Made by a program: the position numbers and the translations under genes. The notes under the pieces are model-generated. The model saw nothing but the letters and a program-made list of their open reading frames with translations, was not told the origin of the DNA and made no database searches. Positions 1-47,322 of a stretch of DNA of 47,322 bases are shown one piece after another. Within the stretch, counting starts at the first letter, position 1, and every line of letters starts with the position of its first letter. This DNA is from a virus, in IMG/VR virus record IMGVR_UViG_3300042301_000695, positions 1 to 47,322 of that record; one strand, given 5' to 3'.

Positions 1-615
1 TGGCTTGTTGTCAAACAATGTACTTAGTCCGTTGACCTTGGTCGTTGGACCGCCTACTTGGTTTAGTTCGTTTTCTAAGAACCGTAGACGTTGTTCAACC
101 ATGTGCTTGCCTTCAATGAAATCAGTTTTGCTGATGACTGCATTTTTTACAGCAGTCCAGAAGTTGATCTCGTTGATCAGTGAATACTGACGACCATCGT
201 CTTCTGTATTGACAGGAAACGCACCGATGTTCAATCCAAGCTTGCTTTTTTCAAGCTTGTCATTTACAACGGCTCGGTTTAGGTTGTACAGTGCATTCAA
301 GAACGAAGCCCATACAACGGTCTTCATCTTGTTTAGACGAATTTCGAAGATGGCTTCTGCGATACTCTCTTGCGTTCTGATGTGGTTGATAATGTGCTTT
401 CCCACTTCACTCTTGTTGTTTTCGCTTGGAGCGAACATAGTGATGTATCGTCTAGTGTAGAAGCCGCCATCATACCTTACGTTGTGCATTGGCATTTCCG
501 CACTTTTTAGGATCAACTCATAAGTAGTTGCTCCTATTTCTGTTTCTCCACCATCTTTGACAAGCTGTAGTCGTTCGACTATCCAGCCTGCTTTTTCTCT
601 AACTTGAGTTAGCAT
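1..615 (-). CDS. Hypothetical protein, C-terminus cut by window edge
   Basis: I do not recognise this gene. The minus strand is open from an ATG at 615 to base 1, giving 205 codons with no stop, so the C-terminus lies outside the window. The start is preceded by AGAAAGACAAAA, a weak ribosome site, with a TATAAA-like -10 further upstream. The product is charged and mostly helical in appearance, beginning MLTQVREKAGWIVERLQ and containing KMKTVVWASFLNALYNLNRA. It has no signal peptide or membrane segment. It is the second gene of a minus-strand unit that reads away from the control region. If the molecule is circular it would run towards the fragment at 46925-47322, but the two frames do not join directly, so identity with that fragment is not shown. 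Confidence 0.75.
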   Translation of the reverse strand, partial: MLTQVREKAGWIVERLQLVKDGGETEIGATTYELILKSAEMPMHNVRYDGGFYTRRYITMFAPSENNKSEVGKHIINHIRTQESIAEAIFEIRLNKMKTVVWASFLNALYNLNRAVVNDKLEKSKLGLNIGAFPVNTEDDGRQYSLINEINFWTAVKNAVISKTDFIEGKHMVEQRLRFLENELNQVGGPTTKVNGLSTLFDNKP

Positions 616-629
616 TTTTGTCTTTCTGT

Positions 630-749
630 TTATAATGAACAATAAGTATTATTGCTGCAGTTCTCCATACCGCCTGCAATAATAATGATTACAATTCCAA
701 TATACATAATTAGAATTACTACTGCTAATTTAGTATTGTCATCTATCAC
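630..749 (-). CDS. Small membrane protein (39 aa), GTG start
   Basis: This short minus-strand frame runs from a GTG at 749 to TAA at 630-632, 14 nt before the next ATG at 615. The product has a short charged head (VIDDNTKL), one long hydrophobic stretch rich in Ile and Val at about residues 8-27, and a small polar tail with two cysteines, the pattern of a single-span membrane peptide. The ribosome site is poor (AAGAAG abutting the GTG). The frame also stays open upstream of the GTG through the hairpin, without an ATG. The opposite strand has an equally long hydrophobic frame, which I regard as its shadow because AT-rich codons on either strand give hydrophobic peptides. Function unknown. Confidence 0.4.
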   Translation of the reverse strand: MIDDNTKLAVVILIMYIGIVIIIIAGGMENCSNNTYCSL

Positions 750-762
750 CTTCTTACTGGCT

Positions 763-815
763 ACAAAACCGACCGTCGGTTTGTCCGAGCGAACGCGAGC
801 GACGGGTGGTTTTGT
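763..815. repeat. Large imperfect inverted repeat (hairpin)
   Basis: The arms are 763-778 (ACAAAACCGACCGTCG) and 800-815 (CGACGGGTGGTTTTGT). They pair over 16 positions with two adjacent mismatches and enclose a 21-nt loop. It sits between the divergent promoters and the leftward genes, so it could be a bidirectional terminator, since each strand ends its stem in TTTTGT, or a protein-binding site. It is locally GC-rich inside an AT-rich stretch. Confidence 0.6.
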
Positions 816-852
816 CCTAATGCTTACTTTATTCGCTTATAGCAAAATATAC

Positions 853-881
853 TTGACATATTTATATACGCAGTATATGCA
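853..881 (+). promoter_or_regulatory. Promoter candidate with overlapping palindrome
   Basis: TTGACA at 853-858 is followed after 17 nt by TATGCA at 876-881. The -10 side is overlapped by the perfect palindrome ATATAC-GCA-GTATAT at 864-878, a typical size and position for a repressor operator. It is the furthest upstream of three TTGACA boxes in the control region. Confidence 0.45.
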
Positions 882-903
882 AAACCCATACATATAACTC
901 CCC

Positions 904-1008
904 ATAAGGGGGCGTATAAGGGGGCGATTTGCCCAGATTTTTGCCCAGATTTTGACAAACAGCACATAGTGATGTAGACTTACCCCCATAAGGCGGTGGT
1001 TGGGCAAA
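904..1008. repeat. Clustered short direct repeats of the control region
   Basis: ATAAGGGGGCG occurs at 904-914 and again at 916-926, a 12-nt step. TTTGCCCAGATTT occurs at 928-940 and 940-952, also a 12-nt step. A degenerate ATAAGGCGG follows near 988, and an inverted TGGGCAAA lies at 1001-1008. The second copy of TTTGCCCAGATTT touches the -35 box at 952-957. The spacing suggests binding sites on one face of the helix for a phage regulator. Confidence 0.6.
952..980 (+). promoter_or_regulatory. Early promoter, TTGACA-17-TAGACT
   Basis: TTGACA at 952-957 and TAGACT at 975-980 are separated by 17 nt, the spacing of a housekeeping sigma factor promoter. It reads towards the amidotransferase gene at 1110. 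The -35 is overlapped by the tandem repeat ending at 952, so it is likely regulated. Confidence 0.6.
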
Positions 1009-1025
1009 AAAGTTTTCAGATTTCC

Positions 1026-1055
1026 TTGACATTCGAACCCTTTTGGCGGTAAACT
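1026..1055 (+). promoter_or_regulatory. Early promoter, TTGACA-18-TAAACT
   Basis: TTGACA at 1026-1031 and TAAACT at 1050-1055 are separated by 18 nt. It is the promoter nearest the amidotransferase start and would give a leader of about 45 nt. It lies 18 nt beyond the inverted TGGGCAAA element. Confidence 0.55.
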
Positions 1056-1109
1056 ATACCTAGTTAGAAAACGAATTATGACTCGGATGAGTCGGAAAGC
1101 AGGTCGCTT

Positions 1110-2159
1110 ATGTGTGGTATCGGTGGATTCTCTCTATCAGACAAATCAAATCTCAACTCTCGCAGGGTTGCCAATGTTATGCTCACAGCACTAGAGCGTC
1201 GTGGCAATCAGGCTTCCGGTGCGGCTTGGCACTCTCGCAACAGCGTAGGGTATCTCAAGCGTCCTATCGCCGGATCTCGCCTCTCGCTCAAGCCTATGCC
1301 TCGTAAGACCGATGCAGTCATTCTGCACACCCGTCTCGCAACGCATGGCTCTATCAACGACTCTCGTAACAATCACCCTGTCTTGTCTCCTTCCGGCAAT
1401 ACTCAGGTTGTGCACAACGGCGTTATCTATAACCACGACCTTATCCGCCCAGAGTTGCCCAAGTCTTTGCCACAGGTAGACTCTAGCGTTATCCCTGCCC
1501 TTATCGAGTCAGGTTCGCTAGAAGCGTTGTCAAAGCTAGACGGCGATGCGGCTATCGCTTGGCTATCCAACGACGACTACGGCACACTCAAGGTTGCTCG
1601 TATTAGTCACTCGCCTATGGTTATCGCACAAGTCAAAGACGGCTCATTCATCTTTGCCTCGACTCCTGACATTCTGCACGAGGTTCTCAAGAAGCTAGGT
1701 CTCAAGTCCACCTTCGAGCTAGTAATGCCAGAGCGTGTCGGCTATGCCATTCGCAAGGGCAACATCATCGAGACTCTTGACATTCCAGACCTCGACCCTG
1801 CTTACGAAGACCGCTGGGTCTCCAACAAGTCCAGCTTCCGTTCTGCGACTTCCGGCAACGCCAATGCTCTCGGCTATGGCGAAGGTCGCAAGTCCAGATA
1901 CGGCTACAGCGATTGGTCTAGCCACTGGTGGGAGGATGACCTCACTCCGGCTACAGACGACGCTAGGAGCGAGTATGAGGACGACTTCGAGATTTACCTC
2001 AGCAACTTCATCGAGGTGAACAAGGGCGAGTTCTTTAACTACGAGGGCTACTATGTCGGAGACCGCCACGATCTTTACGAGCAGTTCGAGAAAGCTCGCT
2101 ACGAGAGCTGGTGGGACAAAGCCGAAGACAACTCTTTGTTCGCTCAGGGTGATTACTAA
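1110..2159 (+). CDS. Class II glutamine amidotransferase-like protein
   Basis: The protein starts MCGIGGF, so after Met removal Cys2 would be the N-terminal nucleophile of an Ntn-type glutaminase. Further family signatures follow in order: HTRLATHGS, NHPVLS, VVHNGVIYNH and GDAAIAW, matching the glutaminase half of GlmS/PurF-type enzymes that release ammonia from glutamine. There is no synthase or isomerase half. From about residue 235 the chain becomes a Gly/Ser/Tyr/Trp-rich, acidic tail that I do not recognise. It is the first gene to the right of the control region and stands alone before a 253-bp non-coding block. Ammonia could feed modification of DNA or a nucleotide, but no partner enzyme is visible, so the acceptor is unknown. 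The start ATG has only a weak AAAGCAGG ribosome site. Confidence 0.85.
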   Translation: MCGIGGFSLSDKSNLNSRRVANVMLTALERRGNQASGAAWHSRNSVGYLKRPIAGSRLSLKPMPRKTDAVILHTRLATHGSINDSRNNHPVLSPSGNTQVVHNGVIYNHDLIRPELPKSLPQVDSSVIPALIESGSLEALSKLDGDAAIAWLSNDDYGTLKVARISHSPMVIAQVKDGSFIFASTPDILHEVLKKLGLKSTFELVMPERVGYAIRKGNIIETLDIPDLDPAYEDRWVSNKSSFRSATSGNANALGYGEGRKSRYGYSDWSSHWWEDDLTPATDDARSEYEDDFEIYLSNFIEVNKGEFFNYEGYYVGDRHDLYEQFEKARYESWWDKAEDNSLFAQGDY

Positions 2160-2186
2160 AAAAAGTTTTCACCCTCACCCCTGAAT

Positions 2187-2400
2187 AACTACTATTATAC
2201 TATTATTATATATAATATTAGGATATAGGGAACATCTGTCAAACCCCCCTTTTGCTATTGGATTTGTAACATTTTTTACACATCCAATCGCAATCCCTCC
2301 CCCCATCCCCCCAACCCCCCAAAAAACATTAAAAAAAACCCTACAAAAAATAGTGTTTCACATAGTAAAAAAAATAGTATTTCCCCACATAACAACACAA
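2187..2400. other. Non-coding block: AT-rich tract, inverted repeat, C-tracts, A-tracts (origin candidate)
   Basis: This gap has no convincing gene. In order it holds a run of almost pure A/T at about 2187-2226, an inverted repeat ATTGGATTTGT (2257-2267) / ACACATCCAAT (2278-2288) with one mismatch, C-runs of 3, 6, 6 and 6 at 2295-2320 separated by one or two bases (a G-quadruplex motif on the minus strand), and two A-tract repeats ending AAAAAATAGTRTTTC near 2345-2359 and 2372-2386. An AT-rich unwinding tract beside structured DNA at the head of the replication gene arm fits an origin, but this is inference. Confidence 0.4.
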
Positions 2401-2412
2401 CAAGGAGAGATA

Positions 2413-2730
2413 ATGATTGACACATCTAATGCACCTTTACAAACTCAATCCACTTTATGCTCACAGCAGACAGAGGTTTACAAATTTGATGCAACCCCCG
2501 AAACCACGCTGAATCTAAGGGCAGACCAGTGGATTCTGGTCGAGGAAGCCCTAATGGAGCAAGCCAGCATCCAATACCACATTTCGCAGGAGAACTACAC
2601 CTTCCGGCGTTGGGAGCAAGCCCAATACACCTACGACAAAGCTTGTGAGCTAGAAGGACTTGCGAAGTCGGTAGGTTCTGTAATAGAATTGCTCCAAGCG
2701 AACAGAGAAGCTTACAAGGAGAACGCCTAA
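2413..2730 (+). CDS. Hypothetical protein, 105 aa
   Basis: I do not recognise the product. The start at ATG 2413 is chosen because AAGGAGAG lies 5 nt upstream; an upstream in-frame ATG at 2353 would translate the A-tract repeats and has no ribosome site. The protein is acidic with a helical middle (LRADQWILVEEALMEQAS) and a second helical segment near the C-terminus (YDKACELEGLAKSVGSVIE). It is the first gene of the long early operon and its stop overlaps the next start by one base (TAATG). No membrane segment or cysteine motif is seen. Confidence 0.8.
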   Translation: MIDTSNAPLQTQSTLCSQQTEVYKFDATPETTLNLRADQWILVEEALMEQASIQYHISQENYTFRRWEQAQYTYDKACELEGLAKSVGSVIELLQANREAYKENA

Positions 2731-3251
2731 TGCAAACATTTATGACTAGCGACACCGGAGACTGGGTATACACCGCCCAGACTCTCGACAATCTTCGCCT
2801 GAACAAGCAAGCCCTAGAGGGGTGGCAGATCTTGCTGACCCTACTAGAGCTTGACCCTAACGGCGAACACCGCCCTGCAAGGGGCTGGGCTAACCACCCT
2901 GCTACACGCCAGTGGGCTGGCTACGAAATGGCTCTCTACGGCTACATCCAGACTATGGTCAAGGAGTGGCACAACAGAGGCTACAAGTCCACCATTGGCG
3001 ACAAGGCGACCAAGACCATCGAGGTCGCTTACGAGAACGCTCTACTAGGCGATTACGAAGAGCCTTGGTGGAGAGTCTCAAAGACCACAATGCCAGCAGT
3101 TGCATCAACGCACCGACAGGCACTATTGTGGAAGAACTACCCGCACTACTCGCAGTTCCAATGGCCAGAGGACTCTGGTCGCCAACCAGACACATACGAA
3201 TACTTCTGGGTCGCAGACCTAGATACAGAAAGGACAAACCAAATTGCCTAA
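2730..3251 (+). CDS. MSMEG_6728-family / pyrimidine-dimer DNA glycosylase-like protein
   Basis: The order of motifs matches the small family named MSMEG_6728 in mycobacteria, annotated as pyrimidine-dimer DNA glycosylase-like: an MQTF start, LDNLRLNKQALEGWQIL, a central HPATRQWAGYEMALYGY, and the C-terminal HRQALLWKNYPHY. The predicted role is base-excision type DNA repair in the cytoplasm, possibly protecting phage DNA exposed to sunlight. The length of 173 aa is in the usual range. It is translationally coupled to the preceding gene (TAATG) with a good AAGGAG upstream. Enzymatic activity is inferred from the family name only; I cannot identify the catalytic residue with certainty. Confidence 0.7.
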   Translation: MQTFMTSDTGDWVYTAQTLDNLRLNKQALEGWQILLTLLELDPNGEHRPARGWANHPATRQWAGYEMALYGYIQTMVKEWHNRGYKSTIGDKATKTIEVAYENALLGDYEEPWWRVSKTTMPAVASTHRQALLWKNYPHYSQFQWPEDSGRQPDTYEYFWVADLDTERTNQIA

Positions 3252-3420
3252 ATACACCTTTGCACGAGAACTAAGCACCTTTTACTACACCACCATCGAA
3301 GCAGACTCCTTCACCGATGCCGAGCGTATCGCTAACGAGAACTTCGATAACTTCGAAGACCTCGACGAAGGCGATGCCGAGTGGGGCGAGGACACCGAAG
3401 TAATGTTCGAGGAGGACTAA
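3244..3420 (+). CDS. Small acidic protein, TTG start (array member 1)
   Basis: This frame opens with TTG at 3244, inside the end of the preceding gene, after a GAAAGGAC ribosome site, and ends TAA at 3418-3420. The 58-aa product begins LPKYTFARELSTFYYTTIEA and becomes strongly acidic. It resembles the next three to four small proteins in layout: a Lys/Arg-Tyr start, a beta-like stretch, then [VI]EA-D followed by an Ala-rich helix (FTDAERIANENF). No function is known. Its stop overlaps the next start by one base, so the genes are translated as a coupled chain. Confidence 0.75.
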   Translation: MPKYTFARELSTFYYTTIEADSFTDAERIANENFDNFEDLDEGDAEWGEDTEVMFEED

Positions 3421-3614
3421 TGGCACTAAAGCGTGTATACATCTACGAATCAGTTAGGCACAGGCTTTCGGTCGAAGCCGATAACGATGCGGATGCATTG
3501 GAAAAGGCTTACGAACTTGTAAGCGAACAGACCGAGGGCTACCTAATTGAGCACTACGAGTATGACAAAGATACAGAATACACAAACTACTACGAAATTT
3601 TGGAGGAGGACTAA
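3420..3614 (+). CDS. Small acidic protein (array member 2)
   Basis: A 64-aa product, starting at the ATG at 3420 that overlaps the preceding stop (TAATG), with GAGGAGGA just upstream. It reads MALKRVYIYESVRHRLSVEA and then DNDADALEKAYELVSE, the same beta-hairpin, VEA-D, Ala/Glu-rich-helix layout as its neighbours, followed by a Tyr/Glu-rich tail ending EILEED. It appears to be a paralogue within a tandem array. No catalytic residues or membrane segments are seen and the function is unknown; the negative charge would fit binding to a basic protein surface or mimicking DNA. Confidence 0.8.
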   Translation: MALKRVYIYESVRHRLSVEADNDADALEKAYELVSEQTEGYLIEHYEYDKDTEYTNYYEILEED

Positions 3615-3781
3615 TGCCTAGATACCTAGTCACCGGAACTGCCACAGTTTCTTACCAAGTCATTGTCGAGGCTAAGGATGAAGCCCTAGCCGAGGAGCTT
3701 GGAGAGAAGCTCCTCGACAGAGGAGAGGGACTGCAGGGGCACTTCCAATGGGAATACTTTGAGACCGAAGAGGAGAAATAA
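3614..3781 (+). CDS. Small acidic protein (array member 3)
   Basis: A 55-aa product starting at the ATG overlapping the preceding stop, with GGAGGAGGA upstream. It begins MPRYLVTGTATVSYQVIVEA followed by KDEALAEELGEKL, again a beta-like first half, a VEA signature and an Ala/Glu/Leu helix, then an acidic aromatic tail (QWEYFETEEE). It is the third consecutive copy of the same layout. The stop is followed directly by the next ATG with no spacer. Function unknown. Confidence 0.78.
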   Translation: MPRYLVTGTATVSYQVIVEAKDEALAEELGEKLLDRGEGLQGHFQWEYFETEEEK

Positions 3782-4009
3782 ATGAGAGTTATGGTAATCC
3801 TAAGCAGTAAAACTGGCTACGAGTGCCACAAGCACGACTGCCAAGATCTTGGTAAGAAGCGACCTTACATCGAGACATCGTGGACTGAGGACTCGCTAGA
3901 GGAGGCTGAGGTCAACTTTAACGACTCGCTAGGAGTCGACGCTGGCTACGATGACCCTTGGGTCTGGAGCGAGCATGTAATCGTATTTCCATGCACGAAG
4001 GAGAACTAA
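3782..4009 (+). CDS. Hypothetical small protein, 75 aa
   Basis: The ATG at 3782 follows the preceding TAA immediately, with GAGGAGAA as ribosome site. The protein begins MRVMVILSSKTGYECHKHDC and continues to a Trp- and Asp-rich half (DDPWVWSEHVIV). It has three Cys and three His, with a C-x3-H-x-H-x-C spacing at about residues 15-21 that could bind a metal. It interrupts the run of acidic small proteins, and its own C-terminal half shares their acidity. I do not recognise a family. Confidence 0.75.
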   Translation: MRVMVILSSKTGYECHKHDCQDLGKKRPYIETSWTEDSLEEAEVNFNDSLGVDAGYDDPWVWSEHVIVFPCTKEN

Positions 4010-4191
4010 TGCCAAAATACATTCTTGACATTGACGCTTGGGCGAACATCGAAGCGGACAATGATGAACACGCTATGTCTATCGGGCAGACTATTATCAA
4101 CATCTGCGATGAAGCACTAGCCAATGAGGGTTACCAAGTATCTATGGTTGTCCGCGATGGTGGAATTCAGTATTTGGAGGAGGAAAACTAA
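4009..4191 (+). CDS. Small acidic protein (array member 4)
   Basis: A 60-aa product from the ATG at 4009, which overlaps the previous stop and follows GAAGGAGAA. It begins MPKYILDIDAWANIEA, followed by DNDEHAMSIGQTIINIC, repeating the beta-strand, [VI]EA-DND, Ala-containing helix pattern of the members at 3244, 3420 and 3614. An in-frame upstream ATG at 3958 lies inside the previous gene and lacks a ribosome site. The function is unknown; the array suggests lineage-specific duplication. Confidence 0.78.
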   Translation: MPKYILDIDAWANIEADNDEHAMSIGQTIINICDEALANEGYQVSMVVRDGGIQYLEEEN

Positions 4192-4433
4192 TGCCACTAA
4201 CAATGACCAAGAAAGAACTAATCAAGCACCTTAACAAGCACTACGCAGACGAGGCCCTACTAGCGGTTGATATCTGGTCGAGTGCCGATGTTGAGGTTCT
4301 AATGGAAGAGCCAGACGAGGACACCTCGATGGACATCTGGGCGGATATCGCAGAGAGCTTCGCTAGGGAGTTCGATACCACCATCTCTTATTTAAATGAC
4401 AAGCTTTACGAAATGGTTAACGAGAAGGAGTAA
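4191..4433 (+). CDS. Hypothetical acidic protein, 80 aa
   Basis: The ATG at 4191 overlaps the previous stop and is preceded by GGAGGAGG. The product begins MPLTMTKKELIKHLNKHY and then turns acidic (MEEPDEDTSMDIWADIAESF). Two helical stretches are likely, and no cysteine or membrane segment is present. Its N-terminal segment is basic and amphipathic and unlike the VEA array, so I treat it as a separate family within the same coupled gene chain. Function unknown. Confidence 0.78.
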   Translation: MPLTMTKKELIKHLNKHYADEALLAVDIWSSADVEVLMEEPDEDTSMDIWADIAESFAREFDTTISYLNDKLYEMVNEKE

Positions 4434-4435
4434 AA

Positions 4436-5053
4436 ATGCCAAATCACGTTTACAACACAGTTACTATCACCGCCAAGACTAAGGAAGATCTTGACGCTTT
4501 CTTGAGGAAGGCTTCAGCACAGGAGCGAGAGTTCAGCTATTGGAACTTCATCACGCCACCAGCAGAGGCACTTGCTTCCGGTGAGTATTGGGCGACTCGT
4601 GGCTGGGTCGCAGGTAAGGAGACTGGCCACACCCCAAACAATTGGTATGAGTTTAATACCCGAGAGTGGGGCACAAAGTGGGACACCTATGACCTGCATG
4701 TCGAGTCTGCCCCTAAGAGCTTCTACGCAACCTTCTCAAGCGCATGGTCGCCACCTGAGCCTGTATTTCAGGCCATGACAGAACAGCACCCAGAGCTGAC
4801 CTTTTCCTTTTCTTGGGAAGAGGAGCAGGGCTGGGGTGGAGAGGCCACCGGAGAAGGTGGCGAATACTCCATCGACAAGGAGTGGGACATCCCCGACTCC
4901 CACGCTGACTATGTAGCCCTCGACCGAGAGGACTCCTGCAACTGCAACCAAGATGACCGAGAGTATTGGTATAAGGACTGCCCAAGGGCAGAAGTCCCAG
5001 AGCACGAAGGTTGCAACTGCTCACACCACCAGAAGGAGAAGGTCAATGGCTAA
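4436..5053 (+). CDS. YubB/Api92-like (DUF1281-type) protein
   Basis: The protein starts MPNHVYNTVTI, followed by a short helix (KEDLDAFLRKA) and a FSYWNFITPP segment, then NNWYEFNTREWGTKWD, SFYATFSSAWSPPEPVFQAM and a beta-rich WGGEATGEGGEYS. This order is characteristic of the YubB ferredoxin-like domain found in phages and plasmids (DUF1281, Api92 relatives). The role of the family is unknown. After the domain, from about residue 165, a Cys-rich tail with five cysteines (C-N-C, D-C-P, C-N-C) ends the 205-aa protein and may bind zinc. AGAAGGAG precedes the start. It overlaps the next gene by 8 nt. Confidence 0.75.
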   Translation: MPNHVYNTVTITAKTKEDLDAFLRKASAQEREFSYWNFITPPAEALASGEYWATRGWVAGKETGHTPNNWYEFNTREWGTKWDTYDLHVESAPKSFYATFSSAWSPPEPVFQAMTEQHPELTFSFSWEEEQGWGGEATGEGGEYSIDKEWDIPDSHADYVALDREDSCNCNQDDREYWYKDCPRAEVPEHEGCNCSHHQKEKVNG

Positions 5054-5411
5054 GACAAAGCTACGAGACATCGAAATCTGTGTCGAAGAGGGCATCCTCA
5101 AGGTAATCCCATACAAGTTGTTTCTCAACGAAGGTGGCTACCTAGAGGGTGACTACTCCTCAAAGGGGCAAGGCAAGATCTTGTCTGTGGCGATGAACCG
5201 GAAGGACAACAAGCCGTTGATTGACTTCATTCTGGATGTCGACCACAGTCTTAGAGGCGACTGGGAGGGTTTCTCCGAGTGGGACACCACCGAGAGGTTC
5301 TATGACTTCGAGTTGCAGAACGACACCATTATGCCGGAGCGACTCAAGAAGTGGCTAGAGGCTATGCCGTTCTACGAAGTGGGGTTCTACAAAGTGGAGT
5401 TCCCTCGATGA
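5046..5411 (+). CDS. Hypothetical protein, 121 aa
   Basis: The start at ATG 5046 lies inside the end of the YubB-like gene, following AGAAGGAGAAGGTCA, a strong ribosome site. A longer in-frame start at 4953 would be wholly inside the neighbour. The protein is mixed alpha/beta with MAKTKLRDIEICVEEGILKV at the N-terminus and many aromatic and acidic residues later (GDWEGFSEWDTTERFYDFE). No motif is recognised. It overlaps the XRE-type regulator by 4 nt (ATGA), implying co-translation. Confidence 0.75.
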   Translation: MAKTKLRDIEICVEEGILKVIPYKLFLNEGGYLEGDYSSKGQGKILSVAMNRKDNKPLIDFILDVDHSLRGDWEGFSEWDTTERFYDFELQNDTIMPERLKKWLEAMPFYEVGFYKVEFPR

Positions 5412-5677
5412 AGCTCAGAGTCGCTATGGGGCACACCGCTCGCATCATTCGACAGCAGAAGAACTACACTCTCAGGCAGTTGTCTGAGAGCAGTGGTATC
5501 TCGCTGGCACACCTATCAGAGTTCGAGAGGGGCATCAAGGAGATGTCATCAGAGCTACTGACTTCACTGGCTAGTGGGTTGCAAATCAACCAGTCAGACA
5601 TTATTCTTGAGGCTTACCGGATTATCTCGAAGGAAGAACAACGTGAAGCAAAGAGAGTTGCGAGAAGCACTAACTAA
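5408..5677 (+). CDS. XRE/Cro-type helix-turn-helix regulator
   Basis: This 89-aa protein has a clear lambda-repressor-like HTH in its first 60 residues: IIRQQKNYTLRQLSESSGIS (helices 1-2), then LAHLSEFERGIKEMSSELL with the SEFERG motif that follows the recognition helix, and LASGLQ. A basic C-terminal stretch follows. It should bind an operator as a dimer; the palindromes and direct repeats at 864-1008 are the obvious candidates, but no link is shown. The start at 5408 overlaps the previous stop by 4 nt. It is a single-domain regulator with no sign of a cleavable repressor domain. Confidence 0.88.
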   Translation: MKLRVAMGHTARIIRQQKNYTLRQLSESSGISLAHLSEFERGIKEMSSELLTSLASGLQINQSDIILEAYRIISKEEQREAKRVARSTN

Positions 5678-5882
5678 TGTAATGGTTGATTACATGCTCT
5701 CACAGGGCATGGACAACCTAATCGGATGCTTTGAGCTGGGCGACCCAGAGAACCCTGCATTCGAGCCAGACATCGAGAAGGCTATGGACTCGGCCTACTA
5801 CTCGATGAACAAGTCACTAAAGGAGATAAGTAGGTTGGCCACGAGGCTGGGCTACATTGAGAAAGAGGTGACACACCGATAG
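5643..5882 (+). CDS. Hypothetical protein, 79 aa, GTG start
   Basis: I choose GTG 5643 because AAGGAAG lies 6 nt upstream; the longer in-frame start at 5574 would translate the regulator gene out of frame for 69 nt. The product begins VKQRELREALTNVMVDYMLS and includes a helix-rich acidic middle and SMNKSLKEISRLATRLGYIE near the end, the look of an all-helical small protein. It overlaps the XRE gene by 35 nt. Function unknown. Confidence 0.65.
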   Translation: MKQRELREALTNVMVDYMLSQGMDNLIGCFELGDPENPAFEPDIEKAMDSAYYSMNKSLKEISRLATRLGYIEKEVTHR

Positions 5883-5940
5883 CAGACAATGCTATTGCAA
5901 CAAATAACCATAAACTAATACTTACCCTAAGGAGGTAACT

Positions 5941-6225
5941 ATGAAGATTGACTATGTAATAACTGGCGATTTCCTAGAGTTGGCGGAAGTAATGATTCCG
6001 GTAATGAAGGAGTCGCGTTTCCTATCAGACAAGCCAAATGTGAAAGCGTTTTCTTGGTATCCAATCACCAGCGAGACCCAGTGTGTCGAGATTGAGATGA
6101 CCCAGAGGCCGACTGACTCAGAGCTGGAGTTCTTGATTAGGGAATACCAGTCGCTTAGCATCGGAGTTTTCGAGAACGAAGAGCTGAAGCGAGTAATCAG
6201 CATCGAAGAAATCTTGGAGGTCTAA
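5941..6225 (+). CDS. Hypothetical protein, 94 aa
   Basis: The start ATG has a near-perfect ribosome site, AAGGAGGT, 4 nt upstream after a 58-nt gap; TTGCAA at 5895 and TAATAC near 5916 could be a weak promoter but the spacing is short. The product MKIDYVITGDFLELAEVMIP... is a compact mixed alpha/beta protein with no cysteine motif beyond one Cys. It ends ISIEEILEV and its stop overlaps the next start (TAATG). I do not recognise it. Confidence 0.8.
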   Translation: MKIDYVITGDFLELAEVMIPVMKESRFLSDKPNVKAFSWYPITSETQCVEIEMTQRPTDSELEFLIREYQSLSIGVFENEELKRVISIEEILEV

Positions 6226-6701
6226 TGACTAACCTGAGTCCAAAAGCACAGCAAGCACTAGAGAACCTAAGAATGCTGGATGCCGAATACCGCAAGCGTA
6301 AGTCTGAGATTGAGCTCGATCTTCGTGCTCGCCTCAACGACTTGCTGACTGAGACTAGGCGAGAGAGGGACAACGCTCTCGCACTAGCCGCTCAGTTGGG
6401 AGTGCCACGCACTCAGCTGGGTAAGGCAATCGGCACTAGCAACTACCGAACTGTTCAGGAGATTCTGGCGAGCGTCGCACCAGAGATGAAGCACAGCGAG
6501 AATGGCTGGTCTTTGGTCAGAGGTGCTGAGAAAGATACCTACACGCTTCAGGTCACAGCCTTGGGCGTTGGAAGGGTCACAGGTTCAGCCACAGTTGGAG
6601 TCAAGGATGGCGACATCTACTTTATCTCCGGCGATGCCTTTGTGCTCCCGAACATCTACCGCGAGGGATTGGCAGAGGAAGTGATTGCGAGTGCTATTTA
6701 G
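6225..6701 (+). CDS. Hypothetical protein with coiled coil and HTH-like segment
   Basis: The 158-aa product has a basic/acidic coiled-coil N-terminus (residues about 8-50, with KRKSEIELDLRARLNDLL and TRRERDNALALAAQ), then a segment that looks like a helix-turn-helix (LGVPRTQLGKAIGTSNYRTV, about 60-80), then a beta-rich C-terminal half from about residue 90 (TYTLQVTALGVGRVTGSATV). Similar coiled-coil plus HTH arrangements are known for small DNA-binding phage proteins, so a DNA-binding role is plausible but unproven. It is coupled to the gene before it. Confidence 0.75.
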   Translation: MTNLSPKAQQALENLRMLDAEYRKRKSEIELDLRARLNDLLTETRRERDNALALAAQLGVPRTQLGKAIGTSNYRTVQEILASVAPEMKHSENGWSLVRGAEKDTYTLQVTALGVGRVTGSATVGVKDGDIYFISGDAFVLPNIYREGLAEEVIASAI

Positions 6702-6861
6702 CATTGTGTTTCTTCTGACGATTACTGGACTTTTCTTCTGGGCAGTTGGAGCGTTCCTATTCTCTGAGGGCAAGGTGTATCACCAGAATCCGGCAGACTA
6801 CGACTATGACAGAAACGAACACGAAAACTATTGGAGAGGTTACGATGGACGATCTAACTAG
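6691..6861 (+). CDS. Small membrane protein, 56 aa, GTG start
   Basis: The frame from GTG 6691 to TAG at 6859-6861 starts VLFSIVFLLTITGLFFWAVG, a single strong membrane segment of about 26 residues, and continues with a polar tail rich in Tyr, Asp and Asn (NPADYDYDRNEHENYWRGYD). AGAGGAA lies 10 nt upstream; a TTG at 6685 is an alternative start. It overlaps the gene before by 11 nt and the next gene by 17 nt, consistent with a packed operon. N-terminus in the membrane and tail in the cytoplasm is the likely topology. Function unknown. Confidence 0.65.
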   Translation: MLFSIVFLLTITGLFFWAVGAFLFSEGKVYHQNPADYDYDRNEHENYWRGYDGRSN

Positions 6862-7081
6862 ATACGCTATCGACGATGAAGAGAATTGGTATAACGCTTT
6901 GCTCACAGACGCAGAGATTGACCACATACTCTCAATCGGAACTATTGTCTATAGTGACAACTATGAGGTATTCGTAGATGAAATCGGCTATGAGAAGCCT
7001 GTCTACTTTACTTCATTTGCAGAGGCATTTGACTACTGCAAGACTCGATGCCCAGAAGCGGAATGGGGCAACCTAGGTTGA
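6845..7081 (+). CDS. Hypothetical protein, 78 aa
   Basis: The ATG at 6845 is preceded by GGAGAGGTTACG, a good ribosome site; an in-frame ATG at 6746 lies within the membrane-protein gene and is less likely. The protein begins MDDLTRYAIDDEENWYNALL and contains SDNYEVFVDEIGYEKPVYF and a Cys-containing end (YCKTRCPEAEW). It is acidic and aromatic. No known domain is recognised. Its end overlaps the helicase gene by 34 or 19 nt, depending on which helicase start is used. Confidence 0.72.
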   Translation: MDDLTRYAIDDEENWYNALLTDAEIDHILSIGTIVYSDNYEVFVDEIGYEKPVYFTSFAEAFDYCKTRCPEAEWGNLG

Positions 7082-8454
7082 GACCATTTCCATTCCAAGA
7101 ACTCGACATCCAGAAACTAATTGCCAATGGAGGAACAGGGATTGTCGCCACTCAGGTGGGTGGCGGCAAAACCCTGATTGCCGTTGAGGTTGCCAAGCGA
7201 CTCAAGACCGAGGTGAACTTTGTGATTGCCCCAAAGGGAACGCACAAGAGGGCCTGGGAGCGAACCATTCTGGAGCAGATTCCAAATGCCAGAGTGAGAT
7301 ACATCAACTCCTCGGCGGATGGCAAGCAGGCGTTTCTCGAGCTAAAGGATGGTCACGCTGGCTGGTATCTAATCGGCCCAGAGTTTTTCCGTAACCTAAC
7401 TTGGAGTGGCATCGAGCCAGAGTTGGCAGTCTTTGACGAAATCCATAGAGTCTCTAACCGCCAGAGTAAAACCGCAAAGACCTTGCACACCCTAAAGGCG
7501 AAGCGTCGAATTGGAATGAGTGGCACAATTGCTGGCAACAAGATCGAGGGCATGTGGTCGGTGCTGAGGTGGGTTTACCCAGAGGTTTCTGGCCGTAGTT
7601 TCTGGGCGTGGGTCGAGAAGTATTGTGAAACAAAGTATGACTTTTTTGCAGGCAAGATGGTGGACAGGGAAAAGGTTGAGGGTGGCATTGTCGACTCCAT
7701 CCCCTGTTACATCCGTCACCTAAAGCGTGAGCAGTGTTGCCCAATGCACCCCAATGGCGTAGACCACGAACTTCCGGCGGTGCAGGAAGAGATTAGAACT
7801 GTCGAGCTATTGTCAGCTCAGCGAAAGATTTATAGAAAGCTAGAGAAAGATCTTTTTGTCTGGCTAGGAGATAACCCATTGGCAGTCGAAGCTCCGGTTG
7901 CAGTCCGAACCCGACTCAGGCAGATAACTCTCGGTGTGCCAATGATTGACGAGGAAACCCAAGAGGTCACATTCGCAGAGGATTGCGACTCGACAAAGCT
8001 GAACGAATTGTTCCAGATTGTCTCAGACCACCCCGAAGGTGAGCAAATGCTTATCCTGACCCACTCGCAGAAGTTTGCCAAGGTAACTGTGGCGCGACTT
8101 CGCAAGGCCGGAATGACCGCATTCGAGTGGTCTGGTCAGGCCACTCAGAAAGTTCGAGACCAAGCTCTCGAGCAGTTCATCGCAGGCAAGGTGCAATTTA
8201 TTGTGGCAGTTATCTCCGCAATTGGCGAAGGAACTGACGGACTGCAGGAGGCCGCCAACATAGTTGTGTGGCTATCGAAGGATGACAACCGACTGCTAAA
8301 CGAACAGGCCGCAGGTCGACTCGACCGCCGAGGTCAGAAGAAGTCGGTAATAAGTTACGAAATAATTGCTGAAGACACGTATGATGAAGGACAGTTTTCT
8401 AAGCTGATTCAGGATAAAATACTGATGAACGCGAGCTTACGACCTAGAGGATAA
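7048..8454 (+). CDS. SNF2-type superfamily 2 DNA helicase
   Basis: All main SF2 motifs are visible: LRPFPFQ (Q-motif-like start), VGGGKTLIAVEVAKR (motif I, Walker A), VFDEIHRVSN (motif II, DEIH), GMSGTIAGN (motif III), LILTHSQKFAKV (motif IV), ISAIGEGTDGLQEA (motif V) and EQAAGRLDRRGQKK (motif VI). At 468 aa it is a compact SNF2/RapA-like enzyme without accessory domains. Such phage helicases translocate on double-stranded DNA and are thought to act in replication or recombination. Two starts are possible, ATG 7048 and ATG 7063, neither with a strong ribosome site; both lie inside the preceding gene. It lies two bases before the first WhiB gene. Confidence 0.93.
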   Translation: MPRSGMGQPRLRPFPFQELDIQKLIANGGTGIVATQVGGGKTLIAVEVAKRLKTEVNFVIAPKGTHKRAWERTILEQIPNARVRYINSSADGKQAFLELKDGHAGWYLIGPEFFRNLTWSGIEPELAVFDEIHRVSNRQSKTAKTLHTLKAKRRIGMSGTIAGNKIEGMWSVLRWVYPEVSGRSFWAWVEKYCETKYDFFAGKMVDREKVEGGIVDSIPCYIRHLKREQCCPMHPNGVDHELPAVQEEIRTVELLSAQRKIYRKLEKDLFVWLGDNPLAVEAPVAVRTRLRQITLGVPMIDEETQEVTFAEDCDSTKLNELFQIVSDHPEGEQMLILTHSQKFAKVTVARLRKAGMTAFEWSGQATQKVRDQALEQFIAGKVQFIVAVISAIGEGTDGLQEAANIVVWLSKDDNRLLNEQAAGRLDRRGQKKSVISYEIIAEDTYDEGQFSKLIQDKILMNASLRPRG

Positions 8455-8455
8455 A

Positions 8456-8737
8456 ATGGCCAAGTCTAATGAGAGCCTCGATTTTGGAATAAAGCCAGAG
8501 GCTCGAGCAGCTTGGGACAAACTCTGCAAACTGCAAGACGAGAACCCCGTCTATCCTTGTGCCAGCAACCCATACCTATTTGCCGATAGCGACTTCCTGA
8601 CCGAAGACGAAGCCGAGCAGATCTGCCATGGTTGCCCACTGCTAAAGGCTTGCTACGATTTTGCTGTCGCTAATGGCGAACAGCACAACATTTGGGGAGG
8701 CATCAACTTTAGTATTTCACCAGAAGAACTTTTCTAA
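8456..8737 (+). CDS. whiB: WhiB-like Fe-S transcription regulator 1
   Basis: A 93-aa protein with the four iron-sulfur cysteines of WhiB proteins at residues 35, 57, 60 and 66 (the last three as C-x2-C-x5-C in ICHGCPLLKAC), followed by the turn IWGG. The family binds a 4Fe-4S cluster and the sigma factor SigA region 4, altering promoter choice. The first cysteine sits in YPCASNPYLF, less canonical than in the next gene. AGAGGATAAA precedes the ATG. Phage WhiB proteins are known to shut down or redirect host WhiB-controlled genes. The protein ends soon after the cluster domain and lacks the usual basic DNA-binding tail, so it may act mainly by holding SigA. Confidence 0.9.
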   Translation: MAKSNESLDFGIKPEARAAWDKLCKLQDENPVYPCASNPYLFADSDFLTEDEAEQICHGCPLLKACYDFAVANGEQHNIWGGINFSISPEELF

Positions 8738-8745
8738 GGAGAAAT

Positions 8746-9108
8746 ATGAACTTGATGGAACTGATGCGGTTAGCATCTCTCAAAGACCCAGAGAACTCTC
8801 TGGAGTGGCAGAGGGACGGACTGTGTAACCAAACTGACCCAGAGGCTTTCTTTCCGGAATACGAGAGAGACGGCAAGATGGCAAAAGAAGTATGCAAGGA
8901 ATGCCCAGTAAAGCAGAAGTGTTTCGATTACGCTGTTAGCAATAACGAAACATTTGGAATCTGGGGTGGTGTAGATTTCACTGTAAGAAGAACAGAAACG
9001 GAGCGACTAAATGATTATAGACAGCAGGGTGAAGGAACTAGCCCTATCTCTTTTCGGTCAAGCGAGTATCAGAGACTCACAAAAGAAGGTCGGAGCATCC
9101 GACTTTAG
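8746..9108 (+). CDS. whiB: WhiB-like Fe-S transcription regulator 2
   Basis: A canonical WhiB: W21-x-x-DGLC with cysteines at 27, 50, 53 and 59 (VCKECPVKQKC), then GIWGG, in 120 aa. AAGGAGAAAT gives a strong ribosome site. Unlike the copy just upstream it has a basic C-terminal tail (TVRRTETERLNDYRQQ, then SSEYQRLTKEGRSIRL), as in DNA-binding WhiB proteins. The last 98 nt overlap the start of the nuclease gene in another frame. Two tandem WhiB genes of different type suggest separate tasks, for example sigma capture by one and promoter binding by the other; that division is my inference. Confidence 0.93.
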   Translation: MNLMELMRLASLKDPENSLEWQRDGLCNQTDPEAFFPEYERDGKMAKEVCKECPVKQKCFDYAVSNNETFGIWGGVDFTVRRTETERLNDYRQQGEGTSPISFRSSEYQRLTKEGRSIRL

Positions 9109-9721
9109 TGACCCTTGCGAATACCACTTGGCTTCCAAGCTAATTGGAGAAGAGCAACCAGCGTTCAAGTATTGGATGGGTGCAAAGATTGGAACTGCAG
9201 TTCACGAGTTCCTTGAGGAGCGTATCCCAACTTCAGACTTCGAGCAGTTTCCAGAGTTTAAGTCGGCTTCAATCGAGCAGACCATTCGCCTTGGCAACCT
9301 AGAAGGCTATGGCGAGATCAAGTCGAAGCCAGACCTAGCACTTGTGGAGAGCCAGCACCTAATCGACTGGAAGACTTCCACTCGCGCCAAGAGCAAGAAG
9401 CTTCAGGCGGTCTTGTTCGAAGGCAAGGAAGATGCTGACTCGGCATACACCCTAAAGCGTTACTATGCTCAGGTGCAGGTTTACGCTTGGGGTCTAAACC
9501 AGAACGGCACTCCAATCGACGGATGCTCGCTTGTGTTCATCAACCGAGATGGCACTTACGACCCAGATGTCTGGACTTGGAGCTTCGACTACGACGAGCA
9601 GTTTGCGCTAGACATCTGGCACAGACTTGAGCGTATCTGGAAGGAAGTTCAGGGTGGCAAGCCACTCGAAGAGTTCCCAAAAGAAACTCACTGCTTTAAT
9701 TGCAAAGTTTTTGACAACTAA
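9011..9721 (+). CDS. PD-(D/E)XK nuclease of RecB/Cas4 type
   Basis: The nuclease motifs appear in order: VGASDFSDPCEYHLAS (N-terminal segment with Cys36), GTAVHEFLEE (motif with His), GEIKSKPDLAL (Asp), LIDWKTST (the D-x-K core) and YYAQVQVYAWGL (Q-x3-Y). Two further cysteines near the end (HCFNC) together with Cys36 suggest a remnant or variant of the Cas4/AddB Fe-S site, which normally has four. The likely job is exonuclease processing of DNA ends for recombination. No Cas1 or Cas2 is near. The ATG at 9011 has CGGAGCG upstream, and the conserved N-terminal motif shows that the 98-nt overlap with the WhiB gene is truly coding in both frames. Confidence 0.88.
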   Translation: MIIDSRVKELALSLFGQASIRDSQKKVGASDFSDPCEYHLASKLIGEEQPAFKYWMGAKIGTAVHEFLEERIPTSDFEQFPEFKSASIEQTIRLGNLEGYGEIKSKPDLALVESQHLIDWKTSTRAKSKKLQAVLFEGKEDADSAYTLKRYYAQVQVYAWGLNQNGTPIDGCSLVFINRDGTYDPDVWTWSFDYDEQFALDIWHRLERIWKEVQGGKPLEEFPKETHCFNCKVFDN

Positions 9722-9723
9722 GC

Positions 9724-9752
9724 TTGACAGCGTGAATTACATCTGTTACACT
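9724..9752 (+). promoter_or_regulatory. Promoter TTGACA-17-TACACT
   Basis: A perfect TTGACA at 9724-9729 and TACACT at 9747-9752 are separated by 17 nt, in the 53-nt gap before the Sak4-like gene. It would start transcription about 15 nt before the AAGGAGG ribosome site and drive the recombination/replication genes as a sub-operon. Confidence 0.75.
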
Positions 9753-9774
9753 AATCAAACAAGGAGGAAAACAA

Positions 9775-10500
9775 ATGAGCGATTTTCCAAAACTGCCCTT
9801 TGAGGCAGGCATCAAAAAAGCCGCACAACTAAATCGACCAAACTCGATTCTGGTTTACGGTGACCCAAAGCGTGGCAAGAGCTGGTTCGCTGCTTCGGCA
9901 GCTGAGGTAGCTGAGTTGTCACCTGTTCTCGTGCTAGACACCGAGGGTGGCTCTACCGCTATCTCTCGTGACTGGCCAGATGTGGATGTAGTTTCTACTG
10001 ACACTCACGAGAAGTTCGACAATGCAATCAACGCCCTACTAGGCCAGAAGCACAAGTATAAGACTGTCATCATTGACACTCTTGGTGTTGCTATGGACAG
10101 AGCCGAGAAGGCATTTGGCGAAAAGCCAGAGAACAAGAACAACAAGTTCGGTAAGTATGGCGACTTGAAGGTCTGGATCAACGACCTATCTCGCAAGCTA
10201 CACGCCGCTCCGTTCCTAGGAATCATTGTGGCTCACGCCCTTGACGAGAAGGACGAGAACACTGGTGCAGTAAAGACCATTCCACTGCTACCGGGTTCTG
10301 CTCGCAACACCCTTCCATCTGTGCCAGACATTGTGGCGTATCTCACCACAGAGTCCGACGGAGATGGTAACATTCACCGAGTGATGTATCTTCAGTCCTC
10401 GGACAGAATGGTCTCCGGAAACCGCTTCGGCCTTCCGGGAAGGCTTGTTGACCCAAGCATGAAGAAAGTCATTGACAAAATTGCTGAAGGAGGCAAATAA
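9775..10500 (+). CDS. Sak4-like RecA-fold ATPase (AAA_24 type)
   Basis: The 241-aa protein has a Walker A at residues 29-36 (GDPKRGKS), a Walker B-like KTVIIDTLG, LVLDTEGG in the region of the catalytic Glu, and a C-terminal part resembling short RecA/Rad51-type proteins of phages (Sak4). These assist single-strand annealing or strand exchange together with the phage SSB. It is preceded by its own promoter and an AAGGAGG ribosome site and is followed after 3 nt by the DUF669-like gene, the usual Sak4-SSB pairing. There is no N-terminal Rad51 domain. The recombination role is inferred from family and context. Confidence 0.85.
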   Translation: MSDFPKLPFEAGIKKAAQLNRPNSILVYGDPKRGKSWFAASAAEVAELSPVLVLDTEGGSTAISRDWPDVDVVSTDTHEKFDNAINALLGQKHKYKTVIIDTLGVAMDRAEKAFGEKPENKNNKFGKYGDLKVWINDLSRKLHAAPFLGIIVAHALDEKDENTGAVKTIPLLPGSARNTLPSVPDIVAYLTTESDGDGNIHRVMYLQSSDRMVSGNRFGLPGRLVDPSMKKVIDKIAEGGK

Positions 10501-10503
10501 ACT

Positions 10504-10968
10504 ATGGCACTCACCATCAACATCTCCGCCGGAGATCTAGCACCAAAGAGCGACTACTCCCTGCTACCTGCAGGAACATACTCCGCCACCATTTTCGACC
10601 TCGAGACCCTAGAGGTCAAGAGCGGTGAGAACGCTGGCAAGCCACAGTTCAAGGTTCAGCTTCGTGTATCGGAGGGCGAGTTCGAGAACCGCCGTCTGTT
10701 CACCTACGTTCCGCTTTACACTGGTAAGGCATTCTGGAAGACTCAGGCCTTCTTCGAGGCGCTGGGTTACGACATGAAGGACGGCAAGTTTGCTGTTCCT
10801 GCACCAAAGGACTTGATGGGTAAGACCATCGGTGCTAAGGTCAAGATCGTTCCGGGCCTTGAGGGCGAGGAAAACAACGTTGCTGGCTTCGTAAAGGCTG
10901 GTAGCACTCCAGAGGCCCTTATTGCGGGTCTCGGTGGAAAGCCAGTTGCCGAAGACGACACCTGGTAA
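10504..10968 (+). CDS. DUF669-like single-strand DNA-binding protein
   Basis: A 154-aa protein with the DUF669-type pattern: LPAGTYSATIFDLE, ENAGKPQFKVQLRV, NRRLFTYVPL, then KAFWKTQAFFEALGY, DLMGKTIGAKVKI and NNVAGFVK near the end. It is mostly beta, as expected for an OB-like fold. In phages this family regularly follows a Sak4 or similar recombinase and is believed to bind single-stranded DNA. An acidic C-terminal tip (EDDTW) resembles that of SSB proteins, which recruit partners. It lies 3 nt after the Sak4-like gene. A second protein of similar pattern is cut by the right window edge. Confidence 0.75.
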   Translation: MALTINISAGDLAPKSDYSLLPAGTYSATIFDLETLEVKSGENAGKPQFKVQLRVSEGEFENRRLFTYVPLYTGKAFWKTQAFFEALGYDMKDGKFAVPAPKDLMGKTIGAKVKIVPGLEGEENNVAGFVKAGSTPEALIAGLGGKPVAEDDTW

Positions 10969-11015
10969 ACACCAAATGGGCACTCCTGAGCATGAGTATA
11001 AACTGCTCACCCCCA

Positions 11016-11099
11016 CCCCTCTAATGGTTCGCTGGAAGCTTCTTACTCCTTTCTGTGCTTCACTCTCCTCAGCGCCGGGTTCGATTCCCGGAGAGGGAC
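11016..11099 (+). ncRNA. tRNA-like folded element (acceptor and T-arm like, no D or anticodon arm)
   Basis: A 6-bp stem CCCTCT (11017-11022) / AGAGGG (11092-11097) encloses two hairpins. The second is a perfect T-arm: CCGGG (11075-11079), loop TTCGATT, CCCGG (11087-11091). The first is a long bulged stem: CGCTG-GAAGC (11030-11039) pairs with GCTTC (11057-11061) and CAGCG (11070-11074), leaving an 8-nt bulge and a 17-nt loop. This has a tRNA acceptor and T-arm but no D-arm and no 7-nt anticodon loop, and no encoded CCA. It could be a degenerate tRNA, a tRNA-like regulatory RNA, or a relic of a host tRNA gene. It lies in the non-coding gap before the primase-helicase. Confidence 0.45.
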
Positions 11100-11101
11100 G
11101 A

Positions 11102-11173
11102 GACAAGGCAGGCGATTTTGCTCCCCCCCCCTTAGCAAAATCTTCGATTACGTCTTCGGTTGCCTGCCTTGTC
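11102..11173 (+). repeat. Nested perfect hairpins before the primase-helicase gene
   Basis: GACAAGGCAGGC (11102-11113) pairs perfectly with GCCTGCCTTGTC (11162-11173). Inside, GATTTTGCT (11114-11122) pairs perfectly with AGCAAAATC (11134-11142) around a loop of nine C and two T. The two stems stack directly, leaving 19 nt (11143-11161) on the 3' side. No T-run follows, so it is not a simple terminator. It lies 21 nt before the ATG at 11195, and the ribosome site (TAGGAGAA) lies outside the stem. It begins 3 nt after the tRNA-like element, so the two may form one structured leader. Confidence 0.7.
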
Positions 11174-11194
11174 CCATACCTTTAGGAGAAAGTT

Positions 11195-13387
11195 ATGAAT
11201 GTAAATGAATTTCTGGGGCTAGTGCTTGGAGAAGGTGCTGGCTATGCCACGATTGTGACGAAGGACTCAAAGGGAGTCCCAACTGTCCAGAAGTTTTTTA
11301 GCTACCCAGATGAACTCGACGAGATGGTCGCTTACGCTGAGCGATTCAAGAACGAGGATGTTTACTTCTCGCCAATCGTCTACTACGAACAAAGGCGTAT
11401 CCGCGAGAACGCCAAGAGCGTCTCTGTTGTGTATTCGGATGCTGACACTTGCAACCCTGCCAACTTCAGAATCGAACCATCGATCTCTGTGGAGACTTCT
11501 AAAGACCGCTGGCACTGCTATTGGGTGCTCGATGGCGAGGCCGACCCACAGCGAGTTGCTAATGTTGCGAAGAAGATTGCTTACGCACACCGAGACCAAG
11601 GCTGTGATGTATCTGGCTGGAATCCGACCAAGCTGCTTCGAGTAGCCGGAACTAGCAATAAGAAGTATGCCGAGACATTCGCAGTCTCTGCAACCACGAA
11701 TGGAATTATCTACTCAATCGAAGAGATTGAGAAGCAGTATGAAGATGTGCAGACTGACTCGATTCCTGAATTAGCTAACCTTCCAATGCCGGAAGAGACC
11801 CCAGAGCTAATGAAGGTGCTTTCGAAGATTGCAAGCAACCGAGAGATTCTTTCTCTCTACATGGAAGAGCCTAACGCAAACGCAGATATGAGCAAGATGC
11901 TCTGGCGTTTGGAGCTGGAGCTATTCCGACAGGGCTTGACAATCGAGGAAGTATTCACCGTTGCCAAGAACGCCAAGTGCAACAAGTATCACCACCCATC
12001 TCGGCCCAAGCGTCTGGATGCTGACGGAGATCTTTGGCGTGAGGTTCAGCGAGCACAGCAGTCGTTCGGGCAGGCTATAGCATCGGTTGAGCCACTAGAG
12101 GATAACTCTGCAGACTTCGAGAAGACCATTGACTTCCTAAGCTCCTCTGAGCGTGAGCTTGTGGCACAAACTCCTACCTTCGTAGACAAGTATTGCGACT
12201 GGGCTAGGAAGAAGACTGACGGAGCTATCGAGTATCAGATTGCCGGAGCGTTTACCATTCTCTCGTCGGCTTTCTCTGACATCGGAGCGGCCGCACCCAA
12301 GTATGGCAAGATGGGCCTGAACCTGTGGTTCATGCTTTTGGGTGAGACTACCCGAAGTCGTAAGTCGACTAGCCGTAGCTTGATGCTAAAGATGCTGACC
12401 GCCTACGAGCGCTTGGTCGGCTACCAGATCGACATCGGTTCGAACGCAACTGGCGAAGCCCTTGTGAAGCACCTTGCAGGTCGAGACAAGATGACATCGC
12501 TGTTCCACCGAGACGAGGTGCAGGGTATGTTCAAGGAGTTCGTGACCAAGACCTACATGGCCGCAGCTGCAGACCAATACACCGAGCTTTACGACGGCAA
12601 AGTTCCGGTTATGCTTCGCTCAACCGGAGCTAACACTGGCATCAAGGCCCTGCAGACCGACCGAGCTGAGACTAACTTCATTATGTATTTGATGGGTATC
12701 ACCAGCAAGGTTGCTGAGATTCTGACTGTCGACTACTTCCGCTCAGGCTTCCTAGCTCGATTCATCTATGTTGTGGCAGATGCGCCAGAACGCACAAGAG
12801 AGTCTGAGGACTTAGCTCAGGCCGAGGCCTATGCAACCTTCGTGCAGGATGACGAGATGGAGGGAATGGTCAGGGACATCTTCGACACCGCAACTTGGTG
12901 GCAGAAGAAGGGTGGCCCATTCCCAAGGCCGATCTTCATGTCTCAGGAAGCCCTAGACCGCTTCAACCAGTTCAAGTGGGAGATGGGTGACTACACCAAT
13001 GGACACCCGAACGAGGAGTCTGTAGAGCCTAGCCGTCAGCGCCTTGCTCTGTCTGTGTGGAAGATTGCTGTCTTGATTGCGATGTATGAGCGTTCTGAGA
13101 AGGTTCAGGTTGCTCATGTCCTAATAGCTATTCACTACGCCGAGGGCTGGTTCAAGAACCTTGTGCGTATGGCAGGAGCTATCTCGGCTTCAGAATGGCA
13201 GAGAGAGGTCGACTCCCTAGAGGCGCTGATTGCAACTCGTGGTGGCCGTCTGCGCTATGAGGAGGCCTTCAAGAAGTTTGGCGACAAGAAGAAGCGTGAG
13301 TTTGACGACATGATTGAGTCGCTACATTCTCAGGCCCGAATCAATGTCACGTTCGAAAACAATAAGAAGTTCTTGGAGACGCTATGA
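11195..13387 (+). CDS. Primase-helicase (AEP-type N-terminus, DUF3987-like C-terminus)
   Basis: A 730-aa fusion. The first 200 residues carry a RepB-like archaeo-eukaryotic primase pattern: VVYSDADTC (metal-binding Asp), DRWHCYWVLDGEAD, and NPTKLLRVAGTSNKK. From about residue 310 a DUF3987-like helicase part follows, with a degenerate Walker A (GETTRSRKSTSRS) and a Walker B-like LFHRDEVQGMF, and a C-terminal helical region. It should unwind DNA and lay primers, possibly also extend them, as PrimPol proteins do. No separate DNA polymerase gene is visible, so this protein is either the polymerase or works with the host enzyme. TAGGAGAA precedes the start; it follows the structured RNA element. 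Confidence 0.82.
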   Translation: MNVNEFLGLVLGEGAGYATIVTKDSKGVPTVQKFFSYPDELDEMVAYAERFKNEDVYFSPIVYYEQRRIRENAKSVSVVYSDADTCNPANFRIEPSISVETSKDRWHCYWVLDGEADPQRVANVAKKIAYAHRDQGCDVSGWNPTKLLRVAGTSNKKYAETFAVSATTNGIIYSIEEIEKQYEDVQTDSIPELANLPMPEETPELMKVLSKIASNREILSLYMEEPNANADMSKMLWRLELELFRQGLTIEEVFTVAKNAKCNKYHHPSRPKRLDADGDLWREVQRAQQSFGQAIASVEPLEDNSADFEKTIDFLSSSERELVAQTPTFVDKYCDWARKKTDGAIEYQIAGAFTILSSAFSDIGAAAPKYGKMGLNLWFMLLGETTRSRKSTSRSLMLKMLTAYERLVGYQIDIGSNATGEALVKHLAGRDKMTSLFHRDEVQGMFKEFVTKTYMAAAADQYTELYDGKVPVMLRSTGANTGIKALQTDRAETNFIMYLMGITSKVAEILTVDYFRSGFLARFIYVVADAPERTRESEDLAQAEAYATFVQDDEMEGMVRDIFDTATWWQKKGGPFPRPIFMSQEALDRFNQFKWEMGDYTNGHPNEESVEPSRQRLALSVWKIAVLIAMYERSEKVQVAHVLIAIHYAEGWFKNLVRMAGAISASEWQREVDSLEALIATRGGRLRYEEAFKKFGDKKKREFDDMIESLHSQARINVTFENNKKFLETL

Positions 13388-13776
13388 ACCAGATGAAAAG
13401 ATTAGAAATAATCAGCGTAGCTATCTGGCTACGAGACCACGCTAAGACCGCGAGCAACGAAGAGTTACTGGACAAGTGTGCTCACTTGGCGAGCTTCGGG
13501 GTCTTCTCGAATCGCAACTTGACGAAGTTAATCTCCGGAAGGCTGAGCCACGCAACTATCGGTAGGCACACTCACAAGACTAACCGCAACGGTGGATCGA
13601 TAGCCCCAGACTCTCTTGAAGACATACGCGATGCGCTGTTCAGTAAAGAGGGCAAGGCAGTAGACTATGAAGCAGTGGTAAGAGCTTTGAATAAAGGCAC
13701 AAGCCAGAACATGGTTACAAAGCTGACTGGGATTTCTCAGTCTTCAATTAGCAGAAGGATTAACAATGCCTCCTAA
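13384..13776 (+). CDS. Small protein with C-terminal helix-turn-helix
   Basis: A 130-aa basic protein overlapping the primase-helicase gene by 4 nt (ATGA). The N-terminal part is helical (KRLEIISVAIWLRDHAKT), the middle has LTKLISGRLSHATIGRH, and the last 30 residues look like a helix-turn-helix (NMVTKLTGISQSSISRRINN). It is probably DNA-binding. It could be a replication accessory protein because of its coupling to the primase-helicase, or a transcription regulator. No family name is recognised. It overlaps the next small gene by 11 nt. Confidence 0.78.
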   Translation: MNQMKRLEIISVAIWLRDHAKTASNEELLDKCAHLASFGVFSNRNLTKLISGRLSHATIGRHTHKTNRNGGSIAPDSLEDIRDALFSKEGKAVDYEAVVRALNKGTSQNMVTKLTGISQSSISRRINNAS

Positions 13777-13966
13777 GAAAAAGCCACAGGTCACCCAAGC
13801 GCCAGTATCGCCGGAGAACAAGCTAAGCGGGATGTTTGGTTGGTGTCTAATCCCACAGCATGAGCTGTGCCCGGGAGACGCTCCAAGCATTAGATGCTCT
13901 TGTTTATGCCACACCGAAAAGAAAGTAGAAGCTGATGAGCCAACAGCTACAGGAACTGATTCATAG
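13766..13966 (+). CDS. Small Cys-rich protein, 66 aa
   Basis: The protein starts with a basic, Pro-rich stretch (MPPKKKPQVTQAPVSPEN), followed by a cysteine cluster (GWCLIP, HELCPGD, RCSCLCH) with five Cys and two His within about 25 residues, a likely zinc site. The tail is acidic. It starts inside the previous gene and ends inside the next. Similar small zinc proteins follow, so this is part of a zinc-ribbon-rich gene cluster. Function unknown. Confidence 0.72.
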   Translation: MPPKKKPQVTQAPVSPENKLSGMFGWCLIPQHELCPGDAPSIRCSCLCHTEKKVEADEPTATGTDS

Positions 13967-14108
13967 ATCGTCTCACGTTGCCTTCGAGTCGGGGGCCAAC
14001 GCTGAACGTTATCGCATTATTAAACTGGTAACCGACAGTAAGGTAATCAACGCGGACCAAAAATATTTTCTACTGCAAGCCATTAAGGGAGAGCAGAAGG
14101 AAGCTTAA
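13935..14108 (+). CDS. Hypothetical small protein, 57 aa
   Basis: A short frame from ATG 13935 to TAA at 14106-14108. The product MSQQLQELIHRSSHVAFESG... is helical and charged, with ANAERYRIIKLVTDSK as a probable amphipathic helix and GEQKEA at the end. GAAAGTAGAAGCTG upstream is a weak ribosome site, but the gene overlaps the previous by 32 nt and its stop overlaps the next start (TAATG), as in the rest of this operon, which supports it. The layout resembles small actinophage proteins sometimes found beside WhiB or nuclease genes. Function unknown. Confidence 0.68.
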   Translation: MSQQLQELIHRSSHVAFESGANAERYRIIKLVTDSKVINADQKYFLLQAIKGEQKEA

Positions 14109-14284
14109 TGCCAACCTATGCTTATAAATGTGATGCTGGTCACACTCAAGAGATCTTTCACCCGATAACCGAAAGCCCAGAATTTCACTGCGAATGCGGA
14201 GAACTTCTAAAGAAAACCTATAGCAGTAGCCTTTCAGTGAGCTTTAAAGGCGAAGGCTTCTACTCTACCGACAAGAACAAATGA
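14108..14284 (+). CDS. FmdB-like zinc-ribbon protein
   Basis: A 58-aa protein beginning MPTYAYKCDAGHTQEIF, the classic opening of FmdB-type zinc ribbons (MPxYxYxC...H), followed by a second knuckle (FHCECGELL) and a C-terminal FKGEGFYSTDK, which is also a family hallmark (GxGFYxTD). The second knuckle is C-x-C-G where C-x2-C is usual. FmdB-like proteins are suspected transcription regulators but most phage copies are uncharacterised. Start and stop overlap neighbours by 1 and 4 nt. Confidence 0.83.
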   Translation: MPTYAYKCDAGHTQEIFHPITESPEFHCECGELLKKTYSSSLSVSFKGEGFYSTDKNK

Positions 14285-14454
14285 ACGATAAAAATCTATT
14301 CTCAAAAAATGCAGACCCAGAGCTGGTTAGACAAGACCCAGAGGCTATCCGATACCACGCAGTAAAGTTCCACAGCGGACATCGATATCCACTTGCCGCT
14401 CTGTGTGTGCACTGGCTACAACAGGAGCAACGTGAAGAAGATACTCAGCATTGA
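14281..14454 (+). CDS. Hypothetical small protein, 57 aa
   Basis: The frame opens at ATG 14281, overlapping the FmdB-like stop by 4 nt, and ends TGA at 14452-14454. The product starts MNDKNLFSKNADPELVRQD and ends with a helix containing ALCVHWLQQEQ. It is charged, with several His residues and no recognised motif. It overlaps the RuvC-like gene by 23 nt. The gene order and overlaps support it; the function is unknown. Confidence 0.65.
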   Translation: MNDKNLFSKNADPELVRQDPEAIRYHAVKFHSGHRYPLAALCVHWLQQEQREEDTQH

Positions 14455-14872
14455 CCCCGGTGGCACAACCGGAATCGCAGAGATAACTTACACAGCATTA
14501 GACGAGCCTGTTCTCAAATCTGTTCAGCAGATCGAGGGTGGGCTTCAAGGCTTTTTGGAATGGTATAGAGGTCGTCAAGGCAACTGGGATCAAATTGTTT
14601 GCGAGGACTTTGTGCTGAGGCCAAGCGTAAAGTTCCCAGACCTGAGTCCGGTTTACATTATTGGAGCTCTTGAGGCTTTCGAGGTATTTAATTCAGTCAA
14701 GCCAATTTACCAATCACCATCACTAAAGCCGCTGTGTAACGACGAAGTGCTCAAGCGAATCGATTTTTACACAAAAGGAAAACCCCACGGCAATGATGCG
14801 ACACGACACGGTATAATTTATCTTAGACATATAAAACATAAGCCAACACTTTTGAAAGGCTGGCCACAATGA
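14432..14872 (+). CDS. RuvC-like Holliday junction resolvase
   Basis: From GTG 14432 the protein reads VKKILSIDPGGTTGIAEI, with Asp8 in the RuvC/RNase H-fold SIDPG motif. IVCEDF gives the second acidic residue and GNDATRHGIIYL the C-terminal acidic/His motif. At 146 aa it is the usual size of phage RuvC-like resolvases, which cut branched DNA before packaging. The GTG has an ACAGGAG ribosome site 4 nt upstream; the in-frame ATG at 14393 lies inside the previous gene and adds an unrelated stretch. It overlaps the next gene by 4 nt. Confidence 0.85.
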   Translation: MKKILSIDPGGTTGIAEITYTALDEPVLKSVQQIEGGLQGFLEWYRGRQGNWDQIVCEDFVLRPSVKFPDLSPVYIIGALEAFEVFNSVKPIYQSPSLKPLCNDEVLKRIDFYTKGKPHGNDATRHGIIYLRHIKHKPTLLKGWPQ

Positions 14873-15492
14873 ATGAAGAGCTTTACGCACAAGTAGAAGG
14901 TGACGAGAAGGCGCTGGTCGATGGCATTATTGCCATTGTAGAAGAGTTTGGAAAGTTTGAGTCCGAAGGAAGTAGCGTCAATGTTGGCTACGACAGCGCA
15001 GCAACTAACCCAAACCGCGACATTGGCGTTATCTGTGGCAACTGCGTATTCCACGTTCAGTCTGCTGATGGCATTGAGTGCACCGTTGCAAATGTGGATA
15101 TCGAAGAAGAAGGTGCTTGCCGCTTTGCAATGATTCCTCCGGGGCTTGTTAATGCAAGAGAAGCCTTGCGTGAGGCAGCTTCAGAATACAAAGTTCCGTC
15201 AGGAGTCCAGAGTGCCGCTAAGCGAGCACTGAAGTGGATCGCTGATGGTAAAGCTGGCGGAGGGTTTACTTCGACTGGCCGCCGTCGCGCCTCACAACTC
15301 GCGTCTGGTGGCTCAGTAAGCCGCGACACAGTTGCTCGCATGAAGTCATACTTTGCCCGTCACGCAGTTGACAAGAAGGCAACTGGATTTAACTCTGGCG
15401 AAGAAGGTTACCCTAGCCCAGGTCGTGTAGCTTGGGATGCTTGGGGTGGCGACGCAGGTCGCACTTGGGTCAACAGAGTAAAGTTAGACTAG
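14869..15492 (+). CDS. Phage protein with Cys-rich N-terminus and GGDAG-type C-terminal domain
   Basis: The 207-aa protein has two parts. Residues about 55-90 carry C-G-N-C, E-C and A-C-R-F spaced like a small metal or Fe-S site. From about residue 110 comes a helical domain: VPSGVQSAAKRALKWI, GFTSTGRRRASQLASG, VARMKSYFARH and finally YPSPGRVAWDAWGGDAGRTW. That C-terminal pattern (VP..V..AA..AL....., M..YF.RH, WGGDAG..W) recurs in many phage proteins, often joined to head or protease proteins, but I know no settled function. Here it sits among DNA-metabolism genes and is coupled to the resolvase gene (ATGA). Confidence 0.75.
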   Translation: MNEELYAQVEGDEKALVDGIIAIVEEFGKFESEGSSVNVGYDSAATNPNRDIGVICGNCVFHVQSADGIECTVANVDIEEEGACRFAMIPPGLVNAREALREAASEYKVPSGVQSAAKRALKWIADGKAGGGFTSTGRRRASQLASGGSVSRDTVARMKSYFARHAVDKKATGFNSGEEGYPSPGRVAWDAWGGDAGRTWVNRVKLD

Positions 15493-15509
15493 CCAAAAGT
15501 TAGGGCGCT

Positions 15510-16241
15510 ATGAAAATCTTATTTCTAGATATCGAGACCAGTCCAAACCTTGCACATGTGTGGGGTTTGTGGAATCAAAACATCTCAATCGGTCAGATTG
15601 TAAACTCAACTGAAATGCTATGTTTCGGCGCTCGCTGGTATGGGCAGAAGAAAGTTATCTTCAAGTCAGTTCACCACGACGGCAAAGAAGCCATGCTTCA
15701 GGAGGTTCACCGCCTGCTTGACGAGGCCGACGTGCTGGTTGGCTGGAACTCAAAGGCATTCGACTCCAAGCACTTAAAGCGTGAGCTTTTACAGGCAGGG
15801 ATGCTACCGCCATCGCCCTACAAGGAAATGGATTTGATGCTGGCCGTCAAGTCGCAGTTCAAATTCCCGAGCAACAAGCTCGACTATGTATCTCAGACCC
15901 TAGGCGTGGGCCAAAAGGTCAAGCACTCCGGCTTCGATCTTTGGCTCAAGTGCATGGCTGGCGATGAAAAGGCTTGGAAAGAAATGAAGAAATACCAGAT
16001 TCAGGATGTGGACTTGCTGGTCGATCTTTATGAGAAGCTAAAGCCTTGGATTCCGGGACACCCAAACATGACCCTTTACTCGAAAGCAGATGGCTGTATT
16101 GTTTGTGGCTCTAGCCATCTTCAAAGCCGAGGCTACCAAATTACTGTGACTGGTAAATACAACCGCTATCAGTGTCAAGACTGCGGAAAGTGGCAGAGGT
16201 CAGCTAAGTCTGAAATTACTAGCGACAAGCGTGGCATCTAA
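15510..16241 (+). CDS. DnaQ-like 3'-5' exonuclease with C-terminal zinc ribbon
   Basis: Exo motifs are clear: LFLDIETSP (Exo I, Asp and Glu), LVGWNSKAFDSKHL (Exo II), and YQIQDVDLLVDLY (Exo III, tyrosine type). From about residue 195 a zinc ribbon follows with two knuckles (CIVCGS and CQDCGK). The 243-aa protein would trim or proofread 3' ends; fusion to a zinc ribbon suggests binding to DNA or RNA. In the absence of a visible polymerase gene it could proofread for the primase-polymerase, or degrade host nucleic acid. Its stop overlaps the next start by one base (TAATG). Confidence 0.87.
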   Translation: MKILFLDIETSPNLAHVWGLWNQNISIGQIVNSTEMLCFGARWYGQKKVIFKSVHHDGKEAMLQEVHRLLDEADVLVGWNSKAFDSKHLKRELLQAGMLPPSPYKEMDLMLAVKSQFKFPSNKLDYVSQTLGVGQKVKHSGFDLWLKCMAGDEKAWKEMKKYQIQDVDLLVDLYEKLKPWIPGHPNMTLYSKADGCIVCGSSHLQSRGYQITVTGKYNRYQCQDCGKWQRSAKSEITSDKRGI

Positions 16242-16576
16242 TGTTCTGGAGAAGGCTTATAAGCTTCCTAAAGAGAAGTAAAGAGCCTGTATTTCTAGAC
16301 TTCGATGTCGACTTTGACGACATGGAATACGGCGAAGCTAGCGTGGTTGTCTATTACGACAATAAGACTGGCGAAACTTACTCAGTTTCCCTAGGCTGCA
16401 CCTGCCAGCTACCTGTGCGTATTATTAGGATAGACGAAGATTATGACCCTTCGCTTCCGCACTTTGAGTGCCCTCACTGCGACAGGGTATGTGGTCTAAA
16501 AGATTGCGTTATCTGCGAGACTTATGCCAAGATGCTAGAGGCAAGACTGCTTATGGAAGAACCGCCGAAAGAATAG
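16241..16576 (+). CDS. Small Cys-rich protein, 111 aa
   Basis: The last gene of the plus-strand arm. A basic, hydrophobic N-terminus (MFWRRLISFLKRSKEPVFLD) is followed by an acidic beta-rich section (VSLGCTCQLPVRII) and a zinc-ribbon-like Cys cluster (FECPHCDRVCGLKDCVIC). Seven cysteines in the second half make metal binding likely. I do not recognise a family. The 3' end overlaps the convergent minus-strand gene at 16551 by 26 nt, and no terminator hairpin is visible between the two arms, so converging transcripts would collide here. Confidence 0.75.
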   Translation: MFWRRLISFLKRSKEPVFLDFDVDFDDMEYGEASVVVYYDNKTGETYSVSLGCTCQLPVRIIRIDEDYDPSLPHFECPHCDRVCGLKDCVICETYAKMLEARLLMEEPPKE

Positions 16577-16805
16577 CAACTACTGCTGCAATTACGGATA
16601 GAGCAAGCGCCAAGTTCTCCCGAACTGTGCTTCGCTCAGTCTTTAGCTTCTGAATGTCCAACTGCATTTCACTGATTGCTTCATCCTGAGCATCGGACTT
16701 CTTATCTAGTCTGTCAATAGAGTCTCGCACAGACTTGATCCCTTCTTCAATTCGCCCAATTGCAACGAGGACTTCAACCCAGTCTCTGCTATTCTGCTCC
16801 GGCAT
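16551..16805 (-). CDS. Coiled-coil protein with C-terminal membrane anchor (holin-class candidate)
   Basis: The start is ATG 16805 with AGGACGAAG upstream; a longer in-frame start at 16862 falls inside the neighbouring membrane gene. The 84-aa protein has a long charged helix (IGRIEEGIKSVRDSIDRL, DEAISEMQLDIQKLKTE) and one C-terminal membrane span (LALALSVIAAVVAILSAVLP). This layout is common in phage lysis cassettes, where such proteins act as holins or accessory membrane proteins. It is the last gene of the late arm and overlaps the gene upstream by 17 nt. Confidence 0.78.
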   Translation of the reverse strand: MPEQNSRDWVEVLVAIGRIEEGIKSVRDSIDRLDKKSDAQDEAISEMQLDIQKLKTERSTVRENLALALSVIAAVVAILSAVLP

Positions 16806-16983
16806 CTTCGTCCTTGTCCATTCTAAGCGGGAATGTAATAATCCAAATTGCAAGTGTAACAAGGATTAGCATTCCAGTAACATCTCTAGCTGAGCCTTCT
16901 AGCACAAGCCATGCTACTATCATACCAAGAAGTGTCCAAGCCTGTTCAATTATATCTTTTAATAGTGCTTTAATGAATTTCAT
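16789..16983 (-). CDS. Small two-span membrane protein (holin-class candidate)
   Basis: A 64-aa protein with two hydrophobic segments: AWTLLGMIVAWLVLEG at about residues 15-30 and MLILVTLAIWIITFPL at about 38-53, then a short acidic tail (MDKDEDAGAE). The start follows GAAAGTAAAAC. It lies 3 nt after the stop of the secreted proline-rich protein gene. Size, topology and position in the lysis cassette point to a holin or pinholin, but three small membrane proteins compete for that role. Confidence 0.72.
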   Translation of the reverse strand: MKFIKALLKDIIEQAWTLLGMIVAWLVLEGSARDVTGMLILVTLAIWIITFPLRMDKDEDAGAE

Positions 16984-16986
16984 GTT

Positions 16987-18510
16987 TTACTTTCTACTCG
17001 CTGCCATTGATGCTGAGGCTGCCGCGGCGGATGCAACCTGAGCTACTTGTCCGACAATAACTGCGGCCACGACAGTCTCTTCGGCTCTTTCTCTCTGTTC
17101 TGGGGCCATGTCTGCGCCAATGTTTCCAAGGTTGTTAAATACTTCCAAGACTGCTCCGGCAACGTCTCCAACAAAAGGGATAGCCGCAAGCTCAGCTGGC
17201 AGTTCTTGGTCGTCTGCTTCTGCGATTACTGCAAGCACTTCTAGTGCCTGCTGATACTCTTCAGATCCTTGCTCTGCGGTGGCTAGAGTTTCTACTGCGG
17301 CTTCTGATAGAATTTCTATCTGGGCGCTAGTTAACTCAGACGGCTCAATGTCTGCAACTGCTTCCAACAACTCCTCAACAGGAGCGTCTGCCGTAATTTC
17401 TGGAGCCTCAACTGGCTTCTCAGTTTCTGGCTCAGGCTCAGGCTCTGGAGTTACAGGTTCACTTTCTGTCGGTTCGGGTAATGGAGTTGGTTTAATTGTT
17501 GGCTCAGGTTCTGTGGGTTCTTCTGTTGGTTGCGGCTCTGGGCTTGGCTCTGGAGTTTCTGTTATCTCGGGCTGAGGCTCGACAGTCGGACTCTCGGTGG
17601 GTTCGACTGGGACGGGTTCTGGAGAAGGCTCTGGCTGAGGCTCTGGACTTGGCACTGGTTCTGGGGACGATACTGGTGGTTGCGGTTCTGGCTGTGGCTG
17701 CACTGGCGCGATAATCTGAATCTGAGAATACTCAACGCTTACAACTAGCTTCTTATACCAGCCCGGACATGGGTCGCCAAATGCCCCGTTATCAGAGTAA
17801 ACAGTCCCGGAGCTTGTGCCGAGTAAAATTGCTCCGACTTGCTCAGATACGTCAATTCCACAGTCGCTGTCAAAGGCTATATACCTAGCAACTACCCTAG
17901 AGAATACAGAGCCTTCAGGTGCGGTTACTTCTGCAGACCAGCCTTCGTTCACAACATAGTCCCAGAGAATTGGTGTAGACTCTGTAGATGGTGATTCTGT
18001 CGGTGCTGATGCTGTCGCTGACTCTGTTGGGGATTCTGATTCAGAGCTTGTCGTTGGCGATGCTGTCACTGATGGTGAGTGCGTCTCTACTTGGGGGGAT
18101 TCTGAAGGAGTCGGAGTGGACTCCACGAGAATTTGCATTATCGGACCGTAGTAACCGCCCCAGAAGCCTCGGTCGATTCCTTCTAGCCGTATGCCCTGTG
18201 TGCCAACGATTTGAAAGCTGTAAGTCAAAGCATCGTGCTTCTCGGTGCGCTCGATTACTTGGTCGCCAACGGTAATTCTGTAAGTATCAATTACCTCGCC
18301 GTTGCCGCCGATCTTGTTTGTAATGTTGTTAGTAACAACAATGCTGACATTGGCATCAGTAAAGGTGCGCTCATAGGAGCTCCAATAGTAAGTAAACTGA
18401 ACTGTGTCGCCATTAACTAGAGGGTTTGCTTGCGCTGGAGATGAAAAAAATAGTGGCACAAACGCCAAAGAAAGAGCGGCAATAGCTCTCAAGCCCCTTG
18501 TAGACTTCAT
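16987..18510 (-). CDS. Secreted proline-rich protein with signal peptide
   Basis: A 507-aa protein with a clear signal peptide: basic start (MKSTRGLR), hydrophobic core, and an AQA cleavage site at residues 26-28. Two beta-rich domains (about 30-130 and 180-270) are joined by a Ser/Thr/Pro linker. A second linker of about 120 residues is almost only Pro, Glu, Gln, Thr and Ser, in PEP and PQPEP steps. The C-terminal 130 residues are helical and acidic, ending in a hydrophobic Ala/Val-rich stretch. The linker could span the cell wall. I know no named family. It lies between two holin candidates, so a lysis or cell-surface role is possible; export during infection would be unusual for a phage protein. 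Confidence 0.82.
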   Translation of the reverse strand: MKSTRGLRAIAALSLAFVPLFFSSPAQANPLVNGDTVQFTYYWSSYERTFTDANVSIVVTNNITNKIGGNGEVIDTYRITVGDQVIERTEKHDALTYSFQIVGTQGIRLEGIDRGFWGGYYGPIMQILVESTPTPSESPQVETHSPSVTASPTTSSESESPTESATASAPTESPSTESTPILWDYVVNEGWSAEVTAPEGSVFSRVVARYIAFDSDCGIDVSEQVGAILLGTSSGTVYSDNGAFGDPCPGWYKKLVVSVEYSQIQIIAPVQPQPEPQPPVSSPEPVPSPEPQPEPSPEPVPVEPTESPTVEPQPEITETPEPSPEPQPTEEPTEPEPTIKPTPLPEPTESEPVTPEPEPEPETEKPVEAPEITADAPVEELLEAVADIEPSELTSAQIEILSEAAVETLATAEQGSEEYQQALEVLAVIAEADDQELPAELAAIPFVGDVAGAVLEVFNNLGNIGADMAPEQRERAEETVVAAVIVGQVAQVASAAAASASMAASRK

Positions 18511-18515
18511 TCGGT

Positions 18516-18539
18516 ACCAATGCTTTCCCGCCCATTGGT
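18516..18539 (-). promoter_or_regulatory. Hairpin holding the ribosome site of the secreted-protein gene
   Basis: ACCAATG (18516-18522) and CATTGGT (18533-18539) form a perfect 7-bp stem. In the minus-strand RNA the 10-nt loop is GGCGGGAAAG, the only purine-rich ribosome-site candidate before the ATG at 18510. It could gate translation of the secreted protein. Confidence 0.45.
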
Positions 18540-18555
18540 GCGCCCGATGAATTAA

Positions 18556-18909
18556 TTACTTGGAGTTATATAGGTCTTCGTCTGAGTCTTCAAACTCGAC
18601 ATCATCCCAGCCGAACTCGCCATCCTCAGCGACTTCTAGGGCTTCTTTGATGTTCTCGTTGCCCTCTGCGGTCTTTGCCACTGCGGAGCGAAAGGCGTTT
18701 GCGACATCAAGGGAAGTAAGAGTTCCGCTCCAAGTCATGCTCACGCCAATCATGGTCAGCACAATTGCGAAGGCGGCTCCAACGCCGATGATCGAACCAA
18801 GCCACCAGTCTCCATTGGTAGCGATAGCTCCAACACCAGTGCCTGCGAAGAAGGTAGCCAAGAACAATCCAAATGCTCTGACTAGAATGTCTTTAATTAG
18901 CTGCTTCAT
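18556..18909 (-). CDS. Holin-like membrane protein
   Basis: A 117-aa protein with two membrane spans: AFGLFLATFFAGTGVGAIA at about residues 12-30 and WLGSIIGVGAAFAIVLTMIGV at about 36-57, followed by a soluble, acidic C-terminus (DGEFGWDDVEFEDSDEDLY). This two-span pattern immediately downstream of the lysin and overlapping it by 4 nt (ATGA) is the usual placement of an actinophage holin. It is the best holin candidate in the window. The long acidic tail is somewhat unusual and may regulate timing. Confidence 0.78.
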   Translation of the reverse strand: MKQLIKDILVRAFGLFLATFFAGTGVGAIATNGDWWLGSIIGVGAAFAIVLTMIGVSMTWSGTLTSLDVANAFRSAVAKTAEGNENIKEALEVAEDGEFGWDDVEFEDSDEDLYNSK

Positions 18910-19397
18910 GCGTTTTCCTTAATAGCCTTGAACAAGTCCTGCTTAGCGGTGGTAGGACCAAATACGTCTTTTACACCCTTGCCCAAAGTGGCATGAAGGT
19001 GGCTTCCGCTCGAAGCTGACCCAGTGTTACCCACTTTGATACCAAATGGCTTTCCGGCCTCGACCTTCTGACCAACAGCAACTGCGAATGGGGTGGTGCA
19101 CTTGGCATCTGGCCCCTTGCACTCAATGCCATGCTTGTCGCAGGCTAGGTGGCAGTAACCGATGTGCAGAATTTTCTTGGTCTTAGTCGCGGCAGTCTGA
19201 ACGACAACCCAGCCGAGAACGTTAGACCACTGCACAAGCTTCACGGTTCCGTTAGCAATTGCAGGAATAGCGGTCTTGCCCTTCGGGGCCCAGTCGGTGC
19301 CGGAGTGCGGTTGCATTCCATTCTTACGTCGGTATTCTGAAAGTGTGCCATAGTGGCCCGTAATTAGCTTCTCGCTAAACGGCATAATCCAGCTCAT
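18906..19397 (-). CDS. M23 (LytM-type) peptidase, endolysin
   Basis: The zinc ligands of the M23 family are present: His31 and Asp35 in HSGTDWA, and His133 and His135 in GSHLHAT, with His83 in the YCHL position. The enzyme should cleave peptide cross-links in peptidoglycan to release virions. It has 163 residues and no separate cell-wall-binding domain or signal peptide, so it depends on a holin. An unusual insertion holds C82, C86, H89, C93 and C100, perhaps a second metal site or disulfides. The start at ATG 19397 has TAGGAATAAA upstream; a longer in-frame start at 19493 would overlap the upstream gene. Confidence 0.88.
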   Translation of the reverse strand: MSWIMPFSEKLITGHYGTLSEYRRKNGMQPHSGTDWAPKGKTAIPAIANGTVKLVQWSNVLGWVVVQTAATKTKKILHIGYCHLACDKHGIECKGPDAKCTTPFAVAVGQKVEAGKPFGIKVGNTGSASSGSHLHATLGKGVKDVFGPTTAKQDLFKAIKENA

Positions 19398-19404
19398 TTT
19401 ATTC

Positions 19405-19770
19405 CTAGGCGTAGGTGCTGGCAGCCCAAACAAGTTTAAGGTTAGTCTCCGCTGTGCTGCCGTTGCAGCGGAACACCTTTGCGCTAAAGCCATTCACAGT
19501 CGGATCTCCAAGGATCGTTGCTGCGTAGACACTTGCGCCAGTGCCGCCCTTAACGGTAATAAATACTTTTGGAGCAGCAGATAGCGCCGATGGGAAAGAG
19601 ACGTTTACGGTCACAGTTCCGTCAGTTGCGTTCGGGCCAGTAAATTGCTGCTCACCAGTTAGCATGCCAATGTTGTCAGCGGTGCTAGCGATGTTACCCA
19701 GAATCGTCTGCAGAGGAGAGATCTGGTCGCTTGAACTTGGGTAGTAAACACCCTTACTTGTAGTTGGCAT
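19405..19770 (-). CDS. Receptor-binding tail protein, H-lectin-like
   Basis: A 121-aa protein whose C-terminal 75 residues resemble the small beta-sandwich H-type lectin domain: VTVNVSFPSALSAAPKVFIT, a variable loop, then GFSAKVFR and LKLVWAAS. The N-terminal 45 residues look like a fibre-docking segment. It follows the S74-chaperoned fibre gene and precedes the lysin, a place where receptor-binding proteins are often found. Sugar binding is inferred, not shown. A TATAAT lies exactly 6 nt before the ATG, so the gene may also be made from a leaderless transcript. Confidence 0.68.
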   Translation of the reverse strand: MPTTSKGVYYPSSSDQISPLQTILGNIASTADNIGMLTGEQQFTGPNATDGTVTVNVSFPSALSAAPKVFITVKGGTGASVYAATILGDPTVNGFSAKVFRCNGSTAETNLKLVWAASTYA

Positions 19771-19776
19771 AGGTCA

Positions 19777-19782
19777 ATTATA
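19777..19782 (-). promoter_or_regulatory. -10 element TATAAT, leaderless spacing
   Basis: On the minus strand GGTATAAT ends 6 nt before the ATG at 19770, so transcription would start at or next to the A of the start codon. It overlaps the stop codon of the upstream gene. No TTGACA lies 16-18 nt upstream. Confidence 0.5.
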
Positions 19783-20845
19783 CCTTATCTTCTAGTGCGG
19801 CTAGACGGGCTTCCAGGTCTTTAATTACAGAATCCTGGTGCTTTAGCGCAAGCAACAGAGCGGCAGTTAGCTCAGGGTAGTGCACACCTTCTGGGGTCTT
19901 GCTTCCATCTTCTTCAACCTTATAGAATGCAAAGATGTCTAATTCGCTGTCTGCAAGATCTTCTGCAATAAAACCTGCGTAAACCTTTGCAGAATCGCCC
20001 TGCTCCTCGACTTCATCTTTTCGCCTAAATGTCTTTGGCTGTAAATTCAGGATGGCCTCATAGGGGAGGACAAGGTCTTCTATGTCCTGCTTATATCTCT
20101 CAGATGAAGATGTGCGAACAAAGTTGCCCGTAGAAGTGATTGAAGCACCAGTAAGGCCAAGCCCATCGCCGTTCAGTTGATTTCTAATTAATGCTCCACC
20201 AGAAGTTATGCCGCTACCGGGCGATGCAAAGGTGCCCGGAGTTGATATGCCATTCTCGGCAGAGAAGCTTCCGCCAAATACTCCGGTGTTTCCCTGCAGG
20301 TAGATGCCGCTTGTGGAAAAGATACCAATTCTTCCCGAGCCATCTGCCTGAATGTTTCCAACGCTTGAGCCGCCACTCAGGAAAGTCGCAGAAGAACCTG
20401 AGATGGTAACACTTTTTCCATCTACTGCAGTGGTGTTTAGGTTTCCACCAGTAATCGTGAGACCATCAATAGTTCCACCAGAAATTCTATTTGCGCTCAT
20501 TGTTCCAACGGTAACGTTAGCGGCATTAATTTTATAAGTGCTAGTCTCTTCATCTAAAGTGCCAAGCGCCGTTAATGCCTCTAGTGAATCTGCAATAGCT
20601 TCGTTGGCCTTTTCCAGTGCTTCAATTGAGTCAGTTTGCGCCTGATCGACTGCTGCATTTGTAGCAGTTAGCTGAGTCAAAGCAGTATCTAGTCTCTTGT
20701 AGCTATTCTGCAACTGAGCATCTCTAGTTACGTTATTGACCTCCGCCGACCTAAAGCTAGTCTCTAAGTTATTTACAGCCTTCTCAACCTCGCGGCTCCA
20801 GTTAAGTGAACCAGTTGGCAAATTGTTATTTGGAAATACGGTCAT
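19778..20845 (-). CDS. Tail fibre with S74 intramolecular chaperone
   Basis: A 355-aa fibre. The N-terminus (MTVFPNNNLPTGSLNWSREV) is a docking motif shared with the collagen-like protein at 38840. A coiled coil follows (about 35-100), then a glycine/serine-rich beta region with repeats (ISGGTIDGLTITGGNLNT), and from about residue 245 an S74 peptidase/chaperone domain: SSERYKQDI with the Ser and Lys of the self-cleavage site, LQPKTFRRKD, AGFIAEDLAD, and a final helix that aids trimerisation. The chaperone part cuts itself off after the trimer folds. Start overlaps the upstream stop by one base. Confidence 0.88.
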   Translation of the reverse strand: MTVFPNNNLPTGSLNWSREVEKAVNNLETSFRSAEVNNVTRDAQLQNSYKRLDTALTQLTATNAAVDQAQTDSIEALEKANEAIADSLEALTALGTLDEETSTYKINAANVTVGTMSANRISGGTIDGLTITGGNLNTTAVDGKSVTISGSSATFLSGGSSVGNIQADGSGRIGIFSTSGIYLQGNTGVFGGSFSAENGISTPGTFASPGSGITSGGALIRNQLNGDGLGLTGASITSTGNFVRTSSSERYKQDIEDLVLPYEAILNLQPKTFRRKDEVEEQGDSAKVYAGFIAEDLADSELDIFAFYKVEEDGSKTPEGVHYPELTAALLLALKHQDSVIKDLEARLAALEDKV

Positions 20846-22392
20846 TAGTTCCTCACTAACGGTGTAGTTGCAAATTCATCAAAGCTCAGCCCTGAGTTTG
20901 TTGTGTTGAAATCAGCGATAGTTCCACCAGTCCAAGCCAAGTTAAAGTCCGCAATAGTTACAAACTTCTTTGCAGTAAATGAGATGTTGCTTGTGCTGTA
21001 AGAAAGGTTTGAAACCCTAAACTTACCGTCATAGTCATTTAGGATTGCCCCAAGGTCTTCGCCAAATGAAACGCCAGTTGCGATACTTCCGCTTATCTCC
21101 ATCTTGGGTCCCATAATCGCCTGAGCAGCGGCAACGCCACGGTCAACCTGAATCCTTCGGCTAGTGATAAATGGGTTATCAATGCTTGTGCTAGAGATCT
21201 CAGCTACATAATCTTCGGAAGCTCCGGTCACAAACTTTGCGGATGTTTTCTCAAAGAACACGCCAGTGCCAACGATGTAGATAGCGGGGTAGTCTGTGCC
21301 ACCAGAAGATTCGACACCAATTTTGTAAGGCGCTAGGGTTACATCTTCAGGGTCGCCATCTGCTCTTTGCATTTGCACAGACGGTGGGGCTGTGATGATA
21401 ACTTCGATCTCGTCAAAGTTTTCAGTCAGTCTTACTTCTAGCTTTCCGCCTTGGTCCGCCCACTGCACAGGTGAAATAGGGTAGTCATCGGAACCAACTA
21501 CTACATACTCTCCAGTGCTGTGAGTGTCTGGAAATGGAAGCTGAGTAATCTGAGACACTACAACAGGCTGTTGAACTGAAGTTAGGGATGCATTTATCTT
21601 AAAACGCTTTACAACGGTTTCACCAGCCTCTACCTGCATAGAATCAGCAAAAGATGCATTACGGTTTACTGATGAAGTATTGACGTTACTGCCTTGCTCT
21701 CTAACAACTTTGCTAGCACCGTAGGAAGTATTGTAATTAAATACCTCGACTTCCTTAGCTGCATCGTAGGAGTCGATCGAAAGCGATTTGTCCATAACAT
21801 ACTCAGAGAGGTCAATAGAAGTGCTAGCACCCTCTCGGAACCAAAGGGTGTCGTCTTCGATATACATTTCCATAAAGGTATTGTCGTCTGCGTCCAGTGG
21901 AGTAGCCGCACAAAGCATCTTTAAATGCTCCCAGACATTGCCATTCCAGCCGGGGAAGTTTACTTCAATGCCGTCCAGTTTTGTCTCAAAGCCAGTTACA
22001 AACTCGGGCACAACATCAACAAGCTCGCAGTAGTAAAGAATTGCCTCAAGAAGAGTGGTTCCGCTTCCGCCCTTGGCAGCAGCCTGTCTGGTCGAGTTTA
22101 AGCGATACTGAATAGTCTCGCCAGAGATGGTTGCAGAAACTTCGCCAATGCTTACCTGTCTAGCGCGAAAGCTAACTGCTCCAAACTCAGAGTCTGTGAC
22201 TTTGATTTTGTTATTTACGGCAACCAGTGTGCCCCTAGAGCCTGAGTCAGCGATAACTGTTACGCTTACCTGACCTGCACCACCCTGAATGTTTTGAGGC
22301 TCAAATGGGCTAGCGTCCTCTGCATAAGAATAGCTAACAATCTTGTCTTCTTGAAAAGTTCCGCTTCCGCTTACGTTTTCTACTGTAATCAT
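20845..22392 (-). CDS. Minor tail protein (tail-hub/baseplate type)
   Basis: A 515-aa mostly beta protein directly after the distal-tail-like gene, where siphoviruses encode the hub that carries fibres. It begins MITVENVSGSGTFQEDKIVS. A segment with GNVWEHLKMLCAATPLDADD and MEMYIEDDTLWFREG resembles the gp27/gpD-like fold region of tail hubs. The C-terminal 60 residues contain two similar short units (VTIADFNLAWTGG and GGTIADFNTTNSG). No peptidase motif is seen. Assignment rests on position, size and beta content. Start overlaps upstream stop by one base. Confidence 0.68.
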   Translation of the reverse strand: MITVENVSGSGTFQEDKIVSYSYAEDASPFEPQNIQGGAGQVSVTVIADSGSRGTLVAVNNKIKVTDSEFGAVSFRARQVSIGEVSATISGETIQYRLNSTRQAAAKGGSGTTLLEAILYYCELVDVVPEFVTGFETKLDGIEVNFPGWNGNVWEHLKMLCAATPLDADDNTFMEMYIEDDTLWFREGASTSIDLSEYVMDKSLSIDSYDAAKEVEVFNYNTSYGASKVVREQGSNVNTSSVNRNASFADSMQVEAGETVVKRFKINASLTSVQQPVVVSQITQLPFPDTHSTGEYVVVGSDDYPISPVQWADQGGKLEVRLTENFDEIEVIITAPPSVQMQRADGDPEDVTLAPYKIGVESSGGTDYPAIYIVGTGVFFEKTSAKFVTGASEDYVAEISSTSIDNPFITSRRIQVDRGVAAAQAIMGPKMEISGSIATGVSFGEDLGAILNDYDGKFRVSNLSYSTSNISFTAKKFVTIADFNLAWTGGTIADFNTTNSGLSFDEFATTPLVRN

Positions 22393-23267
22393 TAGACCTC
22401 TTTAAAGTTGGCGCTCATTCCAACTTGCCCATCATTAATTGCCGCTGAGTAGTATTCAACATTTGGCAGCTGAGTAAACTGAAGTGCAGAAGTTCCTCGA
22501 CCGCTCCAGAATTCTCCCTGTAGCACAGAATCGGACTCTGGCAATATCTGTGCAATCATTCCAGAGATTCTTAGATCGCTAGCTGACGCGACGGTGTTCC
22601 TGATAAACACATCTACCATTGAGTAAGTGTTTCCATTGACTTGAGTATTGGTTCGAATCGCGCTATTGTTAGCGAGAATTGCTGCGTTAACCACAACGGC
22701 AGAGCCACCATCTCTCGGGTATTGCCTTAACGAAACAGTTGCTGAACCACTTGAGAGAACGCCATGCGCCCCGAAGTGCAACTTGTATCCCTCTGGAATA
22801 ATAATTCGCTGATAGGTGGTGCTTTCTGCCGCCCCGGAAAAAACGATTTTAAGAGACTGATAGGGGTAGTTCTTTGTGTTGCTGGCAGTTGAGATTAGCG
22901 ACTGAGCTCCAACAGAACAAATGGAAGGCCAGTCACCAAGCGATAGCATTGGAGATGCCCAGTGAGGTGGTAGCAAGTTGGTATCAATTGCATAGGGGTC
23001 TAGCCAATAGAATGGGCCATCGCCATAAATCCCATCAGCGTAGTCCTTGATTGTGTGCAAGCTGTCTTCCCGAGTTTCGGAGTTTAGCGAGCCATTCCAA
23101 GATACTGAAAACGCCCTGTGGTTGGCTCCAGAACGCTTTATGTGGGTTCTGCCATTCAGTAGCTGATTCTCGACTAAAAAGCCCTCAGAATCGACCTTGA
23201 GGCCAGTCAGAGGTGCTGGGATCCAGCACTGACTCTGAGCATTTCCAAAGTAGACTTTTCTATTCAT
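22392..23267 (-). CDS. Distal tail-like minor tail protein
   Basis: A 291-aa protein encoded immediately after the tape measure, the usual place of the distal tail (Dit) protein. The first third has the Dit-like look (VYFGNAQSQCWIPAPLTGL, RAFSVSWNGSLNSETRED), followed by PFYWLDPYAIDTNLLPPHW and a C-terminal beta-sandwich that may bind carbohydrate. It would form the ring at the tail tip on which the hub is built. The 1-nt overlaps with both neighbours indicate coupled translation. The name is inferred from gene order. Confidence 0.7.
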   Translation of the reverse strand: MNRKVYFGNAQSQCWIPAPLTGLKVDSEGFLVENQLLNGRTHIKRSGANHRAFSVSWNGSLNSETREDSLHTIKDYADGIYGDGPFYWLDPYAIDTNLLPPHWASPMLSLGDWPSICSVGAQSLISTASNTKNYPYQSLKIVFSGAAESTTYQRIIIPEGYKLHFGAHGVLSSGSATVSLRQYPRDGGSAVVVNAAILANNSAIRTNTQVNGNTYSMVDVFIRNTVASASDLRISGMIAQILPESDSVLQGEFWSGRGTSALQFTQLPNVEYYSAAINDGQVGMSANFKEV

Positions 23268-26200
23268 TATCTGCTGCCTCTTCTGGACATCTTGGTGTTT
23301 CCGCTATTTGCAACTTCTGCAATCTTGGTGCTGTCTGCATACAAGTTTACAGGACGGTCACCGAACTGCCTTAGCAGCTGGCGGTCCTCTGGGGACAGGA
23401 ATACCATGCTTGGACCCTGCTGTGACATAGCTCCACCCATGTTCGAGGCTGGCGAGAATCCGACTCGCTGCTGGTTTAGCGCGTTGAAGAAATCAACTCC
23501 ATAGGCACTAACTGAGCTTGCTTTGACCACATACTCACCGTTTGAGAGCATTGTTGGGATACTGTCGCTTGTTCCACTTCCCGAACCCCTCACAAGGCCA
23601 CCAGTTGCCATGCCTCTGCCGCGAAGATCATTTGCCATCTTATTAAGCTCTCTATACATTTCGATGTAAGAATTGTAATGAGTCGAATTAGTGGGGAACT
23701 GCCTAGCAAGGTTCAGAGCTGCAGTTGCCTGACTTTGTGCAAGGGAACTGCTCTTAGTCGTAGTAACAACTTCAACAGACAGCTTTCTACCTTGATTTAG
23801 CCAAGCCTCAAGCTTTGCCTCCGCATCCTGAAATGCTAGTTTGTGAATGTCAATCACACCTAGGCTTCTAGATTGAGCTAGCCAGTCACGAATCTTTCTA
23901 TCGGCGGCATCCGCTGTAATTCCAGTAACTTTAGGTGCGCCAAACTCACGTTCTAGGTATAGCCAGTTACTTAGTGAGGCATCTGCGATAAGAGTATTAA
24001 CTTCCCTAAGTTCAGCAGGAGTCAGCACCCTCTTTTTATTGATAAATTTATCAAGATCGTCTTCTGCATCATCAGTATCTGCATCTACATCTACAGTTGT
24101 GCTTCTTTGCTTTTCAACAAACTCCTTGATTGCCTGTTCTGCTGCCGTTAGCCCTAGGGCAACTTCGATGTCAACGTCTCTAGGTGCATCTGAAGCGGCT
24201 TCAGCAAAGTTATCAAATAGCGATGCATAAACCCCAAGCTCTTCCGAGTTATAGCCAAGGGCTTTTGCTTCTGCTAAGAACTGACGCTTCAAGGTTTCAG
24301 AAGAATCCTCTAGTTCAGATTGGTTCATGCCCAACTTAGCCAGGGTCTCGATGTGCTTCTGGTAGGTTGATACCATGCCAAGCAGAGCGCTTCTATTCCT
24401 AATTGCAGCATCAGAGTTGCCAGTTAGCGAAGTGGAGGAATTGGATTGTGCCTCAGCTAACTGCTTTTCGCTATCGGTAATCTGCTTGTTTACCTTAGCA
24501 AGTTCTGCACGAATCTTTGCAGCACGAGCTTCATCTCCGTAACGCTCGGCAACGCTTAGCTGGTATTCAAGGATTGACCTGTCTGCGGTTAATCCCTTGA
24601 TTTCATTGTTAGCTTCAGTGATTGCATCTTTAGCATCATTTATAGAGCCAGCTAGATCTCGCCATCCAGTAGTTATGTCGTCCCTTGATATTTGCTTACC
24701 AAATTCAAGTTCAACAATTCTGCTTAGAATTCCACTTAGGTCTCCAGCATATTCAACTACGGTGCGAAGTGCATCCGCTAGATTATTTGCTGAATCCTCT
24801 GCATCGTCAAGAGAGTCATCAAATTCATCAGTAACACCAAGAGCGGTTTTAATTGCGGTGTAAATTTCATTTTCATTGATTGCAGTCCCAAGTGCGTCAG
24901 AAACTGAAGTTAGAGCTTCTTTAATTAGCTCAATTACACCGATCTGCTCCTGAAGGGCTTTTATCTTTTGAGCATTTCCAACTGCGTCTTCATTGTTTAA
25001 TATTAGTATTTGATCATAAAGCTCATTATATCTTTGGTTTATTTCCCTTAATGGATCTCCACCATTTTCTGCAGCTGAGAAAATATCATTTAGGATTTTA
25101 CTTACGTTAAATCCTTGACTTTCTAATTGGCTAAGAAGGTCAGGATATTTCTCAATCGTAGCCTTAAAGTTTTCGTCTTGCATAATTGCGTTAGCAAACC
25201 ATGCACGAGTGTTATCTCCAAGCGCCAGCGTTGAGTCCTTGATGCCCTCTGCTACATTTTTATTTGCAGAAACAAATTCATTGGAAACTCCAGTAATTCT
25301 TTGAATTGCTACTGCTGTATTGTTGGCTTCGCTTGAGTATGTTCTGGTCTTTACAGAAACTGTGGTAAATACATCAGAATTTGCCTGCTGAGCTGCAGTC
25401 AGCTTATTATACTCAACGGTATCTTGCTTGATTGCATCTCTAAGTGATGCAACTCCGCCGCCGGATTCAAGAATGTTTATCTTGCTTTGTTCAATTGCGG
25501 CAGAAACTGCTGCGATTGCAGTAGAGATTAAGCTAACAGCCGCCAAAGCTCCGGTAGCCCAGGTCGCGGCACTCATAAAAATAGCTGTTGGCCCAAGCGA
25601 CATCTTGCTTGATCTTGAGGCGGCTTTAGTCTCAGCATCGATAGCTGCTCTGTTTTTTATCCTCTCAGCTGCCTCGGCCTTTTCCTGCTGAGTAGCATTT
25701 TTTGAAGCAAATGTTGCCCTATCTTTAGCCAACTGAAGTTCGCTATATGCTACAACCTCGCCCTTCACGGTGGTAATAAGCATTTTGCTTCCACCAATAC
25801 GAGCCAGAAGCTCATTGCGCATTTCAGCGTTTCCTGCAGCTTCAGAATCTATCTGCCGAAGAAGAAGCTTTCTCTGGTTGACCATTTTATTAACAGCATC
25901 AGCTTCGTTTCTACTATTTGCTAGATAGATATTGTCAACTTTTAAAAGCCTGCTCTTTACGGCATTAACGTCCTTAACTTCTTTGCCTAGAAAATTAAAC
26001 CTATTGGACAAACGTCCAATAGAATCAGACAAGCCATCGGTTAGCTTTGAAGTTGTTGGAGTAATAACACCACGAACATCTGAAGACGCAAACTTAAGCT
26101 GATCGCGCATCTCAATAAGCCCACCGCCCCAACCAGTAAGCTGCTTTAGCATATTGCCCATGCCACTAATGGAAGTTGAGTTATTGGCAGTGTTAATTGC

Positions 26201-29200
26201 TGCGACTCTAAACGCATAGATTTGAGCGATAAGCTTTGCGAACGCAGAAACTCCAAGAGTTGCAGCAGCACCAAGAGCTGTAACACCAAGAGAAGAAGCG
26301 GCCAGCACTGAGAATAGTGGATTCTTGGCCATCTCCTTCATGATCTGAAGCAGACCATTCATAGGTTCGACTACGAAGCCAATTCCTGCAGCCAAGCCCT
26401 TGCTAAGCTCTTCTGTAAGAGCCTTAACATTGTTGTTAAAGATTTGAATCTGTGCGTCTAAGTTGTCGACAGTCTTTCCAAAGGTGTCGCCAAGGAATGC
26501 TCCAGTTTCAAATGAACCATTTGCATCGCTGATGGCTTGGTCGACAACATTAAGGTTCTCAGCAAGTCTTGTGAGCGTATTGATCTCACGAGTCTCAACG
26601 ATATTGAGGCTGTCAAATGCAGCAGTAAGATCTTTAGTCGCACCAAGGCCACCTAGAATTGCACGGAATACATCATATGAAGCACCTTCGGTTCCCCATG
26701 CAGCTGCAAAGTCTTCAGAGGACATTCCAGCAAGTTTTGCAAAGTTATTAAGGCCAGCTCCACCTCTTGAAACTACACGGTCAATATCGGCAAACACACG
26801 AGTAAATACACCACGAGCCTGTTCAGCCTGAATACCAGTTGAAGCTAGGGCCGTTGCCATACCGACAATTTCACCCGGAAGCAATCCGGCCTGAGTTGAA
26901 ACCGCAGCAATGCTTTCCGATAGAGTCAAAATTTCAGGCTCGGTCGCTACTGCGTTCATGCCAGCAAATAGAACTGCTGAACCTAGGTTAGAGAACTGAG
27001 AGTAATCTACGTTTGCAAGTTCTGCGATACGACCAAACTTCTGTGCAACCGTGTCAGCCGCAACACCAGTTACAGATGCGAATTGGGCAACAACCTCGGT
27101 AAAGCCAACGATGCCCGAAGCTGATACTCCCATCTGCGCACCGAGGGTGGCAATGCGCGAGATCTCTTCAAAAGAAACTGGAATCTGTTCAGAAAGCTCA
27201 ATAAAAGCCTGCTTGAGAGATCTAGACTCTTCTTCGGCTCCGGCGATAGTTGTGGCCAATGGCTCGATAGCACGTTCAACCGAAGTAAAGGCAGTTTCAT
27301 AAGAACGGTAAGACTGACTAATATTAAAAATCTGACGAGATGCCTGCCAAAGCTGACGGCTAACTGCAGCGTAAGCATTGCCAACATCGTAAAGTGCGTA
27401 GCGGCCAGTAACCCATGAGTTAATTAGATTCTTGCTTTGAGCTTCAACAGCTTTCGCTGCCTGAACTTGTTCACGCATCTGAGCTTGAATCTCGGAGCTA
27501 AATGCCTTCTTTGTGGCCTTCTCAAGTTGAATCTGAGTGTCCACAGTCATGGCTGCAGTGTTTTGATACTTCTTTGAAACATCGCCAGCTCGCGTGGTGG
27601 CTTTAACCTGCTCGAACATCTGGCGTTCAAGCTCACGACCCTGTGTGATTACCTTAGCAAGATCTGGGAAAAGAGGCATCTGCTTCAGTGGAAGAGTTGG
27701 CCCTTCCATTCCCTTTGGTAGAATAAAACGCTCTACCTGCGGGCTTGCTGCGATCTCTTCGCGGATACCCTTTTCCTTGTCAAGAAGTCTTTTGTATTCT
27801 TCTTGGTTCTGCAGTTTCTTTAATGCTTGGTTAGCAAGCTTCTGCTCCTGCTCAGTAAGCTCAGCAGTAATTGCCTGAACCTGGGTCATGGCCAAGAACA
27901 TCTTAACTGCGTTGTCAGCTGACTCGCCACTAGCGCTTGCTACTCCGTCGCCAGAACCACCATCACCGCCGGAGTCAGGTTTCTTTGCGTTTCTAGGAGC
28001 GTTCTTAGCTTCCTTGACAAGCAGTCGAGCTCCATAGTCTGCAGTTTCTAGGGTTTGCGAAGACTCAACAGGCAAAAGCTTGTCAAGAACAGATTTGATT
28101 ACAAGAGCAATGCGGTTGTCAACTTTTGCATAGTGAGCTGGTAGCCAAGCCTCCATCTCATTTTTAACATCTTCCACTCTTACTTCAAGACCACTCTTTG
28201 TAGTCCTAAAGAAAGACTTCTCTTCTTCCGTCAAGAAATCAGAGTAGTGCTCTTTAATCTTAAGGATTAGGTTGGTAAGGGACTTTCCGTCCGAGGTTAG
28301 AACCTTTGCAATTTGAGAGTCAGAATCTTTAAGAATCTTATTTGCTTCAAAAGTCTTAGCTTTAGCAAATGGGTTTTCCATTTCAGGAAGACCAGCGCCA
28401 AGTTGCTTGTTGGTGTCGTTAATATACTTGATTGCTTTGGCAAGGTTGCCGAGGTCGGTCTGACCAGCGTTATTGCCAACAATTACAGCACCCTGTTCTG
28501 AAAGAGTCTGTAGTATAAAAATTGTTTTTTGAATTTTTTCGTAGAAGTCTTTTAGGTTTTCTACTGGATCCTGCGAGCCAATCCCGCCTGAGATCATTGC
28601 CTTAGAGGCAATCTTCTCTAGGTCTTTTCTAGAGCCTGGCTGGAATTGTATGTTTGGGTTTGTAGCCCAAGTGTCTACTGGCGGTGCCTGCACAAAAGAG
28701 AAAAGGTCTACAAAGCCATTTAGCTTGTCCTTAACCGTGATGGCAGCTTCAGTTAGTTTTTGTCCGAGTTCTTCGTTGTATTCAACGTCAAACGCAACTT
28801 CAGCAATCTTGCCAAACCTGCTAAGTTCATCTAAGAACTCTTGCTGCCAAGCAGCCATTCCGCTTGCAAGCTCAGGCTCTGGTGCCTGAGCAGCTAGTTC
28901 ATTTTCTACGGCAGAAATCTCAGCTGCGGTTTGCTTGGCTTTTAGTTGAATCAGTTTCTTTTCGAGTTCCGCCTGCTCTAGAACCTTAGCTTGCACCGCT
29001 TGTGCGGCAGAAGCTCTTTGATCCAAATCTCTAGTCTCGTCGTCTGCAATTCTTTGATAAGCCAATGCATAGTCTTTGGCTGCTTCAATTTCAAACTCAA
29101 GATTACTTTCGTTTAACTGTGCGTTAGAAGATTCTTTTGCTTGGTCCCTCAGCGACTTTACGGACTCAGCTGCGCCATCAGAAGCAGTGGCAAGCTCTTG

Positions 29201-30670
29201 GATCTGCTTGATTTGAGCAGGAAGGTCGGCAGTTAGCTGTTTAACTTCCTTTTGCGCACCGCCACCAAGTGGCTTAGTGCTAACAATGGCTGGGTTGTTA
29301 AGAATCTGGTCAGCAAGAAAGTTTGCACCCGCAGAAAGGTTCGCATTAAAGTCTTGGAACCCAGATTCAACTACAGTGAACTGGTGCTCAAGTGCCTTGA
29401 ACAGCGCATCCTCTTGGAATGATAGCTGTCCACCAACGCCCAGCTCCCGCTGCTCTCTTAGTCGCTTTGCAATTTCAATTTCACTACCTGGCTCAAAGCC
29501 ACGCTTAAGAGTTAGCTCTCTGATCTTTGAAACAAAGTCTTCTAGCCAGTAACCCATCTCGTTGCTGCCGGAGCTAACATCAGCAGACTCTGACTTTGTA
29601 ATGAAGCCTGTATCAAACTCGCCGCCCTTGAATTCTCTTGCGGCAAAATAGTCAGCACTATCTTGCATCGCTTGAGCTGCCTCTTGGTAGATATCCTCAG
29701 CAATTGAGTCAATAAGGCTAGTAATCCAGCTAACAGTTGCATTTGTAGTTTCTGGGTTCTTTGCCAGACCCATAATCTGCTTTTGCCAAGCTTCAGTTAT
29801 TCTCTTGGCTTGAGTGCTGTCTCCAAGTGAAGACCTGTCAGTTCCGGTTGGAACTCCGCGAATTCCCCTTTGTGAAACTGAATACTTTGTGTCTCCACCT
29901 GCAACTGGTACACCGATCATCTGCGCCATGCGAGCAGCTTCTAGGAACGCCTCCTGTGCAATAACTGCGTTAGGCACAAGGGTGTCACCAATTAGAGCAA
30001 ACCGCTTGGTAAGCTCCATCATGGCTCGATCAACATTGCCATCTTCAAGCTGCATAAGCCCGTCAGTAAGAGTTGAAACTTCAGCTTCAAATCCGTCTAG
30101 GTCTTTAAGGTAGTCAATGTTAAGAGTCTTTATACCGCTAGCTTTGCTAATCTCAGCCATGAAGGTATTGCTGGCTTTTGCAGCATCCTTGAGGCGTTCT
30201 AGTTCATCGCTGATCTTTCCACCAAAGTCCATACGGGCAATGTCTTCGGAATCTTCAGATAGGTCGTCTTCGACTTCTTTTAGTTTCTTTTTTAATTCGC
30301 TAAATTGTCCACCAACAATATCGAGCTTGTCACCAATACCGCTTGTTGGGTCTGCAATATCAAACTTTGGTAGAGCTAGCTTAACTCCACCTCTTAGCTC
30401 AGAGGGCAGTTCTAGTTTCTTGAATAGCTCGGCCTTGAAAAGCTCATTAAAGTTAATGTCTTTAGCAGTGCCCTTTGGAGTTCTTGGCGGTAAGCCACGC
30501 TGTGCTCGTAAGGCGGCACTGCGCTCAGCGGCCTCACTTAGCTTTACATTGACCTCAACAGACTTAGCCAGCCTGTCCTGAACCTTCCGCTCAACCTCTT
30601 TAACGCTAGCCTCATCCAGGGTAGCGCCAACGGATACGTTTAAGTCAACGGAATAGTTTTTATCTGCCAA
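23267..30670 (-). CDS. Tail tape measure protein, TTG start
   Basis: At 2467 residues this is the largest gene. It starts with TTG (30670-30668) preceded by CTGGAGACTCAA. It is mostly helical with long coiled coils. In the middle a TP901-type core is recognisable (VGNAYAAVSRQLWQASRQIF, SYRSYETAFTSVERAI, ATLGAQMGVSASGI, STQAGLLPGEIVGMATALAS), followed by hydrophobic segments (FSVLAASSLGVTALGAAATL, WATGALAAVSLISTAIAA). The C-terminus has a GGLVRGSGSGTSDSIPTMLS and NGEYVV motif typical of the family. By the rough rule of 0.15 nm per residue the tail would be near 370 nm, long for an actinophage. No lytic transglycosylase or peptidase motif was recognised. Confidence 0.95.
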   Translation of the reverse strand: MADKNYSVDLNVSVGATLDEASVKEVERKVQDRLAKSVEVNVKLSEAAERSAALRAQRGLPPRTPKGTAKDINFNELFKAELFKKLELPSELRGGVKLALPKFDIADPTSGIGDKLDIVGGQFSELKKKLKEVEDDLSEDSEDIARMDFGGKISDELERLKDAAKASNTFMAEISKASGIKTLNIDYLKDLDGFEAEVSTLTDGLMQLEDGNVDRAMMELTKRFALIGDTLVPNAVIAQEAFLEAARMAQMIGVPVAGGDTKYSVSQRGIRGVPTGTDRSSLGDSTQAKRITEAWQKQIMGLAKNPETTNATVSWITSLIDSIAEDIYQEAAQAMQDSADYFAAREFKGGEFDTGFITKSESADVSSGSNEMGYWLEDFVSKIRELTLKRGFEPGSEIEIAKRLREQRELGVGGQLSFQEDALFKALEHQFTVVESGFQDFNANLSAGANFLADQILNNPAIVSTKPLGGGAQKEVKQLTADLPAQIKQIQELATASDGAAESVKSLRDQAKESSNAQLNESNLEFEIEAAKDYALAYQRIADDETRDLDQRASAAQAVQAKVLEQAELEKKLIQLKAKQTAAEISAVENELAAQAPEPELASGMAAWQQEFLDELSRFGKIAEVAFDVEYNEELGQKLTEAAITVKDKLNGFVDLFSFVQAPPVDTWATNPNIQFQPGSRKDLEKIASKAMISGGIGSQDPVENLKDFYEKIQKTIFILQTLSEQGAVIVGNNAGQTDLGNLAKAIKYINDTNKQLGAGLPEMENPFAKAKTFEANKILKDSDSQIAKVLTSDGKSLTNLILKIKEHYSDFLTEEEKSFFRTTKSGLEVRVEDVKNEMEAWLPAHYAKVDNRIALVIKSVLDKLLPVESSQTLETADYGARLLVKEAKNAPRNAKKPDSGGDGGSGDGVASASGESADNAVKMFLAMTQVQAITAELTEQEQKLANQALKKLQNQEEYKRLLDKEKGIREEIAASPQVERFILPKGMEGPTLPLKQMPLFPDLAKVITQGRELERQMFEQVKATTRAGDVSKKYQNTAAMTVDTQIQLEKATKKAFSSEIQAQMREQVQAAKAVEAQSKNLINSWVTGRYALYDVGNAYAAVSRQLWQASRQIFNISQSYRSYETAFTSVERAIEPLATTIAGAEEESRSLKQAFIELSEQIPVSFEEISRIATLGAQMGVSASGIVGFTEVVAQFASVTGVAADTVAQKFGRIAELANVDYSQFSNLGSAVLFAGMNAVATEPEILTLSESIAAVSTQAGLLPGEIVGMATALASTGIQAEQARGVFTRVFADIDRVVSRGGAGLNNFAKLAGMSSEDFAAAWGTEGASYDVFRAILGGLGATKDLTAAFDSLNIVETREINTLTRLAENLNVVDQAISDANGSFETGAFLGDTFGKTVDNLDAQIQIFNNNVKALTEELSKGLAAGIGFVVEPMNGLLQIMKEMAKNPLFSVLAASSLGVTALGAAATLGVSAFAKLIAQIYAFRVAAINTANNSTSISGMGNMLKQLTGWGGGLIEMRDQLKFASSDVRGVITPTTSKLTDGLSDSIGRLSNRFNFLGKEVKDVNAVKSRLLKVDNIYLANSRNEADAVNKMVNQRKLLLRQIDSEAAGNAEMRNELLARIGGSKMLITTVKGEVVAYSELQLAKDRATFASKNATQQEKAEAAERIKNRAAIDAETKAASRSSKMSLGPTAIFMSAATWATGALAAVSLISTAIAAVSAAIEQSKINILESGGGVASLRDAIKQDTVEYNKLTAAQQANSDVFTTVSVKTRTYSSEANNTAVAIQRITGVSNEFVSANKNVAEGIKDSTLALGDNTRAWFANAIMQDENFKATIEKYPDLLSQLESQGFNVSKILNDIFSAAENGGDPLREINQRYNELYDQILILNNEDAVGNAQKIKALQEQIGVIELIKEALTSVSDALGTAINENEIYTAIKTALGVTDEFDDSLDDAEDSANNLADALRTVVEYAGDLSGILSRIVELEFGKQISRDDITTGWRDLAGSINDAKDAITEANNEIKGLTADRSILEYQLSVAERYGDEARAAKIRAELAKVNKQITDSEKQLAEAQSNSSTSLTGNSDAAIRNRSALLGMVSTYQKHIETLAKLGMNQSELEDSSETLKRQFLAEAKALGYNSEELGVYASLFDNFAEAASDAPRDVDIEVALGLTAAEQAIKEFVEKQRSTTVDVDADTDDAEDDLDKFINKKRVLTPAELREVNTLIADASLSNWLYLEREFGAPKVTGITADAADRKIRDWLAQSRSLGVIDIHKLAFQDAEAKLEAWLNQGRKLSVEVVTTTKSSSLAQSQATAALNLARQFPTNSTHYNSYIEMYRELNKMANDLRGRGMATGGLVRGSGSGTSDSIPTMLSNGEYVVKASSVSAYGVDFFNALNQQRVGFSPASNMGGAMSQQGPSMVFLSPEDRQLLRQFGDRPVNLYADSTKIAEVANSGNTKMSRRGSR

Positions 30671-30709
30671 TTGAGTCTCCAGACTTGGAATGCATAAATT
30701 AATTATACA

Positions 30710-31138
30710 TTATTGTAAGTCTAGTGCTTTGGCAACCTGTGCCTCTAAATAGGATCGTCTTGTTGGCATTTCCATGCCCTCGTAGGCGTAAGGCACAATG
30801 ATTTCCTGAACGCCGTATTTCTTTTTCTTGCTGTCTTTCTTTTGCTGGCGCTCTTGATGCTTTTCGAGTTCGGCTTTTGCAAAGCATTTAATTTCTCGAA
30901 CCTTGAACCCAACGCTGTCTGCAAACTCGTTGTGGCAGATCCACACAGGATTGCCGCATTGGTTGCAGGTTTCGTCTTGGAGGATCTGATAGCTTTCAAG
31001 CAACATGAAGTCAAACCTAGTCCAAGGCTCACTTGGTTGTTCTTGAAATAGAATTGCGCTAGGGCGAATTTTGTTTTCGATGGCAGCCCTAAGCTTGGTT
31101 ACATAACCTCGGTTATGCGGCCAAGTTAGGACCTCTGT
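30710..31138 (-). CDS. Tail assembly chaperone, frameshifted C-terminal extension
   Basis: This minus-strand frame is entered by a -1 shift from the upstream chaperone gene. It has no start of its own near its beginning (first ATG at 31006) but is open from the slippery site at 31138. The fused protein continues from DAGFL into TEVLTWPHNRGYVTKLRAA and on to a Cys cluster (CNQCGNPVWICH) and a Lys/Glu-rich coil. It is therefore the T part of a G/GT-type pair that coats the tape measure during tail assembly. The C-terminal extension would hold the major tail protein. It lies directly before the tape measure, as in lambda and most siphoviruses. Confidence 0.82.
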   Translation of the reverse strand, partial: TEVLTWPHNRGYVTKLRAAIENKIRPSAILFQEQPSEPWTRFDFMLLESYQILQDETCNQCGNPVWICHNEFADSVGFKVREIKCFAKAELEKHQERQQKKDSKKKKYGVQEIIVPYAYEGMEMPTRRSYLEAQVAKALDLQ

Positions 31139-31716
31139 AAAAAACCTGCATCCGTTAGCTGGTCAAAGTAGCCGCCTGCAAGAGTTAGCTTCTGCATGGA
31201 ACCGACTAGCTTGTTCCATTCGGTTACAGAAAGAGCCTTGCGAAGCTCCTCGACCTTTTCGTAATTAAACTCTTCATTGTCAACTGCACCTTCAGAGTTG
31301 GATACTGACACAATATTTACGGCAACTAGGTGCGTAATGTAGTCCTTGAGCCATTCCTGACTTCTTTCAGCATCTTCACTATCAAGCCCATGTAGCGCAT
31401 TTACCTTATCGGTAACTGCCTCAATAATAGACTGCCCAACTCCACGCATCTCAAAAGTCAATGCACTCGACATGATCTTTTCAGCTAGCTGCTCTGCAAT
31501 AACTTGCAGCTCCGCCAAAGCTTCTGGATCAGTTGTGCGGTTCATCTGAAGGTTAATCTGAACAAGCTGCATAGCAGCTTCGTCGTCAAGATAAACCTTG
31601 ACTGAAGTTGATGGGTAGGCACGTCCCTTGATGGCATCCGCCAAGTTAAAGACTTTTGCTGACTGAGCTTCTTGAACTAGCTCAATTGCCTCTTTAGTGA
31701 TGTTTTCTTCGCTCAT
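31126..31716 (-). CDS. Tail assembly chaperone (G-type)
   Basis: The gene between the major tail protein and tape measure. I take ATG 31716 (MSEENITKEAIELVQ), with AAAGGCG upstream, over the ATG at 31743, which has no ribosome site. The 196-aa product is helical and acidic, ending DQLTDAGFLQRS before TAA. Ribosomes that slip at T TTT TTA near the end make the longer GT form. The short form is expected to be the major product. Position, size, slippery site and overlapping -1 frame together identify it. Confidence 0.85.
   Translation of the reverse strand: MSEENITKEAIELVQEAQSAKVFNLADAIKGRAYPSTSVKVYLDDEAAMQLVQINLQMNRTTDPEALAELQVIAEQLAEKIMSSALTFEMRGVGQSIIEAVTDKVNALHGLDSEDAERSQEWLKDYITHLVAVNIVSVSNSEGAVDNEEFNYEKVEELRKALSVTEWNKLVGSMQKLTLAGGYFDQLTDAGFLQRS
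31138..31144 (-). promoter_or_regulatory. Programmed -1 frameshift site T TTT TTA
   Basis: In the zero frame the codons are GGT TTT TTA; both tRNAs can re-pair after slipping back one base on T TTT TTA, a strong slippery heptamer. It lies four codons before the zero-frame stop. The -1 frame then stays open for 140 codons to TAA at 30710-30712. Confidence 0.88.
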
Positions 31717-31760
31717 TGTTTTCGCCTTTAGTTTAAGCGCCATTTATGGGGGGGTGAAGA

Positions 31761-31797
31761 CCGGGGAGGGCCAAATGGGCGCAAATGCCCTCCCCGG
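31761..31797 (-). terminator. Strong stem-loop after the major tail protein gene
   Basis: CCGGGGAGGGC (31761-31771) and GCCCTCCCCGG (31787-31797) form a perfect 11-bp GC-rich stem with a 15-nt loop, 7 nt after the stop of the major tail protein gene. In the RNA it is followed by UCUUCACCCCCCC rather than a U-run, so it may slow polymerase or protect the abundant upstream mRNA from 3' decay rather than terminate fully. Confidence 0.7.
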
Positions 31798-31804
31798 CCA
31801 GCTG

Positions 31805-32881
31805 TTAGGCTGCGGAAGTAACGTGTACTCCCAAGCGACCCTGTGGCATGAAGTTAACCATGTACTTCACGCTGTCTTCGCCTTCGGTGTTGTCCATGAA
31901 TGCGTCTGCGATGAACTTGAACACAGATACAACCTGTCCGGAAGCGTGGTCCGCAGATGGAGCGTAGCCAATTCGGGTAACAAGGTAGCCCTCTGGGCGA
32001 GAACCGTCGGTGGCTGCCTTGAAAGCGGCGTAAACATCGTTGTAGATGCTGTCTGCCTCTGGGTCTGCATCGCGGAAGAACATTAGCGAGCCAGAGAACT
32101 GCGCGAAACCGCGAGTCTGGTTCTGTCCCTCGTCAACGATTGCACGGTCGTCAATCTTGTTAGAGTCATTTGCACCTAGGTCATAGGAGTCCCAAGCGAT
32201 TGCCTCTGACAAGTTAATTCCACCGTTTAGGATGTCCTTGTCTGGAGTTGCTAGGAATGCAGCTTCGTTAGTAACGTCAGCAGCGTCAACCCAGTCAACA
32301 CGGATCTTTGCGTTTGATACCATCTTAGTACCAACAGTGGTGCGAAGCTCTGGACCTGAACCTGCAGTTCCAGCTGCAACAGCAACGTTAACCTTAACCT
32401 CACCAGTGGTCAAGAAGCGAGCACCCATGCGAACCATCTCGCCATCGCCAACTAGGTCGATAGGGAAGTCGGTCTTTACGCCGTAGATGCTGATCTCGTC
32501 GCCCTCTGCAAAAGCTGCGTTGTGAGTCTTGCCAACACGCTTGATTAGGTAGTACTTGATGTCTGGAGCGTCAAATAGGTCGCGGAACTTGTTGTAAACA
32601 GAAGTTGCGGAAAGGTTTGCGTCACGGAAACCGTCAAGCGAAGCCTCGTAGTTGTTATAGGTTGGGGTCTGAACATCAGCGTTGTCGATGATAGACAGCG
32701 AAGTGTCTGCATCAGAGTCAGTCATGTTCAGGGTGTAGTCGTCAGTGACGGCTGGGGAGATGTTGAACACCTTGGTTGCCGCAGTAATCTCGCTCAGCGT
32801 TGGAGCTGTCCAGTCTGCGAAAGCATCCGAGAGTGCAACATAAAGGCCCACATTTGGGCGGAGCATCTTAGTAGCAGCCAT
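31805..32881 (-). CDS. Major tail tube protein
   Basis: A 358-aa beta-rich protein placed after the tail terminator and small gene and before the chaperones, the position of the tail tube subunit. It begins MAATKMLRPNVGLYVALSDA. The pattern of short beta strands with an inserted domain in the middle (FLTTGEVKVNVAVAAGTAGS) and a C-terminal domain (YLVTRIGYAPSADHASGQVV, ending MPQGRLGVHVTSAA) agrees with larger actinophage tail proteins. A strong hairpin follows the gene, as is common for highly expressed structural genes. Start overlaps the upstream stop by one base. Confidence 0.85.
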   Translation of the reverse strand: MAATKMLRPNVGLYVALSDAFADWTAPTLSEITAATKVFNISPAVTDDYTLNMTDSDADTSLSIIDNADVQTPTYNNYEASLDGFRDANLSATSVYNKFRDLFDAPDIKYYLIKRVGKTHNAAFAEGDEISIYGVKTDFPIDLVGDGEMVRMGARFLTTGEVKVNVAVAAGTAGSGPELRTTVGTKMVSNAKIRVDWVDAADVTNEAAFLATPDKDILNGGINLSEAIAWDSYDLGANDSNKIDDRAIVDEGQNQTRGFAQFSGSLMFFRDADPEADSIYNDVYAAFKAATDGSRPEGYLVTRIGYAPSADHASGQVVSVFKFIADAFMDNTEGEDSVKYMVNFMPQGRLGVHVTSAA

Positions 32882-33171
32882 TAGTTATTTTCCTCGTTAG
32901 TTTCGATGTTTTCTTCCTGTGGAATCTCCACACCAACTTCGCGCTCCCATTCGGTTCCGTCCTGTACTAGGCCGTCTCCGTCTGCATCTTCTGCGGCAGG
33001 GATGTACTCAGCTGTCTTTTTGGTAGAGCGCTTCTTGGCAGGAGCGGCTACCTCGATCTCGGCCTCCTCGTTGGAGACAAGCTCAAGGTTCTTACCCAAA
33101 ACTTTGTGGTCGGCATAGTGTGCCGGGCGTGAGACTAGCTCACCAGTGACTTTGTGTCTAAACAGCGCCAT
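32881..33171 (-). CDS. Small protein with EF-hand/dockerin-like calcium loop
   Basis: A 96-aa protein beginning MALFRHKVTGELVSRPAHYA. A Lys/Ala-rich linker leads to AEDADGDGLVQDGTEWE, which fits the 12-residue calcium loop D-x-D-x-D-G-x-x-x-D with Glu nearby. The C-terminus is acidic. It lies between the tail terminator and the tube gene, where some phages encode small head-tail accessory proteins. The ribosome site GGAAGGAC is strong and a TGGTATCAT -10 element sits 23 nt upstream of the start codon. Calcium binding is inferred from the loop only. Confidence 0.75.
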   Translation of the reverse strand: MALFRHKVTGELVSRPAHYADHKVLGKNLELVSNEEAEIEVAAPAKKRSTKKTAEYIPAAEDADGDGLVQDGTEWEREVGVEIPQEENIETNEENN

Positions 33172-33192
33172 GAAAGTCCTTCCTAATCTCTA

Positions 33193-33624
33193 TTATGATA
33201 CCACATTCGTGTTTACCACATACCTGAATGTCACTTCTGAAGTGTACTTGGCGGGACGTGAAGTAAAGTCTGGAAGAACGACCCTGGAGTTGCCTACTGG
33301 TTTAAGTTCGCCAGCGTCGCTAGGAATAAATCCAGTTAGCTTATCCCGCACCAAGTCTGATACTTGACGAGCAGAACGCTCTGTTGGGCCAACGCACTGA
33401 ATAATGCAGTAGCTCTCTCCGAGATCTTGTCTTACAGAAGTAATGCCACGACCGTCCGTTGCTCTTGCGTAGCCACCAAAGAAAGGCACAATGAAAGGCA
33501 GCATAGTGCCATTTGAGTATTCGAGAGATGCGTCATCTGGAACGCCATTCTCGTAAACCGTTTGGGCAAGCTCATTTAGCTTAGTAATAATTTGATCTTG
33601 AATAGGCAGTAGTGAAAGTCCCAT
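33193..33624 (-). CDS. Tail terminator-like protein
   Basis: A 143-aa protein with MGLSLLPIQDQIITKLNEL at the start and an alternating alpha/beta layout (DLGESYCIIQCVGPTERSAR, VSDLVRDKLTGF, YTSEVTFRYVVNT) typical of the ring protein that caps the tail tube and joins it to the head. Size and position after the HK97 gp10-like gene support this. The start overlaps the upstream stop by one base. No direct motif proves it. Confidence 0.68.
   Translation of the reverse strand: MGLSLLPIQDQIITKLNELAQTVYENGVPDDASLEYSNGTMLPFIVPFFGGYARATDGRGITSVRQDLGESYCIIQCVGPTERSARQVSDLVRDKLTGFIPSDAGELKPVGNSRVVLPDFTSRPAKYTSEVTFRYVVNTNVVS
33195..33200 (-). promoter_or_regulatory. Extended -10 element TGGTATCAT
   Basis: On the minus strand TGG-TATCAT lies in the gap before the gene starting at 33171. 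The 15-bp segment 33193-33207 is identical to 42573-42587 before the protease gene, so the two sites share more than the -10 itself. No -35 is visible. Confidence 0.45.
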
Positions 33625-34154
33625 TACTTATAGCCCTTCCTCTTCATGTAAATATCAAATGCAGTCCGAGCTGCGTCCATACCAGCTTGCTGGGAAAACA
33701 TACCGTGATAGAAAGCTTCGTCAAACATGGAATCTCCATACTCCTGCATTACAAAGTAATTAGGGTCGGAGCGCCACTTCTCAGTTGCCTGCCCTCTGGT
33801 TGGAACTGCAGGTGCATCCTTAATGTTACCATCTTTGTCTGCCGGAAAGCCAAAGCTTGCAGAGACGCTAGACCTTCTTCTGCGGTCATTTGACTTGGGT
33901 TCTACAGCCTTTGAACGGCCAATGCTGTCAAACATTGTAAAGGTCTCTACACGCTGACCATCATCAGCTTTATTGCCAGTCGGAGGGCTGTTGAGAACTG
34001 TGTATCGCATAGCATCTGCACCAGCTATTGCGGCAGCATCTAGTGCGCGTCTGGTGTCAGTAGCGATCTTTTCTAGATGCGGAAATCTTTTACGCTGACC
34101 GGGGGCTGCAAGCATCTTTTTTAGATCTTCGCCAAGGCTGAACTTCTTAGCCAT
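33624..34154 (-). CDS. Head-tail joining protein (HK97 gp10-like)
   Basis: A 176-aa basic protein. HK97 gp10-like proteins have an N-terminal helix followed by a beta sheet; here a helix (DTRRALDAAAIAGADAMRY) leads to SPPTGNKADDGQ, a basic RRRRSSVS patch, and an aromatic C-terminus (SDPNYFVMQEYGDSMFDEAF). It sits between the connector and the tail terminator. The overlap with the upstream gene is 8 nt. The name is by gene order and general features and is the least certain in this module. Confidence 0.65.
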   Translation of the reverse strand: MAKKFSLGEDLKKMLAAPGQRKRFPHLEKIATDTRRALDAAAIAGADAMRYTVLNSPPTGNKADDGQRVETFTMFDSIGRSKAVEPKSNDRRRRSSVSASFGFPADKDGNIKDAPAVPTRGQATEKWRSDPNYFVMQEYGDSMFDEAFYHGMFSQQAGMDAARTAFDIYMKRKGYK

Positions 34155-34632
34155 TGTTCGGGTTCAGTTCTTGATTCACCTCGCACAGCAGCAGTCTGTG
34201 CCAAGGGTTTGAGCTATTGATAATCGAGCGAAGCACGAACTCAAAGTTCAAAAGTGCTGGGTCAATTGGCGATGCGGTGACAAGCATTCTGTGGCCAGGC
34301 CTGAGATCCGGCATGGCACCGTTAGAGCCAGAGAGCTGGTTCTCACGAAGCCCGATGTGAACTTCCATAATCTGGCTAGCACCCGGGTCAATTGCACTCA
34401 CAACTGTGCCAGCAGAGCCTAGTCGCACAGAGGCAGAGCGAGGCTGAATGCGAGCCTTGCCAGTCCAAAGTAAAACTGTTTCATTTGACCAAGTATTGTT
34501 GCTTGCGTTGTAAACGCTGTCGGCGCTTGCAGGGTCGTAGATCTCAATCGAGCAAAGCTCTAGAGATCGCTCAATCCCCCGATTGTGCGTATACCATCTC
34601 GGGTCAATAGCTGAGCGAGAGTTTAGAGCCAA
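34147..34632 (-). CDS. Head-tail connector (DUF6093-like)
   Basis: A 161-aa beta-rich protein beginning MALNSRSAIDPRWYTHNRGI and ending VNQELNPNNG. Phrases such as LLWTGKARIQPRS, EVHIGLRE and DLRPGHRMLVTASPIDPALL match the stopper-type connectors annotated as DUF6093 in actinophages. It should close the portal channel after packaging and join the tail. It overlaps the gene upstream by 10 nt and the one downstream by 8 nt. The fold is expected to be an SH3-like barrel; this is from the family. Confidence 0.75.
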   Translation of the reverse strand: MALNSRSAIDPRWYTHNRGIERSLELCSIEIYDPASADSVYNASNNTWSNETVLLWTGKARIQPRSASVRLGSAGTVVSAIDPGASQIMEVHIGLRENQLSGSNGAMPDLRPGHRMLVTASPIDPALLNFEFVLRSIINSSNPWHRLLLCEVNQELNPNNG

Positions 34633-35009
34633 GAATTATCCCACTTAACGGTTTGGTTTGCAATTAGGAAGGTGTCGCTGGCTTCGTCTAGGTCATCCCT
34701 GTCGGCTTCAGCACGAAGCTCGGCAGCTTGGGCACGAAGTTCAGCTCCCAGCTTTGCGCCGTCAGTCTGGAAGTCGTAGGTCTTAATTACCTTGTTAATT
34801 AGGGCTTCGCTAGTCGCAAGCACTGACTTAGCCTGAGCTGCTGCTCGCTTTACGTTGTTGCTGTAAAGGCTTAGAAAGGCCTGAATCTGCGGATCGCTGA
34901 ATATGTAGGCAGCAGGACTGTCAAGCTGCTCAGTGTCTGGAATAAGTAGGCGAACCTGCCCGATTGCGGTCGAGTAGTCTGGGGGAGTTACGTCTGGGGT
35001 CGTAGGCAT
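34623..35009 (-). CDS. Head-tail adaptor (gp6-like)
   Basis: A 128-aa mainly helical protein: AIGQVRLLIPDTEQL, FSDPQIQAFLSLYSNNVKRA, and a long Ala/Glu-rich helix (ELRAQAAELRAEADRDD). This helical pattern, with an N-terminal segment and DPQIQAFL, is typical of adaptor proteins that dock under the portal. It is the first gene of the connector module. A TAGAAT lies exactly 6 nt upstream of its ATG and no ribosome site is present, so I predict a leaderless mRNA for it. Confidence 0.75.
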   Translation of the reverse strand: MPTTPDVTPPDYSTAIGQVRLLIPDTEQLDSPAAYIFSDPQIQAFLSLYSNNVKRAAAQAKSVLATSEALINKVIKTYDFQTDGAKLGAELRAQAAELRAEADRDDLDEASDTFLIANQTVKWDNSWL

Positions 35010-35015
35010 GGTTCT

Positions 35016-35021
35016 ATTCTA
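35016..35021 (-). promoter_or_regulatory. -10 element TAGAAT, leaderless spacing
   Basis: On the minus strand GGTAGAAT ends 6 nt before ATG 35009 with only AGAACC between. There is no ribosome site for this gene, which is the strongest of the leaderless cases. Confidence 0.6.
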
Positions 35022-35044
35022 CCTTATGCTTAAATTACCCTAAA

Positions 35045-35323
35045 TCAATCGTCCTGTGGAGGTTGAATGGTCCAAGCCCATGCTTCTTCATTAAATGCGA
35101 TTGCGTTAGCTGGTCTAAAAGGTACAAAGACATCATTCTCAGCATCGTAAGCGTCTCCAATGCAAGCAAAACGCTTTCTAAAGTTAGCGTGGTAGCTAGT
35201 CTGAATCCAAGTTCCTTCTAGCCCAAGAGAGTTAAGGTAAGCTTCACCCTCAGCTTCATGCTCGTTGTCTACGACAACTACATTTTCAACTATTCCATCA
35301 ACAATTTTTGCAAAGTGTGCCAT
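35045..35323 (-). CDS. Small structural protein, 92 aa, cyanophage-like
   Basis: The product begins MAHFAKIVDGIVENVVVVDN and contains GTWIQTSYHANFRKRF, IGDAYDAENDVFVPFRP and AWAWTIQPP. This order (short beta start, W-x-Q-T-S-Y, R-K-x-[FY], YD...D.F..P, W....P) is shared by small structural proteins common in marine T4-like and other aquatic phages. ATG 35323 overlaps the upstream stop (TAATG); a longer start at 35338 would be inside the neighbour. Its role is unknown; it might be a minor fibre or decoration protein. Confidence 0.72.
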   Translation of the reverse strand: MAHFAKIVDGIVENVVVVDNEHEAEGEAYLNSLGLEGTWIQTSYHANFRKRFACIGDAYDAENDVFVPFRPANAIAFNEEAWAWTIQPPQDD

Positions 35324-35949
35324 TAAACTGCGCTCCAATACTTAAGAATCGCCAAACCTGAACCACCATTTCCGCCAGCTTGGTCGCCACCGCCACCGCC
35401 ACCGCCTCCGCCAGTGTTTGCAGCACCAGCAGCACCAGCAGCACCACCCCCGCCAGTATACGGCAAGTGATTTGTGCTACCTCCACCCGCTAAGCCTAAA
35501 AGTCCTGCAGCAGATGGCACGTTACTTGCGGAGTATCGAGACCCAGAGGTTCCGCCTAGTCGGTTTCCAGCAACTCCTGTTACAGATGTTCCTAAGCTCC
35601 AGCTACCGCCAAAGCCACCAGTCTGCGAAAGTAAGCTTCCAAAGCTGCTAGTGGCTCCATTGGATGCACCACCTTGGTATGCACCAGAACCACCTGCGCC
35701 AATAGTAATAGTGTGAGCACTGCCAGGTGTTACGGAAATTACATCATAAGTTGCTCCGCCGGAACCACCAGTACAAAGCGCCTGACTATATCCGCCAGCG
35801 CCACCGCCACCGCCACCGCCACCAGCAAAAAGATAAACTTCAATGCTAGATACGTCAGAAGGCACGGTCCATGACTGAGTGGACTTGATGAATACCGTGC
35901 GCTCGTAACGTGAAGCTGCTGCTGCTGCAGGGAAAACTGTTACTGCCAT
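35323..35949 (-). CDS. Glycine-rich fibre protein
   Basis: A 208-aa protein starting MAVTVFPAAAAASRYERTVF. After a beta segment (WTVPSDVSSIEVYLFAGGGG) it becomes very glycine-rich, with G8, GGGGAAGAAGAA and G9 runs. Glycine-rich domains of this kind (often starting with a w.vP.gvt.v.v.l.GgGG pattern) are common in phage fibres and can form polyglycine-helix bundles that bind the host surface, as in T-even adhesins. The start at 35949 overlaps the upstream stop by one base; the longer frame to 36039 is within the neighbour. Confidence 0.78.
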   Translation of the reverse strand: MAVTVFPAAAAASRYERTVFIKSTQSWTVPSDVSSIEVYLFAGGGGGGGGAGGYSQALCTGGSGGATYDVISVTPGSAHTITIGAGGSGAYQGGASNGATSSFGSLLSQTGGFGGSWSLGTSVTGVAGNRLGGTSGSRYSASNVPSAAGLLGLAGGGSTNHLPYTGGGGAAGAAGAANTGGGGGGGGGDQAGGNGGSGLAILKYWSAV

Positions 35950-36287
35950 TATGAGATCTCGCTTCCAAATAGGTAAAAGTTTATGCCGGAACCAGTGTTT
36001 GAAATTACAGCAATGGTTTCGCCAGCATTTAAGGTCCAACCCTCAGTAAATGCAATGTGGGAGTTGGCAGAGATGGTTAGGTTGGATCCTAGAGAATTGT
36101 TGTTTGTGGCAGTATCTCCCGCCGCAGACAGGGCGTGTACGTTAAAAGTCTGAGTACCTGACGAAAACGTAGCAGTCACCACCAAAGAACTTACAATCGC
36201 CTGCTTTCCAGCAGGAACTGTGTAAAGATTTACTTTTGCGGTGCTTGATGGGGCGCTTGACCCTAGGACTTTATAGGCAATAGGCAT
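35949..36287 (-). CDS. Beta-sandwich structural protein, paralogue A
   Basis: A 112-aa protein starting MPIAYKVLGSSAPSSTAKVN. It contains LYTVPAGKQAIVSSLVVTAT, later WTLNAGETIAVISNTGS and ends YLFGSEIS. It shares its layout with the next gene in transcription-upstream position (YKxLG, YTVP.GK.A.VSSLV, ..AG..., FGSE). Such small single-domain beta proteins are often found among tail or head decoration genes. Function unknown. Its start overlaps the upstream stop. Confidence 0.75.
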   Translation of the reverse strand: MPIAYKVLGSSAPSSTAKVNLYTVPAGKQAIVSSLVVTATFSSGTQTFNVHALSAAGDTATNNNSLGSNLTISANSHIAFTEGWTLNAGETIAVISNTGSGINFYLFGSEIS

Positions 36288-36604
36288 TAGACATCCATCT
36301 CGCTTCCGAAGACATGTAGAACTACTGACCCGCTACCGTTAACCAGCAATCTCCAGCCTGCTTCTAGCACAATTCCGTAGGTCATAGAGATTCTGGTGTT
36401 GGTAGCCAAAGGAGAACTTTGCGCCAACGCCCTCTGAGTCGTTCCATCTGAGATGTAAAGACCGAAAGTAATAGGGCCACCATTGGAGTTATAAAGCACC
36501 AAGCTGCTAACTACCGCGACTTTACCGCTTGGTACAGTGTAAGCAGTTTGCGCTGGGGCAGGGCCGCCAGTTGCTCTACCTAAGATTTTGTAAGTTGTTG
36601 CCAT
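36287..36604 (-). CDS. Beta-sandwich structural protein, paralogue B
   Basis: A 105-aa protein: MATTYKILGRATGGPAPAQT, then AYTVPSGKVAVVSSLVLYNS, LEAGWRLLVNGSG and VFGSEMDV. It clearly pairs with the 112-aa protein encoded next. The ribosome site AAGGAAGATA is good, and an extended -10 (TGATAGAAT) lies at 36629-36634, so a new transcript could begin here. The two may form a hetero-oligomeric decoration or fibre base, but nothing direct shows it. Confidence 0.75.
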   Translation of the reverse strand: MATTYKILGRATGGPAPAQTAYTVPSGKVAVVSSLVLYNSNGGPITFGLYISDGTTQRALAQSSPLATNTRISMTYGIVLEAGWRLLVNGSGSVVLHVFGSEMDV

Positions 36605-36628
36605 TATCTTCCTTTTTAAGTCTTATCT

Positions 36629-36634
36629 ATTCTA
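36629..36634 (-). promoter_or_regulatory. Extended -10 element TGATAGAAT
   Basis: On the minus strand TGA-TAGAAT lies 24 nt before the ATG at 36604, leaving room for the AAGGAAG ribosome site. No TTGACA is seen at -35. Confidence 0.45.
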
Positions 36635-36639
36635 TCAGT

Positions 36640-37506
36640 CTATGCACCCATTAGCAAAAAGGGACTAAGAGACTCTCCGCCAGAAGGTGTTACGTTTACC
36701 CAAGCGGTTCCATTATACTGAATAGTCTGACCATTAGCCGGGCTTGTAATGGTTGCAGAAAGCTTGCCATTGATCTGGGTTTGAATTGCGGATGTAACGC
36801 CGTCTAGGTATCCAATCTCAGTTGAGCTAACGCCAGATACAACATCCTGCTTGCTGGAAAGATCGATAGTGCCGTTGACCCACGCAGTTCCGTTCCATTG
36901 AAGAACCTGACCCGTAGTCGGGCTTCCGGCATTGACATCGTGCAACTCATTTAGCTCGTAGCCGTTCTGAACCTTAACAAGAATCTCGCCCTCGGTTGCG
37001 TGAACACGAGTGACAACACCTAAATAAACACTGTGCGCTGGCTTAGCAGGCGGAGCATTAAAAACAAATCCACCAGCAGTAGACGATAGCCATACGGACT
37101 GACCAGCAGTAGCGGAAGCAGTGTTAACGCCAGACAGAAGGCCAGCCTCGATTACGTTTCCGTAAGCTCCGTCTGCAATTGCACTCGCAAGGAAGCCTAG
37201 GGTCTTGCTTGAAGTCGCTTCGGAGTCAGCGTCCGCCAAAGTTACAAGTGCATCGCCACCAGTTGCTCCGGAAATATAAACAACAGAACCCTTTGGCATA
37301 CTAGAGCCACTTGCGTTCTTAACTTGCTGCAGCATTCTACTAGCAGCTGCGTAAGATAGCGCACCCCAAGCATCACTTCCATTACCAAGTTTGTGAAGAC
37401 CAGTATCGGTCTCAATACCCATTTCGCCAGCAGCAAGTACTGGGTTAGCAGTGTCCCAGTTGGTAGCAGTGTCTCTGCGAAGTTTAATAACAGTTTGTAC
37501 TGGCAT
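36640..37506 (-). CDS. Fibre protein with Mtd_N-type N-terminal domain
   Basis: A 288-aa fibre. The first 50 residues (IKLRRDTATNWDTANPVLAA, EMGIETDTGLHKLGNGSDAW) match the small Mtd_N-type module that begins many phage fibres and the Bordetella phage tropism determinant. The middle is a beta-rich capsid-decoration-like stretch (GSVVYISGATGGDALVTLAD). Later sections repeat GQVLQWNGTAWVNGT and GQTIQYNGTAWVNVT. The ribosome site AAGGATTAAATA is good, and TGATAAAAT lies upstream at 37532-37537. No reverse transcriptase or template repeat is present, so diversity generation is not implied. Confidence 0.82.
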   Translation of the reverse strand: MPVQTVIKLRRDTATNWDTANPVLAAGEMGIETDTGLHKLGNGSDAWGALSYAAASRMLQQVKNASGSSMPKGSVVYISGATGGDALVTLADADSEATSSKTLGFLASAIADGAYGNVIEAGLLSGVNTASATAGQSVWLSSTAGGFVFNAPPAKPAHSVYLGVVTRVHATEGEILVKVQNGYELNELHDVNAGSPTTGQVLQWNGTAWVNGTIDLSSKQDVVSGVSSTEIGYLDGVTSAIQTQINGKLSATITSPANGQTIQYNGTAWVNVTPSGGESLSPFLLMGA

Positions 37507-37531
37507 TATTTAATCCTTAAGGTCTCAGATA

Positions 37532-37537
37532 ATTTTA
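37532..37537 (-). promoter_or_regulatory. Extended -10 element TGATAAAAT
   Basis: On the minus strand TGA-TAAAAT lies 25 nt before ATG 37506; the TGA is also the stop codon of the upstream gene. No -35 box is recognised. Confidence 0.4.
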
Positions 37538-38626
37538 TCACGCTGTGCCGCCATCGATTACAAGCGCATCATAATCTAGGCCGATAGTGTTAGAAGAGTA
37601 AGTTATTGGTGATGTTGCGGAAATGTTTCCAATATCACCAGTGTCACCCTTTGGAATGGTAAAGTCGAAAACTGCAGCTCCAGTGGTTCCAGAGTTGGTT
37701 ACAATTACCGAACTACCTGCAGCGCCAGTAGTAACTGTGCCGACTTGAATTGTTGCGGCGGCTCCCGTAGCACCCGTAGCACCAGTTGCGCCCTGAAGGG
37801 CTAATGGATACCAATAAGTCGAAGCCTCGGTTGGCTCCTCCCCGACAGGGGGATTTCCGGATGCAAACCAAGAAGCACCCTCCCAGAAAACTGCATCATT
37901 GTTTACATAATCAACAGCGTCGTCCCACTCTCCCTGCCACTCAATGCCAGTAGCACCAGTAGGTCCGATTGGCCCAGTGTCGCCAGTGTCTCCCTTTTCT
38001 CCTTTATCGCCACGAGGAATGGTAAAGTCAAAGATCGCAGCCCCAGAAGTTCCAGAATTGGTTATGCTAGCGCTAGTCCCTGCATTCCCAGTGGTTACCG
38101 TGCCAACAGCAATAGTTGCTGCAGCTCCAGTTGCTCCAGTTGCTCCTGTGGCACCAGTTGGGCCAGTCGGGCCAGTGGGGCCAACTAGGTAAAAAGTTCC
38201 ATTTGCATCTGGAATAGGCGAAACGGTAGTCAGATCTACGGTTGTGCCTGCTGGAAGTGTGATGCTAAAGCTGGATACCGGAACAGGAGTATCGTCCTGT
38301 GCGGTTAGTCTGAACTCTACAGTCCAAGTCCAGCTGGTTGGGTTTAGATCTGTGTCATTAGTTGCAACCAGTCGAATACCGCGATCAGTGCCATAGCCAC
38401 AAAGGTAGCCCTCGGAGTCAAGAATCGCCTCGACTACGGCTGGAAGAATAGTTACTGGGTTTGGGCTTGCGCCAGAGTCTAGAATCTTTGCAGGGCTAGG
38501 GCGGAAGAAAATACTGCCCTTAGCAGGAACGCCATCTGGATCGCTGCCTGAGTCGTTGCTGTCGGCATACGCCAAAAGGAACTGTCCAACAACAGTTCCG
38601 TAGTTTACGTTCGTAGGTAAAGCCAT
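37538..38626 (-). CDS. Collagen-like fibre with duplicated module and chitin-binding-like insert
   Basis: A 362-aa fibre. Residues 1-145 form a beta domain. Then come Gly-X-Y runs ([19 protein letters not shown], and later GDKGEKGDTGDTGPIGPTG). A module containing VGTVTTG, SITNSGTSGAAIFDFTIP occurs twice (about residues 168-200 and 310-342). Between them lies WQGEWDDAVDYVNNDAVFW, SWFASGNPP and YWYPL, similar to the small carbohydrate-binding module 5/12 fold. It ends VIDGGTA. TAGAAT lies 9 nt before the ATG, with AGGGATATC as a possible ribosome site. A cell-wall or glycan binding role is inferred. Confidence 0.85.
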   Translation of the reverse strand: MALPTNVNYGTVVGQFLLAYADSNDSGSDPDGVPAKGSIFFRPSPAKILDSGASPNPVTILPAVVEAILDSEGYLCGYGTDRGIRLVATNDTDLNPTSWTWTVEFRLTAQDDTPVPVSSFSITLPAGTTVDLTTVSPIPDANGTFYLVGPTGPTGPTGATGATGATGAAATIAVGTVTTGNAGTSASITNSGTSGAAIFDFTIPRGDKGEKGDTGDTGPIGPTGATGIEWQGEWDDAVDYVNNDAVFWEGASWFASGNPPVGEEPTEASTYWYPLALQGATGATGATGAAATIQVGTVTTGAAGSSVIVTNSGTTGAAVFDFTIPKGDTGDIGNISATSPITYSSNTIGLDYDALVIDGGTA

Positions 38627-38635
38627 GATATCCCT

Positions 38636-38641
38636 ATTCTA
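38636..38641 (-). promoter_or_regulatory. Extended -10 element TGGTAGAAT
   Basis: On the minus strand TGG-TAGAAT is followed by 9 nt and then ATG 38626. Transcription would start within 2-3 nt of the start codon, so the mRNA would be almost leaderless. Confidence 0.5.
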
Positions 38642-38645
38642 CCAG

Positions 38646-38839
38646 TTAGGCATTTCCGCCATCGATGATGTTAGGGGTGCTTACAAGGCCATAACTAAGG
38701 CTATTCCAAGCAGTTGTACCATCACCAAATTTGAATTTGCGCGTATCAGTTTCAATGCCCATTTCACCTTGTGCCAAAACGGGATTAGAAGAAGTCCAGT
38801 TTGCAGCTGTGTCGTTTCTAAGCTGTATTTGCACTGCCA

Positions 38840-38840
<1 letters not shown>
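38646..38840 (-). CDS. Stand-alone Mtd_N-type module, 64 aa
   Basis: The product MAVQIQLRNDTAANWTSSNP, VLAQGEMGIETDTRKFKFGD, GTTAWNSLSYG is the same module as the N-terminus of the fibre at 36640, here as a separate protein ending with NIIDGGNA. It may be a fibre connector or the left-over of a split fibre gene. Start overlaps the upstream stop by one base. Confidence 0.8.
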
Positions 38841-39619
<779 letters not shown>

Positions 39620-39625
39620 TTGATA

Positions 39626-39631
39626 ATTATA
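39626..39631 (-). promoter_or_regulatory. -10 element TATAAT, leaderless spacing
   Basis: On the minus strand GGTATAAT ends 6 nt before ATG 39619, separated by TATCAA. It lies just downstream of the hairpin at 39646-39677, so transcription would restart after a terminator. Confidence 0.6.
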
Positions 39632-39645
39632 CCGTAATAGTGGAA

Positions 39646-39677
39646 ACCCGCCCCGGAGATTACTCAACAGGGCGGGT
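39646..39677 (-). terminator. Terminator-like hairpin after the NrdH-like gene
   Basis: ACCCGCCC (39646-39653) and GGGCGGGT (39670-39677) form a perfect 8-bp stem; the minus-strand RNA ends ...GGGCGGGUUUCC, a short U-run. A second small stem, GTTCCG (39694-39699) / CGGAAC (39709-39714), precedes it. Confidence 0.6.
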
Positions 39678-39718
39678 CTGTGCGCACATAAAGGTTCCGA
39701 AGGAGGTGCGGAACAGGA

Positions 39719-39943
39719 TTATTGTATCACAAGCTTATTTAGCTGGTCCATGCGGAAACCGCTCCAGTGCTCGTCACCTACGGTCACCACAGGAGCCTGA
39801 GTGTGTCCCAATGTACGTACAAGTTCCATTGCAATTTCATCTTTGCTTAGGTCAATCTCGCGGTATTCAATCAGGTTTCTGGTTAAGTATCTCTTGGTGC
39901 TATCGCACTGGACGCAGGATGGGAGAGTATAAACAGTTACCAT
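39719..39943 (-). CDS. nrdH: NrdH-like glutaredoxin
   Basis: A 74-aa thioredoxin-fold protein: MVTVYTLPSCVQCDSTKRYL with the redox C10-x-x-C13, then IEYREIDLS, QAPVVTVGDEHWSGF and DQLNKLV. NrdH proteins pass electrons to class Ib ribonucleotide reductase. No nrdE or nrdF is in this window, so it would serve the host enzyme or the reductase of a missing region. It is isolated between terminators, in the late strand between capsid and fibre genes, which is an odd place for it. AAGGAATTAAAT precedes the ATG, and an extended -10 lies at 40021-40026. Confidence 0.9.
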   Translation of the reverse strand: MVTVYTLPSCVQCDSTKRYLTRNLIEYREIDLSKDEIAMELVRTLGHTQAPVVTVGDEHWSGFRMDQLNKLVIQ

Positions 39944-39967
39944 ATTTAATTCCTTGAGTTAGAAGTT

Positions 39968-40008
39968 GAAAAACCCGCCACATCCACACTTTCGTGTGCC
40001 TGGCGGGT
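39968..40008 (-). terminator. Rho-independent terminator (bulged hairpin)
   Basis: ACCCGCCA (39973-39980) / TGGCGGGT (40001-40008) with an inner perfect CACAC (39985-39989) / GTGTG (39994-39998). In the minus-strand RNA the stem is followed directly by UUUUUC. It lies within the leader of the NrdH-like gene, after the -10 element at 40021, so it may attenuate that gene. Confidence 0.7.
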
Positions 40009-40020
40009 GCTGTTCCAACA

Positions 40021-40026
40021 ATTCTA
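40021..40026 (-). promoter_or_regulatory. Extended -10 element TGCTAGAAT
   Basis: On the minus strand TGC-TAGAAT lies between the two terminators upstream of the NrdH-like gene. A transcript from here would immediately meet the hairpin at 39973-40008. Confidence 0.45.
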
Positions 40027-40030
40027 GCAC

Positions 40031-40059
40031 AAAGAAAAACCCCCTGCCGAAGCAGGGGG
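40031..40059 (-). terminator. Rho-independent terminator of the capsid operon
   Basis: CCCCCTGC (40040-40047) and GCAGGGGG (40052-40059) form a perfect 8-bp stem with a four-base loop (TTCG on the minus strand, a very stable tetraloop), followed by UUUUUCUUU in the minus-strand RNA. It lies about 20 nt after the major capsid gene stop. Confidence 0.9.
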
Positions 40060-40080
40060 CATTCCTTGTCGGGACTAGGT

Positions 40081-41184
40081 TTATGAACCTGCTCCGGTTG
40101 ATGCAAGGGTACCAGCTGGGACGATGAAGCCACCAGTTGCGACGTGGCGGATTCTCATCTCCCAGTCGTCGTTGTCGAACGAACCCTCACGGGCAGGAAC
40201 CTGACCGCCACCAAGGTATAGACCACCAGTGGACTTGATGCGAAGCTCAGGAGCCTCGTATCCACGTAGGAAGCCTAGCGCTACGGCTGGGTTTAGGGAC
40301 TGTCCTGGAGCTGGGATTAGGAACCAGTAGTTGGTTGCGCCAGAGTTGATTCTGGTGATCCAGTCGTTAACTACGATGGTAATCTGAGAACCGATTGGGT
40401 TTCCGGTAATCATCGTGGTAGCAACTGAGCCAGAGGTCGACTCGGTGCGAATCTCCTGCACAGCAAGAATCTTGCGAGCAGTCATTTCTAGCGAGCGTGG
40501 AACAACTAGCACGAACTGGGTTACTGGGCGGATTAGCTTGCCATTCCAGGTCTGCTTGTTTGCAGTGTCAATAGCTGCCTCAAGAGCCTCAAGGGTCAAC
40601 GCTGGGTTGCCAGAAATCAAGTTCTGGTTAGCGGTCTTGAAGTTAGTGGTGTTTAGGCCACCAGAAGCAACTAGCTGCTTGGTAACTTCTTCGTCTTCCT
40701 TGCCAGCAGCCTTTAGGCCAAGCTCAACAGGTAGACGCTCTAGTAGACCAATCTGGCCGTCGTTTACGATGGACTCCCAGCTGAAGCGGATTCTCTGACC
40801 AGCCTTCTTGACCTGCATGGTCTGCTCGGTTACGGAGAACCAACCAGCAGTTGGGTACTCGTCGTACTCGCCAACGGTAGGCAGTGAGCCTTCGCGGAAA
40901 GTGTCACCCTGGTTGTCTAGACCCTCGTCGTCATAACGAAGAGCCTGGAAGGTAACTGGACGGAAGTCGTCTACTACTAGACGAGTTGCGAACTGGTCCC
41001 AAACCTTTGGCTGAGCCTCGTAGTTCTCTAGGAGGATCTTGTTTAGGGTTGGAACGAGTAGCTCTGGAAGGTCGCTGGTAGCAACACCTTCCTGAAGCTT
41101 TAGCTTGTCCTGACGGTCACCCTTTAGGGCACCCTCAAGTAGCTTTGCTGCCTCGATGTGACGAGGAGTGATAGTTGTAGTCAT
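40081..41184 (-). CDS. Major capsid protein (HK97 fold)
   Basis: A 367-aa protein in the standard position after protease and decoration genes. It starts MTTTITPRHIEAAKLLEGAL and contains TLNKILLENYEAQPKVWDQF, a P-domain-like long helix and a beta-rich centre (RPVTQFVLVVPRSLEMTARK, IVVNDWITRINSG), ending MRIRHVATGGFIVPAGTLAS. This layout agrees with HK97-like capsids of actinophages. No N-terminal delta domain is visible, which fits the separate scaffold. A strong terminator follows. The ribosome site is TAAGGAAAG. Confidence 0.9.
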   Translation of the reverse strand: MTTTITPRHIEAAKLLEGALKGDRQDKLKLQEGVATSDLPELLVPTLNKILLENYEAQPKVWDQFATRLVVDDFRPVTFQALRYDDEGLDNQGDTFREGSLPTVGEYDEYPTAGWFSVTEQTMQVKKAGQRIRFSWESIVNDGQIGLLERLPVELGLKAAGKEDEEVTKQLVASGGLNTTNFKTANQNLISGNPALTLEALEAAIDTANKQTWNGKLIRPVTQFVLVVPRSLEMTARKILAVQEIRTESTSGSVATTMITGNPIGSQITIVVNDWITRINSGATNYWFLIPAPGQSLNPAVALGFLRGYEAPELRIKSTGGLYLGGGQVPAREGSFDNDDWEMRIRHVATGGFIVPAGTLASTGAGS

Positions 41185-41195
41185 TCTGTCTTTCC

Positions 41196-41546
41196 TTAGT
41201 TCTGAGCCAAGCGAACAACTACGTCAGTAGTGGTTACCTTGATAACGTGGCCAATTAGCTTAGCGCTAGAGCTGGACTCCTGAGCCTCAGGGATGATACC
41301 AGAGGTGCTGTTCGCAACTCCGTATGCCTTCTGTCCAACGTCAAAAGTGTCGCCAGACTTGAATGGGATGCTGAATGCTCCGGTTAGGTTTAGGGTAGCG
41401 TAAGTGCTGCCGTTCTCGCCAGTCACAGCATTCTTCTCTGCAACACCAACGATGTCGCCTACCTTGACAAACTTGCCAGAGGTGACAGAGGTGTGTACTG
41501 GGAAGACAAGGCTGTTGGCTACTGTATAGATCTCGTTAAGAGCCAT
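41196..41546 (-). CDS. Capsid decoration protein (DUF2190-like)
   Basis: A 116-aa beta-rich protein between protease/scaffold and capsid genes. Phrases such as FVKVGDIVGVAEKNAVTGEN, AFSIPFKSGDTFDVGQKAYG and LIGHVIKVTTTDVVVRL match DUF2190-type cement proteins that sit on the capsid surface and stabilise it. AGAAGGAAAAAAG precedes the start. Length is normal for the family. Confidence 0.85.
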   Translation of the reverse strand: MALNEIYTVANSLVFPVHTSVTSGKFVKVGDIVGVAEKNAVTGENGSTYATLNLTGAFSIPFKSGDTFDVGQKAYGVANSTSGIIPEAQESSSSAKLIGHVIKVTTTDVVVRLAQN

Positions 41547-41557
41547 CTTTTTTCCTT

Positions 41558-42001
41558 CTATTTCTTCTTTGAGATGCGAGAGACGATAGCGTCAAACTCA
41601 TCAGCAGCGGTTGAGGAAGTCTTTACGACCGCCTCGTGGACAACACCGACAACTTCAGCAGTCGGAGTGGCGACGGACTCGCGAAGTGAGCTGGCGTAAG
41701 CCTTCTCTTCCTCGATTAGCTCGTCAACAGTCTTGCTGTTTTCAGCAGACTTTAGGGACTCTGAGACTCGCTTTAGGGCGATTCTTGGCAGTCCGGACTC
41801 ATTGAACTTCTCAGCAACGTCGACTGGGTCTAGGGCAGGAGCCTCGTCCTCCACAGTCTCAGTCTCGGATTCCTCTTCAGGCTCGGCAGTTGCGGACTCT
41901 AGGAGAACCGATACTGACTCGCGAAGAGGGCTGAGTGCCTCAACAAAGGTAGTCTTTAGGTCAGCAATTGCTGCCTCAAACTCTTCCTTGGTAATGGACA
42001 T
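41558..42001 (-). CDS. Nested scaffold protein (internal start)
   Basis: An in-frame ATG at 42001 inside the protease gene follows GAAGAAGGAAATGAA, a good ribosome site. Translation from it would make a 147-aa protein that is exactly the acidic helical half (MSITKEEFEAAIADLKTTFV...), like the lambda C/Nu3 arrangement in which a separate scaffold comes from the protease gene. Another ATG six codons earlier (MEEGNE) has no site of equal quality. Inferred. Confidence 0.5.
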   Translation of the reverse strand: MSITKEEFEAAIADLKTTFVEALSPLRESVSVLLESATAEPEEESETETVEDEAPALDPVDVAEKFNESGLPRIALKRVSESLKSAENSKTVDELIEEEKAYASSLRESVATPTAEVVGVVHEAVVKTSSTAADEFDAIVSRISKKK

Positions 42002-42541
42002 TTCATTTCCTTCTTCCATGTGGGACGAGTTTAGCTCGTCTTTTGCCTTGTAGCTCTCGAGAAGGCTAATAAATTTGCCTCCAGCCCCTGCTACGGTAAC
42101 CACGTCAACGCTAGTGAGAGGATTCTCGACCAGTGCCTCGATGATTGGGCCTTCGCGTCCATCTGCTTCACCCATGCGGGCTTCGCCATATGCACGAATT
42201 GATAACCCCACGTCTTCTGCCATCTCAGCGATGATAGGAGCGTAGTGGGAGTAAAACTGAATGTCGCCATAAAGAGCACCCTCTTTAAACACAGGAGTTC
42301 CAACTAGCTTTCCGGCTAGCTCGTGAACGTCGCGTTCTGGCCTGTCGCTTTCCTCGGAAAGTGAAGGGTGGTTCATGTAAACCTTAGTGCCTGACTTAAA
42401 GACCTGTGGTCCGTCAGTCGCCAAAACCGATTCAGGGTAGAAGCCAGAAGAGCCCCAGCCAGCCTGAATAATCTTTACCCGCCACTTGTTCTTGCCGGGC
42501 TTAGCGGCAAAGTCAACACTCTCGCTTAGCAGTTCAGCCAT
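41558..42541 (-). CDS. Capsid maturation protease fused to scaffold
   Basis: A 327-aa protein. The N-terminal 165 residues look like a phage prohead protease of the serine type used with HK97-like capsids: KIIQAGWGSSGFYPESVLAT, VYMNHPSLSEE (with the conserved N-H-P), VGLSIRAYGEAR and NPLTSVDVVTVAGAGG. The C-terminal half is acidic and coiled, as in scaffold proteins (EEFEAAIADLKTTFVEALSP, and a Glu-rich stretch). Protease and scaffold domains sharing one gene is known in several phages. ACGGAGACTTT precedes ATG 42541. Confidence 0.82.
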   Translation of the reverse strand: MAELLSESVDFAAKPGKNKWRVKIIQAGWGSSGFYPESVLATDGPQVFKSGTKVYMNHPSLSEESDRPERDVHELAGKLVGTPVFKEGALYGDIQFYSHYAPIIAEMAEDVGLSIRAYGEARMGEADGREGPIIEALVENPLTSVDVVTVAGAGGKFISLLESYKAKDELNSSHMEEGNEMSITKEEFEAAIADLKTTFVEALSPLRESVSVLLESATAEPEEESETETVEDEAPALDPVDVAEKFNESGLPRIALKRVSESLKSAENSKTVDELIEEEKAYASSLRESVATPTAEVVGVVHEAVVKTSSTAADEFDAIVSRISKKK

Positions 42542-42574
42542 AAAGTCTCCGTAAAAATGCGTATCCTAGATGTT

Positions 42575-42580
42575 ATGATA
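42575..42580 (-). promoter_or_regulatory. Extended -10 element TGGTATCAT
   Basis: On the minus strand TGG-TATCAT lies before the protease gene; 15 bp (42573-42587) are identical to the site at 33193-33207. No -35 is visible. Confidence 0.45.
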
Positions 42581-42602
42581 CCACATTTTAGTTATTGAGG
42601 AA

Positions 42603-43958
42603 CTAATTATCTAGGTCTCTTAGCTCGTTGCTGTTATCTTGCATTGAGCCAACTTCGCCGGAGTTGCCTTGGCTTGGTACCACGGAGCCAGCGTCGCTTT
42701 GGTCGGAGTTTGGTGGAGTAGCGTGAAGTGAGTGCACATCTAGCTCATCCATTACAGCAGCTCGCATTTCATCCTGCCAGATTGCACCAGCTTCGTAAGC
42801 CAGGGCCAAGGATTGAACCATGCGGTAGCTAGATTCGGTTTCCATCTTAGGCCACTTGACAATAGTTTCCTTCTGTCCAAAAAAGCGCATGATGCGGTCT
42901 AGGTAAAGTTCCCACAATCGCTGTCTAGCCTGCATAGCCTTAGTGGTTGGAATGTCAAGAGTCTGTGCTACTCCGTAGGCCCCGCTGGTTCCAGGGTCTG
43001 ACATCAGCGCAACAACTGATACCTCCAGTGCGGCAGCAACCATCGCAGCAAGGGGCTTTCCGTTTCCAAGGTCCACGGAATTGCTTGTGCGTGGCAGTGA
43101 GGCTAGCTCCATGTCCGCACCGAGAATCGCTGTGGATCCGGCCGCTTGTGGTGTTGCAATAGTGGCAGCAGCAGTTGTGGCACCCGTCTTGGTTTTGCTT
43201 TTCAATTGCCATGCGAACATAGACAAGCTCTTCAAGATTCTTGAGCCGTCCTTTAGATATTCGTTGTAGGCGTAGGCCCAAGGATAAGCGGCGAAACAAT
43301 CTGGTACACCCCATGGATTTCCCGCCCGCTTGTTAACCATGAAAGGGAACATGGTTTTACCGTAGTTAACTCTTTGGTTCTGGATTACCTGAACTCGAGC
43401 ACCCACTTCGTAGCCATCAACAGGATACCACTCGTGAATTGTGTTGGTCTTGCCATCGATGTCCATGCGGGACCAAGATCTGCGAATAAAGCGGATGCTT
43501 TCGATGTTGTCTGGGTCAGAAACCCAGCCCGTGATCTCCTTAAAGGGGATCCTCTGCAGTTGCTTAGTGACATTGTCACCAAGGATAAAGAATTGCCCGG
43601 CGGTGAAGTTCGACCGCTCGTTGATGATCATTGCTTCTGCAGAGAAAAGTGCGGTTTGATTAGCTGGAGAATTTACCAGCTGTTCGATACGACGTGAGGC
43701 AAACTCCTCAATCTGGAGGCCTCGGCCAAAGATATAGCTTGTGCGAAGCCCAAATCCACGCTTAAGTAGCGGATTTCCGTCTGTCTTTTCAGTAAGCTTT
43801 TCAGCTAGAGTTTGAAGCTGCTCAATGGTAAAAGCGTCTCCAACGTGGTTTTGGACACCCAAAAGGCTCCAGCCTTCGTCTTCGATAGACAAAAGCGCCT
43901 GTGCCATGTTGTTATAGGACTCTACTAATGCAGAGTAATCTGCTTCATATTCGTTCAT
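42603..43958 (-). CDS. Portal protein
   Basis: A 451-aa protein placed between terminase and protease. It shows portal features: GFGLRTSYIFGRGLQIEEFA near the start, NERSNFTAGQFFILGD, FKEITGWVSDPDN, and the long helix LWELYLDRIMRFFGQKE, and in the second half the stem/tunnel region (GVAQTLDIPTTKAMQARQRL). The C-terminal tail is acidic and Ser/Asn-rich. It forms the dodecameric ring for DNA passage. A TGGTAGACT -10-like element overlaps the terminase stop upstream. Confidence 0.88.
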   Translation of the reverse strand: MNEYEADYSALVESYNNMAQALLSIEDEGWSLLGVQNHVGDAFTIEQLQTLAEKLTEKTDGNPLLKRGFGLRTSYIFGRGLQIEEFASRRIEQLVNSPANQTALFSAEAMIINERSNFTAGQFFILGDNVTKQLQRIPFKEITGWVSDPDNIESIRFIRRSWSRMDIDGKTNTIHEWYPVDGYEVGARVQVIQNQRVNYGKTMFPFMVNKRAGNPWGVPDCFAAYPWAYAYNEYLKDGSRILKSLSMFAWQLKSKTKTGATTAAATIATPQAAGSTAILGADMELASLPRTSNSVDLGNGKPLAAMVAAALEVSVVALMSDPGTSGAYGVAQTLDIPTTKAMQARQRLWELYLDRIMRFFGQKETIVKWPKMETESSYRMVQSLALAYEAGAIWQDEMRAAVMDELDVHSLHATPPNSDQSDAGSVVPSQGNSGEVGSMQDNSNELRDLDN

Positions 43959-44001
43959 AAAAGTCTCAAATATCCTTCAAATAGTCGTAAAAACTACTTA
44001 A

Positions 44002-44007
44002 AGTCTA
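44002..44007 (-). promoter_or_regulatory. Extended -10 element TGGTAGACT
   Basis: On the minus strand TGG-TAGACT overlaps the stop codon of the terminase gene and would start a transcript about 35 nt before the portal ATG. Weaker match than the others. Confidence 0.35.
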
Positions 44008-45516
44008 CCATGTCCAGTCAGAATAGAATGGAAAGCGCTGGTCAAGCACATTGGCATCTTGGTAAAGAGTGTCTCCGGGCTTCATCCCAGCGTAAGATCC
44101 ATTGGTTAGGTAGTCCAAGTTAAGGGTTGCATACATAGCCGCATCCAAGCGGTCAGGGGATTTTAGACCTCTGGAGCGCATGTCATCCTTAGATTCGATC
44201 TGGATTGCACCCTTTGGGCTGAACTTATACTTAATGACCATCATCTCGTCAAGCAGGGTCTTGTCGTCGATGTCGATGTCTAGCTGCCCCATTAGCATTT
44301 TCTCACGCAGGTTGTCGTAGCCAAATGCACGAGCGTTGAGCCAGCGGGTGTTATCCGGGCTAGCTGCGGCTCCGACTACCGAGATAACCGTATACATGTT
44401 GTTGCACATAGCTGCCAGCATATCCACCACAGGTGCGCCTAGACCTGTGCCGTCGACGCGGACCTCACGCACACCAGTGGCGATAGCAGCCTCGTGGATG
44501 CGGTTTGCCGACTCGACTGCGTTTGCCTTTGTCCATGTCGCGAAATGGCGTAAGCGGCCACCTCTGTTGATGTAGATAACGCTGTCGTCCTCACCGAAGC
44601 GAGCGATGTCCACGCCCAGCACCGCTGGGATTTCGCCATCCTCAACAATGTCAGTGTCGATTGCAGAATCTAGAGCCACCTGCGAGAAGAAAGTGGTGTC
44701 GTCTTCCTCTGGGAACTGCCCGAGAACCTTGGACTTGTATCTAGCGGACTCTTCGCCCCAAGCCTTCTTCTGGCGCTCTACCCAAGACGGCTGAATGAGA
44801 AGGGGTGCCACATCTTCCGGTACCCATTCGTTAGTGAAATTAGGCGAATCAAAAGCTGATATCTGAATCTTGTTCCAGGTTTCATCTTCCCTGAATATAC
44901 GATGGAATTCAGTTCCTCGACGGTCAGGGTTTCCAATAGCGAGAACTCGACTGTCCGCGGATGTAGTAACTGCTTCAGCAGCAGTGTAAAGGTCAGTTGG
45001 AATACCCCCGGCCTCGTCCAATACAACAAATACATATCGCCTGTGGATTCCCTGGAACGCCGAAACAATGTCGGTATCAGCAGGTCGTCTTCCAAATCCA
45101 ATAAGAGTGCCGTACTCGTCATTTAGTTTCCATTCCTCTGATTGGTTGATGTGCCCGGGTAGGCTAAAGCCACGGACTGCAGCAATTTTATGATTGTCTT
45201 TTAGCTCACGGAAAAGAACGCGGGCAATCTGGGGATAAGTTGGAGCTGAACAAATAAGCGCAACCTCGTAAGGATCGTGTACAGCAATCCACCAGCTGCC
45301 AAGAATGCCAGCAGTAGCAGACTTGCCAGCACCATTACAGCTAACCACAGCAGTATGAGTGTTATGAGCCACACTGAGCGCAACCTCTGCTTGCTTTGAC
45401 CATAGATGCTTGCCCAGAACGTCCGAAGCCCAAGCCACTGGGTCATTAAGGTAGATCGAGTTTTTGGAGCGCTTTCTGAGGTCGCTGATGACTCCATCGA
45501 TGACATTATCTATCAT
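44005..45516 (-). CDS. terL: Terminase large subunit
   Basis: A 503-aa packaging motor. ATPase: Walker A SCNGAGKS at residues 59-66, Walker B VFVVLDEAGG near residue 165, and LAIGNPDRRGTEF as the coupling segment. Nuclease: GVDIARFGEDDSVIYI (first Asp), VRVDGTGLGAPVVDML (second Asp) and SPDRLDAAMYATLN (third Asp), the RNase H-like triad. It cuts concatemers and pumps DNA through the portal. It overlaps the small subunit gene by 11 nt. Confidence 0.95.
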   Translation of the reverse strand: MIDNVIDGVISDLRKRSKNSIYLNDPVAWASDVLGKHLWSKQAEVALSVAHNTHTAVVSCNGAGKSATAGILGSWWIAVHDPYEVALICSAPTYPQIARVLFRELKDNHKIAAVRGFSLPGHINQSEEWKLNDEYGTLIGFGRRPADTDIVSAFQGIHRRYVFVVLDEAGGIPTDLYTAAEAVTTSADSRVLAIGNPDRRGTEFHRIFREDETWNKIQISAFDSPNFTNEWVPEDVAPLLIQPSWVERQKKAWGEESARYKSKVLGQFPEEDDTTFFSQVALDSAIDTDIVEDGEIPAVLGVDIARFGEDDSVIYINRGGRLRHFATWTKANAVESANRIHEAAIATGVREVRVDGTGLGAPVVDMLAAMCNNMYTVISVVGAAASPDNTRWLNARAFGYDNLREKMLMGQLDIDIDDKTLLDEMMVIKYKFSPKGAIQIESKDDMRSRGLKSPDRLDAAMYATLNLDYLTNGSYAGMKPGDTLYQDANVLDQRFPFYSDWTW

Positions 45517-46006
45517 TCTCTATCTCTGCCTTTGCTCGGAATAGCCCCTCGGCTACCAGCTCGTCTAGTTCGTGCCGTGGCACCTCTGGGTAACGCTCTG
45601 CAAGTTCTTGCTTAGCGAAGTTCAATGCGGCATCCATAGCCCGTAGCAGGATCTTCTGCTGGAACTCTGAGAGGCGCAGCACTTGGTCAGTTACCTTACC
45701 CTTCTCGGAGTCTAGGCGCTTGCCAATTAGCTCTAACGTTTTGAGCATTAGGCGGCCAGCCTCTGGGTCCTGCATCTGCACAGCGTTGAGACGCAGGGAA
45801 TCCTTGAGTTCGTTTAGCTCGAAGAGTAGTAGCTGGCGCTGTTCGACCTCGGTCCAGATGTCGCGCTTCTTCATCAGCTGCTTAACGTGGTCGATGGCCT
45901 GAGCGGCTGGGATGCCAGTCTTTAGCTCGATCTCGTCACCAGAGGCTCCAGAAGCCGCTAGGTGGATAAGAGTGTCGTCGAGCAGGGAAATCTCACTAGA
46001 GGCCAT
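45506..46006 (-). CDS. terS: Terminase small subunit
   Basis: A 166-aa helical protein. Its N-terminal part contains an HTH-like segment (LIHLAASGASGDEIELKTGI, AQAIDHVKQLM), then a central oligomerisation helix region (LLLFELNELKDSLRLNAVQM), and an acidic C-terminus. Size, the position right before terL and the HTH followed by helices identify it as the DNA-recognising subunit. Its start lies within the end of the 53-aa gene upstream, with AAAGGAAAGG as ribosome site. Confidence 0.85.
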   Translation of the reverse strand: MASSEISLLDDTLIHLAASGASGDEIELKTGIPAAQAIDHVKQLMKKRDIWTEVEQRQLLLFELNELKDSLRLNAVQMQDPEAGRLMLKTLELIGKRLDSEKGKVTDQVLRLSEFQQKILLRAMDAALNFAKQELAERYPEVPRHELDELVAEGLFRAKAEIENDR

Positions 46007-46157
46007 TGAGGGGCCTTTCCTTTGGTAGCGGTGGGAGCTTAGCGTTTACTTCTTGGAGCGCACAGAAGATCGCATAGAGCATGTCGGCAATCTGCTTTAG
46101 TTCGACAGTCGACTGTTCTGGGGTTGGTTCTGGTGCTTCGGTGAGTCCACGCGCCAT
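45996..46157 (-). CDS. Hypothetical small protein, 53 aa
   Basis: The frame from ATG 46155-46157 to TAG at 45996-45998 has a strong ribosome site (GGGAGGAAAAACAAA). The product starts MARGLTEAPEPTPEQSTVEL and has one helix (KQIADMLYAIFCALQEVNAK), ending with a Pro/Lys-rich tail. It overlaps terS by 11 nt. Small helical proteins upstream of terS are common in actinophages; role unknown. The palindrome-overlapped -10 element lies upstream. Confidence 0.75.
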   Translation of the reverse strand: MARGLTEAPEPTPEQSTVELKQIADMLYAIFCALQEVNAKLPPLPKERPLNGL

Positions 46158-46194
46158 TTTGTTTTTCCTCCCGCGAAAAATTTTTTAGTGATCT

Positions 46195-46216
46195 AATTCT
46201 ATCAGGAAATAGAATT
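46195..46216. promoter_or_regulatory. Palindromic operator over a late -10 element
   Basis: AATTCTAT (46195-46202) and ATAGAATT (46209-46216) form a perfect 8-bp inverted repeat with a 6-bp spacer. On the minus strand its first arm contains TGATAGAAT, the extended -10 (46196-46201) of the terminase operon. A dimeric repressor or activator could act here. Confidence 0.55.
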
Positions 46217-46227
46217 TCTATGATTTT

Positions 46228-46395
46228 TTAGATGATCACCTTGAGCACGACAAGGCAAGGGTCTCCGCCTTGCTCCCACTCAGCTTCTTCGTCGATGGTC
46301 ATGTATGGGTCTCCCTCGTGGGTGTTACAGAAGGGCGGGGATACCCAGCCTTCGTCAATGCCGATCTGGAGCCATGCGTCGTAGTCAAGAGTCAT
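46228..46395 (-). CDS. Hypothetical small protein, 55 aa, actinophage type
   Basis: The product MTLDYDAWLQIGIDEGWVSP, PFCNTHEGDPYMTIDEEAEW, EQGGDPCLVVLKVII has the pattern of a small protein often seen in actinophages: W-L..GI..G[WF]...P.C..H[ED]G.P...E.....GGDPC.....R/K. Two or three Cys and one His could bind zinc. No ribosome site is present; TAGAAT is 6 nt before the ATG. An alternative is coupling to a 24-codon ORF (46392-46466) that ends in an ATGA overlap. Confidence 0.78.
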   Translation of the reverse strand: MTLDYDAWLQIGIDEGWVSPPFCNTHEGDPYMTIDEEAEWEQGGDPCLVVLKVII

Positions 46396-46401
46396 GGTTG
46401 G

Positions 46402-46407
46402 ATTCTA
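46402..46407 (-). promoter_or_regulatory. -10 element TAGAAT, leaderless spacing
   Basis: On the minus strand TGT-TAGAAT ends exactly 6 nt before ATG 46395 (CCAACC between). With no ribosome site this suggests a leaderless mRNA. Confidence 0.55.
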
Positions 46408-46521
46408 ACATAAAGTTTGAAAAGGTTGGCGAAGTGAGCGTGATGGGAGAGGTCCGGCCCGCTCATGTATACGCCTAATAAAATGATTTCTTTGCGGCCA
46501 CTGAGGGCAGAACGCCAGGAC

Positions 46522-46562
46522 AAAAAAAGGGCCAGGCTTGGCGGGGGAACCAAACCTGACCC
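46522..46562 (-). terminator. Rho-independent terminator
   Basis: GGGCCAGGCTTGG (46529-46541) pairs with CCAA-A-CCTG-A-CCC (46550-46562) with two mispaired positions. In the minus-strand RNA the stem is followed by seven U. It ends the short operon of small genes 46573-46840 and separates it from the late packaging operon. Confidence 0.88.
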
Positions 46563-46572
46563 TCTCGTTTAC

Positions 46573-46719
46573 CTAGACTGTTGGAAGTCCAGGAGCTAGG
46601 ATTGCTTCGGCAATTACATAACCGAATAGCAACCCAATACCTACTACCCACATCAAGTCCATGAACTTACTGTTCAGGAACTTCTGCAGGTTTGTCTTTG
46701 GCTTTGCGTGTCTTGACAT
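46573..46719 (-). CDS. Small membrane protein, 48 aa
   Basis: The frame from ATG 46717-46719 to TAG 46573-46575 has a strong GAGGAGAG ribosome site. The product has a basic start (MSRHAKPKTNLQKFLN) and one membrane span (MDLMWVVGIGLLFGYVIAEA), ending with APGLPTV. Short phage membrane peptides like this may interact with host envelope proteins; function unknown. It lies 1 nt after the zinc-finger-like gene. Confidence 0.72.
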   Translation of the reverse strand: MSRHAKPKTNLQKFLNSKFMDLMWVVGIGLLFGYVIAEAILAPGLPTV

Positions 46720-46720
46720 T

Positions 46721-46840
46721 TTAACTCTCCTCATTTTCGATACTTGCCCAATTCTCAGGCTTTACAATTTCTATCCAATCTCCACCACAACCTTCACACT
46801 TAGTCTTGCTACTACTCTTCTTTACATACATTATGCACAT
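46721..46840 (-). CDS. Small Cys-rich protein, 39 aa
   Basis: The frame from ATG 46838-46840 to TAA 46721-46723 is preceded by AAGGAGAAAAG, a strong ribosome site. The product MCIMYVKKSSSKTKCEGCGG, DWIEIVKPENWASIENEES has one C-x2-C knuckle (CEGC) and an early Cys. It may be half of a zinc ribbon that pairs as a dimer. It is too short to classify. Its stop is followed at once by the next gene. Confidence 0.68.
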   Translation of the reverse strand: MCIMYVKKSSSKTKCEGCGGDWIEIVKPENWASIENEES

Positions 46841-46863
46841 CTTTTCTCCTTATGTCTTGGTCA

Positions 46864-46913
46864 GGAAACCAGCGGCTGGCTAGCTCGAAGAATGAGAGCA
46901 GCCGCCGGTTTCC
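46864..46913. repeat. Long hairpin after the right-edge gene
   Basis: GGAAACCAGCGGCTG (46864-46878) and CAGCCGCCGGTTTCC (46899-46913) pair over 15 positions with one mismatch and a 20-nt loop. It lies 11 nt after the stop of the gene at 46925 and before the small gene at 46840. Without a U-run it is more like an RNA-processing or stability element than a terminator. Confidence 0.6.
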
Positions 46914-46924
46914 GTCTCGGTGGG

Positions 46925-47322
46925 TTACTTGATGAACTTCACGATGCTGTTCTGTGGGCCATATCCATTGTCTTGGTGCATCCCTACCAAGAACTTGACC
47001 GACTTGCCGATTACCGTCTCTAGGTCAGCTACTGCGCCTAGCCCTACTGCCTGAGCAAACGATACGGTGGACATCTGGTACCACTTGGTGTCACCCTCGT
47101 TCAACTTCTTGAACTGAGCTGCGGTGAACTGCGGCAATACCTTCCAGATGTAGCGACCATCTTCCATCTGCACTGCAATGTCGATGCTCTTCTTACCTGC
47201 GTGACGACCGTTGCGAATAGTGGTCTCACGTGCTTCCTTGATGATGCCCTCGTACTCACCTGGGGTGAGTGGTACGAATGGCTTGTTTACGGTCTGTGCT
47301 GCTTCTACTACTACAGTGAACT
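46925..47322 (-). CDS. DUF669-like protein, N-terminus cut by window edge
   Basis: The minus strand is open from the right edge (codon boundary at 47320) to TAA at 46925-46927, giving 131 residues without the start. The pattern PLTPGEYEGIIKEARET, NGRHAGKKSIDIAVQ, GRYIWKVLPQFT, VSFAQAVGLG, VIGKSVKFLVG and NSIVKFIK aligns by eye with the DUF669-like protein at 10504. A single-strand-DNA-binding role is therefore possible. It heads the leftward small-gene operon. If the genome is circular, the frame joining to the gene at 1-615 is off by two bases, so either bases are missing between the ends or they are separate genes. Confidence 0.7.
   Translation of the reverse strand, partial: FTVVVEAAQTVNKPFVPLTPGEYEGIIKEARETTIRNGRHAGKKSIDIAVQMEDGRYIWKVLPQFTAAQFKKLNEGDTKWYQMSTVSFAQAVGLGAVADLETVIGKSVKFLVGMHQDNGYGPQNSIVKFIK

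Follow-up and report, generated by a model that had tools for sequence, protein, structure and literature searches.

A conserved pseudoknot and tRNA-like RNA in the primase leader of uncultured phages, a possible translational regulator

In plant-virus 3' tRNA-like structures such as that of TYMV a pseudoknot lies immediately 5' of the tRNA-like structure, and in the E. coli thrS operator tRNA-like leader domains compete with ribosome binding. A further tRNA-like mRNA leader is that of the yjdF riboswitch, where a loop pairs with the Shine-Dalgarno (SD) sequence in the off state (PMC9142559) and the tRNA-like fold raises translation, with tRNA leaders giving a 2-6.3-fold increase (PMC9142559). 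Here we describe a phage locus that resembles all three of these systems in part and differs from each of them.

The stretch of DNA that was analysed (the window) comprises 47,322 nt of the IMG/VR record IMGVR_UViG_3300042301_000695. Its source is probably an actinophage, and the wider group of uncultured phages is probably actinobacterial. The gap between the genes for a DUF669-like protein and a primase-helicase holds three RNA elements in series, namely an H-type pseudoknot, a tRNA-like structure (TLS) and a nested hairpin (Table 1), and as a whole it folds better than its shuffles (z -3.07). The elements described in the initial annotation are all present, but the pseudoknot had been overlooked, and with it the structured region begins some 35 nt further upstream than given there.

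Table 1: Features of the window and related elements in other loci (L numbers denote loci, with their own coordinates).
Feature	Location	Strand	Basis or remark
DUF669-like single-strand DNA-binding protein, 154 aa, upstream gene	10504..10968	+	PHROG ssDNA-binding families, E-values weak to moderate
H-type pseudoknot: S1 ACTC/GAGT, L1 C, S2 TGAGCA/TGCTCA, L2 T, A-rich L3 ATAAAC	10982..11009	+	read from sequence, parsed, class covariation
TLS, whole	11017..11099	+	covariance model
TLS acceptor stem, 5' strand CCCTCT	11017..11022	+	sequence, family alignments, covariance model
Stemless D-loop AATGGTT, GG at 11026-11027	11023..11029	+	GG common to family
Central hairpin in place of anticodon arm	11030..11074	+	fold; family covariation; loop:SD complementarity in relatives
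17-nt loop of central hairpin	11040..11056	+	contains ACTCCTTTCT at 11045-11054
8-nt 3' bulge of central hairpin, ACTCTCCT	11062..11069	+	
T-arm CCGGG-TTCGATT-CCCGG	11075..11091	+	covariation
Acceptor 3' strand AGAGGG (11092-11097), then A73 C74 (11098-11099), CA not encoded	11092..11099	+	tail conservation
Nested hairpin / three-way junction	11102..11173	+	fold vs shuffles; conserved strand in relatives
Outer stem, perfect 12 bp	11102-11113 with 11162-11173	+	
Inner stem, perfect 9 bp	11114-11122 with 11134-11142	+	
Hairpin 3' strand AATCTTCGATTACGTCTTC	11139..11157	+	conserved
Primase SD AGGAGA	11184..11189	+	complements TCTCCT of TLS 3' bulge, 6 nt
Primase-helicase, 730 aa, presumed regulated gene	11195..13387	+	PHROG 10514 DNA primase, E 2.6e-159
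Odd pre-primase tRNA-like elements of cultured phages	L082 2109-2262; L131 842-982; L132 1771-1865; L084 2350-2480; L176 1620-1830		
Mini-tmRNAs	L071 1539-1621; L015 5531-5611; L008 3553; L074 3008; L089 3726; L122 6799; L035 11760		

In the TLS an acceptor-like stem and a T-arm enclose a long bulged hairpin (11017-11097) and neither a D-arm nor an anticodon arm is present, just as the initial annotation had read it. With tRNA it shares the acceptor, a T-arm with a TTCRA T-loop, the elbow GG and the N73-C74 end. At the position of the D-arm there is only a short stemless stretch with a family-wide GG, which is expected to dock with the T-loop by analogy with the tertiary contact of tRNA and tmRNA. 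The central hairpin of the window is built from the helices CGCTG/CAGCG and GAAGC/GCTTC. Across the family the acceptor measures 6-7 nt (5-7 bp paired), the T-arm carries TTCGATT, and the central arm consists of a 7-bp stem and a pyrimidine-rich loop with the core CTCCTTT, the loop usually being CUCCUUU-rich. The A73-C74 end appears as a 3' tail AC in 70 of 72 loci, and the real tRNAs of these phages mostly encode C74, likewise without CA.

As complementarity was its search criterion, our first parse of these structures was partly circular, and the sequences used in the later alignment and model tests were initially chosen by it; structure-blind alignments and the covariance model are more independent tests of the structure. 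In a structure-blind alignment of 30 sequences, from which the window and its near relatives were left out, 15 of the 17 TLS pairs show double compensatory changes, 91.6% of the cells are paired compared with 32-51% on sliding the structure, and 135 cells are changed on both sides compared with 40 in shuffles. All cells of the T-arm (100%) are paired with double changes in four of its five pairs, the acceptor is paired in 98.6% of cells, covariation is seen at 7/7 pairs of the central helix, and the conserved helices include G-U pairs. A covariance model made from these 30 sequences recovered the TLS of the window at exactly its position in Table 1 (44.3 bits, E 2e-8), this being the sole match in the 47 kb. 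For the pseudoknot, a structure-blind MAFFT alignment of 13 sequences gave double compensatory changes in 9 of 11 pairs and 98.6% of cells paired, compared with 24-36% on sliding, and its covariation score was equalled by 0/500 shuffles. The distance from pseudoknot to acceptor is 3-5 nt in most loci and 6-7 nt in the window's own clade. The free drift of the stems that had been named as evidence against the element was not observed, as every helix shows compensatory changes.

To place the element in its family we used 80 IMG/VR loci found by a scan with the primase, about 72 of which have the TLS at the same place (the parser returned 72 sequences upstream of the primase, window included). 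The usual order is DUF669 stop, pseudoknot, TLS, optional hairpin or real tRNAs, and primase, with DUF669-like orthologues 5' of the element in the relatives too; where real tRNAs occupy the site in some relatives, the TLS persists alongside them. An independent DNA pattern identified 42 stretches in IMG/VR, of which 41 lie, in coding-strand orientation, next to genes for DUF669 and primase. The 11 matches of the same pattern in the whole of GTDB all lack a full T-stem and are therefore due to chance. Nucleotide BLAST against cultured phages gave no matches; however, two cultured phages, Microbacterium phage WaterT and Arthrobacter phage Molivia, have a pseudoknot of the same design followed by a tRNA-like element in the same genomic place, although in neither of them does this element carry the anti-SD loop. 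The TLS is not confined to the primase: a related TLS that also contains an anti-SD stretch (a weak covariance-model match, 20.3 bits, E 0.07) precedes an FmdB-like gene in L160 and is missing from the syntenic L152, and the phage of L022 has a second TLS in the leader of another gene, which points to a movable leader module.

Several variants were seen on the way. Upstream of the primase, L060 and L077 have an armless mini-TLS after the pseudoknot region, then the conserved hairpin and then an anti-SD TLS. L124 (3776-3863), a GC-rich unrelated phage, contains a TLS-like element (26.8 bits) whose loop reads CACCTCCTTT, a sequence similar to the 16S rRNA 3' end. Odd tRNA-like elements also stand directly before the primase in cultured Arthrobacter, Microbacterium, Curtobacterium and Clavibacter phages (Table 1), some of them annotated as tRNA-Gly or 'undetermined'.

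For the nested hairpin the fold reaches z -6.45 and none of 200 shuffles folded as well. Both perfect stems, the one of 12 bp enclosing the one of 9 bp, are present as annotated, and the C9 assigned to the inner loop is there as well, but the loop really has 11 nt, C9 being followed by TT. The conserved 3' strand makes a third mini-hairpin. In six loci (L003, L022, L060, L077, L152 and L160) the strand AATCTTCRAYTACRTCTTC is retained amid differing stems, and thus the hairpin is a separate conserved module. This three-way-junction hairpin, which precedes primase or FmdB-like genes, looks like an independent RNA motif. Most of the 41 IMG/VR matches to the conserved strand are chance or coding matches without the stem.

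Comparison with known RNA families shows that the TLS is a member of neither the yjdF, the tmRNA nor the tRNA family. ARAGORN found no tRNA gene, Rfam scans of the window gave no match (tRNA and tmRNA RF00023 included), and neither a D-stem nor an anticodon arm exists in the family alignment, with no canonical anticodon arm in about 72 loci. It is thus not an ordinary tRNA, in agreement with the initial annotation. The compensatory changes and the empty ARAGORN, Rfam and terminator searches also strongly support the broader statement made there, that this is a tRNA-like RNA which corresponds to none of the canonical tRNAs, riboswitches or terminators. With the tRNA-like domain of tmRNA (RF00023) the TLS has in common the acceptor and T-arm, the lack of a stem at the D-loop and the replacement of the anticodon arm by a long helix. 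It differs in the missing G3-U70, whose position is C-G in the window and in almost the whole family, in the absence of the tmRNA-type D-loop (GGUUUCGA) and in having no tag reading frame, for which it leaves no room. Separate from the TLS, relatives also contain a family of mini-tmRNAs of about 80 nt (Table 1), which consist of the tRNA-like domain alone with a tmRNA-type D-loop, no tag domain and, in aligned copies, G3-U70. Two of them match RF00023 above the Rfam cut-off (48.8 and 61.4 bits; L071 and L015), the L015 copy and L126 2105-2183 are probably one element, and mini-tmRNAs are possibly competitors of host ribosome rescue.

In its presumed mode of action the TLS comes closest to yjdF. 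As in yjdF (PMC9142559), the TLS is a tRNA-like mRNA leader with a D-loop/T-loop elbow, and at the family level its loop is complementary to the downstream SD, a trait that is weak in the window (6 nt). The yjdF Rfam model found no match at E up to 5. Furthermore, yjdF masks the SD by its T-loop/P4 and has a four-helix junction with a pocket for azaaromatic ligands, whereas in the TLS the anti-SD stretch sits in the arm replacing the anticodon arm, a pseudoknot lies upstream and there is no known ligand. A pseudoknot directly preceding the tRNA-like part is also found in the TYMV-type elements, but these stand at genome 3' ends and form their acceptor from a pseudoknot, whereas the TLS lies between phage genes and has a plain acceptor helix. 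The thrS operator mimics anticodon arms for ThrRS, and in contrast the TLS mimics acceptor, T-arm and elbow without an anticodon. The mascRNA-menRNA family (RF01684) is likewise tRNA-like and reduced and lacks a complete anticodon arm, but it is a processing product of a eukaryotic lncRNA and its local match to the window is weak (14.5 bits, E 3.2; cut-off 42.5 bits). A literature search, with little coverage of subscription journals and preprints, found no description of the composite element.

The complementarity between loop and SD was analysed by comparing the longest loop/primase-SD complement of own pairs with that of permuted pairs, and the test was repeated with conservative groups and with nearest-relative, positional and drop-out controls. 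For loci without intervening tRNAs, the own complement averaged 7.72 nt compared with 6.30 nt after permutation (P < 5e-5); with 21 conservative groups, the loops match their own primase SD over 7.86 nt and those of relatives over 6.48 nt (z 5.6). The own SD was also preferred over the SDs of the nearest relatives (P 0.019 with three relatives, 0.0008 with five). On the primase side this signal is limited to positions -24 to -3, and on the TLS side to the loop in the mid-part of the arm; T-arm/acceptor and pseudoknot, taken as control segments, gave none. The longest loop:primase-SD complements reach 11 nt (L025 and L075); that of the window is unremarkable at 6 nt. Cross-complementarity increases with relatedness (rho 0.34), and therefore shared ancestry accounts for part of the signal. 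Among other genes the exonuclease SD shows an own-loop excess (z 4.5) and the Sak4 SD a weak one (z 2.8), which fades on dropping the five strongest loci, while DUF669, the helicase (five loci only) and the other tested neighbours show no significant own-SD excess; these genes are limited as controls because their SDs are weaker. An exact mimic of the 16S rRNA 3' tail was also considered and set aside, as the loops diverge from this tail and track the phages' own SDs. One clade (L036 1040-1106, L044 5929-5990 and L045) retains the TLS close 5' of the primase SD, but its loop is U-rich and contains no anti-SD stretch, and thus SD pairing cannot be the sole role.

The reading that we prefer, and hold with about even confidence, is a tRNA-like translational riboregulator in the primase leader of a recombination-replication operon. 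The nascent operon mRNA would fold into the pseudoknot and, 3-7 nt 3' of it, the TLS with acceptor, T-arm and D-loop/T-loop elbow. The pyrimidine-rich loop of the hairpin replacing the anticodon arm would pair with the downstream primase SD and, in many relatives, could likewise pair with two further SDs of the operon, those of exonuclease and Sak4, so that translation would be held down. If the tRNA-like fold were favoured or occupied by the ribosome, EF-Tu, RNase P or another tRNA-binding factor, the SD might be freed in a yjdF-like manner. The structures, their conservation and position, and the own-SD complementarity of the loop across the family are observations; the pairing, its repressive sign and its trigger are inferred, and the regulator may act in cis, within the mRNA, or in trans as a released RNA. 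Of the four functions suggested in the initial annotation, gene control, named there as an attenuator of the replication gene, has the best support, only that it would act through translation and not through transcription attenuation.

A processed small RNA from the TLS region is possible. If tRNA enzymes excised the TLS, its anti-SD loop might pair in trans with the exonuclease, Sak4 and primase SDs, which we regard as rather unlikely. The own-SD excess for exonuclease and Sak4 besides the primase, with none for the other tested genes, speaks for it, as do loop complements of 12 nt, which L038 shows with the SDs of both exonuclease and Sak4 and L028 with that of exonuclease; since the exonuclease gene lies upstream of the TLS, its signal fits trans action at least as well. 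The A73-C74 end resembling the phages' real tRNAs and the persistence of the TLS beside such tRNAs point the same way. On the other hand, the strongest signal is that of the primase, and the short, conserved distance between pseudoknot and TLS favours a single continuous RNA. Where tRNAs lie between TLS and primase, processing should sever the TLS from the primase mRNA and trans action should show best, yet no loop:SD excess is seen there (P 0.26, eight loci only). A wider version, a new phage RNA class of tRNA-shaped anti-SD RNAs which host tRNA enzymes handle and which set the translation of several replication and recombination genes of the phage through pairing with their SDs, is conceivable but tentative. 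The same enzymes enter a distinctly less probable explanation, RNA-processing punctuation, in which RNase P and tRNA 3' enzymes would split the operon mRNA at the TLS, so that the upstream product would be protected at its 3' end by the pseudoknot and the primase would receive a fresh 5' leader, with the loop sequence being secondary. Here the retention of the features read by tRNA enzymes (acceptor, T-loop, elbow GG and A73-C74), the U-loop clade with its TLS close 5' of the primase start, and tRNAs or tRNA-like elements of other designs before the primases of several cultured actinophages would all be expected, but the co-variation of loop and SD, seen in these two parts only, is left unexplained.

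That the TLS is a degraded ordinary tRNA gene, a remnant of a phage tRNA cluster, is hardly credible: its T-arm and acceptor are tRNA-like and real tRNAs occur at the same site in some relatives, but compensatory changes in every helix together with the nearly constant pseudoknot spacing indicate present selection, and the canonical anticodon arm is missing throughout. Very improbable is also a DNA-level replication start structure, or a terminator-type attenuator of the primase gene. The inverted repeats do lie next to replication genes and the nested hairpin is very stable; however, G-U pairs are tolerated inside conserved helices, the examined loci have the element on their coding strand, the GC skew shows no feature around 11 kb, and the TLS precedes non-replication genes as well. 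We thus dropped the DNA origin, which the initial annotation had also offered, and with it the terminator, as no intrinsic terminator (GC-rich hairpin plus U-run) was found in 10400-11400.

In summary, the pseudoknot and TLS form a composite RNA that is real, strongly conserved and, as far as the papers searched show, previously undescribed, and that fits among the tRNA-like regulatory leaders. It probably sets the amount of phage replication and recombination proteins made. A large group of uncultured phages thus carries a conserved pseudoknot plus anti-SD-loop TLS with nothing alike in Rfam, while in the cultured actinophage relatives WaterT and Molivia elements of the pseudoknot-plus-tRNA-like kind are unannotated or annotated as odd tRNAs. 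Phage 'tRNA' genes whose anticodon arms look odd may accordingly be regulators, and with this element one could ask in a natural setting whether an mRNA leader that mimics tRNA is able to switch translation.
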